From: Micromonospora eburnea
GTDB lineage: Bacteria; Actinomycetota; Actinomycetes; Mycobacteriales; Micromonosporaceae
Direction: 5' to 3'
Assembly (NCBI RefSeq): GCF_900090225.1
Contig: NZ_FMHY01000002.1
Location: 1,364,001-1,428,000, forward strand
DNA length: 64,000 nucleotides
The notes under the pieces are model-generated. The model was not told the origin of the DNA, did not search any database, and saw only the letters and a program-made list of their open reading frames with translations. The translations under genes were made by a program, and so were the position numbers. Positions within the stretch are counted from its first letter, which is position 1, and each line of letters opens with the position of its first letter. Shown piece after piece: positions 1-64,000 of this stretch.

Positions 1-152
1 GTACCAGTCGGGGCTGGTGGCCTCGTGATCTCCTGACGGCGGTCCGGCCGGCGGGAAGCAGTGGGCGGGTGGGACCGTTACCCTTGCGGGTAGCCGGCCT
101 TGTGCGCGCCGGCCGACTTGTGCCCGCCGAAAACGACAAACGGGATGTTCGC

Positions 153-1712
153 GTGTTTGACACCTTGAGTGACCGCCTGTCCGGGATCTTCACCAAGCTC
201 CGCGGCAAGGGCCGGCTCACCGACGCCGACATCGACGCCACCGCGCGCGAGATCCGGATGGCGTTGCTGGAGGCCGACGTCGCCCTGCCGGTGGTCAAGG
301 GCTTCATCGCGAGCGTCAAGGAGCGGGCCCGTAGCGCCGAGGTCTCCCAGGCGCTGAACCCGGCGCAGCAGATCATCAAGATCGTCAACGAGGAGCTGGT
401 CGCGGTTCTCGGCGGCGAGGGGCGGCGGCTCCAGTTCGCCAAGCACCCGCCGACCGTGATCATGCTGGCCGGTCTCCAGGGTTCCGGTAAGACCACCCTC
501 GCCGGCAAGCTGGCCCGTTGGCTCAAGGCCCAGGGCCACCAGCCGCTGCTGGTCGCCGCCGACCTCCAGCGTCCCAACGCGGTCGGGCAGCTCCAGGTGC
601 TCGGCGGCCGGGCCGGCGTCGAGGTGTACGCCCCGGAGCCCGGCAACGGCGTCGGCGACCCGGTCCAGGTGGCCCGCGACTCGATCGAGCACGCCAGGCG
701 GGCGGCTCGGGACATCGTGATCGTCGACACCGCCGGCCGGCTCGGTATCGACGCCGAGATGATGCAGCAGGCGGCCAACATCCGCGACGCGGTCCAGCCC
801 GACGAGGTCATCTTCGTCATCGACGCGATGGTCGGTCAGGACGCGGTACGCACCGCCGAGGCGTTCCGCGACGGCGTGGGCATCACCGGTGTGGTCCTCT
901 CCAAGCTCGACGGCGACGCCCGCGGTGGTGCCGCGCTGTCGGTCCGGGAGGTCACCGGGCAGCCGATCCTCTTCGCCTCCACCGGCGAGAAGCTGGAGGA
1001 CTTCGACGTCTTCCACCCCGACCGGATGGCCAGCCGGATCCTCGGCATGGGCGACGTCCTCACCCTGATCGAGCAGGCCGAGGCGGCCTTCGACGCCGAT
1101 CAGAAGGAGAAGATGACCGCCAAGCTGGTGGGCGGTGAGACCTTCACGCTGGAGGACTTCCTCGACCAGCTCATCGCGGTGCGCCGGATGGGCCCGATCG
1201 CCAACGTGCTGGCCATGATGCCCGGCATGGGGCAGATGAAGGACCAGCTCGCCGAGCTGGACGACAAGCACTTCGACCGGGTCACCGCGATCATCCGGTC
1301 GATGACCCCGGCCGAGCGGGTCAACCCGAAGATCATCAACGGTTCCCGGCGGGCCCGCATCGCCAACGGCTCCGGCGTCACCGTGATGGACGTCAACCAG
1401 CTGCTCAACCGCTTCGCCGACGCGCAGAAGATGATGAAGCAGATGGGCGGCATGATGGGCCTGCCCGGCGCGGGTCGGCGCAAGGCGACCAAGTCCCCGA
1501 AGAACAAGCGCAAGGGCACCAAGGGTGGCGGCCGGCCGCGTACCGGGGCGGGGCTGCCGGGCGGTGGGGGCTTCCCCGGTGGCATGCCGCAGCTCCCGCC
1601 GGGCCTGGACCCGGGCGACCTGGCCGGCGCCCAGGGCCTGCCGCCGGGCTTCAAGCTCCCGAAGATCGACTTCAACAAGCTCGGCAAGGGTGGTGACAAG
1701 CACCCCCGCTGA
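153..1712 (+). CDS. ffh: Signal recognition particle GTPase Ffh (SRP54)
   Basis: Ffh is the protein subunit of the signal recognition particle. With the small SRP RNA it binds hydrophobic signal sequences on the ribosome and docks with FtsY at the membrane. The 519-residue product has the helical N domain, a G domain with P-loop GLQGSGKTT near residues 107-115 and DTAGR near 192, the SKLDGDARGG guanine-specificity motif, and a Met-rich M domain (MMPGMGQM, MMKQMGGMMG) followed by a Gly/Pro-rich basic tail. The GTG at 153 is chosen because family conservation begins there (VFDTLSDRLSG); the frame is open further upstream to an ATG at 69 but that part looks like non-coding GC-rich sequence. No strong ribosome binding site is visible. 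It heads the housekeeping block leading to rpsP. Confidence 0.96.
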   Translation: MFDTLSDRLSGIFTKLRGKGRLTDADIDATAREIRMALLEADVALPVVKGFIASVKERARSAEVSQALNPAQQIIKIVNEELVAVLGGEGRRLQFAKHPPTVIMLAGLQGSGKTTLAGKLARWLKAQGHQPLLVAADLQRPNAVGQLQVLGGRAGVEVYAPEPGNGVGDPVQVARDSIEHARRAARDIVIVDTAGRLGIDAEMMQQAANIRDAVQPDEVIFVIDAMVGQDAVRTAEAFRDGVGITGVVLSKLDGDARGGAALSVREVTGQPILFASTGEKLEDFDVFHPDRMASRILGMGDVLTLIEQAEAAFDADQKEKMTAKLVGGETFTLEDFLDQLIAVRRMGPIANVLAMMPGMGQMKDQLAELDDKHFDRVTAIIRSMTPAERVNPKIINGSRRARIANGSGVTVMDVNQLLNRFADAQKMMKQMGGMMGLPGAGRRKATKSPKNKRKGTKGGGRPRTGAGLPGGGGFPGGMPQLPPGLDPGDLAGAQGLPPGFKLPKIDFNKLGKGGDKHPR

Positions 1713-1815
1713 CGTGTCGGTGGCGGCGGGCGGTCTCATCGACCTGCCCGCCCGCACCGCCCGGCGGAATGACCTGCTCGCCGCTGACGAGGAGTAATCG
1801 GGTAGGACTGTGCGC

Positions 1816-2895
1816 ATGGCTCTGCATGTGCGCGGTGTGCTCCTGCCGGACGACGAGGTCCGGGACCTGTGGCTGGTCGGCGACCGGGTCACCTTCGAAC
1901 CGGTGCCCGGCGCGGAGACCGTCGCCGAGGGCGGCTTCGTCCTCCCCGGCCTGACCGACGCCCACTGCCACATCGGCATCGCCCGGGGCGGCGCCCCGAT
2001 CACCACCCTCGACCAGGCCCGCGAGCTGGCCCGGGTCGACCGGGACGCCGGGGTGCTCGCCATCCGGGACGCCGGCTCGCCGTACCCGTACCCGGAGCTC
2101 GACGACGACCCGGAGCTGCCGCGACTGGCCCGCGCCGGCCGGCACGTCGCGCCGCCGAAGCGCTACCTGCGCGACATCGGGGTGGAGGTCGGCGCGGCCG
2201 AGGTGGCCGCGACGGTGACCGAGCAGGCCGCCGCCGGCAACGGCTGGGTCAAGCTGGTCGGTGACTGGATCGACCGTGGCGTGGGCGACCTCGCCCCGGC
2301 CTGGGACGCGGACACCATGACCGCCGCCGTCGCCGCCGCGCACGCCGCCGGGGTACGCGCCGCCGTGCACACCTTCAGCGAGTCCGCCGTGGAGATCATG
2401 GTGCGGGCCGGGGTGGACTCGGTGGAGCACGGCACCGGCCTCAGCGTCGACCTGATCGACCTGATGGCCCGGCAGGGCACCGCGCTGGTCCCCACGATGA
2501 TCAACATTCAGACCTTCGGGCACATCGCCGAACAGGCCCGCCCCAAGTTCCCCGGGTACGCCGACCACATGCTCGCGCTGCGGGACCGCTTCCCCGACGT
2601 GGTCCGGGCCGCGCACGAGGCGGGCGTGCCGATCTACGTCGGTACCGACGCCGGTGGGGGCATCGACCACGGGCTGGCCGCCGAGGAGATGCTGCTGCTG
2701 CACGAGCGCGCCGGCATGTCCGCCGAGGACGTCCTCGCCGCCGCCTCCTGGCGGGCCCGGGAGTGGCTCGGCTTCCCCGGCCTGGTCGAGGGCGGCCTCG
2801 CCGACCTGGTCGTCTACCCCGAGGACCCGCGCCGCGACCTCCGGGTGGTCCGCACCCCGTTCCGCATCGTCCTGCGCGGTCGCGTCATTCGCTGA
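1816..2895 (+). CDS. Amidohydrolase family protein (imidazolonepropionase/prolidase-like)
   Basis: This is a TIM-barrel metal-dependent hydrolase of the amidohydrolase superfamily, probably a cytoplasmic enzyme cleaving a cyclic or linear amide; the substrate cannot be read from sequence. Visible motifs are the metal-binding DAHCHIG (His50, His52), a KLVGDW segment likely supplying the bridging lysine, histidines in HTFSE and VEHGTG, and the catalytic aspartate in GTDAGGG. The C-terminus ends with the usual small beta-sandwich (ADLVVYPEDP, IVLRGRVIR). ATG 1816 is preceded by GGTAGG nine bases upstream; GTG 1810 is an in-frame alternative. It lies 103 bp after ffh on the same strand and converges with the next gene. 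Confidence 0.85.
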   Translation: MALHVRGVLLPDDEVRDLWLVGDRVTFEPVPGAETVAEGGFVLPGLTDAHCHIGIARGGAPITTLDQARELARVDRDAGVLAIRDAGSPYPYPELDDDPELPRLARAGRHVAPPKRYLRDIGVEVGAAEVAATVTEQAAAGNGWVKLVGDWIDRGVGDLAPAWDADTMTAAVAAAHAAGVRAAVHTFSESAVEIMVRAGVDSVEHGTGLSVDLIDLMARQGTALVPTMINIQTFGHIAEQARPKFPGYADHMLALRDRFPDVVRAAHEAGVPIYVGTDAGGGIDHGLAAEEMLLLHERAGMSAEDVLAAASWRAREWLGFPGLVEGGLADLVVYPEDPRRDLRVVRTPFRIVLRGRVIR

Positions 2896-2914
2896 CCGCA
2901 GCCGCCGGGGCGGC

Positions 2915-3478
2915 TCAGCTCACGACCAGCAGGTACTTCGCCCGTACCGAGAACTCGCCGCCGTCGGTGCCGCCGAAGGTCAGCTCGTGCTCGCCGGGAG
3001 CCGGCGGCGGCAGGCTCGCCCAGAGCCCCCAGCAGGTGACCGGGTACGGGCGGGACCGGCCGGTGACGGCGTTGCGGAAGGCACCCCGTACCTCGAAGGG
3101 GGTCGCCGTGCCGATGGTGGCGAGCGGCACCCGCTCGTCGTCGATCTTGGCGTGCCCGGTCGCCCCGTCGACCACCGGCACCTCGCCCGGGGCGGAGCCG
3201 ACCTGCCACATGTTGAACGCGGGGAAGAAGAGCGGCCGTCCGGCGGGAATCACGCAGCGCCGTCGCACCGTGCCGCCGTAGGTGCCGGCCAGGAACCAGA
3301 CGTCGTCGGGCTGGTGGTGCCCACCGTCCTCGCCGGTCGTGTCGTGGATCGGGTCCGTCATCGGCCCGTGCGCCGCCAGCCACCGCACCCAGCGCGCGAC
3401 GAGCCCCTCGGGGGAGGACGGCGGGTAGGGCGGCGGGGCAGCCTCGGCCCGGCCGAACAGGGAGCGCAGCGGTGGCAT
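2915..3478 (-). CDS. Conserved hypothetical protein
   Basis: I do not recognise a named family. The 187-residue product starts at MPPLRSLFG, has a Pro-rich stretch near residues 12-22, then a compact domain with the phrase FLAGTYGG followed by VPAGRPLFFPAFN-like spacing (here IPAGRPLFFPAFN), which I associate with a loose group of uncharacterised proteins. It contains two conserved-looking cysteines (RRRCVIP and PVTCWG) and ends in a beta-rich region with FGGTDGGEF. No clear signal peptide or membrane segment is seen. It is flanked by the convergent amidohydrolase and the divergent proS, 118 bp away. Confidence 0.7.
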   Translation of the reverse strand: MPPLRSLFGRAEAAPPPYPPSSPEGLVARWVRWLAAHGPMTDPIHDTTGEDGGHHQPDDVWFLAGTYGGTVRRRCVIPAGRPLFFPAFNMWQVGSAPGEVPVVDGATGHAKIDDERVPLATIGTATPFEVRGAFRNAVTGRSRPYPVTCWGLWASLPPPAPGEHELTFGGTDGGEFSVRAKYLLVVS

Positions 3479-3596
3479 GGGCGCAGATGCTAGTGCCCTG
3501 GTCAGCCGCCCCACCCGGCCGGGATCCCGCCACCGGTGGCCGGTGCGGGCGCGCCCGATCGCGGCGTCCGCCGGGCGGCGCATAGGATGTGCCCTC

Positions 3597-5012
3597 ATGG
3601 CACGCGTGCTCACTCCCCGTGCGGAGGACTTCCCCCGCTGGTACCAGGACCTGATCGCCAAGGCGAAGCTGGCCGACAACGGCCCGGTGCGGGGCACCAT
3701 GGTCATTCGACCGGCCGGTTACGCCATCTGGGAGCGGATGCAGGCCGAGATGGACGCCCGGATCAAGGCGGCCGGGGCGGAGAACGCGTATTTCCCGCTC
3801 TTCATTCCGGAGAGCTACCTCAAGCGCGAGGCCGAGCACGTCGAGGGCTTCTCGCCGGAGCTGGCCGTGGTCACCCACGGCGGTGGCAAGCAGCTCGCCG
3901 AGCCGGTGGTGGTCCGCCCCACCAGCGAGACGGTGATCGGCGAGTTCATGGCCAAGTGGATCGACTCGTACCGGGACCTGCCGCTGCTGCTCAACCAGTG
4001 GGCGAACGTGGTCCGGTGGGAGCTGCGCCCCCGGGTCTTCCTGCGTACCAGCGAGTTCCTCTGGCAGGAGGGGCACACCGCGCACGCGACTCGTTCCGAC
4101 GCCCGGGCCTACGCCCGCAAGATCCTGCACGAGGCGTACGAGGACCTGATGGTCAACGTGCTCGGCATCCCGGTGGTGGTCGGCCTGAAGACCGCCCGCG
4201 AGCGGTTCGCCGGCGCCACCGCCACCTACACCTGCGAAGGCATGATGGGCGACGGCAAGGCGCTCCAGCTGGGCACCAGCCACGAGCTGGGCCAGAACTT
4301 CGCCAAGGCGTTCGACATCAGCTTCTCCTCGGCCGAGGGTGGCCGGGAGCACGCCTGGACCACCTCCTGGGGCACCTCGACCCGGATGCTCGGCGGCCTG
4401 ATCATGTGCCACGGCGACGACAACGGCCTGCGGGTGCCGCCGCGGCTGGCGCCGGTCCAGGCGTACGTGATGATCGTCAAGGACGGCGAGGGCCCTGGCG
4501 GCCCTGCCGAGGCGGCGCGAAAGCTTTACGACGCGCTGCGCGACGCCGGGGTCCGGGTCGCGCTGGACGACCGCACCGACACCGCGTTCGGCCGCCGGGC
4601 CGTCGACGCCGAGCTGCGCGGCTACCCGGTCCGCGTCGAGGTCGGCCCCCGTGACCTGGCCGCCGGCAACGCGGTGGTGGTCCGGCGTACGGACGGCTCG
4701 AAGGCCGCGACGCCGGTGGCCGACGTGGTCGGCGCGGTCCTGGCCGCGCTGGAGGCCGACCAGCAGGCGCTGCACGACCAGGCCCTGGCGTTTCGGCAGT
4801 CCCACACCGTCGAGGTCGCCAGCCTGGCCGAGGCGATCGAGGCGGCGGCCACCGGCTGGGCCAAGGTGCCGTGGTCGGCGGTCGGTGTCGAGGGCGAGGC
4901 CGAGGCGAACGCCCAGGGCGTCACCGTTCGGTGCCTGCTGCGCGCCGACGGCTCGGTGCCCGACTCCGAGGATGAGCCCGACCTGCGCGCCATCCTCGCC
5001 CGCGCCTACTGA
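3597..5012 (+). CDS. proS: Prolyl-tRNA synthetase, archaeal/eukaryotic-type (class II)
   Basis: The enzyme charges tRNA-Pro with proline. The 471-residue protein shows class II motif 2 (FLRTSEFLWQEGHTAH) and motif 3 (HGDDNGLRVPPRLAP), an anticodon-binding domain (APVQAYVMIVKDG onward) and a C-terminal tyrosine (LARAY). Those features, and the lack of the long insertion domain of the ordinary bacterial enzyme, place it in the ProS type 3 group shared with archaea, eukaryotes and some bacteria. ATG 3597 has AGGA about nine bases upstream. The gene is followed within 6 bp of its stop by a 52-bp hairpin repeat that may act as its terminator. Confidence 0.95.
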   Translation: MARVLTPRAEDFPRWYQDLIAKAKLADNGPVRGTMVIRPAGYAIWERMQAEMDARIKAAGAENAYFPLFIPESYLKREAEHVEGFSPELAVVTHGGGKQLAEPVVVRPTSETVIGEFMAKWIDSYRDLPLLLNQWANVVRWELRPRVFLRTSEFLWQEGHTAHATRSDARAYARKILHEAYEDLMVNVLGIPVVVGLKTARERFAGATATYTCEGMMGDGKALQLGTSHELGQNFAKAFDISFSSAEGGREHAWTTSWGTSTRMLGGLIMCHGDDNGLRVPPRLAPVQAYVMIVKDGEGPGGPAEAARKLYDALRDAGVRVALDDRTDTAFGRRAVDAELRGYPVRVEVGPRDLAAGNAVVVRRTDGSKAATPVADVVGAVLAALEADQQALHDQALAFRQSHTVEVASLAEAIEAAATGWAKVPWSAVGVEGEAEANAQGVTVRCLLRADGSVPDSEDEPDLRAILARAY

Positions 5013-5017
5013 GGTGC

Positions 5018-5069
5018 AAGGAAGGGCCCCTTCTTAACGCCTCTGGTAGAGGAAGGGGCCCCTGCTAAC
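5018..5069. repeat. 52-bp palindromic intergenic element, copy 1
   Basis: This is the first of three related 52-bp elements (others at 46455-46506 and 59445-59496). It begins AAGGAAGGG, contains the shared core TTAACGCCT...GGTA, and ends TGCTAAC. Arms CCCCTTC (positions 10-16 of the element) and GAAGGGG (35-41) pair perfectly. GGG (7-9) pairs with CCC (42-44). It starts five bases after the proS stop codon, so a terminator or mRNA 3'-end role is plausible, but there is no T tract. Its spread to three unrelated gene ends suggests a REP-like element. Confidence 0.75.
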
Positions 5070-5084
5070 CACTGGGGTGATGAC

Positions 5085-5732
5085 GTGCGGTTCGAACCGG
5101 GCCAGCTGATCATGCACCGGAACGTCCGCAACGGCCGGATCGGTTGGGTGCGGCCGGCCCGGGTGGTCCTCGACGACGACCGGGGGCTGCTGCTCTGGGT
5201 CGCCCGGGACACGCCGGTGGCCCACGAGGTGACCGAGGCGGGGCTGGGCATGCGGGCCATGCCGTTCGCGGAGTGGATCACCTTCCGCTACCGGCTCGCC
5301 GAGGGCCGCTGGGCCGGGCCGCCGGTGCTCAAGTTCCTGCCCACCGGCGTGGCGCACTCGGTCTGGTGGTTCCGGGACGACCGGGGTGGGTTCCGCAACT
5401 GGTACGTCAACCTGGAGGAACCCGGCGTCCGCTGGGACGACGGCGCGGTGGCCGGGGTCGACATGGTGGACCAGGATCTCGACGTGGTCGTCCACCCGGA
5501 CCTGAGCTGGGAGTGGAAGGACGAGGAGGAGTTCGTCGAACGCCTCGCCTTCCCGGAGCACTACTGGGTGGCCGACGAGCAGGCGGTCCGCGCCGAGGGG
5601 GAGCGGGTGATCCGGCTCGCCGAGGCGGGGAGGTTCCCGTTCGACGGCACCTGGTGCGACTTCGTGCCGCCCGCCGAATGGGACGTACCGGAGAAGCTTC
5701 CGCTGGGCTGGGATCGGCCGCCGGCCCGCTGA
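5085..5732 (+). CDS. DUF402 domain-containing protein
   Basis: This 215-residue protein matches the DUF402 family, related to the FomD/nucleoside-diphosphate phosphatase fold. The recognisable parts are the central beta-barrel segment (SVWWFRDDRGGFRNWYVNLEEP), the acidic DQDLDVVVHPDLSWEWKDEEEF stretch with likely metal-binding Asp/Glu residues, and the following helix with HYWVADEQAV. It is probably a soluble cytoplasmic protein hydrolysing a phosphate compound, but the substrate is unknown. GTG 5085 has GGGGTGA just upstream. It sits directly after the palindromic element that ends proS. Confidence 0.85.
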   Translation: MRFEPGQLIMHRNVRNGRIGWVRPARVVLDDDRGLLLWVARDTPVAHEVTEAGLGMRAMPFAEWITFRYRLAEGRWAGPPVLKFLPTGVAHSVWWFRDDRGGFRNWYVNLEEPGVRWDDGAVAGVDMVDQDLDVVVHPDLSWEWKDEEEFVERLAFPEHYWVADEQAVRAEGERVIRLAEAGRFPFDGTWCDFVPPAEWDVPEKLPLGWDRPPAR

Positions 5733-5974
5733 GGCGTGTCGTACGTCACCCGGAGGTTGACTCCGAGCTTTCCGGCCCGGGTCCGGTGTGAGAGATCGGG
5801 GCGGGATCTGGCAGAATGGGTCGCTGGTATCCGGCGCGCGTCCGGCGCCCTCTAACCCGGGCGCGTCGCCAGTTGACCGAGCAGTCTCCGGCCCAACCCC
5901 ACTGTGCCGGTCGGCGCTCACCCGCCACACCGCCCGTACCGGGCCGGTGAGATCGCAACAGGAGCGAAACAACT

Positions 5975-6421
5975 GTGGCCGTAAAGATCCGGCTCCTGCG
6001 GATGGGCAAGATCCGCAACCCGCAGTACCGCATCGTCGTCGCCGACTCGCGTACCAAGCGCGACGGCCGGGCGATCGAGTTCGTCGGTGTGTACCAGCCG
6101 AAGGAAGACCCTTCGGTGATCGAGGTCAAGTCGGAGCGGGTTCAGTACTGGCTCTCCGTCGGCGCGCAGCCGAGCGAGGCGGTGCAGCGTCTGCTGGAGC
6201 TGACCGGTGACTGGCAGAAGTTCAAGGGCCTGCCGGCCCCGCCGCCGCTGAAGGTCGCGGCGGAGCGGGCCGACCGCAAGGCGGCGTACGAGGCCGAGGC
6301 GAAGGCCGCCGCCGGCCTCGCGGAGACCCCGGCCAAGCCGGCCAAGAAGGCCGCGAAGCCGGAGGCCGAGGCGCCGAAGGCCGAGGAGCAGACCGGTGTC
6401 GAGTCCGGCGAGCAGGCCTGA
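5975..6421 (+). CDS. rpsP: 30S ribosomal protein S16
   Basis: S16 binds 16S rRNA and helps early assembly of the small subunit. The conserved core [19 protein letters not shown]...[16 protein letters not shown] covers residues 1-85. The product is 148 residues, longer than the usual 80-90, because of an Ala/Lys/Glu-rich tail ([19 protein letters not shown]) as in other actinobacteria. GTG 5975 is preceded by AGGAG. It opens the tight operon rpsP-khpA-rimM-trmD-rplS. The 242-bp upstream gap (5733-5974) contains no gene; a TTGACT at 5757 could be a -35 element but no convincing -10 is seen. Confidence 0.97.
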
Positions 6422-6422
6422 C

Positions 6423-6656
6423 ATGGCGCTGCGTCCCGCCCTGGAGCACCTGGTCAAGGGGATCGTCGACCACCCGGACGACGTCCGGGTGCGGATGGTC
6501 GACTCCCGTCGGGGCAAGCGGCTTGAGGTCCGTGTGCACCCGGAGGACCTCGGCACGGTGATCGGGCGGTCCGGCCGGACCGCCAAGGCGCTGCGCCAGG
6601 TGATCGGCTCCATCGGCGGGCGCGGAGTACGCGTCGACATCGTCGACTCGTACTGA
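6423..6656 (+). CDS. khpA: KH-domain RNA-binding protein KhpA
   Basis: A 77-residue single KH domain protein of the KhpA/YlqC family, an RNA-binding factor linked in other bacteria to cell division and small-RNA biology, usually with partner KhpB. The KH signature is VHPEDLGTVIGRSGRTAKAL with the GxxG loop read as GRSG. ATG 6423 lies one base after the rpsP stop and the TGA overlaps the rimM ATG by one base (TGATG), so translation is coupled across the operon. Confidence 0.93.
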   Translation: MALRPALEHLVKGIVDHPDDVRVRMVDSRRGKRLEVRVHPEDLGTVIGRSGRTAKALRQVIGSIGGRGVRVDIVDSY

Positions 6657-7198
6657 TGCTTCTCGTCGTCGGCAGGATCGGTAAGCCGCACGGGATCCGC
6701 GGTGAGGTCACCGTGGAGGTGCGGACCGACGAGCCCGAAGCACGGTTCGCCCCGGGCATGGTGCTGCGCACCACGCCCGGGGCGGTCACGCCCGCGGCGC
6801 CCGGGGCCTACCGGGTGCCGGCGGAGCTGACCGTCGAGTCCGCCCGGTGGCACCAGGGCCGGATGCTGGTCGCGTTCGAGGGCGTGCTGAACCGCGACGT
6901 CGCCGAGGCGCTGCGCGGCACCCTGGTCGGGGTGGACAGCGCCGACGTCGCCCCGCCGGAGGACCCGGAGGAGTTCCACGACCACCAGCTGGTCGGCCTC
7001 GCCGTGGTCACCCCGGCCGGCGAGCGGCTGGGCGAGGTGGCCCGCATCGACCACGCCCCCGCCTCCGACCTGCTGGTGCTGCGGCGCCCCGAGGGGCGTA
7101 CCGCGCTGATCCCGTTCGTCAAGGCGATCGTGCCCGAGGTGGATCTCGCCGGCGGTCGCGTCGTCGTCGATCCGCCCGGTGGCCTGCTCGACCTGTAG
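6656..7198 (+). CDS. rimM: Ribosome maturation factor RimM
   Basis: RimM assists maturation of the 30S subunit head and binds S19. The 180-residue protein has the N-terminal beta-barrel beginning [18 protein letters not shown] and the C-terminal PRC-barrel ([37 protein letters not shown]). Its ATG overlaps the khpA stop. A GGAG at 7200 between it and trmD serves the next gene. Confidence 0.95.
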
Positions 7199-7214
7199 TT
7201 GGAGTCAGCCCCTC

Positions 7215-8117
7215 ATGCGCGTCGACATCGTGTCGATCTTTCCCGAGTACTTCGCCCCGCTGGACCTGTCGCTGATCGGCAAGGCCCGGGCGAACGGCAC
7301 GCTGCGGCTGGCCGTACACGATCTGCGGACCTGGACGCACGACGTGCACCGCACGGTCGACGACACGCCGTACGGCGGCGGGCCCGGCATGGTGATGCGG
7401 CCGGAGCCGTGGGGCGAGGCCCTGGACGCCCTCGTTCCGGGCGCGGACGGCGAACCGGAACCCCGGCTGCTGGTGCCCTCCCCGGTCGGCGTCCGGTTCA
7501 CCCAGGCCCTGGCGCACGAGCTGGCCGCCGAGTCGCACCTGCTCTTCGCCTGCGGCCGGTACGAGGGCATCGACCAGCGGGTGCTCGACCACGCGGCGAC
7601 CCGGATGCGGGTGACCGAGGTCTCCCTCGGCGACTACGTGCTCTTCGGCGGCGAGGTGGCGGTGCTGGTGATCCTGGAGGCGGTCACCCGGCTGCTGCCC
7701 GGGGTGCTCGGCAACGCCGGCTCGCTGGACGAGGAGTCGCACGCCCACGGGCTGCTGGAGGCGCCGATGTACACCAAGCCGGCGACCTGGCGCGGGCACG
7801 AGGTGCCGGAGGTGCTCCGCTCCGGCGACCACGGGCGGATCGCCCGCTGGCGGCGCGACGAGTCGCTGCTGCGTACCGCCGCCCGCCGCCCCGACATGAT
7901 CGCCGCACTGCCCCCGAGAGCCTGGACAAGCGGGACCGGGCGGCCCTGGACCGGGGTGGATTTCAGCCGCCGTCGGGGGATGTGGCAAAGTAGAGGGGTT
8001 GCCGCATCCGTCCACGCCGTGGGCGGCTGCGAGGACCCTCGACCGGGGCCGGCGTCACCGGCCACCACCCGGGGGTCAGAATCACCCATTCGCGCATCGA
8101 CTGACGGTGCGCCGTGA
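7215..8117 (+). CDS. trmD: tRNA (guanine-37-N1)-methyltransferase TrmD, apparent 3' frameshift
   Basis: TrmD methylates G37 next to the anticodon and prevents frameshifting. Core family features are present: [11 protein letters not shown] at the start, the [17 protein letters not shown] loop, [12 protein letters not shown] and the [13 protein letters not shown] knot region. The C-terminus is abnormal. After ALPP at the C run 7911-7915 the open frame reads non-family Arg/Trp-rich sequence to 8117 (300 residues). One extra C restores [11 protein letters not shown]...GDVAK and a stop at 7991-7993, giving 259 residues, the usual size. A one-base deletion, real or from sequencing, is therefore likely. 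RBS GGAG lies at 7200, 15 bases before the ATG. Confidence 0.93.
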
Positions 8118-8136
8118 GCCTTACGAGGACGCAGCG

Positions 8137-8496
8137 ATGAACATCCTGGACGCCCTTGACGCCCAGTCGAAGCGCGTTGACATCCCCGACTTCCGGGCCG
8201 GTGACACCGTCAAGGTGCACGCCCGCGTCGTCGAGGGCAACCGGTCCCGGGTCCAGATCTTCCAGGGCGTCGTCATCCGCCGCCAGGGTGACGGTCTGCG
8301 CGAGACCTTCTCGGTCCGCAAGATCAGCTTCGGTGTGGGTGTGGAGCGGACCTACCCGGTGAACAGCCCGGCGATCGACCGGATCGAGGTCGTGACCCGC
8401 GGTGACGTGCGCCGCGCCAAGCTCTACTACCTGCGCGAGCTGCGCGGCAAGAAGGCCAAGATCAAGGAGCTGCGCGAGAAGCAGCCGGCGAGCTGA
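8137..8496 (+). CDS. rplS: 50S ribosomal protein L19
   Basis: L19 sits at the subunit interface of the ribosome. The 119-residue product covers the full family length, with [20 protein letters not shown], the [11 protein letters not shown] segment, [15 protein letters not shown] and the basic C-terminus [20 protein letters not shown] 8137 is preceded by GAGGA about nine bases upstream. It is the last gene of the rpsP operon; a large inverted repeat lies 120 bp downstream. Confidence 0.97.
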
Positions 8497-8615
8497 ATTT
8501 CCGCTCGCCACGCCGCCTGAGCTGCGCGGATGCCGTATCGATCGGAGCGCATTACCCTGGTCGTACGGGCGCAGGGGAGCGGCGCGCCGCGCTCGCTCGC
8601 GGTGGCACAGCGGTC

Positions 8616-8660
8616 CACTACCGCCCGTGGGGTCTCTGGGGAGGCTCCCGGGCGGTAGTG
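8616..8660 (+). terminator. 12-bp perfect dyad between rplS and lepB
   Basis: Arms CACTACCGCCCG (8616-8627) and CGGGCGGTAGTG (8649-8660) are perfectly complementary with a 21-base G-rich loop, followed by a short TCGTTT. It ends 25 bp before the lepB start. It may terminate rplS, or attenuate or regulate lepB; no sequence test separates these. Confidence 0.6.
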
Positions 8661-8685
8661 TCGTTTCTGCGGACCGGAGAGTGGC

Positions 8686-9573
8686 ATGGTGCAGATGCTT
8701 GACGAGGACGGCACCGTCGACCCATTGCGCCGGCGGTCCCGGCGCGGTCGGCGGCAACTGCCCCTCTGGCAGGAACTGCCGCTGTTGCTGGTCGTCGCGT
8801 TCTGCCTGGCGGTGCTGATCCGCACCTTTCTGTTCCAGGCGTTCTTCATCCCTTCCGGGTCGATGGAGAACACCCTCCTCATCGGCGACCGGGTGCTGGT
8901 CAACAAGGTCGTCTACGACGTCCGCGAGCCGGCCCGCGGCGAGGTGGTGGTCTTCCGGGGCACCGATCGGTGGGTGGCCCAGGAGGCGCCGGCGCCGCCG
9001 ACCAACTTCCTCGGCCGGGTCGGCCGGACCCTGGGCGACCTGGTCGGGATCAGCCGCCCGGGGGAGAAGGACTTCATCAAGCGGGTCATCGGCGTCCCCG
9101 GTGACCGGATCTCCTGTTGCGACCCGGCGACCGGCCGGGTCATGGTCAACGGCGTACCGCTGGACGAGTCGGCGTACGTATGGGAGGACTCGCCGGTCGA
9201 GCTGCCGCCGAACGCGAGGGAGTGCCGCTCCCGGCAGTTCACCGAGGTGGTCGTACCGCCGGGGCAGATCTTCGTGATGGGTGATCACCGGCTGGTCTCC
9301 CAGGACGCCCGGTGCCAGGGGCCGGTGCCGATCAGCAACGTGGTCGGTCGGGCCTTCATGGTCGTGTGGCCGTCGCAACGATGGGCCACCCTGCCCGTCC
9401 CGCAGACCTTCGCCGACCTGCCACATGCGAACGCGGCGCCGGCCCGGCCGGCTCCGGTGGATTCCGACCCGGTGGGCGGTGTGGTCCTGATCATTCCGGT
9501 CACAGCCGCGCTCTCCGTTCTCGCGCGTTCAGGGCGACCGCGCCTTGCCCGGCAACGTAGGCTCCACCCGTGA
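8686..9573 (+). CDS. lepB: Signal peptidase I (first of a tandem pair)
   Basis: This is a membrane-anchored serine peptidase that removes signal peptides from exported proteins. After a basic N-terminus there is one membrane segment (LPLLLVVAFCLAVLIRTFLF). The catalytic Ser59 lies in PSGSM and the general-base Lys132 in DFIKRVIG; GDHR near residue 205 is the conserved box E-like motif. The 295-residue protein ends with a second hydrophobic stretch (GVVLIIPVTAALSVLA), absent from the following paralogue. The final bases overlap the GTG of the second copy (GTGA), so the two are translationally coupled. Confidence 0.94.
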   Translation: MVQMLDEDGTVDPLRRRSRRGRRQLPLWQELPLLLVVAFCLAVLIRTFLFQAFFIPSGSMENTLLIGDRVLVNKVVYDVREPARGEVVVFRGTDRWVAQEAPAPPTNFLGRVGRTLGDLVGISRPGEKDFIKRVIGVPGDRISCCDPATGRVMVNGVPLDESAYVWEDSPVELPPNARECRSRQFTEVVVPPGQIFVMGDHRLVSQDARCQGPVPISNVVGRAFMVVWPSQRWATLPVPQTFADLPHANAAPARPAPVDSDPVGGVVLIIPVTAALSVLARSGRPRLARQRRLHP

Positions 9574-10202
9574 TCGACGAGCAGACCGAAAAGCCGCGCA
9601 GCTCCTTCTGGAAGGAGCTGCCCATCCTCCTGGGCGTGGCGATCCTGGTCGCAGTGCTGGTACGCGCCTTCGTGCTGCAGACCTTCTTCATCCCGTCGCC
9701 GTCCATGGAGAACACTCTCAAGATCGACGATCGGGTGCTGGTCAACAAGCTGGTCTACGACTTCCGCTCGCCGCACCGGGGCGAGGTGATCGTCTTCAAG
9801 GCGCCCACCTCCTGGAGCGGGAACCCGCAGGGCGAGGACTTCATCAAGCGGGTGATCGGCGTCGGCGGCGACCACGTGGTCTGCTGTGACCGCACCGGCC
9901 CGCAGGAGCGGTTGGTCATCAACGGCAAACCGATCGACGAGCCCTTCGTCTTCCCCGGCAACAAGCCGGCCGACCAGGATTTCGACATCACCGTGCCGCA
10001 GGGGCGGCTCTGGGTGATGGGCGACCACCGGGAGGCCTCCGGCGACTCCCTGGAGCATTGGCAGCAGTCCGGCGAGGACATCAACGAGGCGACCATCCCC
10101 GAGGACCGGGTGGTCGGCCGGGCCTTCACGATCTTCTGGCCGCCCAGCCGGGCGACCTGGCTCACCGTGCCGAAGCAGTTCGACGGGATCCCCAATCCCT
10201 GA
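9570..10202 (+). CDS. lepB: Signal peptidase I (second of a tandem pair)
   Basis: A second, shorter (210 residues) signal peptidase I. It has one N-terminal membrane segment (ILLGVAILVAVLVRAFVL), Ser45 in PSPSM, Lys93 in DFIKRVIG, and GDHREASGDS. It lacks the C-terminal hydrophobic tail of its neighbour, so the two probably differ in membrane topology or in substrate preference. GTG 9570 overlaps the preceding stop by four bases. Tandem lepB genes are common in streptomycetes and relatives. Confidence 0.94.
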   Translation: MIDEQTEKPRSSFWKELPILLGVAILVAVLVRAFVLQTFFIPSPSMENTLKIDDRVLVNKLVYDFRSPHRGEVIVFKAPTSWSGNPQGEDFIKRVIGVGGDHVVCCDRTGPQERLVINGKPIDEPFVFPGNKPADQDFDITVPQGRLWVMGDHREASGDSLEHWQQSGEDINEATIPEDRVVGRAFTIFWPPSRATWLTVPKQFDGIPNP

Positions 10203-10250
10203 CCCCGGACGGCGTGGTCGTTCGTCGGACGCGTCTGGCAGGCTGGGGCG

Positions 10251-10718
10251 GTGACCGTCTACACCCCTCGTCGCGCGGCTCGTGTGCTGCTCGTCGACGC
10301 GTCCGACCGGGTGCTGCTCTTCGCCGGCACCGACCCGGGGCAGCCGGGGCGCGCCTACTGGTTCACCCCTGGCGGCGGCCTGCGCCCGGGGGAGAGTTCC
10401 GCCGAGGGCGCGGCCCGGGAGCTGGCCGAGGAGACCGGGCTGCGGCTGGCCCCGGTCGCGTTTGGCGTGCCCGTCTGGGCGGAGACGGTGGAATTCCCGT
10501 TCGACGGCGTCTGGTACCGCCAGGAGCAGGAGTTCTTCCTGGTACGGGTCCCGTCCTGGGAGGTCGACACGGCGGGCTTCGACGAGATCGAGCGGGCCAG
10601 CGTGTCCGGGCACCGGTGGTGGTCGGTGGCGGAGCTGGCCGCGACCGCCGAGCGCTACTACCCGTTGGATCTGCCCGAGCGGCTCACCCGGCTGCTCGCC
10701 GGAGGTGTGTCGTGCTGA
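10251..10718 (+). CDS. Nudix hydrolase
   Basis: This 155-residue protein carries a complete Nudix box (GGGLRPGESS...ARELAEETGL, residues ~42-64) and so should hydrolyse a nucleoside-diphosphate-linked compound using Mg2+. No substrate-specific motif is recognisable. GTG 10251 is the likely start. Its end overlaps the rnhB start by seven bases, so it belongs to the lepB-nudix-rnhB-DUF2469 run. Confidence 0.9.
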   Translation: MTVYTPRRAARVLLVDASDRVLLFAGTDPGQPGRAYWFTPGGGLRPGESSAEGAARELAEETGLRLAPVAFGVPVWAETVEFPFDGVWYRQEQEFFLVRVPSWEVDTAGFDEIERASVSGHRWWSVAELAATAERYYPLDLPERLTRLLAGGVSC

Positions 10719-11548
10719 CGCCTCCGCGTACGGTGGTGCGCCGCGACGGTGGCCTCTACGCCCTGGAACGGGCCCTGCAACGGCGGGGCTTCCGGCATGT
10801 GGCCGGCGCCGACGAGGCCGGCCGGGGTGCCTGCGCCGGCCCGCTGGTGGCCGCCGCGGCGGTGCTGCCCGAGGGGCGGCGCGGCGAGATCGAGGGGTTG
10901 GCCGACTCCAAGCTGCTCACCCCGGCCAGCCGGGAGCGGATCTACGACGAGGTGGTGGCCCGGGCCCTGGCGTACGCGGTGGTGGTCATCCCCGCCGAGG
11001 AGGTCGACGCGCGGGGGCTGCACGTGTGCAACCTGGCCGCGATGCGCCGGGCGCTCGCATCGCTGGCCACCCGTCCGGAGTACGTGCTGACCGACGGCTT
11101 CGGCGTCGACGGGCTGGACGTGCCCGGGTTGGCGGTCTGGAAGGGAGACCGGGTGGCCGCCTGCGTGGCGGCGGCCAGCGTGCTGGCCAAGGTCACCCGG
11201 GACCGGATCATGATTGAGCTGGACGAGCGGTATCCGGGCTACGGCTTCGGCGAGCACAAGGGCTACATCACGCCGGAGCACACCGCCGCGCTGCGGGAGC
11301 TCGGGCCCTGCCGGGAGCATCGCTTCTCGTACGTGAACGTGGCGACCGTCTCCGGGCGGGACGGCCGGCCACCGCGTTCCCGGCGCCCGGCGGGCCGGGG
11401 TCCGGACGAGGCGCTGTTCGGCGGCCCGGACGAGCCGATGGAGCGCTCCGGCCCGCCAGGGGGTACCGTCGGCGTGGCGTTGGGCGAGCAGCCGCGACCT
11501 CCGGCGCCGGTGGGGGAAGATGTGGTCATGGAAGGCGGAGAGCGATGA
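10712..11548 (+). CDS. rnhB: Ribonuclease HII
   Basis: RNase HII removes single ribonucleotides and RNA primers from DNA. The catalytic DEAGRG is at residues 34-39, with further acidic residues in LADSKLL, LTDGFGVDG and the AAASVLAKVTRD motif, then GYGFGEHKGY. The family core ends near residue 210; about 65 further residues form a disordered Arg/Gly/Pro-rich tail. GTG 10712 follows GGAGG at 10701. The stop overlaps the next ATG (ATGA). Confidence 0.95.
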   Translation: MLTPPRTVVRRDGGLYALERALQRRGFRHVAGADEAGRGACAGPLVAAAAVLPEGRRGEIEGLADSKLLTPASRERIYDEVVARALAYAVVVIPAEEVDARGLHVCNLAAMRRALASLATRPEYVLTDGFGVDGLDVPGLAVWKGDRVAACVAAASVLAKVTRDRIMIELDERYPGYGFGEHKGYITPEHTAALRELGPCREHRFSYVNVATVSGRDGRPPRSRRPAGRGPDEALFGGPDEPMERSGPPGGTVGVALGEQPRPPAPVGEDVVMEGGER

Positions 11549-11868
11549 GCGCCGAAGATCTCGAAAAGTACGAGACCGAGATGGAGCTGCAGCTCTACCG
11601 GGAGTACCGCGACATTGTCCGCCAGTTCTCCTACGTGGTGGAGACCGAGCGCCGCTTCTACCTGGCCAACCAGGTCGACCTGCACGTCCGCAACTCTGAC
11701 GGCGAGGTCTACTTCGAGGTCGAGATGCACGACGCGTGGGTGTGGGACATGTACCGTCCTGCCCGGTTTGTCAAGAATGTTCGGGTGATGACGTTCAAGG
11801 ACGTCAATGTGGAAGAGCTGGAAAAGCCCGACATCTCGCTTCCCGCGGATTCCGGATTCGGCGGCTGA
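11545..11868 (+). CDS. DUF2469 family protein
   Basis: A 107-residue acidic protein of the DUF2469 family, found almost only in actinobacteria and nearly always next to rnhB. It begins MSAEDLEKYETEMELQLYRE and carries an aromatic-rich centre (VEMHDAWVWDMYRPARF). Function is unknown. It overlaps rnhB by four bases and is the last gene before the inverted segment. Confidence 0.92.
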   Translation: MSAEDLEKYETEMELQLYREYRDIVRQFSYVVETERRFYLANQVDLHVRNSDGEVYFEVEMHDAWVWDMYRPARFVKNVRVMTFKDVNVEELEKPDISLPADSGFGG

Positions 11869-12218
11869 CCCGGCCGGACGTCGGGCCGGTCCGACCTGCC
11901 ACCACCGCCGACGGCTGATCGCTCCGCCAGCACCACACCACCTCGACCCGCCGCACCAGGTTCTTCGGCGAAGCCACTCCGGTTCCACGGCTGCTCGACC
12001 GGCTGGTTCCGCCCCCCGGAGGCGTCCGTCGCCCGCGCACTCGGGAAAGTGACGCCCCGGCGCCGCCACGCCCACGTGCCGGGGTCGGCTCCTCAAGGTC
12101 GCAGTCGTGCCGCCGTCGAGGCCGGCTCGATGGCGGTGGCCGGCGCGTGATCCGACCGTCCATCGTGCAAGGCCCGCCTTGATCCACAGTGGCCGGCCGG
12201 GCCGCCTCCACGACCCGG
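11869..12218. other. 350-bp gene-free stretch
   Basis: I see no convincing gene here. Short open frames exist on both strands but have no start context, no recognisable motifs and biased Pro/Arg/Ser composition. The position matches one edge of the apparent yraN-M23 inversion, so it may contain breakpoint debris. Confidence 0.5.
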
Positions 12219-12869
12219 TCAGGGGCGGGCGAGGCGGCGACCGCCGACGAACTCGAACATCGTCACCCCGGGCGGCAGCGGGCGCGGCGTGCCGGTGAAG
12301 CGGTGCACGCCGACCCCCACCCCGTCGGCCGGGCTGCTCACCGCCACCGGCGTGAAGCCCTCCTCGGCGAACCATTCGCAGATCGTGGGGACCAGGTCCG
12401 GCTCACGGCGGTGCCGGGTCCAGAAGACCGTGCCCCCGGTGGCGCAGAGCGCCGCGCAGTGCCCGACCGTGGCCCGGACGTCGGCGTCGACGATGTTGCC
12501 GAACACCCCGCAGACCAGGACCAGGTCCGCCGGGGCGAAATCGGCGTACCGGTCGGTGAGCGCCGCGTCGCCGACCACCACCTCCACGCCGGTGAGGCCG
12601 GCCTCGGCGGCGGCCCTGCGGGCCACCTCGGCGTTGCGTGGATCCAGCTCGACCAGGCGGGCGGTGACGTCGTCCCGCCGGGGATGGGCGGCGAGCACCG
12701 GGATCAGGTCGTGCCCCTGGCCCGCGCAGAGGCTGATCGCCCGCAGCGGGCCCGCCGGTGCCGCGTCCAACGCCTCCCGGACCCGGACCCGCACCTCGGC
12801 GAGGCGCCGCGACAGGGCAGAGCCGGGCTGTTCGTAGTCGGCGTGCCAGGCGTACCAGTCCCTCGTCAC
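12219..12869 (-). CDS. Class I SAM-dependent methyltransferase
   Basis: A 216-residue protein with a Rossmann methyltransferase core: motif I is SLCAGQGHDL (residues ~46-55), acidic loop LVELDPRN, motif LVCGVFGN and a post-core FWTRHRREPDL segment. It should transfer a methyl group from SAM to an unknown small molecule or macromolecule. It diverges from the M23 peptidase gene with a 123-bp gap. Confidence 0.85.
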   Translation of the reverse strand: MTRDWYAWHADYEQPGSALSRRLAEVRVRVREALDAAPAGPLRAISLCAGQGHDLIPVLAAHPRRDDVTARLVELDPRNAEVARRAAAEAGLTGVEVVVGDAALTDRYADFAPADLVLVCGVFGNIVDADVRATVGHCAALCATGGTVFWTRHRREPDLVPTICEWFAEEGFTPVAVSSPADGVGVGVHRFTGTPRPLPPGVTMFEFVGGRRLARP

Positions 12870-12992
12870 GCGGCCAGCATAGGCGGCGGTGCCCTACCAG
12901 ATCGTCCCCGCGTACGGGGCCCTGTCCACAGCCGGACCGTCGTCCACAGTGCCCGACGCCGTCGCTGGCCCGAGTCCGCCGAGGACGGCAGG

Positions 12993-13886
12993 GTGCCGGG
13001 TGTGCGGACCTTTCTGCGACGGGCCGGCACGGCCCTTAACGCCCTGCTGCTCGTGATTCCGGCGACCGCCCCGCTCGGCGTCCCGCCTCTCGTGGTCCCG
13101 GCGATCGGCCGTGTCGTCGTCTCGCCCCTCGTGGTCCCGGCGGCCGCCCAGGTCGTCGTCTCGCCTCTCGTGGTGCCGGCGATCGGCCGGGTCGTCGTCT
13201 CGCCTCGATCCGGCGTGGCCGTCCGCTCGGCGGCTCCCGTCCATACCCCGGTGTCGTCGGCGTCGGCCCCGGGGCGGGCGGCGACTGCTGCGGAGCCGCT
13301 CCCGCTCGGCCCGCCGCCGATCGATCTGCACGAGTCGGTGACCATCTCCGGCGGCGCGAGAGCAGCCGCGGCGGCGGCCGTCGAACCCCAGCCGCGGTTC
13401 GGCTGGCCTCTGGCCGGCACGCCCCGCCCGGCACGCCGGTTCGACCCGCCGCCGCAGCCGTGGCTGCCCGGCCACCGGGGCGTCGATCTGGCCGCCACGC
13501 CGGGCGTCGAGGTCCGCGCCGCCGGCACCGGGATCGTCCTCTTCGCGGGCCTGGTGGCCGGGCGTCCGGTGATGACCATCGGGCACGCCGACGGGCTACG
13601 CACCACCTACGAACCGGTACGCCCCGGGCTGCCGGTCGGCGCCCAGGTCACGGCCGGCACCCCGATCGGCGTGCTCCTCGCCGGCCATCCGGGCTGCCTG
13701 ACCGAGGCGTGCCTGCATTGGGGGCTGCGCCGGGGCGAGGAGTACCTGGACCCGCTCACCCTGCTCGGCCTCGGCGCGGTCCGGCTCCTTCCGCTCGACG
13801 TCCCGGCCGTCGATGCCGCTCAGCCCTGGGCGAGCAGCACGGGCAGGCGGACGGCCAGCCGGTCGTACTCGTCCGGGGTGTTGTAG
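12993..13886 (+). CDS. Secreted M23 family peptidase (LytM-like)
   Basis: This peptidoglycan-hydrolase-type protein has an N-terminal signal/anchor (FLRRAGTALNALLLVIPATAPLG), three tandem 13-residue repeats PLVVPAxxxVVVS, a low-complexity Ala/Pro linker and a C-terminal M23 domain. The first zinc ligands are in GHRGVDLA; the second motif reads CLHWGLR, where the first His of the usual HxH is Cys, as I recall for actinobacterial relatives. Starts GTG 12993 or GTG 13002 are both possible. The last 67 bases overlap the convergent aminotransferase gene. In mycobacteria the homologue lies beside rpsB; here it is 7.5 kb away, in keeping with an inversion. Confidence 0.87.
   Translation: MPGVRTFLRRAGTALNALLLVIPATAPLGVPPLVVPAIGRVVVSPLVVPAAAQVVVSPLVVPAIGRVVVSPRSGVAVRSAAPVHTPVSSASAPGRAATAAEPLPLGPPPIDLHESVTISGGARAAAAAAVEPQPRFGWPLAGTPRPARRFDPPPQPWLPGHRGVDLAATPGVEVRAAGTGIVLFAGLVAGRPVMTIGHADGLRTTYEPVRPGLPVGAQVTAGTPIGVLLAGHPGCLTEACLHWGLRRGEEYLDPLTLLGLGAVRLLPLDVPAVDAAQPWASSTGRRTASRSYSSGVL
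13086..13202 (+). repeat. Three tandem 39-bp repeats inside the M23 gene
   Basis: Units 13086-13124, 13125-13163 and 13164-13202 each encode PLVV-P-A-three variable-VVVS (13 residues). They are in frame, so copy number change would keep the reading frame. The hydrophobic repeats extend the region just after the signal segment. Confidence 0.9.
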
Positions 13887-15001
13887 ACCTGGCCGCAGAG
13901 GCGCAGCCAGCCCCGGCCGTTCCAGGCCGCCACCGACACCTCGGCGGCGAGCCGTTCCGCGATCCGGGCCCGCAGCGCCCGCGCTGCGTCCATCGTCGTG
14001 GCGACGCCGGGCGGCAGCGGAATGAGCCGCATCGCCACCGTCGGCCCGCCGGGCTCCGGCAGGTGGGACGGCGCCACCCCGAGCGCGTCCCCGACCACCC
14101 GCTGCCCGTACGCGGCCAGTGCGGCGTTATGCGCGCGTACCCGGTCCGGCCCCAGGCTGCGCAGGGTGAACGGGCCCGCCGGGGCGGCCAACCATGACGT
14201 GTAGTCCAGCGTCGCCTGCCACTCGACCCGGGTGGGAAAGCCGCTGTCCTGTTCCCAGGACACGACGAGCGGTTGGATCCGCTCCCGCCACGGCTCGGCC
14301 ACCACCAGCGCGGCGGTGCCCCGCGGCGTGTACGCCCACTTGTGCAGGTTGCCGACCCAGAAGTCGGCACCGATCGAGGCCACCGTCGTCGGCAGCATGC
14401 CCGGCGCGTGCGCCCCGTCGACCAGGACCGGGATGCCCTGCTCCCGGGCCACCCCGACGATCGCCGCCGTCGGGAAGAGCCGGGCGGTGGGCGAGGTGAT
14501 CTGGTCGACGATCAGCAGCCGGGTACGTCCCGGGCGCAGGCCGGCCCGGATGATCTCGACCATCTCTTCGTCGGTGGCGTTCAGCGGCACCGACACCGTC
14601 CGGGACTCCGCCCCGGTCCGCCGGCACTCCCGAGCCACCGACAGGGCGACTGCCCCGTACCCGTGGTCGGTGGTCAGCACCTCCTCGCCGGGGCGCAGGC
14701 CGAGCGACTGGAGCACCACCGCCACGCCGGTGGTCGCGTTGCCCACCAGCGCGGTGCCGTCCGGGTCGGCCCCGAGGAACCCGGCCAGGTGTCGCCGCGT
14801 GTGGGCGATCCGGTCGACCAGGCCCTCGGCGAAGAAACGGAGCGGATTCGCCTCCATCTCGTCACGCAGGCGCTGCTGGGCCCGCTGCACACCGATCGGA
14901 ACCGCGCCGAACGACCCGTGGTTGAGATGGCTGACCGACGGGTCGAGGGAGAAGAGCAGCCGAGCCCCGGGGATGGGCTCGGGCGGCTGCGGGACCGTCA
15001 T
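13820..15001 (-). CDS. PLP-dependent aminotransferase class V (isopenicillin-N-epimerase-like)
   Basis: A 393-residue fold-type I PLP enzyme. The Schiff-base lysine is in NLHKWAYTPRG, preceded by the PLP-binding DGAHAPG, and the N-terminal HLNHGSFGAVP motif is typical of the isopenicillin N epimerase/cysteine desulfurase-like branch. Substrate unknown: racemase, desulfurase or aminotransferase are all possible. It is on the - strand, converges with and overlaps the M23 gene by 67 bp, and has the 77-bp repeat and xerC upstream. Confidence 0.87.
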   Translation of the reverse strand: MTVPQPPEPIPGARLLFSLDPSVSHLNHGSFGAVPIGVQRAQQRLRDEMEANPLRFFAEGLVDRIAHTRRHLAGFLGADPDGTALVGNATTGVAVVLQSLGLRPGEEVLTTDHGYGAVALSVARECRRTGAESRTVSVPLNATDEEMVEIIRAGLRPGRTRLLIVDQITSPTARLFPTAAIVGVAREQGIPVLVDGAHAPGMLPTTVASIGADFWVGNLHKWAYTPRGTAALVVAEPWRERIQPLVVSWEQDSGFPTRVEWQATLDYTSWLAAPAGPFTLRSLGPDRVRAHNAALAAYGQRVVGDALGVAPSHLPEPGGPTVAMRLIPLPPGVATTMDAARALRARIAERLAAEVSVAAWNGRGWLRLCGQVYNTPDEYDRLAVRLPVLLAQG

Positions 15002-15091
15002 TCGCTGATCGTAGCCCGCCGTGGATCATCAACTCGCGGTTCTTCCGCGCAGGAGCGGTTGCTGCCGAACCGGCGTACAAGTCGGCTGCCT

Positions 15092-15168
15092 GATCCACAC
15101 CATGTCGCGCAGACGGCGCTATCCGGCACCCGTCGAGACCACCACATCCCGCACACGGAGCCGATCAA
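15092..15168. repeat. 77-bp element with inverted ends, degenerate copy
   Basis: It begins TGATCCACACCATGT and ends CACACGGAGCCGATCA. Its length and both ends match the 76-bp element at 31327-31402, though the left arm has drifted. It lies between the xerC 3' end and the aminotransferase start. Inverted ends without a coding frame suggest a small non-autonomous element or a bidirectional terminator. Confidence 0.6.
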
Positions 15169-15189
15169 GGTCTAGCGTCTCACCCAGGG

Positions 15190-16191
15190 TCAGGCCCGCG
15201 GGTGCGCCTGGCGGTACGCCGCCCGGAGCCGCTCCACCGACACATGCGTGTAGATCTGCGTGCTGGCCAGCGAGGAGTGGCCCAGCAACTCCTGCACGGC
15301 CCGCAGATCCGCCCCGCCCTCAAGCAGATGGGTGGCCGCGGAGTGCCGCAGCCCGTGCGGGGTCGTGCGGGGCAGGCCGGTGGCCTCGGCGTAGTCGGCG
15401 ACGACCCGGCGCGCCGTGGTCGGGTTGAGTCGTCCGCCCCGCGCGCCCAACAGCAGCGCCGCCCCGGAGGCGGGAGCGGCCAGGGCGGGCCTGCCTCGGC
15501 TCAGCCAGGCGTCCAGGGCGTGCTGCGCCGGCACCCCGTACGGCACGGCTCGTTCCCGCCCGCCCTTGCCCAGGACCCGGACCACCCGGCGGACGTGGTC
15601 GACGTCGGTGACGTCCAGCCCACACGCCTCGCTGATCCGTACGCCGGTGCCGTAGAGCAGTTCGAGCAGCACCCGGTCGCGTAGCAGCACCGCGTCACCG
15701 GTTCCGGCGTCGTCCCCGCCGGCGGTCGACCCGTTGATGTCCGCCGATCCGGTGCCGCCGGCCGGGTGAGGCGCGTTCATCAGGGCGGCGGCCTGGTCGG
15801 ACCGCAGGACCGCGGGCAGTTCCCGGTGGGCCCGGGGACTGGACAGCGGGGCGGCCACGTCGGCGGTGAGCCGGCCCGCTCGGTACGCCCACGCGCTGAA
15901 TGCGCGCGCGGAGGCGGCCCGGCGGGCCAGCGACGTGCGGGCCGAGCCCATCGTCCGCTGCTTCGCCAACCAGCTCCGCAGCACGGTCAGGTCCAGCTCC
16001 GACAGGTTCGCACAGCCCATCCGTACCGCGTGGTCGAGCAGGGAGACCAGGTCGGTCACGTACGCCCGCACGGTGTGCGCGGACCGGTTACGCACCCGGG
16101 CCAGGTGCTCGGCGAACTCGTCCACCGCCTCCCGCATCTCCACCGGCAGCGCCTCGTGGACCGCCCGCGTGCCGCGCCGTTCGGCGCTCAC
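15190..16191 (-). CDS. xerC: Tyrosine recombinase XerC
   Basis: XerC/XerD recombinases resolve chromosome dimers at dif near replication termination. All catalytic residues are visible in this 333-residue protein: Arg185 (GVRISE), Lys209 (GKGGRE), His279/Arg282 (PHGLRH), His305 (LGHSS) and Tyr314 (QIYTH). Residues ~150-167 form a Gly/Asp/Ala-rich insertion between the N-terminal and catalytic domains that is longer than usual. GTG 16191 has GGGAGA five bases upstream. The location next to dprA and comM is the normal actinobacterial context. The 206-bp gap to dprA has no gene. Confidence 0.93.
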   Translation of the reverse strand: MSAERRGTRAVHEALPVEMREAVDEFAEHLARVRNRSAHTVRAYVTDLVSLLDHAVRMGCANLSELDLTVLRSWLAKQRTMGSARTSLARRAASARAFSAWAYRAGRLTADVAAPLSSPRAHRELPAVLRSDQAAALMNAPHPAGGTGSADINGSTAGGDDAGTGDAVLLRDRVLLELLYGTGVRISEACGLDVTDVDHVRRVVRVLGKGGRERAVPYGVPAQHALDAWLSRGRPALAAPASGAALLLGARGGRLNPTTARRVVADYAEATGLPRTTPHGLRHSAATHLLEGGADLRAVQELLGHSSLASTQIYTHVSVERLRAAYRQAHPRA

Positions 16192-16397
16192 CGGCGTCTC
16201 CCGGATCGCCCGTCGATCGCCCGTCCGGCCGAGCCCGGCGTCCGGGCCGGGCGGCGGGGCGTGTCGGTGAACCAGGACGGCCGGGAGGCGTCGTTGGAAG
16301 GCGTCCCGCAGCCGGTGCGGACGCTGCTGTCGGCGGACACCGACCCAGCCTACGGGCCGTGCCGCCCCGGGTCGCCCGACGGCGGCACCGGCCCGCG

Positions 16398-17618
16398 TCA
16401 TGGTCCGGCCTTCGGGGTGCCACCCTTCGCGCCTGGTGGGGCGAGTGCGTAGCCGTCGTCCCGGCGGATCACCAGGGCCAGCTCCTCCAACATGGACAGC
16501 TTGCGCATGGCGGTACGCAGATCCACCCCGGCGCGGGCCGCGACGCTGTCCAGGGCCAGCGCCTTGCGCCGGGGCAGCGCCTCCAGCACCTGGACCGTCT
16601 CGTCGTCGAGCCGGTCCCGGAGCCGTTCTGGTGCCCGGACGGGCGGGGCCAGGTCGTCGCCGATCCGCCCCACCTCCTCCAGCACGTGTGCCACGCCGGT
16701 GACCAGCCGGGCCCTGGGCTGCTCGCGCAGCAGCTCGTGCGCGCCCACCGACATCGCCGAGGTGACCGGGCCCGGCACCACCATGCCCGGTCGACCGACC
16801 CCGATCGCCCGGTTCAGGGTCTGGGTGGCACCACTGCGGGCCGCCGCCTCCACCAGCACCGTCCCGAGCGTGCCGGCCGCGATGACCCGGTTGCGAATGA
16901 GGAACCGGGGCCGCAGCGGGTCGGCGCCCGGCAGCCATTCGCTGACCAACAGGCCGGTCTCCGCTATCCGGTCGAAGAGCGCCGCGTTGCCCATCGGATA
17001 CGGGCGGTCCACCCCGCAGGCCAACACGGCGACGGTGAGCCCGCCGGCGGTCAACGCGCCCCGGTGCGCGGCGGAGTCGATGCCGAAGGCGCCACCGGAG
17101 ACCACCGTCCAGCCCCGGTCGGCCAGCCCGTAGCCGAGTTCGGTGGCGACGTGCGTCCCGTACGGGGTTGCGGCCCGCGCACCGACGACGGCGACGGAGC
17201 GGTCGAGCGCCTCCCCGAGTGGCCAGGCGCCACGTACCCAAAAGCAGAGCGGCGGCGCGGTCTCCAGGTCGACCCGGCGTTCGGCCCCGGGCAGCACCAG
17301 CCTGCGCAGGTGCGCGACCCGGGCCGGCCACTCGTCGTCCTCGGGGGTGACCACCCGCGCGCCGAGCCGCTCGGTGCGCGCCAGGGCCTGCTCCGCCACC
17401 GCCCTGGCGTCGCCACCGGCCGAGCGGGCGGCCACCCCGGACCGGAGCGCCCGGTCCGGAGCGCCACCGTCGAGCAGCAGGTCCAGCGTGGCGACCGGGC
17501 CGAGCTGGTCGACCAGCCGGTGCACCGACCAGGTCCCCGGCTCGGTCAGCCAGGTCAGGGCCACTCGCGCCAGCCGCCGGTCCGTCATCGCGCTGGACTT
17601 CTCGCTGCGCTCGCTCAT
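16398..17618 (-). CDS. dprA: DNA-processing protein DprA
   Basis: DprA binds incoming single-stranded DNA and loads RecA. The Rossmann core is clear (VAVVGARAATPYGTHVA, VVSGGAFGIDSAAHRGAL, FLIRNRVIAAGTLGTVLVEA), followed by a winged-helix tail (VAARAGVDLRTAMRKLSMLEEL). Two starts are possible. ATG 17618 gives MSERSEKSSA and overlaps the stop of an upstream tiny frame by four bases; ATG 17588 gives MTDRRLARVAL, where family similarity begins. The first eight codons of the longer form come from the 80-bp repeat described separately. Confidence 0.93.
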   Translation of the reverse strand: MSERSEKSSAMTDRRLARVALTWLTEPGTWSVHRLVDQLGPVATLDLLLDGGAPDRALRSGVAARSAGGDARAVAEQALARTERLGARVVTPEDDEWPARVAHLRRLVLPGAERRVDLETAPPLCFWVRGAWPLGEALDRSVAVVGARAATPYGTHVATELGYGLADRGWTVVSGGAFGIDSAAHRGALTAGGLTVAVLACGVDRPYPMGNAALFDRIAETGLLVSEWLPGADPLRPRFLIRNRVIAAGTLGTVLVEAAARSGATQTLNRAIGVGRPGMVVPGPVTSAMSVGAHELLREQPRARLVTGVAHVLEEVGRIGDDLAPPVRAPERLRDRLDDETVQVLEALPRRKALALDSVAARAGVDLRTAMRKLSMLEELALVIRRDDGYALAPPGAKGGTPKAGP

Positions 17619-17698
17619 GCCGGCACTTCGCTTCGCTTCGTGCCGTCATGAGGCACCATGGCGCTGGACCTGATGATTCGCTCGCTGCGCTCGCTCAT
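17615..17698 (-). CDS. Repeat-derived micro-frame, 27 codons, coupled to dprA
   Basis: The frame reads MSERSERIIRSSA..., ending SEVPA and TGA. Its ATG overlaps the previous micro-frame stop and its TGA overlaps the dprA ATG 17618, both as ATGA. No Shine-Dalgarno is visible, so translation would depend on coupling. Whether the peptide has a function is unknown; it could serve only to carry ribosomes from comM to dprA. Confidence 0.45.
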   Translation of the reverse strand: MSERSERIIRSSAMVPHDGTKRSEVPA

Positions 17699-17769
17699 GC
17701 CGGCACTCCGCTTCGCTTCGTACCGTCATGAGGCACCACGGCGCTGGACCTGATGATTCGCTCGCTCAT
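17695..17769 (-). CDS. Repeat-derived micro-frame, 24 codons, coupled to comM
   Basis: The frame reads MSERIIRSSAVVPHDG..., ending SGVPA and TGA. Its ATG (17769) overlaps the comM stop (17766-17768) as ATGA. It is nearly identical in sequence to the next micro-frame but lacks the internal SER duplication. It was probably produced by duplication of the repeat unit. Confidence 0.45.
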   Translation of the reverse strand: MSERIIRSSAVVPHDGTKRSGVPA

Positions 17770-19286
17770 GTGCCCTCTCCTGTCCTGAGCTGGATGGCCT
17801 CCGCTATGTCCCCGCCGTCCGGGCGATCCCGCCCATCCAGGTCGGCGATGCTCCAGGCGAGTCGGATGACCCGATCGAACCCACGGGCGGAGAGCGAACC
17901 GGAGTCGAGCCGCCTGCGCAGCTCGTGGGTGTCCCGCCCGGGCAGCCGCCAAGGCGGGCGGCGCAGGTGCGGGCCGGGGATCTCGGCGTTCACCCGCCGG
18001 CCGGTGGACGCCCACCGGTCGGCGGCGGCCCGGCGTGCGGCGGCGACCCGGGCGGCCACCGTCTGGGACGACTCGTTCGGGGTGCCCGTCTCCAGCAACT
18101 CCGCCGCCCGTACGGGCAGCAGCCGGACCTGCACGTCGACCCGGTCGAGCAGCGGCCCGGAAAGCCGACCCAGGTAGCGCCGCCGAGCCAGCGGAGTGCA
18201 CTCACAGTCCGCGTCGCCGGAGGGCTTCGCGCACGGGCAGGGGTTGGCGGCCAGCACCAGTTGCGTGCGGGCCGGGTATTCCGTGGCGCCCCGGGTCCGG
18301 GCGACCCGTACCCGGCCGCTCTCCAGTGGCTGGCGCAGCGCCTCCAGCGCCCCCTTGCTGAATTCGGGCGCCTCGTCGAGGAAGAGCACCCCGCGATGGG
18401 CCAGCGACACCGCGCCGGGCCGGGCGAGCCCCGAACCGCCGCCGACCAGGGCGGGGACCGTGGCGGTGTGGTGCGGTGCCTGGAACGGCGGCCGGCGTAG
18501 CAGCCGCCCGCCGGGCGGCAGGAGCCCGGCGATGGAGTGCAGGGCGGTGACCTCCAGCGCGGCGTCGTCGTCGAGTTCCGGCAGGATCGACGGAAGACGC
18601 TCGGCGAGCATGGTCTTGCCGGCCCCCGGAGGCCCGAGCAGCGCCAGATGGTGCCCGCCTGCCGCGGCCACCTCCAGCGCCCGCCGGCCGAGCAGCTGCC
18701 CGGCCACCTCGGCGAGGTCCGGACCGTCCTCGTCGGAGGTCGGCGCGAACGCCGGCGGCGGGAGCAACGGCGAACCGTCCCGGACGAAGGCGACCAGCCG
18801 GTGCAGGTTGTCGACCGCGCGTACCTGGACGCCGGGGATCACTGACGCCTCGGCGGCGTTGCCGGCCGGCACCACCACCCGCGGGAAACCGGCTCGGGCC
18901 GCGGCGGCGACCATCGGCAGCACACCCCGTACCGGGCGGACCGTGCCGTCCAGGCCGAGCTCGCCGAGGATCACCGTCCGCTCCAACGGCAACAGCGGTA
19001 GTTCACCCGAGCCGCCGAGCACCGCCGCCGCGATGGCCAGGTCGAACGCGGATCCGTACTTCGGCAGGGTGGCCGGGAGTAGATTGAGGGTGATCCGCCG
19101 GTTCGGCCACTTCTGGCCGGAGTTGACGATGGCCGCGCGGACCCGGTCCCGGGCCTCGTGCAGGGCCGTGTCGGGCAGGCCGGAGATCGCGACACCCGGC
19201 AGCCCGGGTGCCAGATCGGCCTCCACCTCCACCACGTGCCCGGCCACTCCGACCAGGCCCACGGAGAGCACCTTGGCGTAGCTCAT
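17766..19286 (-). CDS. comM: YifB/ComM family Mg-chelatase-like AAA+ ATPase
   Basis: A 506-residue AAA+ protein of the ComM group, which promotes branch migration during natural transformation in other bacteria. It has the N-terminal Lon-like domain (GLPGVAISGLPDTALHEARDR), Walker A LLGPPGAGKTML, Walker B GVLFLDEAPEF, and a cysteine cluster NPCPCAKPSGDADCEC. ATG 19286 lies two bases after the yraN stop codon, so they form one operon with dprA and perhaps xerC. Confidence 0.93.
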   Translation of the reverse strand: MSYAKVLSVGLVGVAGHVVEVEADLAPGLPGVAISGLPDTALHEARDRVRAAIVNSGQKWPNRRITLNLLPATLPKYGSAFDLAIAAAVLGGSGELPLLPLERTVILGELGLDGTVRPVRGVLPMVAAAARAGFPRVVVPAGNAAEASVIPGVQVRAVDNLHRLVAFVRDGSPLLPPPAFAPTSDEDGPDLAEVAGQLLGRRALEVAAAGGHHLALLGPPGAGKTMLAERLPSILPELDDDAALEVTALHSIAGLLPPGGRLLRRPPFQAPHHTATVPALVGGGSGLARPGAVSLAHRGVLFLDEAPEFSKGALEALRQPLESGRVRVARTRGATEYPARTQLVLAANPCPCAKPSGDADCECTPLARRRYLGRLSGPLLDRVDVQVRLLPVRAAELLETGTPNESSQTVAARVAAARRAAADRWASTGRRVNAEIPGPHLRRPPWRLPGRDTHELRRRLDSGSLSARGFDRVIRLAWSIADLDGRDRPDGGDIAEAIQLRTGEGT

Positions 19287-19288
19287 GG

Positions 19289-19648
19289 CTAGAACGCGCC
19301 TCTCAGGTGCTCGACCCGCGCCGGGCCGGCGACCGGGAGCCGGACAGCCAGCACGTCGAAGCGGACCTCGTCGGCGACGGTGCCCGTCTCGGCGAGCCAA
19401 CGGGCTGCCAGGCCCCGCAGCCGGCGTGCCTTCGCCGGCACGACCGCCTCGGCCGGGGTGCCGAAGTCGTCCGTACGACGGGTCTTCACCTCGCAGAAGG
19501 CGAGCACCACGCCGTCCCAGGCGATGATGTCGATCTCCCCGTCTGGGCAGCGCCAGTTCCGGGCGACCGGGCGCAGCCCCGCCTCGATCAGGTGCCGGAC
19601 AGCGCACCGCTCCCCGTACGCGCCGACGGCCTGGTTCCGCTTCGTCAT
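19289..19648 (-). CDS. yraN: UPF0102 (YraN) family nuclease-like protein
   Basis: A 119-residue protein with the YraN restriction-endonuclease-like fold: start MTKRNQAVGAYGERCAVRHL, then NWRCPDGEIDIIAWDG and FCEVKTRR, the PD-(D/E)xK-type active-site residues. Role unknown, possibly Holliday-junction or recombination related. ATG 19648 matches the family start; the frame is open to 19741 upstream. First gene of the yraN-comM-dprA operon. Confidence 0.92.
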   Translation of the reverse strand: MTKRNQAVGAYGERCAVRHLIEAGLRPVARNWRCPDGEIDIIAWDGVVLAFCEVKTRRTDDFGTPAEAVVPAKARRLRGLAARWLAETGTVADEVRFDVLAVRLPVAGPARVEHLRGAF

Positions 19649-19891
19649 GCCGGCCACGGTGCGCCTCCGGCGGCCCGGTGGTGGTGTTTCGCCCGGCGTC
19701 GGTGTGGACAACCGACGCCCTGTGGACGGGCTGACGATCATGTTTCGGCTGTGCTAGCGCACCGCGATGCCGGTGGCTGAGCCGGCACCGTTCGTTACTC
19801 GGCGTGTTCGTGATGGACCGGTCGGTGTGGCATCGGCTGCGGTGCGAGCTGGCGCGGGGGCGGATGGCGCGCGTGGAGCCGGTCGCATACG

Positions 19892-21034
19892 GTGCCGATC
19901 GTGGACGGACGACGGAGCTTTCCCGAGGATCAACGGGGGTCGCACTGGAACGACCCCGGATACGCCGAGCCGGACTGGCGCGCCGCCAGTGAGCCGCGCT
20001 ACCGCGACGACGACTACCCTGCCCCGGAGCAGCGCACCGGCGGCGAGACCCGGTACGGCGAGCCGGGACGGTTCGGCGCGGTCGATCCGCTGGGCGACGA
20101 CACCGAGAGCTACCGGGGATCGCGACGGCTGGGCGACCCGGAGATCTCCGGAGAACTGCCGGGCGAGCGCGGCGGCCGCCGGGCGGCGCGCGAGACCGGC
20201 GATCTCGGCGGGGACGTACGCGAGAGCGCGGCCGACCCGCTCGGCCTGGACCGTACGGGCGACGTGCTGCGTCCGAGCCCGCTGGCCGGATATCCGATCG
20301 TCGAGCCCGCCCAGCCGGCCGAACCGGCCGTCGCGGCCCCGGTGTTGCTGACCGTCGGGGATCGGCCGGCGCACGGCATGTCCACACCGCTGACGGTCGA
20401 GGATCGGCCGGCGCATGGCAGCCCCGCACCGCTGGCGGTCGGGGATCGGCCGGCGCATGGCGGTCCCGCACCGCTGGCGGTCGGGGATCGGCCGGCGCAT
20501 GGCGGTCCCGCACCGCTGGCGGTCGGGGATCGGCCGGCGCATGGCGGTCCCGCACCGCTGACGGTCGGGGATCGGCCGGCGCACGGCATGCCCACGCCGC
20601 TGACCGTCGGGGAGCGGCCCGCCGCGCCCGGGAGCGAGGCGGTGAGCGGCCCCGCGCCGCACCCGTTGGACCTGCCGACCGGCCCGATGCCCGCGGTCGC
20701 GCCCCGGCTGGACGGTCCGCCGCCCGGGGACGGCGTCTACCGGACCCGCCGGCCGGCGCTCGCGGTGCTGCTGGCATTGCTGGTGCTGGTCCTGGAGGTC
20801 CCGGCGCTGCGGGTGCTCCTGCGCGGCCTGGTGGGCGATCCGGTCTCGACCTCGCACGTCGTGGTGGGCTCGTTCCTCGTGCTGGGGCTGCCGATCTTCG
20901 GCACGGGGCTGTACGGGCTGCGTACCGGCGGGCTGGCGCTCGCCGACGGCAGCCGTGGCTGGCTCCGGCCGCCGACGGCGTACCTCACGGTCGGGCTCGT
21001 GCTCTTCGTCGCGGCGGCGATCGCCGCCCGCTGA
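19892..21034 (+). CDS. Hypothetical membrane protein with 14-residue tandem repeats
   Basis: I do not recognise a family. The 380-residue product has a charged, disordered N-terminal third (Asp/Arg/Tyr/Glu-rich), about seven near-identical 14-residue repeats [14 protein letters not shown] (residues ~152-245), a Pro-rich linker and three C-terminal membrane segments ([51 protein letters not shown]). It is likely an integral membrane protein with a long cytoplasmic repeat arm. GTG 19892 or GTG 19901 are possible starts. It lies between yraN and rpsB, at the other edge of the inverted segment. Confidence 0.75.
20345..20626 (+). repeat. 42-bp in-frame tandem repeat, about seven units
   Basis: Full units start at 20345, 20387, 20429, 20471, 20513 and 20555, with a partial unit at 20597. 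Units 3-5 are nearly identical at the DNA level (ccgctggcggtcggggatcg start), the outer units have diverged. This is the pattern of recent unit duplication and a likely variable-number locus. Confidence 0.92.
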
Positions 21035-21420
21035 CCGGCCGTGGTGTCGGCCGGCCCGGGTCCCCGCCGGGCTGGCCGGCCGCGCCGGTTGCGGCTTGTC
21101 GGCGTGTCCAGTCGTCGGAACACCCTGAGACGCCGCACGTCAGGGTGCCGAACCGTCGGCGCCGCGTCCGAGGTACGCCCGGAATTCGACCCTGTGGGCG
21201 TTCCCGCACCCCGGAACCGGCGTACGGGGAAGGGGCGTACACTGGTCGACTGGCGACCGCCGTGTGCGGTCGACCTCGCGCGCCCTCTCCGCGGACCAGT
21301 TCGTGGGGCGACGGCCTCCCTGGTCCCGATTCTGATCGGGTCCGTCACGGCCGACGACCGGGTGCCAGGCGTCCGGCCGCCGGCCGGACGGGACAACCAG
21401 GGATAATTAGGAGTAACACC
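21035..21420 (+). promoter_or_regulatory. 386-bp leader/promoter region of rpsB
   Basis: No gene is seen. It should hold the rpsB promoter and a long 5' leader. A hairpin CCCGAT-TCTG-ATCGGG lies at about 21326-21341 and an AGGAG sits at 21410. A leader through which S2 represses its own synthesis is known in other bacteria; here it is only a possibility. Confidence 0.4.
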
Positions 21421-22248
21421 ATGGCCGTCGTGACCATGCGCCAGCTGCTGGAGAGCGGTGTCCACTTCGGGCACCAGACGCGGCGCTGGAACCCGAAGAT
21501 GAAGCGCTTCATCTTCACCGAGCGCAACGGTATCTACATCATCGACCTGCGCCAGACCCTCGACTACATCGAGAAGGCGTACGACTTCGTGCGCAGCACC
21601 GTCGCCGAGGGTGGCAGCATCCTCTTCGTCGGCACCAAGAAGCAGGCCCAGGAGGCCATCGCCGAGCAGGCGACCCGGGTCGGCCAGCCGTACGTGAACC
21701 ACCGCTGGCTCGGCGGCATGCTGACCAACTTCCAGACGGTGTACAAGCGGCTCCAGCGGATGAAGGAGCTGGAGGCTCTCGGTGACCTGAGCGGCACCGC
21801 CGCCGGGTACACCAAGAAGGAGACCCTGCAGCTGTCCCGTGAGAAGGACAAGCTGACCAAGACCCTCGGTGGTCTGCGGGACATGCAGAAGCTCCCGGCC
21901 GCGGTCTGGGTGGTCGACACCAAGAAGGAGCACATCGCCGTCGACGAGGCCCGCAAGCTGGGTATCCCGGTGATCGCCGTGCTCGACACCAACTGCGACC
22001 CGGACGAGGTCGACTTCCCGATCCCGGGCAACGACGACGCCATCCGCTCGGCCGAGCTGCTGACCAAGGTCGTCGCCGCCGCGGTCGCCGACGGTCTGAT
22101 CGCCCGCTCCGGCCGCCGCCGCGGCACCGACGAGAAGCCCGAGCCGGGCCAGGTCGGCGCCGACGAGCCGCTGGCCGAGTGGGAGCGCGAGCTGCTCGAG
22201 GAGCCGAAGAAGGGCGACGAGCAGCCGGCGACCACCGCCGCGGAGTGA
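21421..22248 (+). CDS. rpsB: 30S ribosomal protein S2
   Basis: S2 binds late to the 30S subunit and is needed for S1 binding. The 275-residue product shows [52 protein letters not shown] and [22 protein letters not shown]. It has an acidic C-terminal extension of about 35 residues. ATG 21421 follows AGGAG. It forms the classic rpsB-tsf pair, separated by 135 bp with an internal hairpin. Confidence 0.97.
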
Positions 22249-22254
22249 TCGAAC

Positions 22255-22300
22255 CGTCGCGTCCCCATCGTCCGGTTTTTCGCCCGGTGGGGGCGCGACG
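22255..22300 (+). terminator. Hairpin between rpsB and tsf
   Basis: CGTCGCG (22255-22261) pairs with CGCGACG (22294-22300), followed inward by TCCCC with GGGGG and CCGG with CCGG, leaving a TTTTTCGC loop. No T tract follows, so partial termination or mRNA processing that keeps tsf below rpsB is more likely than full termination. Confidence 0.6.
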
Positions 22301-22383
22301 GGTCCCCGGGCACAACCGGCCCGGATCCGGGTAACCGGCACCCAGACCATCCCACCGCAGCCTCAAGACCCGAAGAGAGAGTC

Positions 22384-23211
22384 ATGTCCAACTTCACCGC
22401 CGCGGACGTCAAGAAGCTCCGCGACCTCACCGGCGCCGGCATGATGGACTGCAAGAAGGCGCTGACCGAGGCCGAGGGCGACTTCGACAAGGCCGTCGAG
22501 ATCCTGCGTGTCAAGGGCGCCAAGGACGTCGGCAAGCGGGCCGGCCGTACCGCCGCCAACGGCCTCATCGCGCACGCCGGCCAGGCGCTGCTCGAACTCA
22601 ACTGCGAGACCGACTTCGTCGCCAAGAACGACGCCTTCATCGCGCTGGCCCAGCAGCTGGTCGAGCACGGCGTGGCCAGCGGCGTGAGCAACGCCGAGGA
22701 GCTGCTCGCCAGCACCATCGACGGCAAGAGCGTCGCCGACCTGGTCCAGGAGCAGTCGGCCAAGATCGGCGAGAAGCTGGTCCTCAACCGCTTCGGCAAG
22801 CTCGACGGCACCACCGCCGTCTACCTGCACCGTAAGAGCCAGGACCTGCCGCCGGCCGTCGGCGTGCTGGTGCAGTACACCGGCAAGAGCGACGAGGCCG
22901 CCGACGCGGACGCCCGCGGCGTGGCCATGCAGATCGCCGCGATGCGGCCGCGGTACCTCACCCGCGACGAGGTCCCGGCGGAGGTCGTCGAGTCGGAGCG
23001 GCGTGTCGCCGAGCAGACCGCCCGCGAGGAGAACAAGCCCGAGGCGGCGCTGCCGAAGATCGTCGAGGGCCGGGTCAACGCCTTCTTCAAGGACTTCGTG
23101 CTGCTGGAGCAGGCGTCGGTCGCCGACAACAAGAAGACGGTGAAGCAGGTGCTGGCCGAGGCCGGCATCGAGGCCACCGGCTTCCTGCGGTTCGAGGTCG
23201 GCCAGGCCTGA
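22384..23211 (+). CDS. tsf: Elongation factor Ts
   Basis: EF-Ts recycles EF-Tu by nucleotide exchange. The 275-residue product has the N-terminal UBA-like helix ([21 protein letters not shown]), the core [13 protein letters not shown] and the C-terminal [13 protein letters not shown]...[18 protein letters not shown] lies close upstream of ATG 22384. Followed by a strong hairpin. Confidence 0.97.
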
Positions 23212-23258
23212 GCCGTCGCCCCGGGCGCAGGACGCGTCCGGGGCCAGGGGAACGTCAA

Positions 23259-23302
23259 CGAGGAGGCCGCCGGTGTACGTGACACGCACCGCGGCCTCCT
23301 CG
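23259..23302 (+). terminator. Strong hairpin after tsf
   Basis: CGAGGAGGCCG (23259-23269) pairs with CGGCCTCCTCG (23292-23302), extended by CGGTG/CACCG with a single bulged C; the loop is 23276-23286. It probably terminates the rpsB-tsf transcript before pyrH. Confidence 0.8.
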
Positions 23303-23372
23303 TCGCATAAGGTCGGCAACGGCAGGTACGCGGTACGCGCGCCCGAGGGTGCGCGACGGAAGGGCGGGGCGG

Positions 23373-24140
23373 ATGACGCAGGTTGTGAGTGACCGGAGCC
23401 TGGCGGCGGATGATCCGACCGCCCCACCGCCCGGCCGGGCCCGGCGGGTGGTGCTGAAGCTGTCCGGCGAGGTCTTCGGCGGCGGCGCGATCGGCGTCGA
23501 CCCGGACGTCGTGCAGGGCATCGCCCGGCAGATCGCGACCGTGGTCCGCCGCGGCGTACAGGTTTCCGTGGTGGTCGGCGGCGGCAACTTCTTCCGCGGC
23601 GCCGAGCTGCAGAAGCGCGGCATGGACCGGGCCCGGGCCGACTACATGGGCATGCTCGGCACGGTGATGAACTGCCTGGCCCTCCAGGACTTCCTGGAGA
23701 AGGAGGGCGTCGAGACCCGGGTGCAGAGCGCGATCACCATGGCCCAGGTCGCCGAGCCGTACATCCCGCTGCGGGCGATCCGGCACCTGGAGAAGGGCCG
23801 AGTGGTCATCTTCGGCGCGGGCGCCGGGATGCCGTACTTCTCCACCGACACGGTCGCCGCCCAGCGGGCGCTGGAGATCCGCGCCGACGTGGTGCTGATG
23901 AGCAAGAACGGTGTGGACGCCGTCTACACCGCTGACCCCCGGATCGACCCCTCCGCGAGCAAGCTCGACTCGATCACCTTCTCCGAGGTGCTGCGCCGCA
24001 ACCTGCGGGTGGCCGACGCCGCGGCGTTCAGCCTCTGCATGGAGAACGGCCTGCCGATGCTGGTCTTCGGCGCCCAGGGCGACGACACGATCGTCCGCGC
24101 CGTCGGCGGTGAGAAGATCGGCACCCTGATCACCGCCTGA
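23373..24140 (+). CDS. pyrH: Uridylate kinase (UMP kinase)
   Basis: PyrH phosphorylates UMP to UDP, the entry to CTP and UDP-sugar synthesis. The 255-residue protein has an amino-acid-kinase fold: [46 protein letters not shown] and [13 protein letters not shown]. About 25 extra N-terminal residues precede the core. ATG 23373 has GGGCGGGG upstream. Next gene is frr, the usual pair. Confidence 0.96.
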
Positions 24141-24217
24141 GCGGCCCAGCCGAGCCAACAGCGGTCCTCCGATACGACACAGTTCACGACGAGCAACAGA
24201 AGGAGGCGAGGAGACCG

Positions 24218-24775
24218 GTGATCGACGACACCCTCCTCGAGGCCGAGGAGAAGATGGAGCGCGCCATCGAGCACGCCAAGGAGGAGTTCGGCGGCATCCG
24301 CACCGGTCGCGCCAACGCCGCCATGTTCTCCCGGATCGTCATCGACTACTACGGCAGCCCCACTCCGCTGCCCCAGATGGCGTCCATCGGGGTCCCCGAG
24401 CCGCGTATGGTGATCATTAAGCCGTACGACAACTCGCAGCTCAACACGATGGAAAAGGCGATCCGCGACTCCGACCTCGGGGTGAACCCGAACAACGAGG
24501 GCACCCAGCTGCGTATCCTGCTCCCGCAGATGACCGAGGAGCGGCGCCGCGAGATGATCAAGGTCGCCCGGCAGAAGGGCGAGGAGGCCAAGGTGGCCGT
24601 CCGCAACGTCCGCCGCAAGGGTAAGGAAGAGCTGGACCGCCTGGTCAAGGACGGCGAGGTCGGCGAGGACGAGGGCCGGCGCGCCGAGAAGGAGCTGGAC
24701 GACCTGACCCAGCGGTTCGTCGCCACCATCGACGAGTTGATCAAGCACAAGGAGAACGAGCTGCTCGAGGTCTGA
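24218..24775 (+). CDS. frr: Ribosome recycling factor
   Basis: RRF splits post-termination ribosomes with EF-G. The 185-residue protein has the full two-domain length: [23 protein letters not shown], the beta-domain with [17 protein letters not shown], and the C-terminal helix with [12 protein letters not shown] and [18 protein letters not shown] 24218 is preceded by AAGGAGG and a second GAGGAG. Confidence 0.97.
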
Positions 24776-24806
24776 GCGGTCCGCCACCCGTTGCGGCACC
24801 GGCGCG

Positions 24807-24829
24807 CCGCCACCCACCTCGGGTGGCGG
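24807..24829 (+). terminator. Terminator-like hairpin after frr
   Basis: CCGCCACCC-ACCTC-GGGTGGCGG forms a perfect 9-bp stem 31 bp after the frr stop. A competing upstream copy of the left arm (24780-24789) could pair with the same right arm, which allows alternative folding. Confidence 0.7.
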
Positions 24830-25035
24830 ACCCGGTGCCGTCGTCGTGGTGGGCCAGCGTCCGCCGTCCCGGGATCGCGAGTGCAGTAGGCTCGGCACGA
24901 CTCCCGACCACCACGGGGTGAACGGCGGGGATCTCCCGGCCGTCGGGTCGGTCAACCGAAACAGTCGCGCCTGTAGGGGATGGTCTTGGTCTTGCGTCAT
25001 GTGGTGGCTCTCGTACCGCTTCCGCTCGGTACGTG

Positions 25036-26586
25036 ATGTCCCGCCCCGACCCCTACGGCGCCGCCGAGCCACGCGGCTGGGACCGGCCGGCCCCGCTGCC
25101 GTGGCCCGAGACCGACCTCGAACCGCAGCCCTGGCGTCGGCCGGACGGCCCTGAGGCGTACGCGGAATCGCCCGGAGGTGCCGGTTCCGCCACCGATCCG
25201 CACGCGCGGCCCTGGCCGGACGACGACCGGTACGACGCGCCGGGCGGCCGCCGGCGGTACGAGGACCATCCTCGCCACGGCGGGGACGACCACGGGTACC
25301 GCGAGACGGACCGTGGCTGGCACAGCCGGACCGGCTACCGCGACGATCAGGGCCACCCGGACGCGGGCCGTGGAGAGCGCGACCGGTGGGACAGGGAGCG
25401 CGACCGGTGGGACGGCGAGCCGGCCTACCGCGACGCGGGCCGCGAGGAGCACCGCTGGGACGGCGACCCGGCATACCTTGACGCCGGCCCGGGGCACCGG
25501 GACGAACCCCGGTACCGGGACGCGGACCATGACCCACCTGAGCGGGGCTACGACGAGCCGGTTCAGGGCAGCCGCCCCTACGCGCCGGACGACGAGTACG
25601 CGACCGCCCAGATCGCCCCGGTGCGCGACGAACCCGCCCAGGCCGGCGCGGGACCGGACGACCCGACCGGCCAACTCGCGGCGGTCCGGGACGAGCCGCC
25701 GCCGGGCCGGCGCGGGCGTGGCCGCCGCCGGGCCAGTGCCGACCGGCCCGCCACAGCGCAGCCAACGACCGGCCGGGCCGGCCGTAACCTGCCGGCGGCG
25801 ATCGGCGTCGGCCTGGCCCTGGGCGCGGCGATCCTGCTGCCGCTCTTCCTCTACCCGCCGGCGTTCCTCGTCGTGATCGCCGCCGCGATGGCGATCGGCA
25901 GTTGGGAGATGGCCCGGGCGGTACGCCGCGGTGGGGCCCACCCACCGCTGGTGCCGCTGATCGCCGGTGGCGTGATCACCGTCGGGCTGGCCTGGTTCGC
26001 CGGCCCGGATGCGCTGAGTCTCGGCCTGCTGGTCACCGTGCTCGGCACGATGATCTGGCGATTGGGCGACGGCCCCGGCAACTATCAGCGTGATCTGACC
26101 GCGGCCACCCTGATCGCGGTCTACGTGCCCTTCCTCGGCGGCTTCGCGGCCATGCTCGCGGCCACCCCCGGCGACGGGCACCTGCGGGTGCTGGTCACCC
26201 TGGTCGCCGTGGTGCTCTCCGACACCGGCGGGTACGCGGCCGGCGTCGCCTTCGGCAAGCACCCGATGGCCCCGAGGATCAGCCCGAAGAAGTCCTGGGA
26301 GGGCTTCGCCGGCTCGCTGACCGCCGCCGCGGCGGGCAGTGCCCTGCTGCTCTGGCTGCTGCTCGACGTGGCCCCGTGGTGGGGTGCGCTGTTCGGGGTG
26401 GCCATCTCCTGCGCGGCGGTCGTCGGCGACCTCGCCGAGTCGATGATCAAGCGGGATCTCGGGGTGAAGGACATGAGCAACCTGCTCCCCGGGCACGGTG
26501 GCCTGATGGACCGGCTCGACTCGATCCTGTTCGCGGTGCCGGCGGCGTATCTGCTGCTGACGGTCCTGGTGCCGGCGGTGGGCTGA
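25036..26586 (+). CDS. cdsA: Phosphatidate cytidylyltransferase with long disordered N-terminus
   Basis: CdsA makes CDP-diacylglycerol, the precursor of the cell's phospholipids. The C-terminal half (from ~residue 250) is the multi-pass membrane enzyme, with the family signature near SPKKSWEGFAGS and GDLAESMIKRDLGVKDMSNLLPGHGG. The first ~250 residues are hydrophilic and repetitive (RDRWD, PAYRDAG, EPRYRDAD), rich in Asp, Arg, Tyr and Gly, and should be cytoplasmic and unfolded. ATG 25036 is adjacent to an in-frame GTG at 25033; no good RBS is seen. The extension makes it nearly twice the usual length. Confidence 0.93.
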   Translation: MSRPDPYGAAEPRGWDRPAPLPWPETDLEPQPWRRPDGPEAYAESPGGAGSATDPHARPWPDDDRYDAPGGRRRYEDHPRHGGDDHGYRETDRGWHSRTGYRDDQGHPDAGRGERDRWDRERDRWDGEPAYRDAGREEHRWDGDPAYLDAGPGHRDEPRYRDADHDPPERGYDEPVQGSRPYAPDDEYATAQIAPVRDEPAQAGAGPDDPTGQLAAVRDEPPPGRRGRGRRRASADRPATAQPTTGRAGRNLPAAIGVGLALGAAILLPLFLYPPAFLVVIAAAMAIGSWEMARAVRRGGAHPPLVPLIAGGVITVGLAWFAGPDALSLGLLVTVLGTMIWRLGDGPGNYQRDLTAATLIAVYVPFLGGFAAMLAATPGDGHLRVLVTLVAVVLSDTGGYAAGVAFGKHPMAPRISPKKSWEGFAGSLTAAAAGSALLLWLLLDVAPWWGALFGVAISCAAVVGDLAESMIKRDLGVKDMSNLLPGHGGLMDRLDSILFAVPAAYLLLTVLVPAVG

Positions 26587-26690
26587 GGGATGAATCACGC
26601 GGGCGGGCCTGAATCCACCGGCCGGTCAAGGCCGATTCGGCACCTACGGCCAGGTACGACCCGCCCCTGGCGTGTCAGACTGGACGCGCC

Positions 26691-27839
26691 ATGACGAGCA
26701 TCCCCCTGATCCCCGTGGACCCCGACGCTCGCGGCCGACGGCCCGCGCTACCGCCCCGGCACCTCGCCGACCTGGACCTGCCCGGTCGGCAGGCGCTGGT
26801 CGCCGAGCTGGGGGAGCCGGCCTTCCGGGCCAAGCAGGTCTCCAACCACTACTTCGGCCGGCTGGTGCGTGACCCGGCCCAGATGACCGACCTGCCGTCG
26901 GCCACCCGGGAGCGGCTGGCCGGGGCGCTGCTGCCCACCCTGCTCACCCCGGTACGCGAGCTGGCCTGCGACGACGGCGCCACCCGCAAGGCGCTCTGGC
27001 GGCTGCACGACGGCTCGCTGGTGGAGAGCGTGCTGATGGGCTACCCGGACCGGGTCACCGTCTGCATCTCCAGCCAGGCCGGCTGTGGCATGGCCTGCCC
27101 GTTCTGCGCCACCGGCCAGGCCGGGCTGACCCGCAACCTGTCGACCGCGGAGATCGTCGACCAGGCCGTCTATCTCGCCGGGGTGGCCGCCTCGGGGGCG
27201 GTGGCCGGCTCGCCGCCGCGCCTGTCGCACGTCGTCTTCATGGGCATGGGCGAACCGCTGGCCAACTACTCGCGGGTGGTCGCGGCGATCCGCCGGCTGG
27301 TCGCGCCGGCCCCGGAGGGGCTCGGCCTGTCCCAGCGGCACATCACCGTCTCCACGGTCGGCCTGGTGCCGGCGATCCGCCGACTGGCCAGCGAAGACCT
27401 CTCGGTGACTCTTGCGCTGTCGCTGCACGCCCCCGATGATGAGCTGCGCGACGAACTCGTCCCGGTCAACCAGCGCTGGAAGGTTTCCGAGGTGCTGGAC
27501 GCGGCGTGGGACTACGCGGCCACGACGGGGCGTCGCGTGTCGATCGAGTACGCGATGATCAAGGACGTGAACGACCAGCCGTGGAGAGCCGATCTGCTCG
27601 GGCGGCTGTTGGCCGGCAAGCTGGCACATGTGAATCTCATCCCGCTCAACCCGACTCCGGGCAGCCGCTGGGACGCCAGCCCGAAGCCGGTCGAGCGGGA
27701 GTTCGTCCGGCGGTTGCGCGACGCCGGGGTGTCGACCACGGTGCGGGACACCCGGGGGCGCGAGATCGACGGCGCGTGTGGGCAGCTCGCCGCCGCCGAG
27801 GACAGGGACACCGAGGCGCCGCGTGAGGCAACGGCGTGA
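26691..27839 (+). CDS. rlmN: 23S rRNA (adenine-2503-C2)-methyltransferase RlmN
   Basis: A radical-SAM enzyme that methylates A2503 of 23S rRNA and A37 of some tRNAs. The iron-sulfur cluster cysteines are Cys132, Cys136 and Cys139 ([12 protein letters not shown]); the methyl-carrying and catalytic cysteines should be in the region near CGQLAAAE at the C-terminus and upstream. [12 protein letters not shown] and [11 protein letters not shown] are family motifs. 382 residues, normal length. Confidence 0.95.
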
Positions 27840-27870
27840 CCGGGCGTAGCGAACGAGACCAGGAGACATA

Positions 27871-29094
27871 GTGGCGAGTCAGGGTCAGCGTTTCCGGCGT
27901 AAGGCGCTTCGCCGGGGATACAAGGTCGACGAGGTGGACGCCTTCCTGGACCGGGTGGAGGCCACCCTCGCCGGTCAGCCGGTCGGCGCGCCCGTCGCCT
28001 CCCAGGAGGTCCACGACGTCGTCTTCCGGGTCCGGTTCAACGGCTACGACGAGTGGCAGGTCGACCTGCACCTCGACCGGGTGGAGCGGCAGCTGGCCGA
28101 GCTGGAGGAGCGGGGCGGCGTGCCGGGCGGGCGCGGTGCCGATCCCCGGATGGCCGACCGGCACGGACCGCCGATGCGCGACGACCGCGGCCTCTCGCCC
28201 GTGCCGCAGCCGCCGATGCCGCCCCGATCGATGCCCGCGCAGGCCGGCCCGCCCGTTGACCGTTACGGCAACCGCTACGACGACCCGACCGCCGGCAACC
28301 GCTACGACGACCCGGTCCCCGGTGGCCGTTACGACGAGCCGGTCCCCGGCAACCGTTACGACGAGCCGGCCCCCGGCGGCCGGTACGACGACCCGGCCGG
28401 TGGTGGCCGTTACGACGAGCCGACGGGTGCCTTCGCCGGCGGGTACGACGGCCCGCGCGGCGGGTACGACGCGCCCCGCGGCCCGGGCGGACCCGGTCCG
28501 ATGGGGCCGGGCGCCCCGATGGGTCCGGGTGCCCCGATGGGGCACGGCGCTCCGCCGCCCCGCGGCCTGCCCCCGGGGCCGGGCGGCTACGGCCCCGATG
28601 ACCGGTTCGACGGTTTCGAGGCCGGTCGGCGTGGCCGCCCCGACATGACGGCCGAGATCCGGATGCCCGAGCGGGATCTGCGTGACCTGCGTGGCCGTGG
28701 TCCGGCCGGCCCGCCTCCCGTGCCCCAGCAGGGTTTCGGAGGCCCGCCGCCGATGGCCGGTCCGCCGATGGGCGGCCCACCCGCCGGTGGCCCGCCGATG
28801 GGTGGCCCGCCGATGGGTGGCCCGCCGATGGCCGGCCCGCCCGGCAGCGACCTCTACCGGGTGGACCAGATCCGCCGCAGCTTCCAGGTGCGCCGCTTCG
28901 GCAGCGGGTACGACCCGGACCAGGTCGACCGGTTCTTCGACACCCTGCTCGGCGGCATGCAGGGCCGCAACCCGATGCCGGTGAACCCGAAGGAACTGGA
29001 CACCCTGCGCTTCGGGCTGGTGCCCGGCGGCTACTTCGAGGCCGAGGTCGACGCCGCGCTCAAGGACGTGCAGGACATCCTGCTCGGCCACTGA
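27871..29094 (+). CDS. DivIVA-domain protein with two domain copies and repetitive linker
   Basis: The first ~60 residues (FRRKALRRGYKVDEVDAFLDRVEATL) form a DivIVA-type membrane-curvature/polar-targeting helix, and a second related motif lies at the C-terminus (SFQVRRFGSGYDPDQVDRFFDTLL). The middle ~230 residues are low complexity: 9-residue RYDEPVPGN/RYDDPxxGG repeats, GAPMGPGAPMG and PPMGGPP repeats. Such proteins organise polar growth or division in actinobacteria. GTG 27871 follows AGGAG. It is 31 bp downstream of rlmN and ends at a perfect 16-bp terminator. 407 residues. Confidence 0.88.
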   Translation: MASQGQRFRRKALRRGYKVDEVDAFLDRVEATLAGQPVGAPVASQEVHDVVFRVRFNGYDEWQVDLHLDRVERQLAELEERGGVPGGRGADPRMADRHGPPMRDDRGLSPVPQPPMPPRSMPAQAGPPVDRYGNRYDDPTAGNRYDDPVPGGRYDEPVPGNRYDEPAPGGRYDDPAGGGRYDEPTGAFAGGYDGPRGGYDAPRGPGGPGPMGPGAPMGPGAPMGHGAPPPRGLPPGPGGYGPDDRFDGFEAGRRGRPDMTAEIRMPERDLRDLRGRGPAGPPPVPQQGFGGPPPMAGPPMGGPPAGGPPMGGPPMGGPPMAGPPGSDLYRVDQIRRSFQVRRFGSGYDPDQVDRFFDTLLGGMQGRNPMPVNPKELDTLRFGLVPGGYFEAEVDAALKDVQDILLGH

Positions 29095-29104
29095 TCCGTC
29101 AACG

Positions 29105-29140
29105 ACGAGGGCCCGCCCCCGGCCGGGGGCGGGCCCTCGT
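29105..29140 (+). terminator. Perfect 16-bp hairpin terminator
   Basis: ACGAGGGCCCGCCCCC (29105-29120) pairs perfectly with GGGGGCGGGCCCTCGT (29125-29140), loop GGCC. It is ten bases after the divIVA-type gene stop and 28 bp before the 3' end of the next (- strand) gene, so it likely serves both directions. Confidence 0.9.
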
Positions 29141-29168
29141 GCGTACCGGTCGAACGCGTGGCCGTCGG

Positions 29169-29393
29169 TCAGGACCGCAGGCCGCTGCGGCGCAGCACCG
29201 CGTCGGCGACCACGATGGCCAGCAGCAGCGCGGCGATCCCGATCAGCCAGATGTTCTCGACCCTGCCCTCGTGGTTGCCGCAGAGCGCCATGACCACCAA
29301 CAATGCCGCCGACAGCACCGCTCCGATCCGTCCGGCCCTACGGTTCCCGGGCTTGTGCTGATCTGGCGCGGTTACCGGCTCGCTTCCTGCCAC
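29169..29393 (-). CDS. Small two-span membrane protein (DUF2631-like)
   Basis: A 74-residue protein with a short hydrophilic, Pro/Asp-rich N-terminus and two hydrophobic segments (IGAVLSAALLVVMALCG and WLIGIAALLLAIVVADAVL) linked by NHEGRVEN. It resembles DUF2631 proteins found near the dxr region in other actinobacteria. Function unknown. GTG 29393 has AAGGA nine bases upstream. Confidence 0.78.
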   Translation of the reverse strand: MAGSEPVTAPDQHKPGNRRAGRIGAVLSAALLVVMALCGNHEGRVENIWLIGIAALLLAIVVADAVLRRSGLRS

Positions 29394-29739
29394 TGTCGGT
29401 CCTTCCCTCGCGATCGGATCTCCGGTTAGTCTGGCACGCCCCGTACCGGGCTCGGCGCAGGGTCCGACCTGATGAGGGACGCATGACCCGCGCGGCGGAT
29501 CGTGGCCCGTTCGAGGCGGCGTACCGGGCGTGGTGCGCGGGACCGGGCGGTCGCCGGTGAACTTCCTGGAGCCGCCTGGCGCGGCGCCCGCCTGACGGGA
29601 GCGGTGCGGGGCTGGGCGCCCGGGTCGTTGGACCCGTACCGGCCGGGCAGAACGGCACTACCGGCGTCGCGGGACGGTGAGCATACTGCCTCCGGTAGCG
29701 TCTTGACGTACGCCTGATTGCCTTTCGAGGGGGACTGCG
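29394..29739. other. 346-bp gap with tiny open frames
   Basis: No established gene. A 25-codon frame (29483-29560, MTRAADRGPFEAAYRAW...) follows AGGGA and its TGA overlaps a GTG that opens a further 12-codon frame; I cannot say whether either is translated. TTGACG at 29709 might be a -35 element for the next gene, with no clear -10. Confidence 0.35.
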
Positions 29740-31302
29740 GTGCGAGTGACCGGTACGGGACATGCCAGCATGCGGATCGACACGGCCGCGGGCAGCATCC
29801 TGTGCGACCCGTGGGTCAATCCCGCTTATTTCGCCTCATGGTTCCCATTCCCCGACAATTCACAGCTCGACTGGGACGCCCTGGGTCAGGTCGACTACCT
29901 GTACGTCTCGCACCTGCACCGCGACCACTTCGACGCGAAGCACCTGCGCGACTACATCTCGAAGGACGCCACGGTCCTGCTGCCCGAGTTCCCCACCTCG
30001 GAGATGGAGGACGAGCTGCGGGAACTGGGCTTCACCAAGTTCCTCAAGGCCCCGAACGAGCAGGTCGTGGAGCTGCCCGGCGGCCTGAAGATCATGATCC
30101 AGGCGCTGACCAGCCCGACCGACGGTCCGATCGGCGACTCCTCGCTCTGGGTGGAGTACGACGGCGTCCGGCTGCTCAACCAGAACGACGCCCGCCCGAC
30201 CGACCTGAGCGTCTTCAACGAACTGGGCCACGTGCACGCGCACATGCTCCAGTTCTCCGGCGCGATCTGGTACCCGATGGTCTACGAGCTGCCGCAGTCG
30301 GCCAAGACCGCGTTCGGCAAGCAGAAGCGGGAGCGGCAGTTCGACCGCACCTGGCGCTACATCGACGACCTGAAGGCCGACCACGTCTTCCCGATCGCCG
30401 GGCCGCCCTGCTTCCTCGACGACGCGCTGTGGCAGTTCAACGACATCTTCGGCGACGAGGGCAACATCTTCCCCGACCAGTCGGTCTTCCTGGCTGAGTA
30501 CGCGAAGGTCGGCGGTACCAACGGGATCGTGCTGCTGCCGGGCAGCGTCACCGAGATCACCACCGAGGGTGCGACCACCACCCACCCCGTGCCGGTGGAG
30601 GAGTTCTTCGCGAACAAGGTCGCCCACCTGGAGGAGATGCGGGAGCGTAAGCGCCCGATCATCGAGGCGGAGAAGGCGTCCTGGCGGCATCCCGAGGTCG
30701 ACGTTCTGGGCGAGATGAAGCGCCGGATCGAGCCGCTGCTGGACGAGTCGATCTACCTGGCCAAGGGCGTCGGCGGGCCGGTCCGCTTCGACCTGGTCGG
30801 CACCGACAGCTCAGGCGGCGAGACCGTTGAATCCATTGTGGTGGACTTCCCGGGCAAGGAGGTGCGGCCGTACGCGGACGAGAAGGTCCGCTACCGGTTC
30901 CGTACCGAGCGGGCGCTGATCGAGCACCTGCTGCACATCGGCGAGGTGGACTGGGTCAACTCCCTCTTCCTCTCCTGCCGCTTCTCCGCGGCCCGGATCG
31001 GCCAGTACAACGAGTTCGTCTACGCGTTCTTCAAGTGCCTCTCCGAGGAGCGCCTCCAGTACGCGGAGGGCTGGTACGACGAGCACGAGCGGGCCGTCGA
31101 CGCCGAGGACATCACGCTGGACGGCTGGGTGGTGCAGCGCCGCTGCCCGCACCTGAAGGCGGACCTGAGCCGGTTCGGCATCGTCGACGGCGACCAGCTC
31201 ACCTGCCAGCTGCACGGCTGGCGTTTCGACCTGGCCAGTGGCCGCTGCCTCACCAGCGTCGGCCACAAGATCCGCGCCGAACGCGCCGAGACCGCCAGCT
31301 GA
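29740..31302 (+). CDS. Metallo-beta-lactamase fold / C-terminal Rieske fusion protein
   Basis: The first ~430 residues contain a metallo-hydrolase domain with the metal motif SHLHRDHFD (His58, His60, Asp62, His63). The last ~60 residues form a Rieske [2Fe-2S] site with Cys469-Pro-His471 and Cys489-x2-His492 (RRCPHLKADL, LTCQLHGWRF). CMP-sialic acid hydroxylase has the same two modules, but as I recall with the Rieske part at the N-terminus. Here it would be a soluble redox-dependent hydrolase or hydroxylase; substrate unknown. GTG 29740 is the assigned start. 520 residues. Confidence 0.85.
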   Translation: MRVTGTGHASMRIDTAAGSILCDPWVNPAYFASWFPFPDNSQLDWDALGQVDYLYVSHLHRDHFDAKHLRDYISKDATVLLPEFPTSEMEDELRELGFTKFLKAPNEQVVELPGGLKIMIQALTSPTDGPIGDSSLWVEYDGVRLLNQNDARPTDLSVFNELGHVHAHMLQFSGAIWYPMVYELPQSAKTAFGKQKRERQFDRTWRYIDDLKADHVFPIAGPPCFLDDALWQFNDIFGDEGNIFPDQSVFLAEYAKVGGTNGIVLLPGSVTEITTEGATTTHPVPVEEFFANKVAHLEEMRERKRPIIEAEKASWRHPEVDVLGEMKRRIEPLLDESIYLAKGVGGPVRFDLVGTDSSGGETVESIVVDFPGKEVRPYADEKVRYRFRTERALIEHLLHIGEVDWVNSLFLSCRFSAARIGQYNEFVYAFFKCLSEERLQYAEGWYDEHERAVDAEDITLDGWVVQRRCPHLKADLSRFGIVDGDQLTCQLHGWRFDLASGRCLTSVGHKIRAERAETAS

Positions 31303-31326
31303 CGCGCCCGCCTGGCCGCCTCGCTC

Positions 31327-31402
31327 TGATCCACTCCGTGTGCCGCAAAAGGCGGTCTCGTCGGCGAATATGACCGCAACTTGCCGCACACGGAGCGGAT
31401 CA
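31327..31402. repeat. 76-bp element with near-perfect inverted ends
   Basis: The first 22 and last 22 bases are inverted copies with 20 matches: the left arm starts TGATCCACTCCGTGTG and the right arm ends CACACGGAGCGGATCA. It lies between two convergent genes. A drifted copy is at 15092-15168. It may act as a bidirectional terminator or be a miniature mobile element. Confidence 0.8.
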
Positions 31403-31433
31403 AGAGGCGACCTCGGCAGTTGATCAAAAGGCG

Positions 31434-33035
31434 TCAGTGGCCCAGGTCGGTGAGGATGCGGCGGGCGGCGTTGTGGCCGGCGGCGCCGATGACGCTGCCG
31501 GCGGGGTGGCAGCCGGCGCTGCCCGCGTACACGCCGTCGATGCCGGTGGCGTACGGCATCCGGTCGGTGAACGAGACGGTGTTGTCGACGTGGTGGATGT
31601 GCCCGCCGGTGATGCCGAAGTGCTTCTCGATGCCGGGCGGGGGCAGCGGCACCGCGTCGGCGATCAGGTCGCCGGTGCCGGGGGCGTACCGTTCGCAGAT
31701 GTCGATCAGCCGGGAGACGTAACCGGGCAGCGCCTCGTCCCAGGTGGTGCCGGCCAGCTCGTAGGGGACGGACTGCACGAACAGCGCCGACGAGTGGTGC
31801 CCGGCGTCGTCGGCCAGCGACGGGTCGACCGTGGTGTGCAGGTACCACTCGATGGTCGGCTCCGCCGGCAGCCGCCCGGCCCGCACGTCCGCCCACATGG
31901 CGCGCAGCGCGCTCATCGGCGACTCGCCGCCCTGCCCGACCAGCGAGGCCGAGCCGGGCAGCAGGTGGATGGTGGAGCCGAACGGGCTGGGCGCGTCCGC
32001 CGGCAGGCAGGAGAACCGGGGCAGGCCGCGTAGCGCCAGGTTGAGCTTGAGCGTGGTGCCGGGGCGGCGGACGGCCGCCATCCGCTCACCCAGCTCCGCC
32101 GGGACCGCGCCGTCGGGCAGCAGCTCCAGCAACCGGTACGGATCGCAGGCCCCGAGCACCACCGGGGCGGCCACCTCCCGCCCGTCGGCCAGCACCACAC
32201 CGGACGCGGCGCCGCCATCCAGGGTGATCGCGGTGACCGGGGTGCCGGTCCGGATGGTCGCCCCGGCGGCGCGGGCGGCCTCGGCGAAGGTCCGGGAGAC
32301 GGTGCCCATGCCGCCCTGGGCGATCATCCAGGTGCCGCCGGACCCGGGCAGCCGGCACATGTTGTGCACCAGGAAGTTGTGCCCGGTGCCCGGGTCGTCC
32401 GGGCCGGCGTTGAGGCCGGAGAGGCCGTCGGTGACCGCGTACATGCTGACCAGCAGTTCGGAGCGGAAGTCGAAGCGGGCCAGGTAGTCGGCGACCGAGC
32501 CGCGGACCAGGTCGACGAAGACCTGCCGCAGGGCCGGGCGGACGTACCGCTCGGCGGTCTCGTCCACCGGCAGCGGCCCGGTCAGCCAGGCCGGGGCCAG
32601 GTCCTCGCGGAGCTGGGCCAACTCGGCCTGGAGCGCGTCGTCGGCCGCCGCGTCGGCGGGGGAGAACATTGCCGCGAGCTGCCGCCGGCTGGCCGCCGCG
32701 TCGCTGCCGAAGAGCAGGTACGGCGAGCCGAGCCCGCCCGGGGTGGGCAGGAAGTAGTGCGGGTCGCGGCGCAGCACCGGAATGCGTACGTCCAGCGTGG
32801 CGAGCAGCTCCGGCGGCATCAGCCCGAGCAGGTAGGAGCCGGTGGAGTGCCGCAGGCCGGGAACCTTCGGGAACGGGTTCTCGGTGCGGGTGGCCCCGCC
32901 GATCACCTCGGCCGCCTCCAGCACCAGCACGTCGAGGCCGGCCCGCGCCAGCAGGATCGCCGAGACCAGACCGTTGTGCCCGGAGCCGATCACGACGACG
33001 TCGGCGCGGGACGGCAGGTTGCTGCGCTCGCTCAT
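31434..33035 (-). CDS. FAD-dependent oxidoreductase (phytoene-desaturase/PYROXD2-like)
   Basis: A 533-residue flavoprotein with the N-terminal dinucleotide motif VVVIGSGHNGLVSAILLARAG and EAAEVIGGATRTE, and the C-terminal FAD-binding signature DGVYAGSAGCHPAGSVIGAAG. The carotene-desaturase/amine-oxidase superfamily is clear; the substrate is not. The start ATG 33035 gives MSERSNLP, so its first codons belong to the MSERSE-type repeat, and the ATG overlaps the stop of a nine-codon frame. It is transcribed with the TetR gene upstream. Confidence 0.88.
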   Translation of the reverse strand: MSERSNLPSRADVVVIGSGHNGLVSAILLARAGLDVLVLEAAEVIGGATRTENPFPKVPGLRHSTGSYLLGLMPPELLATLDVRIPVLRRDPHYFLPTPGGLGSPYLLFGSDAAASRRQLAAMFSPADAAADDALQAELAQLREDLAPAWLTGPLPVDETAERYVRPALRQVFVDLVRGSVADYLARFDFRSELLVSMYAVTDGLSGLNAGPDDPGTGHNFLVHNMCRLPGSGGTWMIAQGGMGTVSRTFAEAARAAGATIRTGTPVTAITLDGGAASGVVLADGREVAAPVVLGACDPYRLLELLPDGAVPAELGERMAAVRRPGTTLKLNLALRGLPRFSCLPADAPSPFGSTIHLLPGSASLVGQGGESPMSALRAMWADVRAGRLPAEPTIEWYLHTTVDPSLADDAGHHSSALFVQSVPYELAGTTWDEALPGYVSRLIDICERYAPGTGDLIADAVPLPPPGIEKHFGITGGHIHHVDNTVSFTDRMPYATGIDGVYAGSAGCHPAGSVIGAAGHNAARRILTDLGH

Positions 33036-33061
33036 GCGGCCACCTCGCTTCGCTCGCTCAT
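33032..33061 (-). CDS. Nine-codon MSERSE-type micro-frame before the oxidoreductase
   Basis: The frame reads MSERSEVAA and TGA. The TGA overlaps the ATG of the following gene (ATGA), as in the comM-dprA junction. It begins eleven bases after the TetR gene stop and has no RBS. It may only be a remnant of a repeat element. Confidence 0.4.
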   Translation of the reverse strand: MSERSEVAA

Positions 33062-33072
33062 GTCGGGGGAGC

Positions 33073-33810
33073 CTAGTGGCGCGCGCCGCCCTCGGGGAGG
33101 GTCCTGCCGGGGTCGACTGGCCGGAGCAGAGCGAGCAGGTTGATCAACTCGGTCTCGAAGAACGCCGCCGGGTCGTCGACCGCCCAGCCGAGGTGGCCGA
33201 AGACCTCCATGGCGACCAGGCCGTAGAGCCGGGTCCAGGCGGAGAGGAAGGCGTACGCCGCGTCGATCGGCAGCGGGCCGTGCTTGGTCGCCAGTGGGGC
33301 GAGGTGCCCGCCGAGCCGTTCCTGGAGCAGCTCTGCCGGTGGGGTGGGCAGCCGGCTGCCCCGGGTGAGTTCCACGAACGGGGTGAGGAAGACCGCGCCG
33401 AGTCGTGCTCCGGGGTGGTCGGGGTTGTCGCACTGGTCGGCGAACTCGATCACACCGGGGACCGGGTTGCCGAAGATCAGGGTGAACTCGGCGGGATGGC
33501 CGACGGCCCAGCGCCGCATCGCCCGGCACATTTCGAGGAGCTGGCCGGCCGGGTCCGGGCCCGCCGCGTCCCGGGCCGCCTCGACCTCCTGGCGCAGCTC
33601 GTCGTAGAGGTCGCCGGCCAGCCCGGCGACCAGCGCCTCCAGGCTGGGGAAGTACCGGTAGATCGCCGGGGCGGTCATGCCCATGTCCCGGGCGATCGCG
33701 CGCAGCGAGACCGCCTCGATCCCGCCGGTCACCAACAGCCGCCGCGCCCCGTCCTTGATCTCGGCGAGAGTCGCCGTGCGCAGGCGTTCCCGCCGGGTGG
33801 GTGCGGTCAT
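33073..33810 (-). CDS. TetR family transcriptional regulator
   Basis: The 245-residue protein has an N-terminal helix-turn-helix (GGIEAVSLRAIARDMGMTAPAIYRYFPSLEAL) and a long ligand-binding C-terminal domain of the WHG-type group. It diverges from the MMPL gene across a 109-bp gap containing a perfect 10-bp dyad, the likely operator. It probably represses both the MMPL gene and its own operon with the oxidoreductase. Confidence 0.9.
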   Translation of the reverse strand: MTAPTRRERLRTATLAEIKDGARRLLVTGGIEAVSLRAIARDMGMTAPAIYRYFPSLEALVAGLAGDLYDELRQEVEAARDAAGPDPAGQLLEMCRAMRRWAVGHPAEFTLIFGNPVPGVIEFADQCDNPDHPGARLGAVFLTPFVELTRGSRLPTPPAELLQERLGGHLAPLATKHGPLPIDAAYAFLSAWTRLYGLVAMEVFGHLGWAVDDPAAFFETELINLLALLRPVDPGRTLPEGGARH

Positions 33811-33822
33811 CCGTCAGCCCCC

Positions 33823-33862
33823 TTGACTGGAGCGAACGGCGTTGCAATAGTAAACGCCGTTC
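33823..33862 (+). promoter_or_regulatory. MMPL promoter with TetR-type operator
   Basis: GAACGGCGTT (33834-33843) and AACGCCGTTC (33853-33862) are perfect inverted repeats separated by nine bases. TTGACT (33823-33828) and AATAGT (33846-33851), 17 bases apart, look like -35 and -10 elements for the + strand, so the operator covers the promoter. Confidence 0.8.
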
Positions 33863-33919
33863 ACTTAGCTAATTCATGGTTACCAGCTACGACCTTAACG
33901 GTCGATGAGGGGAGCGGCG

Positions 33920-36094
33920 ATGTTCGCCTGGTGGGGGCGAGTGGTGGTACGCGCCCGGTGGGCGGTGCTGGCCGCCGCCGTGGCGCTCGTCGTGCTCGGC
34001 TCCACCTGGGGCGCCGGCGTCTTCGGCGAGCTGACCGGGGGCGGCTACCAGGACCCGGTCAGCGAGTCCAGCCGGACCGCCGAGCGGATCACCGCCGAAC
34101 TGGGCCGGCAGGACAGCGACGTGATCGTCCTCTGGTCCAGCGACACCGCCACGGTCGACCAGCCGGCGTTCCGCGACCCGGTCACCGCCACCGTCGCCGG
34201 GCTGCGCGGGCAGCCCGCGGTGACCAGCGTGACCACCTGGTACGACAGCCCCGCCCCGGCCCTGGTCGCCACCGACCACCGGGCCACGTACGCCCTCATC
34301 CAGCTCGCCGGCGCGGACGAGGACGCGCGGACGACACAGTTCGAGGAGCTGCGCCCCGCGCTCGACGCCCCCGGGCTGCGTACCGAGGTGGGCGGCATGG
34401 TCGCCTTCCAGCACTACGCCAACACCCAGACCACCAAGGACATCACCCGTGCCGAGGCGCTGTCCATGCCGGTGCTGCTGGTCCTCCTCGTGTTGATCTT
34501 CGGCGGGCTGGTCGCCGCCGCCACCCCACTGCTCATCGGTGGGCTGGCCATCCTGGGGGCCTTCGTCGCCGTACGGGTGGTGAGCCTCTTCACCGACGTG
34601 TCGATCTTCGCGATCAACATCATCACCCTGGTCGGCCTCGGCATGGCCGTCGACTACGCCCTCTTCGTGGTGAGCCGGTTCCGGGAGGAACTCGCCGCCG
34701 GACACGACACCGCCGAGGCGATCCGGCACACCATGGCCACCGCCGGCCGGACCGTGCTGGTCTCCGGGCTGACCGTGGCGCTCGCCCTGTCCAGCCTGCT
34801 GATCTTCCCGCAGGCGTTCCTGCGCTCGATGGGGCTCGGTGGGGTGGCCGCCGTCCTGGTCGCCATGCTGGCCGCGCTGACCGTGCTGCCGGCCCTGCTG
34901 GCCGTGCTCGGCCACCGGATCGACGCGGTGCGCGTACCCCTGCCGTGGCGGCGCGGGACGCGGCGGGCCGGGCCGGCGGCGGCCGGCGGGGGCGGTGTCT
35001 GGGCCCGGATCGCGCGGAGCGTGATGCGCCGTCCGGTGCGCTACCTGGTCGGGGTCGTGGTGCTGCTCGGCGTGCTGGCCGCCCCGTTCCTGCGGATCAC
35101 CTTCGGCGGCTTCGACGAGCGGGTGCTGCCGGCGGACGCCGCGCCCAGGGTGGTCTCCGAACGGATCGCCGCCGAGTTCCCAGGTGGTCAGGTCGCCCCG
35201 ATCGACGTGCTGGTCTCCGGCGCGTCGACCGAGGCGGCGCGAGGGTTCGCCGACCGGGTCGCGGCCGTGCCGGGGGTGACCGGGGTACGGGTCGCCGCCG
35301 AGCGCGGGCAGACCACGCTGCTCTCGGTGAGCTACCCCGGCGAACCGACCGGCGACGTCGGCCAGCGGGTGGTCCGCGAGCTGCGGGAGATGCCCGGGCC
35401 GGCCGGCGCAGAGGTGCTGGTCGGCGGGCGACCCGGCGCCGACCGGGACCTGCTGGACAGCCTCGGCGACCGGCTGCCGTGGATGGCGCTGTTGATGGCC
35501 GTCGCCACCCTGCTGCTGCTCTTCCTCGCCTTCGGCTCGGTCGTGCTGCCGGTCAAGGCGGTGCTGATGAACCTGGTCTCGATCGGCGCGTCGTTCGGCG
35601 TGGTGGTCTGGATCTTCCAGGACGGTCACCTGGCCGGGCTGCTCGGCTTCACCCCGACCGGCTTCATCGAGCCGAGCAATCCGATTCTCATGCTCGCGGT
35701 GCTCTTCGGGCTGGCCACCGACTACGAGGTGTTCCTGCTCTCCCGGGTCCGTGAGGAGTGGGACCGCACCGGCGACAACACCGCCGCGGTGGCCGGCGGG
35801 CTCCAGCACACCGGGCGGATCATCACCGCCGCCGCGTTGTTGCTGATCATCGTGGTGGCCGGCTTCACCACCGGCGGCATGTCCTACATCAAGCTCATCG
35901 GGGTCGGCATGATCGTGGCCATCGTTGTCGACGCGACCCTGGTCCGGGCCCTGCTGGTGCCGGCGACCATGCGGCTGCTCGGCCGCTGGAACTGGTGGGC
36001 CCCCGGCCCGCTGGCCCGGATCTACCGCCGCTACGGCATCCGCGAATCCGACCAGCCGGTGCCCACCCCCGACGCCCCCGTCCCGGTCCCGTGA
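33920..36094 (+). CDS. MMPL (RND-superfamily) transporter
   Basis: A 724-residue integral membrane protein of the MmpL type that in actinobacteria exports lipids, pigments or drugs. It shows two large extracytoplasmic loops and two sets of membrane segments: N-terminal WWGRVVVRARWAVLAAAVALVVLG, then clusters with ILGAFVAVRVVSLF, GLGMAVDYALFVVSRFREE and the second copy GLATDYEVFLLSRVREEW. The conserved Asp-Tyr pairs for proton coupling are in both DYALFVVSR and DYEVFLLSR. ATG 33920 has AGGGGAG nine bases upstream; ATG 33905 is in frame but lacks this. Confidence 0.92.
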   Translation: MFAWWGRVVVRARWAVLAAAVALVVLGSTWGAGVFGELTGGGYQDPVSESSRTAERITAELGRQDSDVIVLWSSDTATVDQPAFRDPVTATVAGLRGQPAVTSVTTWYDSPAPALVATDHRATYALIQLAGADEDARTTQFEELRPALDAPGLRTEVGGMVAFQHYANTQTTKDITRAEALSMPVLLVLLVLIFGGLVAAATPLLIGGLAILGAFVAVRVVSLFTDVSIFAINIITLVGLGMAVDYALFVVSRFREELAAGHDTAEAIRHTMATAGRTVLVSGLTVALALSSLLIFPQAFLRSMGLGGVAAVLVAMLAALTVLPALLAVLGHRIDAVRVPLPWRRGTRRAGPAAAGGGGVWARIARSVMRRPVRYLVGVVVLLGVLAAPFLRITFGGFDERVLPADAAPRVVSERIAAEFPGGQVAPIDVLVSGASTEAARGFADRVAAVPGVTGVRVAAERGQTTLLSVSYPGEPTGDVGQRVVRELREMPGPAGAEVLVGGRPGADRDLLDSLGDRLPWMALLMAVATLLLLFLAFGSVVLPVKAVLMNLVSIGASFGVVVWIFQDGHLAGLLGFTPTGFIEPSNPILMLAVLFGLATDYEVFLLSRVREEWDRTGDNTAAVAGGLQHTGRIITAAALLLIIVVAGFTTGGMSYIKLIGVGMIVAIVVDATLVRALLVPATMRLLGRWNWWAPGPLARIYRRYGIRESDQPVPTPDAPVPVP

Positions 36095-36149
36095 CCAAGT
36101 CCCTTTCCGGCGATCGAGGTGGCCGGGCCCGGGGCTAGCATCCAAGACC

Positions 36150-36695
36150 ATGACGATCGCCTCGACCGACCGGCTCGTGATCCGGGACTGGACCGACTCG
36201 CCGGACGACCTGGCCCGGATCTACGACATCTACTCTCGGGACGAGGTGATGCGCTGGCTGGGCGGGGGAGCGGGGCTGATGACCGACCCGGCCCAGGCGC
36301 AGGAGCGGGTGCGGGCCTGGCGGGACCGTTACGCCCCGTACGCCGGCCGGTGGGGCATCTGGGCGATCGAACCACGTGCCGCCGGACGGGCCGCGGGCAG
36401 CGTCCTGCTGAAGCCACTGCCCGGGAAGGACGGCACCACGCCCACCGACGACATCGAGGTCGGCTGGCACCTGCACCCCGACTCGCAGGGCCACGGGTAC
36501 GCCACCGAGGCCGCCCGGGCCGTCCTGGACCGCGAGTTCGCCGCCGGCACCCGACAGGTCTACGCGGTGGTGATGGCGGGCAACGAGCCGTCGATGGCGG
36601 TGGCCCGGCGGCTCGGCATGACCCACCTCGGCGTCCGCACCGACTGGTACGGCGGCATCGAATTGGAAACCTTCGTGCTGACGGCGGTGGACTGA
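36150..36695 (+). CDS. GNAT family N-acetyltransferase (RimJ/RimL-like)
   Basis: A 181-residue acetyltransferase with the acetyl-CoA-binding motif DSQGHGYATEAARAV (residues ~110-124) and the typical RimJ/L strand WHLHP; the C-terminal NEPSMAVARRLGM segment is conserved. Substrate unknown: a protein N-terminus, amino sugar or small amine. ATG 36150 lies 55 bp after the MMPL gene stop. Confidence 0.88.
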   Translation: MTIASTDRLVIRDWTDSPDDLARIYDIYSRDEVMRWLGGGAGLMTDPAQAQERVRAWRDRYAPYAGRWGIWAIEPRAAGRAAGSVLLKPLPGKDGTTPTDDIEVGWHLHPDSQGHGYATEAARAVLDREFAAGTRQVYAVVMAGNEPSMAVARRLGMTHLGVRTDWYGGIELETFVLTAVD

Positions 36696-36720
36696 GTCCG
36701 CACCCCGGTGCGGACCGGAT

Positions 36721-37899
36721 CTAGTGCCGCAGGATGAGTTCGCGTGAAAGGCTGTCGATGCGCGTGCTGGCCTGGGCGTCGTAGTTGCTGAGCTTCACCG
36801 CGACCCAGTCGGTGGGCGGGTACCACTCCACGCTGGCCGTCACACCGGGAGAGGCACCGATGTGGCCGGCGGTGCAGCGGTCGCCGACGAGTTTCCAGCT
36901 CGGGCCGTATGTCTCGAACATCGGCGGGAGGGGAGCGGCGCCGGGGATCGGCGGCGGGGGCGGCACGGGAAACTTCGGGCTGATGAGCAGCTCCGTGTGG
37001 ATGGAGTCGAGCAGTTCGCGGCCCTGGAGTGCGCGGGTGAAGCGGACCAGATCCGACGCGCTGGCGAAGGCGTTGGTGGCGGGTGAACCGATGAAGGTGT
37101 ATCCGTCGACCGCGTCGGTCCGCTGTCCTGACGGTTGCGTGACGTACGGGTGGGCGATGCGCTTGTCGCTTTTCCACTGCGGCAGGGTGTAGAAGTCGGA
37201 GCGGGGCATGCCGGCCGCGGCGAAGACGTGGTCGCGTACGTAGTCGAAGTAGGACTGACCGGAGACCTGCGCCACGATCGTGCCGAGGAGGTGGTAGCCG
37301 GAGTTGCTGTACCCGTGGGCGCTGCCGGGAGCGAACCTCAACGTGTCCCGGCGTACGTATCCGAGCGTGCCGTCCATGACCTGCTCGGCGCTGGTCCAGG
37401 TGGCGGCTTCGTCGAAGAAGCCGTCGATCTGCACGTAGTCGCCAAGGCCGGAGGTGTGGGTCAGGAGTTGGTGGACCGTGACCTTGTCGGCCACGTCGGC
37501 GGGGAAGCCATCGAGATAGGTGCCCAGCTTCTCGGTGAGCGCCACCTTGCCCCGCTGGACGAGCTGAAGGATCGCGACGGCGGTGAACATCTTGGTGACC
37601 GAGGCGAGCGCGTAGATGGTGTCCGGCCCGTTGCGGATCTCTTTCTGCTTGTCCGCCATGCCGTACGACCGGGACAGCACCGTGCGGTTCTTGTTCACCA
37701 GCAGGACGGTGCCGGAGAACTGGTCCTGGGCGGCCAGATCTGCTACAAATCGGTCGAACTCGCCACCCGGTCGTAGCGAAGAAGCCGTCGATGCCGATGC
37801 CGATGCGGATCTGGTGGGGGAGGCCATGGCCGCCACCGGTACGGCGCTCATCAGTCCGAGCACGGAACGGCGGCCCAGCGGTAGGTCTTGTCGCGTCAT
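36721..37899 (-). CDS. Secreted serine hydrolase of the beta-lactamase/class C fold (first paralogue)
   Basis: A 392-residue protein with a twin-arginine-like N-terminus (GRRSVLGLMSAVPVAAMA), an S-T/A-rich linker, and a serine beta-lactamase fold: Ser100-x-x-Lys103 (SVTKMF), Tyr197-Ser-Asn199 (GYSNSG). It resembles EstB/penicillin-binding-type hydrolases that act on esters or D-amino-acid peptides outside the membrane. Its closest visible relative is at 59502-60755, and the two share 40 bp of upstream sequence including two operator dyads. Confidence 0.9.
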   Translation of the reverse strand: MTRQDLPLGRRSVLGLMSAVPVAAMASPTRSASASASTASSLRPGGEFDRFVADLAAQDQFSGTVLLVNKNRTVLSRSYGMADKQKEIRNGPDTIYALASVTKMFTAVAILQLVQRGKVALTEKLGTYLDGFPADVADKVTVHQLLTHTSGLGDYVQIDGFFDEAATWTSAEQVMDGTLGYVRRDTLRFAPGSAHGYSNSGYHLLGTIVAQVSGQSYFDYVRDHVFAAAGMPRSDFYTLPQWKSDKRIAHPYVTQPSGQRTDAVDGYTFIGSPATNAFASASDLVRFTRALQGRELLDSIHTELLISPKFPVPPPPPIPGAAPLPPMFETYGPSWKLVGDRCTAGHIGASPGVTASVEWYPPTDWVAVKLSNYDAQASTRIDSLSRELILRH

Positions 37900-37933
37900 G
37901 TGAACACTCTGGGGCGGGCCGGGCTCAACCCGC

Positions 37934-37974
37934 GTCTGTCTCAGGTCAGATGGCTGACCTGTCCTGAGACAGAC
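37934..37974. promoter_or_regulatory. Two operator dyads upstream of the first serine hydrolase
   Basis: GTCTGTC-TCAG-GTCAGAT (37934-37951) and ACCTGTC-CTGA-GACAGAC (37957-37974) match, with few differences, the dyads at 60790-60831. Starts are 23 bp apart. On the - strand the centres lie 43.5 and 66.5 bases upstream of the start codon, typical of NarL-type activator sites. A conserved CAGAGT about six bases before the ATG may be the -10, giving a nearly leaderless mRNA. The next 190 bp to dxr hold no gene. Confidence 0.75.
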
Positions 37975-38163
37975 GGCGGCGATTCGCGGGATGCGTAAGT
38001 CGGACAGGTGGTGCCGCCGCAGCCGGCACGACCTTCGTCATGCGGCAGCCGTTCGGGTTCTTCGTCGATCCGGTCGACCTGCGCAAGCGGGGAGTTGAGG
38101 AACCGGACAACGGGATGTGAGGCTCCCAGCGAGCGCCCAGCCGGGCTGAGGAAGAATGTCCGG

Positions 38164-39375
38164 GTGACATCTCCCCGAGACCTAGTCCTGCTCGGCTCGA
38201 CCGGCTCGATCGGTACCCAGGCCATCGACATCGTCCGGCGTAATCCGGACCGGTTCCGGGTGGTGGCGCTCGGCGCCGGTGGCGGCAACGTGGAGCTGCT
38301 CGCCGCCCAGGCCCTCGAACTCGACGTCGAGGTGGTCGGCGTGGCCAGGGCGTCCGCCGCCCAGGATCTCCAGCTCGCGTTCTACGCCGAGGCGAGCCGG
38401 CGCGGCTGGGCCACCGGCGACTTCAAGCTGCCCAAGATCGTGGCCGGGCCGGACGCGATGACCGAGCTGGCCGGGTGGCCGTGCGACGTGGTGCTCAACG
38501 GTGTCGTCGGCTCGCTCGGGCTGGCGCCGACGCTGGCCGCGCTGCGCGCCGGACGTACCCTCGCCCTGGCGAACAAGGAGTCGCTGGTGGCCGGCGGCCC
38601 GCTGGTCAAGGCCGCGGTGACACGGCCGGGGCAGATCGTCCCGGTCGACTCCGAGCACTCGGCGCTGGCGCAGTGCCTGCGGGGCGGCACCCGGGGGGAG
38701 GTGCGCCGGCTGGTCCTGACCGCCAGCGGCGGGCCGTTCCGGGGCCGGCGCCGGGACGAGTTGACCGAGGTCACGCCGGAGCAGGCCCTGGCCCACCCGA
38801 CCTGGAACATGGGGCCGGTGGTCACGATCAACTCCGCCACGATGGTCAACAAGGCGCTTGAGGTGATCGAGGCGCACGAGCTGTTCGACGTGCCGTACGC
38901 CGACATCGAGGTGATGGTCCACCCGCAGTCGGTGATCCACTCGATGGTCGAGTTCGCCGACGGCTCCACCCTCGCCCAGGCCAGCCCGCCGGACATGCGG
39001 CTGCCCATCGCCCTCGGCCTCGGCTGGCCGGAGCGGGTGCCCGGGGCCGCCGCCGCGGTCGACTGGACGAAGGCACACACCTGGGAGTTCTTCCCGCTCG
39101 ACGACGCCGCCTTCCCGGCGGTCGCCCTGGCCAAGGCGGCCGGGGAGACCGGGCGCTGCCGGCCGGCCATCTACAACGCGGCGAACGAGGAGTGCGTGGC
39201 CGCGTTCGTCGCCGGGCGGCTGCCGTTCCTCGGCATCGTCGACACCCTGCGGCGTGTGCTGGACGGCGCTCCCGACTTCGACGAACCAGGTACCGTCGAG
39301 GACGTGCTCGCCGCCGAATCGTGGGCACGGGCGTACGCCCAGGAGATTATCGCCGCTTCGGTGGAAGGAGCTTGA
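38164..39375 (+). CDS. dxr: 1-deoxy-D-xylulose-5-phosphate reductoisomerase
   Basis: Dxr catalyses the first committed step of the non-mevalonate isoprenoid pathway, making MEP from DXP with NADPH. The 403-residue protein shows NADPH-binding [15 protein letters not shown], the substrate region [22 protein letters not shown], the SGGPFRG loop, and metal/substrate-binding [27 protein letters not shown] 38164 has AGGAAG upstream. The stop overlaps the rip ATG (TGATG), joining it with the site-2 protease. Confidence 0.96.
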
Positions 39376-40622
39376 TGAGTTACCTGCTCGGGGTGGTGCT
39401 CTTCGCCGCGGCGATCCTCATCTCGGTGAGCCTGCACGAGGCGGGGCACATGCTCACCGCCAAGGCTTTCGGGATGAAGGTGACGCGCTACTTCGTCGGC
39501 TTCGGCCCGACGCTGTGGTCCTTCAAGCGGGGCGAGACCGAGTACGGCATCAAGGGCATCCCACTCGGCGGCTTCTGCAAGATCGTTGGGATGACCCCGC
39601 AGGACGACGACGTCGAACCGGGCGACGAGAAGCGCGCCATGTGGCGGTACCCGGTCTGGAAGCGCACGATCGTGATGTCCGCCGGCTCCATCACCCACTT
39701 CGCCCTGGCCCTGGTGACGCTCTGGTTCATCGCGATCTCCGCCGGCCTGCCCAACCCGAAGTTCCCGAGCACCGAGGCGCAGTTCCGGGCCGAGCCGGCG
39801 GTGATCGGCCTCGCCGAGTGCGTGGTGGTGGAGAACGTGAGCCGCCCGTGCCAGGCCGGCGACCCGGCCAGCCCGGCCGCCACCGCCCAGCTCAAGACCG
39901 GCGACCGGATCACCGCGGTCAACGGCCAGGCGGTCGCCACCTGGGGCGACATGCTCGACGTGGTCCGCGCCACCAAGCCCGGCCCGGCCACCGTCGACTA
40001 CGTCCGCGACGGTGCCCCGGCGACCGCGACCGTCGACCTCGCCGCCGTGCAGCGGCCGCCGCTGGACGACCCGAAGGGCGCCACCTCGTCGGTTTCCGCG
40101 CTCGGCGTCGCCCTGCGCCCCAGCACCCCCGCCCTGGTGCAGTACGGCCCCGGTGCCGCGTTCGGCGCCACCGCCGACTTCACCGGCAACATGGCGGTGC
40201 AGACCGCGCACGCCATGCAGCGGATCCCGCAGAAGGTCCCCGCCCTGTGGACCGCCGTCACCGGCGGCGAGCGCGACATGGACACCCCGATCAGCGTGGT
40301 CGGCGCCAGCCGGCTCGGCGGCGAGGCCGTGGAGAACAGCGCCTGGCTGGTGTTCTTCATGCTCTTCGTCTCGCTGAATTTCTTCATCGGGGTGTTCAAC
40401 CTGCTGCCGCTGCTGCCGCTGGACGGCGGGCACATCGCGATCGCCTGGTTCGAGCGGGTCCGGTCCTGGCTCTACGCGCGCCTGCGCCGCCCCGATCCGG
40501 GCCGCGTCGACTACCTCAAGCTCATGCCCATCACGTACGCGGTGATCCTGATCGGTGGCGTGTTCACGCTGCTGACCGTCACCGCGGACGTCGTCAATCC
40601 GATCACGCTCTTCTCAAGGTGA
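39375..40622 (+). CDS. rip: Site-2 protease / M50 zinc metalloprotease (Rip1/RseP type)
   Basis: A 415-residue membrane protease that cuts membrane-bound anti-sigma factors. HEAGH is at residues 21-25 in the first membrane span, the second motif LLPLDGGH (near residue 352) supplies the third zinc ligand, and a PDZ domain lies between (AQLKTGDRITAVNGQAVATWGDM). In mycobacteria Rip1 controls several sigma factors and lies in the same dxr-rip-ispG order. Confidence 0.95.
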   Translation: MSYLLGVVLFAAAILISVSLHEAGHMLTAKAFGMKVTRYFVGFGPTLWSFKRGETEYGIKGIPLGGFCKIVGMTPQDDDVEPGDEKRAMWRYPVWKRTIVMSAGSITHFALALVTLWFIAISAGLPNPKFPSTEAQFRAEPAVIGLAECVVVENVSRPCQAGDPASPAATAQLKTGDRITAVNGQAVATWGDMLDVVRATKPGPATVDYVRDGAPATATVDLAAVQRPPLDDPKGATSSVSALGVALRPSTPALVQYGPGAAFGATADFTGNMAVQTAHAMQRIPQKVPALWTAVTGGERDMDTPISVVGASRLGGEAVENSAWLVFFMLFVSLNFFIGVFNLLPLLPLDGGHIAIAWFERVRSWLYARLRRPDPGRVDYLKLMPITYAVILIGGVFTLLTVTADVVNPITLFSR

Positions 40623-40631
40623 GTGCCTGAA

Positions 40632-41804
40632 GTGACCGCTGTCAGTCTCGGGATGCCTCCCGTACCACCGCCGCCGCTCGCCCCGCGCCGGGCCAGCCGC
40701 CAGATCATGGTCGGCCCGGTGCCGGTCGGTGGGGGCGCGCCGGTCTCGGTGCAGTCGATGACCACCACCCTGACCGCCGACGTCAACGCGACGCTCCAGC
40801 AGATCGCCGAGCTGACCGCGTCCGGCTGCCAGATCGTCCGGGTCGCCGTGCCGTCCCAGGACGACGTGGAGGCGCTGCCGGCGATCGCGAAGAAGTCGCA
40901 GATCCCGGTGATCGCCGACATCCACTTCCAGCCGAAGTACGTCTTCGCCGCGATCGACGCCGGCTGTGCGGCGGTCCGGGTGAACCCGGGCAACATCCGG
41001 CAGTTCGACGACAAGGTCAAGGAGATCGCCAAGGCCGCCGGTGACGCCGGTGTGCCGATCCGGATCGGCGTCAACGCCGGTTCGCTGGACAAGCGGCTCC
41101 TGACGAAGTACGGCAAGGCCACCGCCGAGGCGTTGGTCGAGTCGGCGCTCTGGGAGTGCTCGCTGTTCGAGGAGCACGGCTTCCGGGACATCAAGATCTC
41201 GGTCAAGCACAACGACCCGGTGGTGATGATCCGGGCGTACCGGCAGCTCGCCGAGCAGTGCGACTACCCGCTGCACCTGGGCGTGACCGAGGCCGGCCCC
41301 GCCTTCCAGGGCACCATCAAGTCGGCGGTGGCGTTCGGCGCGCTGCTGGCCGAGGGCATCGGTGACACCATCCGGGTCTCGCTCTCCGCCCCGCCGGTCG
41401 AGGAGATCAAGGTCGGCGCCCAGATCCTGGAGTCGCTGGGCCTGCGCGAGCGGGGCCTGGAGATCGTCTCCTGCCCGTCCTGCGGCCGGGCCCAGGTCGA
41501 CGTCTACAAGCTGGCCGAGGAGGTCACCGCCGGCCTGGAGGGGCTGCCGGTGCCGCTGCGCGTCGCCGTGATGGGCTGCGTGGTGAACGGCCCGGGCGAG
41601 GCCCGCGAGGCCGACCTGGGTGTCGCCTCCGGCAACGGCAAGGGCCAGATCTTCGTCAAGGGCCAGGTCATCAAGACCGTGCCCGAGGGGCAGATCGTGG
41701 AGACGCTGATCGAGGAGGCGCTGCGGCTCGCCGACGAGATGGGCGCGGAGATCCCCGAGGATCTGCGTGACCTGGTCCCCGGCGCCACGGTCACCGTGCA
41801 CTGA
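40632..41804 (+). CDS. ispG: 4-hydroxy-3-methylbut-2-enyl diphosphate synthase (IspG)
   Basis: IspG makes HMBPP, the penultimate step of the MEP isoprenoid pathway, using a [4Fe-4S] cluster. Cluster cysteines are visible in [12 protein letters not shown] and [14 protein letters not shown]. The N-terminus has an Arg/Pro-rich leader before [23 protein letters not shown] 40632 is preferred for spacing from AAGG at 40616; GTG 40623 is in frame and overlaps nothing. It is followed by a perfect 13-bp terminator. Confidence 0.95.
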
Positions 41805-41822
41805 CCGAAGATCCGGCGCGAC

Positions 41823-41852
41823 GTGCGGCTGCCCCGGTGGGGGCAGCCGCAC
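41823..41852 (+). terminator. Terminator hairpin after ispG
   Basis: GTGCGGCTGCCCC (41823-41835), loop GGTG, and GGGGCAGCCGCAC (41840-41852) form a perfect 13-bp stem. It ends the dxr-rip-ispG transcript and separates it from the HxlR gene, which ends 26 bp later on the other strand. Confidence 0.88.
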
Positions 41853-41878
41853 GCGTCGTTTCCGGCCGGGTCCGGGGA

Positions 41879-42565
41879 TCACACCGGCGTCGGCGGCCTG
41901 GGTACGGCGGCGAACTCGGAGAGCGTGAACCACCGGGGTAGGGCTCGACGGAGCACCTCCGGGCCGGCAATCTCGACCGCGCCGCCGCGCAGCGCCGCCG
42001 GCCAGCTCAGGTCGCCCAGCCAGACCTGAACCAGGGTCCGCAGGTCGGCGTGTACCGTCACCGTCACGCCGTGGCCGGGGTCCACGTCGCAGACGTCGGC
42101 CTCCCCGCTGTTGATGACGAGCCACCAGTCCCGGAAGCCGGCCGGCACGTCCCGGAAACGGAAGTGGACGACCGTCCGCCCCCGCGGGACAGCGCGGTGG
42201 TCGACGTGGCGGTGCATGTCCCACAGCAGCAGCTTCGGGTCCAGGTCCGCGTCGCCCAACTCGCCGATCCAGCGGACCCCCCACGCGCCGAGCGCCTCGA
42301 GCACCGGCCGCAGCTCCCGTCCCGCCTGGGTCGGGACGTACCGCACGTCGACGCCGTCAACGTGCCGCTCCACGACGCCGGCCCGGACGAGCTGGTGCAG
42401 CCGCCGGGACAGCAGGGTGGGCGACATCCGGGGCAGGCCTCGGCGTAGCTCGTTGAACCGCTCGGACCCGCTCACCAGTTCCCGGACGACGAGCAGCGTC
42501 CAGCGTTCGTCGAGCAGTTCCATGGCCTTCGCGACCGGGCAGAACTGGTGGTAGGAGGCCCCCAT
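41879..42565 (-). CDS. HxlR-type winged-helix regulator with C-terminal sterol-carrier-like domain
   Basis: The N-terminal ~100 residues form a HxlR/MarR-like winged helix (CPVAKAMELLDERWTLLVVRELVSG, RLHQLVRAGVVERH). The C-terminal ~120 residues (LWDMHRHVDHRAVPRGRTVVHFRFRDV) resemble an SCP2/effector-type domain often fused to this family. It diverges from a methyltransferase gene; a GTAC-N7-GTAC dyad lies between. Confidence 0.87.
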   Translation of the reverse strand: MGASYHQFCPVAKAMELLDERWTLLVVRELVSGSERFNELRRGLPRMSPTLLSRRLHQLVRAGVVERHVDGVDVRYVPTQAGRELRPVLEALGAWGVRWIGELGDADLDPKLLLWDMHRHVDHRAVPRGRTVVHFRFRDVPAGFRDWWLVINSGEADVCDVDPGHGVTVTVHADLRTLVQVWLGDLSWPAALRGGAVEIAGPEVLRRALPRWFTLSEFAAVPRPPTPV

Positions 42566-42617
42566 GGCCGCACGCTACGCCGTCGCGGTGGGCCGGACCA
42601 CGGGCCTGTCGGGTCCG

Positions 42618-42632
42618 GTACAGATCTCGTAC
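42618..42632. promoter_or_regulatory. Possible HxlR operator
   Basis: GTAC-AGATCTC-GTAC in the 127-bp divergent gap. The central AGATCT is also palindromic. Weak support only: chance occurrence is possible. Confidence 0.25.
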
Positions 42633-42692
42633 TAGGTCGCCGGTGCCCCGCTGCCTACCGTCCGGTTCAGAGGACGAGGCAGAGGAGCAGTC

Positions 42693-43514
42693 ATGATCGA
42701 ATCGATGGAGCAGGACCGGGCGGTGAAGGCCGGGCACCGGCGGATGTGGGCGCTGGGCAGCTACGCGGCGGTCGCTGCGGAGGTCATCCCGGAGCTCGGG
42801 GCGACCCTGGTGCGGGCGGCCGGCGTCGGCCCCGGCGATCGGGTGTTGGACGTGGCCGCCGGCACCGGCAACGCGGCCATCCCGGCGGCCCTGGTCGGGG
42901 CCAGCGTGGTGGCCAGCGATCTGACCCCGGAGCTGCTGGAGATCGGGCGGGCGCTCGCCGCCGAGCGCGGCGCCCAATTGGAATGGCAGCGGGCCGACGC
43001 CGAGGCGCTTCCGTACGCCGACGGCGAGTTCGACCGGGTCCTGTCCTGCGTGGGCGTGATGTTCGCACCCCGGCATCAGGCCGGCGCCGACGAACTGGTC
43101 CGGGTCTGCCGGCCGGGTGGCACGATCGGCCTGGTCAACTGGACGCCCGAGGGGTTCATCGGGCAGATGTTCACCACCATGAAGCCGTACGCCCCACCGC
43201 CACCGCCCGGCGCGCAGCCGCCGCCGCTCTGGGGCAGCGAGGAGCATGTCCGTACGCTGCTCGGGGACCGGGTCACCGACGTCGTCGTCCGACGTCAGAC
43301 GGTCACGGTGGACCGCTTCACCAGTCCGGAGGCGTTCCGCGACTTCTTCAAGGCCCACTACGGGCCGACGATCGCGACGTACCGGGCGATCGCCGGTGAT
43401 CCCGACCGGGTCGCCGCGCTGGATCAGGACCTTGCCGACCTGGCGCGGCGGCACATCGAGGCCGGGGTGATGCGGTGGGAGTACCTGCTCGTCACCGCGC
43501 GTCGGAGCGGCTGA
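42693..43514 (+). CDS. Class I SAM-dependent methyltransferase (UbiE/COQ5-like)
   Basis: A 273-residue methyltransferase. Motif I is VLDVAAGTGNAAIPAALVG, then ASDLTPELLEIG, the DAEALPYADGEFD acidic motif and LVRVCRPGGTIGLVNWTPEG. It likely methylates a small molecule. Divergent from the HxlR regulator, which probably controls it. Both are part of a segment inserted between ispG and the DUF4081 gene. Confidence 0.9.
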   Translation: MIESMEQDRAVKAGHRRMWALGSYAAVAAEVIPELGATLVRAAGVGPGDRVLDVAAGTGNAAIPAALVGASVVASDLTPELLEIGRALAAERGAQLEWQRADAEALPYADGEFDRVLSCVGVMFAPRHQAGADELVRVCRPGGTIGLVNWTPEGFIGQMFTTMKPYAPPPPPGAQPPPLWGSEEHVRTLLGDRVTDVVVRRQTVTVDRFTSPEAFRDFFKAHYGPTIATYRAIAGDPDRVAALDQDLADLARRHIEAGVMRWEYLLVTARRSG

Positions 43515-43585
43515 CCGCGCACTGGTGCCGGCAGGGTGGCCTCGCCGGGCCACCCTGCCGGGCGCACAGAAGCACGCTGGAGTGT

Positions 43586-44173
43586 TCACTCGGATTCGGC
43601 GAGGATGGCGTACAGCTTGCGGCGGGTCTCGTCGAGCACCTGGGCGGCGCGTTCCCGCTGGTCGTCGGTGCCGGTCATCATCACCTGGCGCAGCGCATGC
43701 ATCGCCTGCGCACCCGCGTCGCGGATGTCGTGCCAGCTGTTCACGGTCGTTTCGGCGAACTCCGCCCACGGTGGGTTCTGCGCCGCCGCGGCCGCCTCGT
43801 CGCGCCCCTGCTCGGTGAGGGCGAACCGCTTCCGTCCGCCGTCGGAGTCCGCGGCGGCGGCGATGACGCCCTCGTCCTCCAGCAGTTGCAGGGTCGGGTA
43901 GACCGATCCGGGGCTGGGCCGCCAGGCCCCGCCGGTCCGGGAATCGATCTCCTGGATCATCTCGTAGCCGTGCATCGGCCGCTCGGTGAGCAGGGCCAGC
44001 ACCGCGCCGCGCACGTTGGGCCGGCGGCCGCGCCCGCGCCCCCGCCCGCCCCGGCCGTGCCCGTGCGGGCCGGGCGGGAACGGCGGGCCGGGCGGGACGG
44101 GCGGAAAGCCGAAGCCGCGCATCCGCCGCTCGTGCATCTCGTGCATCTCATGCAGTCGTCGATGGAAACCCAT
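43586..44173 (-). CDS. PadR family regulator with His/Met-rich N-terminus
   Basis: The PadR winged helix lies at residues ~53-125 (GAVLALLTERPMHGYEMIQEIDSR, SPGSVYPTLQLLEDEGVI) with the expected dimerisation helix at the C-terminus. The first ~50 residues are unusual: MGFHRRLHEMHEMHERRM then Gly/Pro/Arg-rich. Repeated HEMHE could bind metal. It diverges from an MFS transporter gene and probably represses it. Confidence 0.9.
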   Translation of the reverse strand: MGFHRRLHEMHEMHERRMRGFGFPPVPPGPPFPPGPHGHGRGGRGRGRGRRPNVRGAVLALLTERPMHGYEMIQEIDSRTGGAWRPSPGSVYPTLQLLEDEGVIAAAADSDGGRKRFALTEQGRDEAAAAAQNPPWAEFAETTVNSWHDIRDAGAQAMHALRQVMMTGTDDQRERAAQVLDETRRKLYAILAESE

Positions 44174-44209
44174 CGGTCCTCCTTCGTTGTCCTATCGCTG
44201 ATACCTCGA

Positions 44210-44219
44210 CGATATATCG
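44210..44219. promoter_or_regulatory. Possible PadR operator
   Basis: CGATATATCG is a 10-bp perfect palindrome in the 109-bp PadR/MFS divergent gap; TATCG at 44193 is a further half-site. AT-rich palindromes of this style are typical PadR targets. Unproven. Confidence 0.35.
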
Positions 44220-44282
44220 GAAATGCATCGGCGACAAGACGGGCGAGCAGAGGGGAGATGCAAACCGTACGTACGTCTTGCT

Positions 44283-45518
44283 ATGGTGTTCGGCGTGCGC
44301 CTGCTTCCCGAACCGGGTCCGGCCCGGATTCTCGCCATCTCGACGCTGATCAACACCGTCGGCCGGGGCACCTGGCTGACCGTCAGCGCGCTCTTCCTGA
44401 CCCGGTCGGTGGGGCTGACCGTGACCCAGGTCGGCGTCGGACTCACCGTCACCGCCCTGGTCAGCCTCGTGGCCAGCACCCCGATGGGCTATCTCGCCGA
44501 CCGGTACGGCCCGCGCGGGATGCAACTCGCCGCGCTGCTCGCCTCGGCCGTGCTCACCGCCGCCCTGGTGGCTGTCCGGTCCTTCCCGTCGTTCCTCGCG
44601 GTTGGCGTGCTGATGGCGGTCGCCGACGCGGTCAGCCGGGGCGCCCGGGGCGCCCTGATCGCCGGGGCGGTGCCGCCCGACCAGCGGGTACGGACCCGGG
44701 CCTGGCTGCGTGCGGTCACCAACGTGGGGATCTCCGTCGGGGCGGTGGCCGCCGGTGTCGGTATCGCGGCGGACACCCGTACGGCGTACGTGGCGCTGAT
44801 CCTGCTCGACGCGGTCAGCTACCTGGGCGCCGCCGCGATCCTGCTCCGGCTGCCCACGGTGCCGCCGGTGCCCGCGCCGGCACACGGCCCACGCCTGATC
44901 GCGCTGCGGGACCGCCCGTTCCTCGCCTTCACCGTGCTGGACGGGCTGATGTCCATGCACTTCGGCCTGATCAACATCGCCCTGCCGCTCTGGATCGCCG
45001 AACACACCGCCGCGCCGCGCTGGCTGGTCTCGGGGTGCATGCTGGTCAACACGGTGATGGTCGTGCTCTTCCAGGTCCGCGCCTCGCGGGGCACCGAGGA
45101 ACTGACCGGGGCCGGCCGGGCCGCCCGCCGGGCCGGCGCGGTGATCGCGGTCGCCTGCCTGCTCTTCGCGGCCAGCGGCGGGGTGTCCGCCCCGGTCGCC
45201 GTCGCGCTGCTGCTCGCCGGCTCGCTGGTGCACGTGGTGGGGGAGCTGTGGCACGCCGCGGCCGGCTGGGGCGTGTCGTTCGGGCTCGCGCCCGCGCACG
45301 CCCAGGGGCAGTACCAGGGCGCGTACGGGATGGGCATGCAACTCGGGTCGATGGTGGCGCCGGTGGTGGTGACCACCCTGGCGGTCGGCTGGGGCGCGCC
45401 AGGCTGGTTGCTGCTCGGTGTCCTGTTTCTCCTGCTCGGAGCGCTGGTGCCGCCGGTGGTGGCCTGGGCGGGGCGGACCCGGCCGGCAGAGGTGGGCGCC
45501 CCGGTTCCGGTCGGCTGA
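44283..45518 (+). CDS. MFS transporter
   Basis: A 411-residue 12-span major facilitator. The MFS loop 2-3 motif is visible as GYLADRYGPRGMQ; helices such as ARILAISTLINTVGRGTWLTVSALF are clear. Likely a drug or metabolite exporter controlled by the divergent PadR. ATG 44283 is preferred over the upstream 44223 because hydrophobic family sequence starts near it. Confidence 0.9.
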   Translation: MVFGVRLLPEPGPARILAISTLINTVGRGTWLTVSALFLTRSVGLTVTQVGVGLTVTALVSLVASTPMGYLADRYGPRGMQLAALLASAVLTAALVAVRSFPSFLAVGVLMAVADAVSRGARGALIAGAVPPDQRVRTRAWLRAVTNVGISVGAVAAGVGIAADTRTAYVALILLDAVSYLGAAAILLRLPTVPPVPAPAHGPRLIALRDRPFLAFTVLDGLMSMHFGLINIALPLWIAEHTAAPRWLVSGCMLVNTVMVVLFQVRASRGTEELTGAGRAARRAGAVIAVACLLFAASGGVSAPVAVALLLAGSLVHVVGELWHAAAGWGVSFGLAPAHAQGQYQGAYGMGMQLGSMVAPVVVTTLAVGWGAPGWLLLGVLFLLLGALVPPVVAWAGRTRPAEVGAPVPVG

Positions 45519-45607
45519 GTCGCCGCTCGGTGGCCGGTCCTGCGGTCCCCGTCGGGGTCCGCAGGTCGGCCCGCGCGCCGTGGGTCACATCTGGCAGGCT
45601 GGTACCC

Positions 45608-46447
45608 GTGCTCACCGTGCCCGTACGCCAACTGGGGGAGTCGGAGCGTCGTGCGGTCGAACGGCTGCTCGACCTCGACCCGTTCGGCGGTGCGCAGGTC
45701 GCGGAGCGGGTCGCCGCCCGGGGGCTGGCCTGGTGGCGGGCCGAGGGGCGGATCCTGGGCTACGGTGCCCGGCGCAACCTGGAGTCGATCTGCTGGCTGG
45801 GCGGCAACCTGACCCCGGTGCTCGCCACCGAGCCGGCGGTGGCCGCCTTCGCCGACCTGTTGAGCACCGAGGAGCGGCTCTGCTCTTCGATCGTGGGGCG
45901 GGCCGACGCGGTGCTCGGGCTCTGGGACCGCCTCTCCGCGTACTGGGGGCCGGCCCGGGACGTACGCCCCAACCAGCCGCTGCTGGCCACGGACGCGCTG
46001 CCCACCGTGGCGGCCGACCCGGAGGTGCGCCGGGTGCGCGCCGGCGAGGTCGACCGGCTCTTCCCGGCCGCGGTGGCGATGTACACCGAGGAGGTCGGGG
46101 TCTCGCCGCTGGCCGAGGACGGCGGGCGCGGCTACCGGCGGCGGGTGGCCGACCTGGTCCGCGCCGGCCGCGCCTACGCCCGGTTCGTGGACGGCAAGGT
46201 GATCTTCAAGGCCGAGTTGGCCGTGGTGACCCGCCGGACGGCCCAGGTGCAGGGGGTCTGGGTGGCGCCGGAGTGGCGGGGACGGGGGATCGCCACCGCG
46301 GCGATGGCGGCGGTGGTACGCGACGCCCTGGTCCAGGTCGCCCCCACGGTCAGCCTCTACGTCAACGACTTCAACCTGCCCGCCCGGCGGGTCTACGAGC
46401 GCTGCGGGTTCCGCCCGGTCGGCACCCTCGCCACCGTGCTCTTCTGA
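45608..46447 (+). CDS. DUF4081/GNAT acetyltransferase-like protein
   Basis: A 279-residue two-domain protein: the N-terminal DUF4081 (LTVPVRQLGESERRAVERLL, NLTPVLATEPAVAAFADLL) and a C-terminal GNAT fold with the acetyl-CoA site VWVAPEWRGRGIATAAMAAV. In mycobacteria and streptomycetes this gene follows ispG; here it is 3.8 kb away. GTG 45608. It ends seven bases before a 52-bp hairpin element. Confidence 0.9.
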   Translation: MLTVPVRQLGESERRAVERLLDLDPFGGAQVAERVAARGLAWWRAEGRILGYGARRNLESICWLGGNLTPVLATEPAVAAFADLLSTEERLCSSIVGRADAVLGLWDRLSAYWGPARDVRPNQPLLATDALPTVAADPEVRRVRAGEVDRLFPAAVAMYTEEVGVSPLAEDGGRGYRRRVADLVRAGRAYARFVDGKVIFKAELAVVTRRTAQVQGVWVAPEWRGRGIATAAMAAVVRDALVQVAPTVSLYVNDFNLPARRVYERCGFRPVGTLATVLF

Positions 46448-46454
46448 GGGTTGT

Positions 46455-46506
46455 AAGGAAGGGACCCCTGTTAACGCCTGCGGTATAGCAGGGGCCCCCT
46501 GCTAAC
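46455..46506. repeat. 52-bp palindromic intergenic element, copy 2
   Basis: It begins AAGGAAGGG, ends TGCTAAC, and carries core TTAACGCCTGCGGTATAG. Arms CCCCTG (11-16) and CAGGGG (35-40) pair perfectly; at element position 16 it has G instead of the C of copy 1, and position 35 has C instead of G, a compensating change. It begins seven bases after the DUF4081 gene stop. Confidence 0.75.
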
Positions 46507-46541
46507 TCCGCCCGGCATGGCCGGGATCACGCCGCGATGAA

Positions 46542-46600
46542 TTGCGTCGAACCGGACGGGGAGGGTTATGCTACCCGAGTTTTTGTACTGACTAGTCAGT
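46542..46600 (+). promoter_or_regulatory. Promoter and TetR operator of the YhgE/Pip transport operon
   Basis: TTGCGT (46542-46547) and TATGCT (46567-46572) are possible -35/-10 elements with a 19-base spacer. ACTGACTAGTCAGT (46587-46600) is a 14-bp perfect palindrome just downstream, a classic TetR site. The TetR gene is the third gene of the operon. Confidence 0.7.
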
Positions 46601-46619
46601 CTAGATATCGGGACGGGTG

Positions 46620-47447
46620 ATGAAGATCGTCGAGGCCAGCGGGCTGGGGCTGCGTACCCGCCGCGGCTGGGTCTACCGGGACGTCGACCTCACCGCCGAG
46701 GCGGGGGCACTGCACGCGGTCACCGGCCCGCCCGGCAGCGGGCGGTCCTCGCTGCTGCTCACCCTGGCCGGGCGCTTCCCGCACACCGACGGGGAACTGC
46801 GCCGCCGGGGGAGCGCCGCGCTCGGGCAGGTCGCCGGGGTGCACGAGCCCGACCCGACGCTGACCGTGGCCGAGCACATCCAGGAACGGCTGCTGCTGCT
46901 CGGGCCGGTGCCGCGCCGCCGCCGGCAACTCGTCCCGGTCGCCGCCGTACGGGCGCGGCGGGCGTACCGCCGGGACGCCTTCGCCGCCGCGCTCGCCAGC
47001 ACCGGCTGCGCCGACATTCCGCTCGACCCCGATCGGTACGGCCGGGATCTGACCCCCGTCGAGCGGCAGGCGCTCGGCCTGGTGCTGGCCGGCCTGAGCG
47101 CCCCGAACCTGATCGTCGCCGACGACGTCGACGCCGGCTCCGACGCGCCCGAGCGGGCACAGATCTGGGCCGTCCTGGCCCGTCTCGCCGAGCAGGGGTA
47201 CGCCGTGATCGCCAGCGCCCGCTCGGTCGAGCCGGGCGTCGACGCCGTCGTGCACCGCATCGGCGACCCGGCCCCGCCCGCTCACGCCGAGCTGACCCCG
47301 CCCGCCCGGGCTGAGTTGGCCCCGCCCGCTGCGGCGTCCGCCCCCGTCGTACCGCAGGCGGTGGCGCGGGACGCGGCCGATGCCGTTCCCGCCTGCGAGG
47401 ATGCCCCGTCGGCGGCCCAGGAGCACAGCACCGAGGTGAACCGATGA
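46620..47447 (+). CDS. Degenerate ABC-type ATPase, partner of YhgE/Pip protein
   Basis: A 275-residue ABC ATPase-like protein. The Walker A reads GPPGSGRSS (residues ~36-44), with Arg in place of the catalytic Lys. There is no LSGGQ; the equivalent region is LTPVERQAL. The Walker B is NLIVADDVD with Asp in place of the catalytic Glu. ATP hydrolysis therefore looks impaired and a regulatory or structural role is likely. The C-terminus is an Ala/Pro-rich tail of ~55 residues. GTG 46617 and ATG 46620 are both possible starts. The stop overlaps the next ATG. Confidence 0.85.
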   Translation: MKIVEASGLGLRTRRGWVYRDVDLTAEAGALHAVTGPPGSGRSSLLLTLAGRFPHTDGELRRRGSAALGQVAGVHEPDPTLTVAEHIQERLLLLGPVPRRRRQLVPVAAVRARRAYRRDAFAAALASTGCADIPLDPDRYGRDLTPVERQALGLVLAGLSAPNLIVADDVDAGSDAPERAQIWAVLARLAEQGYAVIASARSVEPGVDAVVHRIGDPAPPAHAELTPPARAELAPPAAASAPVVPQAVARDAADAVPACEDAPSAAQEHSTEVNR

Positions 47448-49594
47448 GCGTCCTCCGACTCGCCCTGTTCGAGTTGCGCCGGATGACCCGGGGCCGGCTG
47501 CCCCGTGCCGCGCTCGCCGTCCTCACCGTCATCCCACTGCTCTACGGCGCCCTCTACCTCTACGCCTTCTGGGACCCGTACGGGAAACTCGACCGGATCC
47601 CGGTCGCCCTGGTCAACGCCGACCACCCCGCGAAGGCCGCCGACGGCAGCGAGGTGCACGCCGGGCGGGACCTCACCGAGAAACTGCTGGACCGGAAGGT
47701 CTTCGGCTGGACGGTGACCGACCAGGCCGACGCCACCGAGGGGCTGCGCGACGGCCGCTACCACCTGGTGTTCGCCATCCCCGCCGACTTCTCCACCACC
47801 CTGGCCGCCGGTCCCGACCCCGAGCAGCCGGCCCGCCGGGGCGAGCTGAAGCTGGTCAACGATGACGCCACCAACTATCTTTCCGGGCTGCTCGCCCGCT
47901 CCGCGTTCAGCGAGATCCGGGCCGCCGCCGCGCAGAGCACCGCCGCGTCCTACTTCGACAAGATGCTGATCGGCTTCACCGACGCCAAGGCCGAGACCGG
48001 CCGGGCCGCCGACGGCGCCGGGCAGCTCCACGACGGGCTCGGCACCTCGCAGGAGGGCGCCGGGCAGCTCACCGACGGGCTGGGCAGCGCCGAACACGGC
48101 GCCGGGCAGCTCGCGGGCGGCCTCGACCAGTCCGTGCAGGGCGCGGAGACGCTGGCCGACGGCCTCGACCAGCTCTACACCGGCGCGGCCCAGCTCGCCG
48201 ACGGCGCCAACCGGGCCGCCACCGAGACCCGGGCCGCCGCAGCCCAGGTGGACGCCGCCGCCGGCCGGTACGAGCCGTTGTTGCGGCGCAACGCGGCCGA
48301 CATCCAGCGGGCCGCCAACCTGGTCGCCGAGGGCGCGCAGGCGCTCGCCGACGGGCTCGACGCGCTGCCGGCGCAGGCGGACGAGGTGGTGACCCGGTCT
48401 GAGCAGGTCCGCGACCGCCTCGACGCGGTGGTGAAGGCGCACCCCGAGCTGGCCGACGAGCCGGATCTCGTCGCCGCCCGGCAGGCCGCCGACCGGGCGG
48501 TCACCGCCGCCCGGGCCATGGGGTCCACGCTGGACCGGACCGACCTGGCCGCACTGAAGAAGCAACTGACCGAGATCGCGCGTACCGCCCGCGAGGTCGC
48601 TGTCGCCGCGCCGCGCCTGGCCGACGACGTCGAGGCCGCCCGGGCCAAGGTCGACCAGCTCGCCGCCGGGCTCACCACGCTCGCCGACGGCAGCGCCAAG
48701 CTGCGCAACGGGCTCGGCGACGCCACCAAGGGCGCCGACCAGCTCCGCGGCGGGCTCTACCGGCTCGCCACCGGTGCCCGCCAGCTCGACGGCGGGCTGG
48801 CCCAGCTCAGCTCCGGCGGCGCCCGGCTCGTCGACGGCCTGACCAAGCTGGAGAGCGGTGCCGGCGAGCTGGCCGACGGACTCGCCGCCGGGGAACGGAA
48901 GCTGCCCGGCTACCACGACGCGGAGAGCCGCTCCGGGGTCCTCGGCGACCCGGTCGACCTGATCCGCACCGCGCACCACCCGGCCGGCTCGTACGGGGTG
49001 GGCTTCGCCCCGTACTTCCTGGCCCTCGCGCTCTGGGTGGGCGCGATGATCACGTACATGCTGCTGCGGCCGGTCAACCGGCGGCACGTGATGTCCGGGG
49101 CGCCCGGCTGGCGGGTCGTGCTCGCCGGCTGGCTGCCCGCCGCGGCGATCGGCCTGGCCCAGGCCGGGGTGCTGTTCACCGTGGTCACCCTGGTGCTCGG
49201 CCTCGACCCGCGGCACGGGCCGGCGACGCTGGGCCTGCTCGCGCTCACCTCGCTGGCGTTCACCGCGATCATGCAACTGCTCGGCGTGGCGCTCGGCCCG
49301 GCCGGTCGGCTCGCCGCGCTCGCCCTGCTGATGCTCCAGCTCACCTCCTCCGGCGGCACCTACCCGGTGCAGACCTCGCCCGGCTTCTTCCAGGCGATCC
49401 ACCCCTGGCTGCCGATGACGTACGTGGTGGCCGGCCTGCGGCACACCATCAACGGCGGCCCGGCCGGGCCGGTGGTCACCGGCGCGCTGGTGCTGGTCGC
49501 GTTCGGGGCGGGCGCGCTGCTGCTCAGCATCGGCGCGGCGCGCCGGTCCCGCCGGCTCACCCCGGCCAAGCTGCACCCCGAACTGGCCATGTGA
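47444..49594 (+). CDS. YhgE/Pip family membrane protein
   Basis: This 716-residue protein has one N-terminal membrane segment (LAVLTVIPLLYGALYLYAF), a large extracytoplasmic coiled domain and five to six C-terminal spans. The coiled part is built from repeats of GAGQLxDGL (residues ~190-255, again near 410-470), which predicts a long helical rod. Members of this family include phage-infection receptors and parts of lipid or polymer transport; function here is unknown. It overlaps the ABC-like gene by four bases and is followed by its TetR regulator. Confidence 0.88.
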   Translation: MSVLRLALFELRRMTRGRLPRAALAVLTVIPLLYGALYLYAFWDPYGKLDRIPVALVNADHPAKAADGSEVHAGRDLTEKLLDRKVFGWTVTDQADATEGLRDGRYHLVFAIPADFSTTLAAGPDPEQPARRGELKLVNDDATNYLSGLLARSAFSEIRAAAAQSTAASYFDKMLIGFTDAKAETGRAADGAGQLHDGLGTSQEGAGQLTDGLGSAEHGAGQLAGGLDQSVQGAETLADGLDQLYTGAAQLADGANRAATETRAAAAQVDAAAGRYEPLLRRNAADIQRAANLVAEGAQALADGLDALPAQADEVVTRSEQVRDRLDAVVKAHPELADEPDLVAARQAADRAVTAARAMGSTLDRTDLAALKKQLTEIARTAREVAVAAPRLADDVEAARAKVDQLAAGLTTLADGSAKLRNGLGDATKGADQLRGGLYRLATGARQLDGGLAQLSSGGARLVDGLTKLESGAGELADGLAAGERKLPGYHDAESRSGVLGDPVDLIRTAHHPAGSYGVGFAPYFLALALWVGAMITYMLLRPVNRRHVMSGAPGWRVVLAGWLPAAAIGLAQAGVLFTVVTLVLGLDPRHGPATLGLLALTSLAFTAIMQLLGVALGPAGRLAALALLMLQLTSSGGTYPVQTSPGFFQAIHPWLPMTYVVAGLRHTINGGPAGPVVTGALVLVAFGAGALLLSIGAARRSRRLTPAKLHPELAM

Positions 49595-49659
49595 GGATGT
49601 TCATGGGCGTGTCGGGCCGCCCCGGCGGCCGGTACCCGACGGGTCGACGGGGAGGGCGA

Positions 49660-50253
49660 GTGACAGACGGACGAACACGCCGGCGGGAGGACACCCGCCA
49701 GCGGCTCTTCGTGGCAGCGGTCGAGCTGATCGCCGAGCGGGGCTTCTCCGCCACCACCGTCGACGACATCGCCGCCCGGGCCGGGGTGGCGAAGGGGACC
49801 GTCTACTACAACTTCGAGTCCAAGACGGTCCTCTTCGAGGAACTGCTGCGGCACGGCATCGGCCTGCTCACCGCCGACTTCCGGGCCGCGGTCGCCGGGC
49901 TGCCGCCCCGCGCGGCGCTCGCCGCGCTGGTCCGCGCCGAGCTGGAGTACATCTGCCGCTACCGGGCCTTCGCCCAGCTCCTGCTCTCCGAGATGTGGCG
50001 GACCAACCGGGAGTGGCAGCAGACCCTACGGCTGCTGCGCGGCGAGGCGATCGAGGTGATCGCGGAGACCGTCCGGGCCGGCGTGGCCAGCGGCGACCTC
50101 CCCGCCGACCTGGACGTGCGTACGGCCAGCTCGGCGCTGTTCGGTGTGGGCCTGGTGGTGGCCGTGGACTGGCTGGTCTTCCAGCCCGACCGGCCGATCG
50201 AGGACGTGCAGGAGGCCCTGCTCGGCATCGTCCGCCGGGTCGCCCAGGCGTGA
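49660..50253 (+). CDS. TetR family transcriptional regulator of the YhgE/Pip operon
   Basis: The HTH is at the N-terminus (AVELIAERGFSATTVDDIAARAGVAKGTVYYNF). The C-terminal ligand-binding domain is ~130 residues. GTG 49660 has GGGAGGG nine bases upstream; a longer frame from GTG 49591 overlaps the previous stop. It probably represses its own operon through the palindrome at 46587-46600. Confidence 0.9.
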   Translation: MTDGRTRRREDTRQRLFVAAVELIAERGFSATTVDDIAARAGVAKGTVYYNFESKTVLFEELLRHGIGLLTADFRAAVAGLPPRAALAALVRAELEYICRYRAFAQLLLSEMWRTNREWQQTLRLLRGEAIEVIAETVRAGVASGDLPADLDVRTASSALFGVGLVVAVDWLVFQPDRPIEDVQEALLGIVRRVAQA

Positions 50254-50341
50254 ACCGCGCGTAAATGGTTTGAGCCGTCGCGGTCGGAACGGAAGGCTGG
50301 AGGCACCGCCCCCATGCCGACCCGAGTCCGGAGGACCGTCC

Positions 50342-53300
50342 ATGCGCCTGCTCCGCGACCTCTGGGCCACCGCACCACGTCGGATGGCGGTCGTCCTCCT
50401 GTTCATCGTGCTCGGGGCCGGCGGCCAGGCGGCCGCGTCCGCGCTGGCCGGGCCGGTGCTGGTGCACCGTTCGGGCGGCTGGTTCACCGCCCTGGCCGTG
50501 GCGCTGGTCGCGGTCGTGGTCAGCGACCTGCTCATCGGGCTGCTGATGGCCGGCCTCACCGCCGACTGGTCCGCCGACGTACGCCGCCGGCTGTGTCGGG
50601 TGGCGCTCGGGCAGGACCTGCCCACCCTGGAGACCACGCCGGTCGGCGAGTTGCTCGACCGGATCGACAACGACGTCTACCAGGTCGCCGCCGAGATGCG
50701 GAACACCGGCGTACGCCTGGTCCAGGGGCTCGCCGTCTGCCTGCTCGCCACGGTCAGCGCCCTGTTCGTCTGGTGGCCGGCCGGGGTCGGGATGATTCTG
50801 GTGACCGCCCTGCTCGGCGTGGTCCTGCGCCGGCCCACCGCCCGGATCGCCCCGGCCCGGATGGCCGAGGAGGAGGCCTGGTCCGACCTGGCCGCCGTGA
50901 TGGAGGAGGCGGTGCACGGCCAGGACGACGTGCGGACCAGCCTGGCCCGGCCGTACGTGCTGCGGCTGTACGCCCGCCGGGCCGCCGAGGTGGTCGCCCG
51001 GGGCGGGCGGGTGTTCCGGATGTCCGCCAAGGTCACCGCACTCGCCGCCGGCGGGGTCCGGCTCGGCATCGCCGCCGTGGTCCTGGCCGGGGCCTGGGCG
51101 CTCACCACCGGCCGGGTCGACGGTGCCCGGCTCACCGCGATCTGGCTGCTCGTGCTCGCCTTCGGCGCGACCGTCGAGCACATCGCCCGCTGGGTGCCGC
51201 ACCTGCAACAGGCGTTCGGCGCGTGGGCGCGGGTGCAGTTGCTCGCCGACTCCCGCCAGGAACCGGCCGGCGGCGTCGCGCCGGACGACGGGGACCTGAC
51301 CGTACGCGGGCTCACCTTCCGCTACCCGGCCGTCGGGGACGACCGCGGCCCGGCGCTGCGCGACCTCCGGCTCACCTTCGCCCGGGGCCGGTCGTACGCC
51401 CTGGTCGGGCGGACCGGGTCGGGCAAGTCGACCCTGGCCAAGGTGCTCACCCGGGCGGTGGACGTGCCGCGCGGCACCGTCTTCCTCGGCGACACCGACC
51501 TGGTCGACCTGGACGTCGAGGAGTTGCGCCGGTGGATCGCGGTGGTGCCGCAGCGCACCGAGATCCTCGCCGGCACCCTGGCCGAGAACGTCGCGCTCTT
51601 CGACCCCGCCCTGCTCGACGACGCCACCCGGGCGTTGGAGGAACTGGGCCTGGCCGGCTGGATCGCCGAGCTGCCCGACGGGGTGCACACCAAGCTGGGC
51701 GAGGGCGGGCAGGCGCTCTCGGCCGGGCAGGAACAGCTCGTGGCGTTCGCCCGGATCCTGGTCCGGGACCCGCACGTGGTGATCCTCGACGAGGCCACCG
51801 CCCGGCTCGACCCGGTCACCGAGAACCGGGTCCGCCAGGCCACCGAACGCCTGCTCGCCGACCGGATCGGCATCGTCATCGCGCACCGGCTCTCCTCGGT
51901 GCGCCGCTGCGACGAGGTCGTGGTGATGGCCGACGGGGCGGTGCTGGAGGCCGGCCCGCTGCGCGAGTCGGCCCACTTCGCCGAACTGCTCGCCACCAGC
52001 CAGGCCAACGCGTACGCCGGTGCCGGTGGCCGGCGCGGCGGAGTGGAGTTGCTGGACGGACCCGGCGACGCCTGGCCCGACGACCAGCCGGATGTCCCTG
52101 ACGCAGCGCCCGGCGGGCCGGTGGACCCGGCCGCGCCGACCACCGTCCCGCGCCAGGCCGCGGTGCCGCGGACCGACCCGCCGCCGGTGCCCCCCGCGCC
52201 GCCCGCGCGGACCCTGCGGGAGATCCTCCGGCTGGGCACCAACGATCCACGGTACGGCCTGCTCTCCGTCGTCCTCTTCATCGTGATGACCCTGCTCGGG
52301 CTGGACGGCTCGGTGCTGCCCTGGCTCTGGGCCGAGGTGGTCGGCGGGGGCGACCCGTGGCTGCCGGCGCTCGGCATCGTCGCCGCGCTGCTGGTCGTGC
52401 TGCCGCTGCCGTACCTGACGAACCTGTGGTTCCCGCAGTGGTGGATCCGGCAGATGCTGCGGATCAGCCTGCGGCTGGTGCACGGGCAGACCGGGGCCCG
52501 ACGGGTCAGCCGGCACACCCCCGCCGAGGTGGTGGCCCAGGGCGGCGACACGGAACGGGTGGTGCAGCTCGCCGACAACCTGATGGACCAGTTCATCTCG
52601 CTGACCATCATGATCACGATGACCCTGGTGACCGGCAGCTTCGTACCCGCGCTGTTCTTCCTCGGCACCATGGTGGTCTCGGGGCTGGCGGCCACGCTCT
52701 TCGCACCCCGGCTGGAACGCACCGCCCGCGGCACCGTCAAGGCCCGGGCCGCGTTCGCCACCGCGCTGGTCTCCTCGCTCTCCGCCGCCCGTACGGTGAA
52801 GCTCGCCGGCGCCACCCGGCCGGTGCTGGACCATCTCGCGGCGCTGGACACCGTCCGCAGCGACCGGCAGCGGCGGGAGATCGCCATGCAGGTGTGGGCG
52901 CGGTCCACCCCGTCGATGGCCAGCGGGCTGCTGCCGATCGGGGCGTGGGCGCTCTACCTGGCCGGCGGGCTCTCCGCCGGGGCGACCCTGGTGGCGGTCT
53001 CCACGCTCGGCGCGGCCCGCTGGTTCGCCTGGACCACGGCGGCGCTGGTCTCGCACTACCCGTCGGCGCGGGTGTGGACCCGGCGGACCGTGGCGATGAC
53101 CGGGGTGGCGGCGTACTCGGCGGAGGTGCCCGGGGTGGATCTTGCCGCGGGTAGCGCCCCGGCGCCCGAGCCGCCGGCCCGGCACCCGTTGCGCCGGCTG
53201 GAACTGGCCGGGTTCGGCGCGCTGCACTCCGACGGCGTGCTAGCGGCCCGCGACGTCGACCTCACCGTCGAACGGGGGCAGCTCGTGCTCGTGGTCGGCC

Positions 53301-53872
53301 CGGTCGGCTCCGGCAAGTCGTCGCTGCTGCGCGCTCTGGCCGGGATCGTCCACCACACCGGCACGCTGCGCTGGAACGGGGAGCCGGTCACCGAGCCGGA
53401 GCTGTTCCTCCGCCCCAACCAGGTCGGGTACGTCGGCCAGTTGCCCCGGGTGCTCTCCGGCACGGTGGCCGACAACATCGCGCTCGGGCACCAGGTGGAC
53501 GCCGCCGGAGCGGTGTCGACCGCCCAGCTCGACCACGATCTGGCCGCCGCGGGCGGCGGGCTCGGGCTACTCATCGGGCACAAGGGCACCCGGCTCTCCG
53601 GCGGCCAGCTCCAGCGGCTGGCGCTGGCCCGGGCGCTGGCGCCGCGTACCGAACTGCTGGTCGCCGACGACGTGTCGTCCGCGCTGGACGTCACCACCGA
53701 GTTGGCGCTCTGGGCGGCGCTGCGCGAGCACGGGGTGACGGTGGTCGGGTCGACCTCCAAACGGGCCGCGCTGGTCCGGGCGGACCACGTGGTGGTGCTG
53801 GTCGACGGGGCGGTGGCGGCGCAGGGCCCGTGGCGCGACCTGGAGTCCGACTGGGGCCATCTGGCCGGCTGA
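50342..53872 (+). CDS. Fused two-unit ABC exporter (TMD-NBD-TMD-NBD)
   Basis: A 1176-residue protein containing two complete ABC exporter halves. First NBD: Walker A GRTGSGKST (residues ~356-364), signature LSAGQEQL, Walker B VVILDEATA, H-loop IAHRLSS. Second NBD: Walker A GPVGSGKSS, signature LSGGQLQRL, Walker B LLVADDVSSALD, where the catalytic Glu is Asp and there is no obvious H-loop His. This asymmetry implies one active and one degenerate ATP site. Six-span domains lie before each NBD; a Pro-rich linker joins the halves. Likely drug or lipid exporter. ATG 50342 is 88 bp after the TetR gene. Confidence 0.92.
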   Translation: MRLLRDLWATAPRRMAVVLLFIVLGAGGQAAASALAGPVLVHRSGGWFTALAVALVAVVVSDLLIGLLMAGLTADWSADVRRRLCRVALGQDLPTLETTPVGELLDRIDNDVYQVAAEMRNTGVRLVQGLAVCLLATVSALFVWWPAGVGMILVTALLGVVLRRPTARIAPARMAEEEAWSDLAAVMEEAVHGQDDVRTSLARPYVLRLYARRAAEVVARGGRVFRMSAKVTALAAGGVRLGIAAVVLAGAWALTTGRVDGARLTAIWLLVLAFGATVEHIARWVPHLQQAFGAWARVQLLADSRQEPAGGVAPDDGDLTVRGLTFRYPAVGDDRGPALRDLRLTFARGRSYALVGRTGSGKSTLAKVLTRAVDVPRGTVFLGDTDLVDLDVEELRRWIAVVPQRTEILAGTLAENVALFDPALLDDATRALEELGLAGWIAELPDGVHTKLGEGGQALSAGQEQLVAFARILVRDPHVVILDEATARLDPVTENRVRQATERLLADRIGIVIAHRLSSVRRCDEVVVMADGAVLEAGPLRESAHFAELLATSQANAYAGAGGRRGGVELLDGPGDAWPDDQPDVPDAAPGGPVDPAAPTTVPRQAAVPRTDPPPVPPAPPARTLREILRLGTNDPRYGLLSVVLFIVMTLLGLDGSVLPWLWAEVVGGGDPWLPALGIVAALLVVLPLPYLTNLWFPQWWIRQMLRISLRLVHGQTGARRVSRHTPAEVVAQGGDTERVVQLADNLMDQFISLTIMITMTLVTGSFVPALFFLGTMVVSGLAATLFAPRLERTARGTVKARAAFATALVSSLSAARTVKLAGATRPVLDHLAALDTVRSDRQRREIAMQVWARSTPSMASGLLPIGAWALYLAGGLSAGATLVAVSTLGAARWFAWTTAALVSHYPSARVWTRRTVAMTGVAAYSAEVPGVDLAAGSAPAPEPPARHPLRRLELAGFGALHSDGVLAARDVDLTVERGQLVLVVGPVGSGKSSLLRALAGIVHHTGTLRWNGEPVTEPELFLRPNQVGYVGQLPRVLSGTVADNIALGHQVDAAGAVSTAQLDHDLAAAGGGLGLLIGHKGTRLSGGQLQRLALARALAPRTELLVADDVSSALDVTTELALWAALREHGVTVVGSTSKRAALVRADHVVVLVDGAVAAQGPWRDLESDWGHLAG

Positions 53873-53906
53873 CCTGGCTTGAGGTGTGGCCCGGGGCCAG
53901 GGGTGG

Positions 53907-54974
53907 TCAGAAGGCGCGGGTGTACTGGTTGGGCCAGCCGGGGGTGGCGCCGAGCTTGGCGGCGGCACGCCGCGGCCAGTACGGGTCGCGCAGCAGTTCC
54001 CGGCCGAGCAGCACCAGGTCGGCCTCGCCGCCGGCGACGATCTGCTCGGCCTGCTCCGGCTCGACGATCAGGCCGACCGCGCCGGTCGGTACGCCCGCGT
54101 CGCGGCGGATCCGCGCGGCCAGCGGCACCTGGTAGCCGGGGCCGACCGGGATGCTCGCCCCGGCCGAGGCGCCGCCGGAGGAGGTGTCGATCAGGTCCAC
54201 ACCGGCGCCGGCCAGTTCACCGGCGAGCACCACGCTGTCCTCGGCGGTCCAGCCGCCGTCCACCCAGTCGGTGGCGGAGATCCGGGTGAGCACCGGCACC
54301 GCCTCGCCGACGGTGGCGCGGACGGCCCGGGCCACCTCCAGGGTGAGCCGCATCCGGCCGGTCCGGTCGCCGCCGTACGCGTCGGTGCGGTGGTTGGTCA
54401 GCGGAGAGAGGAATTCGTGCAGCAGGTAGCCGTGCGCGGCGTGGATCTCGACCACCTGGAAGCCGGCGTCGAGGGCCCGCTCGGCGGCGACGGTGAACGC
54501 CTCGACCAGTCGGGCGATTCCGGCCTCGTCGAGCGCGGTCGGCCGCCGGTAGTCGGGCAGGAACGGCTCGCTGCCGGGGCCGACCGGCGTCCAGCCGCCC
54601 TGGGCGTCCGGCACGCCGCCCCGGTGCCCGGCCCACGGCCGGTACGTCGACGCCTTGAACCCGGCGTGCGCGAGCTGCACGGCCGGCACCGCCCCCTGGG
54701 CGGCGACGAACGCGGTGATCGGCCGCCACGCGTCGACGTGCGCGCCCGACCAGAGCCCGGTGTCCTGTGGGCTGATCCGCCCCTCCGGGAGCACCGCGGT
54801 GGCCTCGGTGATGATCAGCCCGGCCCCGCCGACGGCGCGGGAGCCGAGGTGGACCCGGTGCCAGTCGGTGGGCAGGCCGCCCGGGCCGGCGCTGTACTGG
54901 CACATCGGCGCGAGCGCGACCCGGTTGGGCAGGGTGACGCCGCGCAGGGTGAGTGGGGTGAACAGGACACTCAT
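53907..54974 (-). CDS. Old yellow enzyme family NADH:flavin oxidoreductase (YqjM-like)
   Basis: A 355-residue TIM-barrel FMN enzyme: LPNRVALAPMCQYSAG (with the Cys typical of the YqjM group), AVQLAHAGFK, HAAHGYLLHEFLSPLTNHRTD and DTSSGGASAG. It reduces activated C=C bonds with NADPH. ATG 54974; it converges with the ABC gene and its upstream side has a strong hairpin of the symporter gene. Confidence 0.9.
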   Translation of the reverse strand: MSVLFTPLTLRGVTLPNRVALAPMCQYSAGPGGLPTDWHRVHLGSRAVGGAGLIITEATAVLPEGRISPQDTGLWSGAHVDAWRPITAFVAAQGAVPAVQLAHAGFKASTYRPWAGHRGGVPDAQGGWTPVGPGSEPFLPDYRRPTALDEAGIARLVEAFTVAAERALDAGFQVVEIHAAHGYLLHEFLSPLTNHRTDAYGGDRTGRMRLTLEVARAVRATVGEAVPVLTRISATDWVDGGWTAEDSVVLAGELAGAGVDLIDTSSGGASAGASIPVGPGYQVPLAARIRRDAGVPTGAVGLIVEPEQAEQIVAGGEADLVLLGRELLRDPYWPRRAAAKLGATPGWPNQYTRAF

Positions 54975-54997
54975 GCGGGTGATCCTCCTCGGATACG

Positions 54998-55027
54998 ACG
55001 AAGGAGGGCCCGGGGGCCCTCCTTCGT
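54998..55027. terminator. Perfect 14-bp hairpin terminator
   Basis: ACGAAGGAGGGCCC (54998-55011) and GGGCCCTCCTTCGT (55014-55027), loop GG. It lies after the symporter gene stop (- strand) and 24 bases before the oxidoreductase start, so it should stop the symporter transcript. Confidence 0.85.
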
Positions 55028-55036
55028 GCGGCGTGC

Positions 55037-56341
55037 TCAGGCGGGGGCGGGGGCGAGCCGCTCCGTTGGACGGTCGGTCCCGTCCGCGTCCACCAGGTCG
55101 CGGCTGCCGGCCGAGTCGTACGCGGACCGGTCGAGGGTGCCCTCGCGGGCGGCGACGATGGTCGGCACGAGCGCCTGGCCGGCCACGTTGGTCGCGGTGC
55201 GGATCATGTCGAGGATCGGGTCGATGGCCAGCAGCAGGCCGGCGCCGGCCAGCGGCAGGCCCAGCGTGCTCAGGGTCAGGGTGAGCATCACGATCGCGCC
55301 GGTCAGGCCGGCGGTGGCCGCCGAGCCGACCACGGAGACGAAGGCGATCAGCAGGTAGTCGGTGACGCCCAGGTGCACCCCGAAGACCTGTGCCACGAAG
55401 ATCGCGGCCAGGGCCGGGTAGATCGCGGCGCAGCCGTCCATCTTCGTGGTGGCGCCGAACGGCACGGCGAAGGAGGCGTACTCGCGGGGCACGCCGAGCC
55501 GCTCGACCGAACGCTGGGTCACCGGCATGGTGCCCACCGAGGAACGGGAGACGAAGGCCAGCTCGATGGCGGGCCAGGCGCCGGCGAAGAAGCGCAGCGG
55601 GTTGAGCCGGCCGGCGGCCACCAGCAGCAGCGGGTAGACCACGAAGAGCACGATCGCGCAGCCGACGTAGACGGCGGTGGTGAACTTGGCGAGCGGGGCC
55701 AGCAGGTCCCAGCCGTACGAGGCGACGGCGTTGCCGATCAGGCCGAGCGTGCCGATCGGGGCGAGCCGGATCACCCACCAGAGCGCCTTCTGCACGATGG
55801 CCAGCAGCGAGCGGTTGAGCGCCACGAACGGTTCGGCGGCCTCGCCGACCAGCATGGCGGCGGCACCCACCACCAGGGCGAGGAAGACGATCTGGAGGAC
55901 GTTGCCCTCCACGAACGCGCCGACCGGGTTGGTCGGGACGATGCCGGTGAGGAAGTCGGTCCAGGAGCCGGACTTCTTCGGCGCGGTGGCGCCGGCCAGG
56001 TCGAGGGTGACGCCCTTGCCGGGGTCGGTGACCAGGCCGAGACCGATGCCGATGCCCACCGCGATCAGCGCGGTGATGCCGAACCAGAGCAGCGTCTTGA
56101 GCGCGAGCCGGGCGGCGTTGGCCACGCCGCGCAGGCTGACGACGCTGACCACGATGGCGGTGAAGACGAGCGGCGGCACGGCCAGCTTGAGGAGCTGGAC
56201 GAAGAGGTGGCCGACGGTGTCGAGGGTGCTGGTCAGCCAGGCGATGTCGTTGGCGCGGGCGAGGAAGCCGAGCGCCACGCCGAGCACGAGGCCGAGCAGG
56301 ATCTGCAGGGAGAAGGGGAATTTGCGCAGGGCGGCAGCCAT
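55037..56341 (-). CDS. DAACS family dicarboxylate/amino acid:cation symporter (possibly cystine)
   Basis: A 434-residue transporter with eight helices and two hairpin loops. The first loop has the serine-rich FVSRSSVGTMPVTQ and the NMDGTA-equivalent reads GATTKMDGCAAIYPALAAI. The NGCA/DGCA variant resembles the cystine carrier TcyP more than GltP/DctA, so L-cystine is the preferred guess, with glutamate or C4-dicarboxylate possible. ATG 56341 has no Shine-Dalgarno; an upstream 29-codon leader peptide lies 38 bases before it. Confidence 0.88.
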   Translation of the reverse strand: MAAALRKFPFSLQILLGLVLGVALGFLARANDIAWLTSTLDTVGHLFVQLLKLAVPPLVFTAIVVSVVSLRGVANAARLALKTLLWFGITALIAVGIGIGLGLVTDPGKGVTLDLAGATAPKKSGSWTDFLTGIVPTNPVGAFVEGNVLQIVFLALVVGAAAMLVGEAAEPFVALNRSLLAIVQKALWWVIRLAPIGTLGLIGNAVASYGWDLLAPLAKFTTAVYVGCAIVLFVVYPLLLVAAGRLNPLRFFAGAWPAIELAFVSRSSVGTMPVTQRSVERLGVPREYASFAVPFGATTKMDGCAAIYPALAAIFVAQVFGVHLGVTDYLLIAFVSVVGSAATAGLTGAIVMLTLTLSTLGLPLAGAGLLLAIDPILDMIRTATNVAGQALVPTIVAAREGTLDRSAYDSAGSRDLVDADGTDRPTERLAPAPA

Positions 56342-56379
56342 GGGACGTCCAAGGTCTGGTGGAGGTGAACGGGGCAGCG

Positions 56380-56469
56380 TCAGAAGAGCGGCTGCGCCGG
56401 ACAGATGCCGCTGGCCTGCAGTCGAAGGTCGACGTACAGGCGCACGGTGAGGTTCCAGACGTTGGTCAT
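56380..56469 (-). CDS. Leader peptide (29 residues) before the symporter gene
   Basis: The frame begins MTNVWNLTVRLYVDLRL, contains a single cysteine at residue 23 (ASGICPAQ) and ends with PLF. R-L-x-V-D-L-x-R/L...S-x-x-C resembles the short actinobacterial leader peptides that sit upstream of sulfur and cysteine genes. It ends 38 bases before the symporter ATG; that gap contains CACCTCCACC, which could pair with a ribosome-binding site. Ribosome stalling or attenuation at the cysteine codon is the likely mechanism. Too short for normal gene finders. Confidence 0.6.
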   Translation of the reverse strand: MTNVWNLTVRLYVDLRLQASGICPAQPLF

Positions 56470-56564
56470 TGCCCGGCGAGGTTACCCCGGCCGGCGTGCG
56501 GGTGGAAGGAGCGGCGACCGTGACGATCCTTACAGGGCCGGTTCATCGCACGGTGATCCGATCG

Positions 56565-57185
56565 TCACGATCGGCGGGCCAACCCGAGGGCGGTCGCGGT
56601 GGCCAGGCCCCAACCGGCGACGACCAGCAGTAACAACCGCTCCAGCACCCCCACCACGCTGCCGCGCCCCACGGTCAGCATGGCCAGGGCGATCGCCGCG
56701 GACAGCGGCACGGCCAGCGCCGCGCCGCCCCGGGCGATCCGGCGCAGCGGCCGGCCCGCCGCCGGGGCGAAGGCCAGGGCCAGCATCGCGAAGACCGCCG
56801 CGGCGGTGGCCGCCACGCTCGACCCGCCGTGCACCAGGTCGGCCACCGTGGCCGCCTCGAACGGCGGCAGCGGGCAGCCGGCGCTGCACGTCACCGCGCC
56901 GGAGAGCGCCGTGCAGCCACCGCCGACGGCGAGCAGCGCCGCCGCCGGCTCCAGCGCCGGAGGCAGCGCCACCGCGAGCAGCAGCAGCGCCGCCGCCAGC
57001 GCGAACACCCCGATCCGGTACGTCCCGGCGTACCCGCTGGCGGTGATGCCGGCCTCGCTGACGTACCCGGTCAGACCCGGACCTGGACCGGCGACCACGG
57101 CGACCGTCACCGCGACCGTGCCGGCCACCACGCAGCCGGCGGCGGCCGACGCGGCGACGGCCCGGGCGACGCCCGGCTCAGCCAC
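56565..57185 (-). CDS. DUF998 integral membrane protein
   Basis: A 206-residue protein with six hydrophobic segments, of the DUF998 type. Functions unknown. A conserved-looking CSAGCPLPPF sits in an extracytoplasmic loop, a pair of cysteines likely to form a disulfide. It overlaps the following GST-like gene by eight bases at its start. Its stop codon lies inside a 17-bp palindrome (56558-56574). Confidence 0.8.
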   Translation of the reverse strand: MAEPGVARAVAASAAAGCVVAGTVAVTVAVVAGPGPGLTGYVSEAGITASGYAGTYRIGVFALAAALLLLAVALPPALEPAAALLAVGGGCTALSGAVTCSAGCPLPPFEAATVADLVHGGSSVAATAAAVFAMLALAFAPAAGRPLRRIARGGAALAVPLSAAIALAMLTVGRGSVVGVLERLLLLVVAGWGLATATALGLARRS

Positions 57186-58143
57186 GCCCGTGCGGCGTGG
57201 TCCAGCCGTGCAGGTCCGGACCGAGCGGCACGATCCGGGTCGGGTTGATCATCTCGTGGGTGGCGTAGTAGTGCCGCTTGATGTGGTCGAAGTCCACCGT
57301 CTCGCCGAAGCCGGGAGTCTGGAACAGGTCCCGGGCGTACGCCCAGAGCACCGGCATCTCGGTGAGCTTCTGCCGGTTGCACTTGAAGTGCCCGTGGTAC
57401 GCCACGTCGAAGCGGACCAGCGTGGTGAACAGCCGCACATCCGCCTCGGTGATCTGGTCGCCCATCAGGTAGCGCCGCCCGGACAGGCGCTCCGACAGCG
57501 CGTCCAGCCGGGCGAAGAGCGTCGTGTACGCCTCGTCGTACGCCTGCTGCGAGGTGGCGAAGCCGCACCGGTAGACCCCGTTGTTGACGTCCCGGTGGAC
57601 CTCCGCCATCAGCGCGTCCATCTCCGGACGCAGCTCGACCGGGTAGAGGTCCGGCGCACCCGGCTTGTGGAACCGCCGCCACTCGGTGATCAGATCCAGG
57701 GTGAGCTGCGGATAGTCGTTGGTCACCACCCGCCCCGTCCGGGTGTCGACCAGCGCCGGCACGGTCACCCGCCCCTGGTAGTCCGGGTCGGTCGCCAGAT
57801 ACGCCTCGGAGAGGAAACTGATCCCCAGCACCGGGTCGAAGCCGTCCTGGTCGAGGGTGAACCGCCAGCCGCGCTCGTCCCGGATCGGGTCGACGGTGCC
57901 CAGCGAGATCACGTCCTCCAGGCCGAGCAGGCTGCGCACGATCCGGGCCCGGTGCGCCCACGGGCAGGCCCGGCACCAGATCAACCGGTACCGGCCGGCC
58001 TCCAGCGGCCAGCGGTCCTGCTCGTCGGGGCCGCCGCCCTCGGGCGAGGTGGAGTGCGGGGTGACCCGACCGGTGAACCGGTTGGGCTGGCGGACGAACG
58101 CGCCGCCGCCGGAGGTCTCTGCGCCGAACTGAGCCCGAGCCAT
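57178..58143 (-). CDS. Glutathionyl-hydroquinone reductase-like GST (probable mycothiol-dependent)
   Basis: A 321-residue Xi-class GST-like protein. The catalytic Cys60 is in CRACPWAHR, and family motifs YPQLTLDLI-type and MGDQITEADVRLFTTLVRFD are clear. In E. coli YqjG reduces glutathionyl hydroquinones; actinobacteria lack glutathione, so a mycothiol adduct is the likely substrate (inference). Overlaps DUF998 by eight bases and is probably co-transcribed with it. Confidence 0.9.
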   Translation of the reverse strand: MARAQFGAETSGGGAFVRQPNRFTGRVTPHSTSPEGGGPDEQDRWPLEAGRYRLIWCRACPWAHRARIVRSLLGLEDVISLGTVDPIRDERGWRFTLDQDGFDPVLGISFLSEAYLATDPDYQGRVTVPALVDTRTGRVVTNDYPQLTLDLITEWRRFHKPGAPDLYPVELRPEMDALMAEVHRDVNNGVYRCGFATSQQAYDEAYTTLFARLDALSERLSGRRYLMGDQITEADVRLFTTLVRFDVAYHGHFKCNRQKLTEMPVLWAYARDLFQTPGFGETVDFDHIKRHYYATHEMINPTRIVPLGPDLHGWTTPHGRG

Positions 58144-58246
58144 GCCGTCAACCTATCCGTTCCGGGCGTGGATATCCTGGCGCCGGGCGTCCCCGTGACC
58201 CGGCGGGCGCCGCCAGCCCCTTCCCACCCCCGGAGGACGCGCGCCG

Positions 58247-59444
<1,198 letters not shown>

Positions 59445-59446
<2 letters not shown>

Positions 59447-59496
59447 GGAGGGGCCCCCTGTTAACGCCTGCGGTATAGCAGGGTTCCCTTCTCACA
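59445..59496. repeat. 52-bp palindromic intergenic element, copy 3
   Basis: It starts AAGGAGGGG, keeps the core TTAACGCCTGCGGTATAG and pairs CCCTG (12-16) with CAGGG (35-39). Its 3' part (GTTCCCTTCTC) differs from the other copies, and pairs with the 5' AGGAG part. It begins inside the thiolase stop codon and ends five bases before the convergent serine hydrolase gene. Confidence 0.75.
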
Positions 59497-59501
59497 ACTG
59501 G

Positions 59502-60755
59502 CTACTGGGTGAGGATGCGCTGGATGGTGGCGTCGATGGGCATCGTGTCCTCGGGGTCGTAGTTGCTGAGCTTCACCGCGATCCAGCGCGTGTGCGGGTA
59601 CCACTCGATGTTGGCCGAGATGCCGGCGTTGCCGCCGTTGTGCCCGGCCGCCCACTTGCCGTTGACGAGATTCTGGAACAGGCCGTACGCCTGGTAGATG
59701 GACTTCGCCGGCAGCGGGGGCTTGCCCGGCTCCCCGGGCTTCGCCGGCAACGTGGCTACCGGGTACTTCGGGCTGAGCACCAGCTCGGTGTAGACGGGGT
59801 TGAGCAGTGCGCCGTCGAGCAGCGCCCGGGCGAAGCGGACCAGGTCCGGCGCGGAGGCGAAGGCGTCGCCGTCGGGACGCCCGATGAACAACGGCCGCTG
59901 GTCCACGATGTCGACGCGCTGGCCGGAAGGCTGCCTGGTGTAGGGGTGGGCGATGCGCCGGTCGGCCTGCCACTGCGGCTTGGTGTAGAAGTCCGAGCTG
60001 GTCATGCCGGCCGGACCGAAGACGTGCTGCCGGATGTAGTCGTAGTACGACTGTCCCGAGACCTGCGCCACGACTGCTCCGAGGGTGGCGAAGCCGGAGT
60101 TGCTGTACTCATGACTGGTTCCGGGCGTGAAGCGCAGCGGCGCGTCGCGGATGAAGCCCAGCGTTCCCTCCATGACCTGCTCGGCGCTATTCCACTTGGC
60201 CGCCTCGGTGAAGTAGCCGTCGATGCCGAAGTAGTCGCCCATGCCGGAGGTGTGGGTGAGTAGCTGGTGGATGGTCACGTTGTCGGCGACGGCGGAGGGA
60301 AAGCCGTCCACATAGGCGCCCAGCTTCCGGTCGAACGCGACCTTGCCCTGCTGGACGAGCTGTGCCACCGCCACGGCCGTGAACATCTTGGTCACCGACC
60401 CGAGGCAGAAGATGGTGTTGTCGGTGTTCGGGACGGACTTCGCCTGGTCGGCCATGCCGTAGGAGCGGGTCACCACCCGGCGCTGGCCGTCGACGATCAG
60501 CACGGTGCCGGAGAAGGTGTCCTGGGCCGCCATCTGCGCCAGGAGCTGGTCGAGTTGGCCGCCGGGCCGCAGCTCGGCCGGCACCGGCGAGGCGCCGGAA
60601 CCGGAGCCGGCGGCTGCCGCGGCGGCGGTGTCGGCGGAGCCGGACAGCGCCCACGCGCCGCCGACGGCTATCGGGGCCGCGCCCAGCAGCCCGAGTAGCG
60701 AGCGCCGGCCCACCGGCCGGCTGGTCAGGGATCGCACTGGTTCCTGTCGCGTCAT
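59502..60755 (-). CDS. Secreted serine hydrolase of the beta-lactamase/class C fold (second paralogue)
   Basis: A 417-residue paralogue of the enzyme at 36721-37899. Twin-arginine-like N-terminus GRRSLLGLLGAAPIAVG, Ala/Ser/Pro linker, Ser120-x-x-Lys123 (GSVTKMF), Tyr217-Ser-Asn219 (EYSNSG). The two share most of their catalytic region. It diverges from a sensor kinase gene and has two operator dyads at 60790-60831. Confidence 0.9.
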   Translation of the reverse strand: MTRQEPVRSLTSRPVGRRSLLGLLGAAPIAVGGAWALSGSADTAAAAAAGSGSGASPVPAELRPGGQLDQLLAQMAAQDTFSGTVLIVDGQRRVVTRSYGMADQAKSVPNTDNTIFCLGSVTKMFTAVAVAQLVQQGKVAFDRKLGAYVDGFPSAVADNVTIHQLLTHTSGMGDYFGIDGYFTEAAKWNSAEQVMEGTLGFIRDAPLRFTPGTSHEYSNSGFATLGAVVAQVSGQSYYDYIRQHVFGPAGMTSSDFYTKPQWQADRRIAHPYTRQPSGQRVDIVDQRPLFIGRPDGDAFASAPDLVRFARALLDGALLNPVYTELVLSPKYPVATLPAKPGEPGKPPLPAKSIYQAYGLFQNLVNGKWAAGHNGGNAGISANIEWYPHTRWIAVKLSNYDPEDTMPIDATIQRILTQ

Positions 60756-60789
60756 GCGCCCACTCTGCGGCCGGCCTGCCGCTACCCGC

Positions 60790-60831
60790 GTCTGTCCTGC
60801 GACAGACGGTGGCGTCTGCCGTACGACAGAC
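60790..60831. promoter_or_regulatory. Two 18-bp operator dyads between serine hydrolase and sensor kinase genes
   Basis: GTCTGTC-CTGC-GACAGAC (60790-60807) is a perfect dyad, GTCTGCC-GTAC-GACAGAC (60814-60831) has one mismatch. Starts are 24 bp apart. Relative to the hydrolase start the centres are 43.5 and 67.5 bases upstream. The kinase start is 37 bases downstream on the other side, so autoregulation is possible. Confidence 0.8.
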
Positions 60832-60868
60832 GCGGCAGCACATTCGCTGTCCCTAGACTCGCGGGATC

Positions 60869-62206
60869 ATGACCGTGATCGCGATGCTGAGGCAGGCGCT
60901 GCGCGGCTGGATACCCGGGCCGCTGGTGCGGGATACGGCGCTGGCGGTCGGCCTGCTCGCGGTGTGCCTGCCGGTGAACAATCCCGTCGCGACGGTACGT
61001 ACGGTCGCCGCGGCGCTGCCCGACGGCGGGTGGGGTGGCGCCGCCGTGACGTGGGGGTGGTGGACGGGGACGGCGCTGGCGCTGGCCGGCGTCGCGTTGC
61101 GCCGACGCTGGCCGCTGCCGATGCTTGTCGTCTGCGCGCTGGCCACGGCGGTGCACCTGGCGCTGATGGTGATGCCGATGGTGGTGGATCTGGCCGTGGT
61201 GGTGCTGCTCGGCACGGTCGCGGCCCGCTGCCGGCGCCGCGTGTCGCTGGCCGCGTTGTCCGGCCTGCTGCTGGTCGTCGCTGTCTGGTGCCTGACCGAC
61301 GAGCGCCTGGGGCGTCCGATCAACGGGCTGCCGACGTTCTCCGTCGAGGTGATGCACCACGTCGGCCCGGACGGACGCGACGGGGGTGGCGTCGTCAGCC
61401 GGGCGGAGAGTTCGAACACGTGGAGCCCGCTGGCGGTGCTCGGCTCGGTGCTGTTCGCCGCGTGGGCGGTCGGCTCCGGCACCCGCACCCGACGCGAGTA
61501 CGTCCGGCAGTTGCACGCGCGGGCCGCGGATCTGGAGCGGGAACGGGACCAGCGGGCGGCGCTGGCGGTGGCCGCGGAGCGCGGGAGGATCAGTCGAGAG
61601 CTGCACGACGTGGTGGCGCACGGTCTGTCGCTGATGGTCATTCAGGCACAGGGCGCCGACGCCGCGCTGGACAACCGGCCCGCCGACACACGCAGCGCGT
61701 TGCGTACGATCGTGAAGACCGGCCGTGATTCGCTGGCGGACATGCGCCGGGTGCTCGCCGCGCTCGGCGAGGTGGATGACGCCTGGCATCCTCAGCCGGG
61801 GCTCGCCCAGCTACCCAGCCTGCTCACTCGGGTGCGGCGCGCCGGCACGCCGGTACGGCTGCGGGTGGACGGCACGCCCGTGGAGCTGCCCTCGGCCGTG
61901 GACCTGTCCGGCTATCGCATCGTTCAGGAAGCGCTGACGAACGTCATGAAGCACGCCGACGCCGGGGCGAGCGCCGACGTTGTGATCTGCTATTCGAACA
62001 CTGAGCTACGCATCGAGGTCAGCGACGACGGTCAGGGCACGAACGCCACCGACGGGGGCGCGATCGGCGTCGATGCCGGCGGCAACGGGCTGCGCGGCAT
62101 GGACCACCGGGTGACGCTGCTCGGCGGCCGGCTCAGCGCCGGTCCTGGACCTGACGGGGGTTTCGTGGTGCGGGCCCGGCTGCCCATCGAGGAGCGGGAC
62201 GAATGA
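60869..62206 (+). CDS. Sensor histidine kinase (NarL-type two-component system)
   Basis: A 445-residue HisKA_3 kinase. The N-terminal ~150 residues have four to five membrane segments; His246 is in RISRELHDVVAHGLSLM, and the ATPase domain contains LTNVMKHA (N box) and DDGQGTN / GNGLRGM (G1, G2). A ~35-residue extracellular or loop insertion (SVEVMHHVGPDGRDGGG) might sense a signal. Its stop overlaps the regulator ATG by four bases. Confidence 0.93.
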   Translation: MTVIAMLRQALRGWIPGPLVRDTALAVGLLAVCLPVNNPVATVRTVAAALPDGGWGGAAVTWGWWTGTALALAGVALRRRWPLPMLVVCALATAVHLALMVMPMVVDLAVVVLLGTVAARCRRRVSLAALSGLLLVVAVWCLTDERLGRPINGLPTFSVEVMHHVGPDGRDGGGVVSRAESSNTWSPLAVLGSVLFAAWAVGSGTRTRREYVRQLHARAADLERERDQRAALAVAAERGRISRELHDVVAHGLSLMVIQAQGADAALDNRPADTRSALRTIVKTGRDSLADMRRVLAALGEVDDAWHPQPGLAQLPSLLTRVRRAGTPVRLRVDGTPVELPSAVDLSGYRIVQEALTNVMKHADAGASADVVICYSNTELRIEVSDDGQGTNATDGGAIGVDAGGNGLRGMDHRVTLLGGRLSAGPGPDGGFVVRARLPIEERDE

Positions 62207-62880
62207 TCAAGGTGCTCATCGCCGACGACCAGGCGTTGGTCCGCACCGGTTTCCGGATGATCCTGGAGAACACGCCGGACATGGAGGTGGTCGGCGAGGC
62301 AGGTGACGGCGCGCGGGCGGCGACGCTGGCGCGGGAACTTCAGCCGGACATCGTGCTTATGGACGTGCGGATGCCGGAGGTCGACGGCGTCGAGGCAACC
62401 CGTCGCATCTGCGCGGACGGCACCGGCCGGGTGCGGATCCTGATGCTGACCACGTTCGACCTCGACGAGTACGTCTACGCCTCGCTGCGGGCCGGCGCCA
62501 GCGGCTTTCTACTCAAGGACACTCTCGCCGCTGACCTGCTCTCGGCCATTCGGGTGGTGGCACGCGGCGACGCGGTGGTGGCGCCGAGTGTGACGCGGCG
62601 CCTGCTGGAGCGCTATGTGGGCACCGCGCCCACACCGCTCGTGCCGCCCGCCGCCGCTGGCCTGCTCACCGACCGGGAACGAGAGGTCCTGGCACTGGTC
62701 GCCTGCGGGCTGTCGAACAGCGAGATCGCGGCGCGCATCTACGTGACCGAAGGCACAGTCAAGACGCATATCAGCCGGATACTGGCCAAACTCGACCTGC
62801 GCGACCGGGTGCAGGCCGTCGTCTACGCCTACGAATCCGGCCTGGTGCAGCCGGGAGCGAGATCCGGCGGCGGACCGTGA
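62203..62880 (+). CDS. NarL/LuxR-type response regulator
   Basis: A 225-residue regulator. Receiver phospho-acceptor Asp54 (VLMDVRMPEVDG) with Lys in FLLKDT; the C-terminal LuxR HTH is LTDREREVLALVACGLSNSEIAARIYVTEGTVKTH. It is translationally coupled to the kinase. The paired dyads near the two serine hydrolase genes are its likely binding sites (inference). Confidence 0.94.
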   Translation: MIKVLIADDQALVRTGFRMILENTPDMEVVGEAGDGARAATLARELQPDIVLMDVRMPEVDGVEATRRICADGTGRVRILMLTTFDLDEYVYASLRAGASGFLLKDTLAADLLSAIRVVARGDAVVAPSVTRRLLERYVGTAPTPLVPPAAAGLLTDREREVLALVACGLSNSEIAARIYVTEGTVKTHISRILAKLDLRDRVQAVVYAYESGLVQPGARSGGGP

Positions 62881-63278
62881 CGAGCGCGTTCACCTGTCAC
62901 CACGAGAAGGGTGGCCGGGAGCAGCGACTGCTGGGCCTGGGCGTTGGGTTGGGTCAGCTCGCTCCTGCGAGTTGCGCGGTCCGTCCATTGATGGAGCGCC
63001 GGCGCGGGGTGCCCGGAGGGTACGGCGAACCGCCGTATCAGTGAGAGAGAGGTGGACACCCCACGCCGTCGCGGGCCGGGCGTTGCCGAGCGCCCGGCGG
63101 TGGGCCCGTCGCGATCGGGCCTGGTCACAGGCTCAAGGATGCGGCCGGCGTAGCCGGTGTGGCAACGGAATTAGTCGTGGTGAGTGGCACTCCGTCCGGC
63201 TCCGGCATCCGGGGCGGGTCGGTCAACCGGAGCCTGGACGAGCCGGGAGATGAGATCGCCTCCCGGCTGCTCGTGACC
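62881..63278. other. 398-bp gap with no gene
   Basis: I see no supported gene. A hairpin GCCGGGCG-TTGCCGAG-CGCCCGGC (63075-63098) could terminate the two-component operon. The remaining frames lack starts and motifs. Confidence 0.5.
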
Positions 63279-63869
63279 TTAGGGGTGGTACAGCTCGCGG
63301 ATCTGAGTGATCTTTCCGGAGGCGTCGAGGGTGAGGTCGTACATGTTGCCGTAGCAGCTGTACGGCTTCATGCTGTTGGGGTTCTGGGTGCAGGTGTTGA
63401 TGTGCTGGAGCAGGACGTCGACGGTGACGTCCTGGGTCTGAACTCCGACGAACAGCTGTGCGGTGGCGCCGGCTGCGAACTCGTAGGCGTCAGGGCTCGA
63501 CACGGTGGCTACGTAGTGGCCGTCGTTCGGCACGTCCGGTCCGCAGACGAACCTGGTCTCGTTGGCCCCAATCCGGTTCGGGGAGCCCCAGGCACTCACC
63601 GCGTTGATCACCTTGTGCCCTGGTTGCTCGGCCCTGGCCGTACAGTCATCAGCCGGAGCCGGCTGGGAGTCATGCGATGGCGTGGCGCCAGGGGCGCTGG
63701 GCTGCCCGGTTTCTGCTGCGCTGCTCGGCGCAGTGGGCGAGGTGGCCGCTGCACCGGTGTCAGCGGAGGGGGTGTGGCCGGATGCCGTCGTCTCCTCGGG
63801 ACCGCAGGCACTGAGCGCGAGGGCGGCGGCGGTGAGAATGACGCTGGCGGCAAGGCGGCGAGCTGACAA
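63279..63869 (-). CDS. Putative lipoprotein
   Basis: A 196-residue protein with a lipobox (ILTAAALALSAC, Cys22), a Thr/Ser/Ala/Pro-rich linker of ~50 residues and a C-terminal domain with several cysteines (DDCTARAEQPG, FVCGPD, HINTCTQN, YSCYGN). It is exported and lipid-anchored; I do not recognise the family. ATG 63869. Confidence 0.8.
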   Translation of the reverse strand: MSARRLAASVILTAAALALSACGPEETTASGHTPSADTGAAATSPTAPSSAAETGQPSAPGATPSHDSQPAPADDCTARAEQPGHKVINAVSAWGSPNRIGANETRFVCGPDVPNDGHYVATVSSPDAYEFAAGATAQLFVGVQTQDVTVDVLLQHINTCTQNPNSMKPYSCYGNMYDLTLDASGKITQIRELYHP

Positions 63870-64000
63870 TGTGGGTTTCCCTCTGTTTCGGCGTCGGCAG
63901 TCGGTGGGCAGTCCTCCGATGCCCGTAACCCCGGTTGTCAGGTGGGCGCGTGACGGCGCCGCCCTGCTGGCAGCCGGGCCCTCTACAAGATCACCGTGAG

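Follow-up and report, generated by a model that had tools for sequence, protein, structure and literature searches.

The short stretch that joins comM to dprA in Micromonospora eburnea is very probably built from copies of a small, non-autonomous mobile element of the MIRU type, which inserts at the RTGA tetranucleotides that start genes and would relay ribosomes through short frames of its own. The comparisons below, drawn from the sequence of the junction and of its relatives, support reading the comM-dprA repeat as a coupling device whose units would be translated.

The comM-dprA junction

The window analysed here is the whole stretch of 64,000 nucleotides from contig NZ_FMHY01000002.1 (positions 1,364,001 to 1,428,000). 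Its relevant features are as follows.

17769..19286, minus strand: coding part of comM without its stop, 506 amino acids (19286-17766 including the stop)
17699..17769, minus strand: repeat unit 1, 71 bp, from ATGA 17769 to ATGA 17698, with a 24-amino-acid frame, MSERIIRSSAVVPHDGTKRSGVPA
about 17731-17695, minus strand: 3' hairpin of unit 1, the equivalent of that in unit 2
17619..17698, minus strand: repeat unit 2, 80 bp, from ATGA 17698 to ATGA 17618, with a 27-amino-acid frame, MSERSERIIRSSAMVPHDGTKRSEVPA
17615..17651, minus strand: 3' hairpin of unit 2, TCATGACGGCAC...GTGCCGGCATGA, its 3' arm holding the downstream ATG (from a fold of the region and covariation in the family)
17589..17618, minus strand: partial third repeat copy, open into dprA and giving the N-terminal extension MSERSEKSSA before the internal ATG 17588
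16398..17618, minus strand: dprA, 406 amino acids from ATG 17618, or 396 from the alternative start 17588
33036..33061, minus strand: second copy in the window, 26 bp, internally deleted (MSERSEVAA*), ending at the ATGA 33035 that opens the next gene

Pfam identifies comM as a Mg-chelatase-type ComM gene (PF01078, E 5e-82) with the domains Mg_chelatase, ChlI and Mg_chelatase_C, and finds the DprA domain (PF02481, E 9e-58) in the product of dprA. Three ATGA overlaps, at 17769, 17698 and 17618, link the comM stop, two short frames and the dprA frame. The comM stop (TGA 17768-17766) overlaps the first repeat ATG (17769-17767, minus strand). The 24 codons of unit 1, which is 71 bp long through a 9-bp deletion close to its start, end in TGA 17697-17695, overlapping ATG 17698. 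The 27 codons of unit 2 end in TGA 17617-17615, overlapping ATG 17618 of the dprA frame. A tandem search finds the repeat at 17601-17766 with a period of about 80 bp (2.1 copies, 96% matches, score 311); this search and a re-reading of the frames confirm the original prediction of a stop/start chain, derived from an 80-bp repeat, that runs from comM through 24 and then 27 codons to dprA. Other tandem repeats in the window lie at 20347-20619 (42-bp period), 13050-13206 (39) and 28272-28422 (27).

The last link of the chain depends, of course, on where dprA starts. Were translation to begin at the internal ATG 17588, the final overlap at 17618 would go unused. The protein begun there, MTDRRLARV, resembles the N-termini of relatives, which are 9-12 residues long and end in a conserved LAR(V/I)A motif, and a weak purine stretch, GAGAAG, lies upstream of this ATG. 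However, relatives start dprA at the codon that overlaps the comM stop, the frame from 17618 to 17588 is open, and N-terminal remnant extensions opening from an RTGA recur elsewhere (at L052, L251, L271 and L276). We regard the internal start as unlikely, though a serious contender. With the start at 17618, the DprA N-terminus MSERSEKSSAMTDRR is a fused, in-frame remnant of the repeat.

Empty and filled sites

Related genomes have the junction in several states. At comM-dprA, 26 of 30 genomes of the genus have a bare overlap and no repeat, with the comM TGA lying inside the RTGA that opens dprA; units are present in three (this genome, L052 and L054), and the 30th genome (L061) is unscored, its comM match being truncated. 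The states across genomes are empty, two or three units, and one unit plus an in-frame fusion. The units in L052 and L054 are older and strongly decayed, with the chain unbroken or fused in frame to dprA: L054 has a chain of 62, 95 and 59 bp, and in L052, where ACGA stands in place of the last ATGA, the second unit's frame is fused to DprA.

The gatC-gatA junction provides a fuller series. Its empty site is again a bare overlap. Twelve genomes carry repeat units there, as one, two or three units at +80, +160 or +240; unit lengths of 65, 74, 80 and 131 occur, and every chain is unbroken with each. Some copies, including those at gatC-gatA, are held by inheritance. The prediction that units could be gained or lost with coupling intact is borne out by this series of zero, one, two or three units by species, and at comM-dprA and gatC-gatA a search for the refuting case, a number of units or an insertion that disrupts coupling, found none.

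At trpB-trpA, the genes at the empty site are a few bases apart, and the filled site has the repeat on trpA's own RTGA start. The insertion target is thus the start codon, not the overlap as such. At some other sites no upstream gene overlaps the first RTGA, so the first unit there must start by itself.

Forty-one sites were inspected within this genome, and 40 of them run from RTGA to RTGA in frame and end exactly on the start of the downstream gene (the count leaves out two weak model matches, at 568933 and 2606967). The sole exception, L343, does not keep the frame; L347, one of the 40, has a first tetranucleotide decayed to ATGC. The units at L018 and L019 measure 80 and 80 bp at each site. 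That at L023 is 74 bp, a 98-bp reading beginning at an upstream GTGA. From their N-terminal sequences we take the downstream genes to include gatA, trpA, ribBA, ilvH, ABC-transporter genes and an NRPS gene. At L017 (near C2:3853585), two units join what appear to be two NRPS genes, and natural-product assembly lines may use the relay. The gene opened by ATGA 33035, behind the second copy in the window, is presumably an FAD-dependent oxidoreductase, which its N-terminus resembles. Old copies also persist as in-frame N-terminal extensions, as in L251 (MSELTGKSDL), L271 and L276 (MSERTSRIG).

RTGA is, of course, a frequent tetranucleotide, occurring 669 times in the window on both strands, and the repeat might contain ATGA by accident, in which case the coupling would be a matter of chance. 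Yet 40 of 41 inspected sites end in frame exactly on a gene start, and the empty sites place the insertion point at the native start. Chance has next to no prospect of accounting for this. The original prediction had kept accidental coupling as its alternative; it is rejected by the bare comM/dprA overlap in 26 of 30 relatives and by a repeat that stands, across the family, nearly always in one register to gene starts.

Distribution of the repeat

With the 166-bp comM-dprA tandem as query, 21 matches were found in this genome, and matches were found in 23 of 24 other genomes sampled from the genus. In the family, 135 of 201 genomes match a consensus unit; they represent 30 of the 44 genera sampled. 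A covariance model built from 22 units gives 59 matches in this genome at E <= 0.01; the best of them, at 102.5 bits, is unit 2 of comM-dprA. Tandem arrays hold one to six units per site.

The host of the repeat here is a member of the Micromonosporaceae, a placement that agrees with its gene content, and not a Mycobacterium. When 200 genomes sampled across the order were searched with the same model, diverged versions turned up in at least seven further families. One genome from another family (G305) has 37 matches at E <= 1e-4. These copies are visible by profile only, because DNA-level BLAST showed none in 16 genomes of other families. Diverged versions of 62-89 bp in other families of the order were noted at L328 and L351-L379; that at L376 lies before what appears to be a YebC-type gene. 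A covariance-model search of positions 17300-18000 matched no Rfam family up to E 1.

Conservation of frame but not of peptide

A family-wide parse covered 97 sites and 135 scored units. The spacing between successive RTGA is 80 in 125 units, 77 in six, 71 in two, and 74 and 59 in one each; it is 2 mod 3 in all 135. Because an RTGA anchor could lie up to 4 bases from a model end, units of 79 or 81 bp would not have been missed. All 135 units read through the coupled frame without interruption as far as its terminal TGA; the +2 sense frame is open in 83 and the +1 frame in none.

Indels tell the same story. The 121 distinct units reduce to 12 gap signatures, all of them 2 mod 3. In 67 of the 69 cases where column 12 has gained a base, column 29 has lost one, and the reverse holds in 46 of 52 (67 vs 2, Fisher p 3e-24, the events not all being independent). 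Since the copies share ancestry, such counts are not independent, and the number of signatures is the safer, if still rough, count of events. Because the insertion at column 12 accompanies the deletion at column 29, the segment between them is read in two frames: the same DNA gives SERIIR in one subtype and QRANHQ in another. What is kept is thus the frame, not the peptide.

This bears on the possibility that the small peptides are themselves functional, for example as regulatory leader peptides spread by the repeat. As such a function would have it, every unit keeps its frame open, and conservation is high over the 5' part, TGAGCGAGCG.AGCGAGCGAA. However, the main and minor subtypes read the same middle DNA differently, and unit lengths vary freely in threes. 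Functional peptides are therefore very improbable.

A second possibility is that the repeat has no protein-level role and is kept at gene starts for its 3' ribosome-binding site and start codon, the upstream frames being a by-product. Many units do end in a sequence like GAGGTGGCGGCATGA or one bearing GGAG, and matches of 4 or more to the anti-Shine-Dalgarno complement occur more often than random 15-mers would give; most of the Shine-Dalgarno-like runs before the terminal start are no longer than 4 nt. A ribosome-binding site alone, however, sets no constraint on length, yet every unit is 2 mod 3 and its indels compensate. Decayed copies of 38, 59, 62, 65, 95 and 131 bp likewise keep the chain. 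We consider this explanation improbable, if less so than functional peptides, and favor a frame that serves the passage of ribosomes. Among the order-wide relatives, 31 of 33 units are 2 mod 3 and 30 of 33 are in frame; a few copies outside the family are out of frame.

A hairpin over the downstream start

The last 37 bases of the unit fold into a hairpin whose stem pairs TCAYG with CRTGA and so takes in the start codon of the next frame. Across 22 diverse units, 94% of the cells pair. Double changes number 27, against 7.6 +/- 2.1 in shuffles, with slid controls far lower, and the covariation score is 0.375 against 0.159. Across 95 modules, the base that faces the R of the terminal RTGA varies together with it, from T-A to C-G: T-A occurs in 71, C-G in 9, T-G in 2 and G-A in 13. 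These A and G subfamilies may go back to shared ancestry and not to compensation that happened several times.

Filled sites also tend to begin and end with the same R, with 82 A/A, 6 G/G and 7 mixed (p 1.3e-5). This fits a duplication of the target RTGA or a guided targeting, with subfamily descent contributing. One copy in this genome (L025, near C2:6989061) has its hairpin loop inverted, TCGCTCCGCTC replacing GAGCGAAGCGA, which suggests flipping between the stem arms.

A form of translational coupling in which the upstream ribosome unfolds the RNA is reviewed in PMC12548453. The covarying hairpin fits this form, and would be expected to act in the same way here.

Relation to known repeats

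The closest likeness is to the mycobacterial MIRUs, which, in the passages of PMC12548453 that concern them, are apparently mobile, insert at start codons, and carry an ORF of their own coupled by a -4 nt overlap (Supply et al., 1997). The original prediction held a mobile coupling cassette to be a novel idea; on the account given in those passages, MIRUs had been so described in 1997 (PMC12548453). Both repeats are short, interspersed and often tandem, lie in the sense of the gene, and have a purine-rich 3' end. Both insert at an NTGA/RTGA start codon that commonly overlaps the preceding stop (here at comM-dprA, gatC-gatA and trpB-trpA), as far as that source describes the MIRU sites. Both have an internal small ORF coupled downstream by -4 nt, an architecture that the source reports for MIRUs and that reads the same way in 135 of 135 family units and at 40 of 41 sites here. 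The core GAGCGNAGCGA is common to the two, as is a core GAGCGAAGCGA.

The differences are in length, where most MIRU units have 50-54 bp, and some 76, as compared with 80 bp here; in the conserved 5' block TGAGCGAGCG.AGCGAGCGAATCA of this repeat, which MIRUs lack; and in strictness. Mycobacterial loci were fetched by a MIRU core pattern, whose matches fell almost only in Mycobacterium records; they display this same architecture, with units of 50-54 bp. A cruder anchoring there gives 76 spacings, of which 49 are 2 mod 3 and 45 keep the coupled frame, against 135 of 135 for this repeat. A profile search against the MIRU loci gave marginal matches (best E 0.27), 9 of 16 falling at MIRU cores and none in a reversed control; the covariance model was likewise marginal (best E 0.029). 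The repeat appears to work like a MIRU but is not filed as one, sequence homology to MIRUs being unproven.

Bicistronic-design leader ORFs used in biotechnology are a further parallel, in that ribosomes are brought by a short frame upstream to a start codon that structure would otherwise conceal (PMC12548453). Unlike those leaders, this repeat is natural, mobile and tandem.

The scattered positions of the copies, together with the empty sites, point to movement of the repeat. In being short, palindromic, interspersed, multicopy and apparently non-autonomous, it resembles the REP elements that go with RAYT (Y1/HUH) proteins; unlike them, it occupies start codons and not extragenic space, and it contains a coupled frame. 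The Y1 family PF01797 has no match in this genome and is sporadic in relatives, leaving a Y1/RAYT transposase unsupported as the present mobiliser. Plasmid and phage collections yielded no copies at the thresholds used, and hence no vehicle.

The palindromic elements of Rickettsia and Wolbachia also have a frame length compatible with coding sequence and are read through inside genes. Although palindromic and compatible with coding in the same way, the present repeat differs from them in making separate overlapping frames at gene starts, with N-terminal extensions arising only by decay.

A search of the open-access literature found no description of this repeat as a Micromonospora/Salinispora or order-wide family. 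Within that literature, the family, its strict conservation of frame, its covarying hairpin and its spread through the order seem undescribed. As a doubtful but conceivable extension, the repeat may belong to an old, order-wide family that seeks start codons, with MIRUs perhaps one diverged branch; the TCAY that pairs with RTGA in the mRNA hairpin might then also guide insertion as DNA.

A proposed mechanism and its significance

Taken together, the empty and filled sites indicate that the element inserts exactly at the RTGA that starts a gene, often where this overlaps the preceding stop. As read from its sequence, each 80-bp unit provides a start, a short frame (about 27 codons), purines resembling a Shine-Dalgarno sequence and, at its end, an RTGA at which the next unit or gene starts. 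A ribosome leaving comM would re-initiate on unit 1, then on unit 2, then on dprA. The hairpin, whose TCAY-RTGA pairing the covariation shows, would hide the downstream start unless an upstream ribosome opened it, and expression would thereby come to depend on the relay.

Because its length is conserved and its peptide is not, the most likely role of the small frame is to pass ribosomes along, which would allow the element to enter sites between or ahead of important genes without doing much harm. Copy number would change by tandem gain and loss. Old copies would decay by loss of a stop into in-frame N-terminal extensions, as appears to have happened in this dprA.

The repeat would explain the odd MSERSER-type N-termini, and the doubtful start annotations, in these genomes. 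It would extend a MIRU-like design from the mycobacteria to much of an order, and its junctions with no, one, two or three units are available ready-made for measuring coupling. Since frame length is kept while peptide sequence is not, the repeat gives evidence from nature, replicated many times over, of selection on translational coupling at stop-start overlaps in GC-rich actinomycetes.
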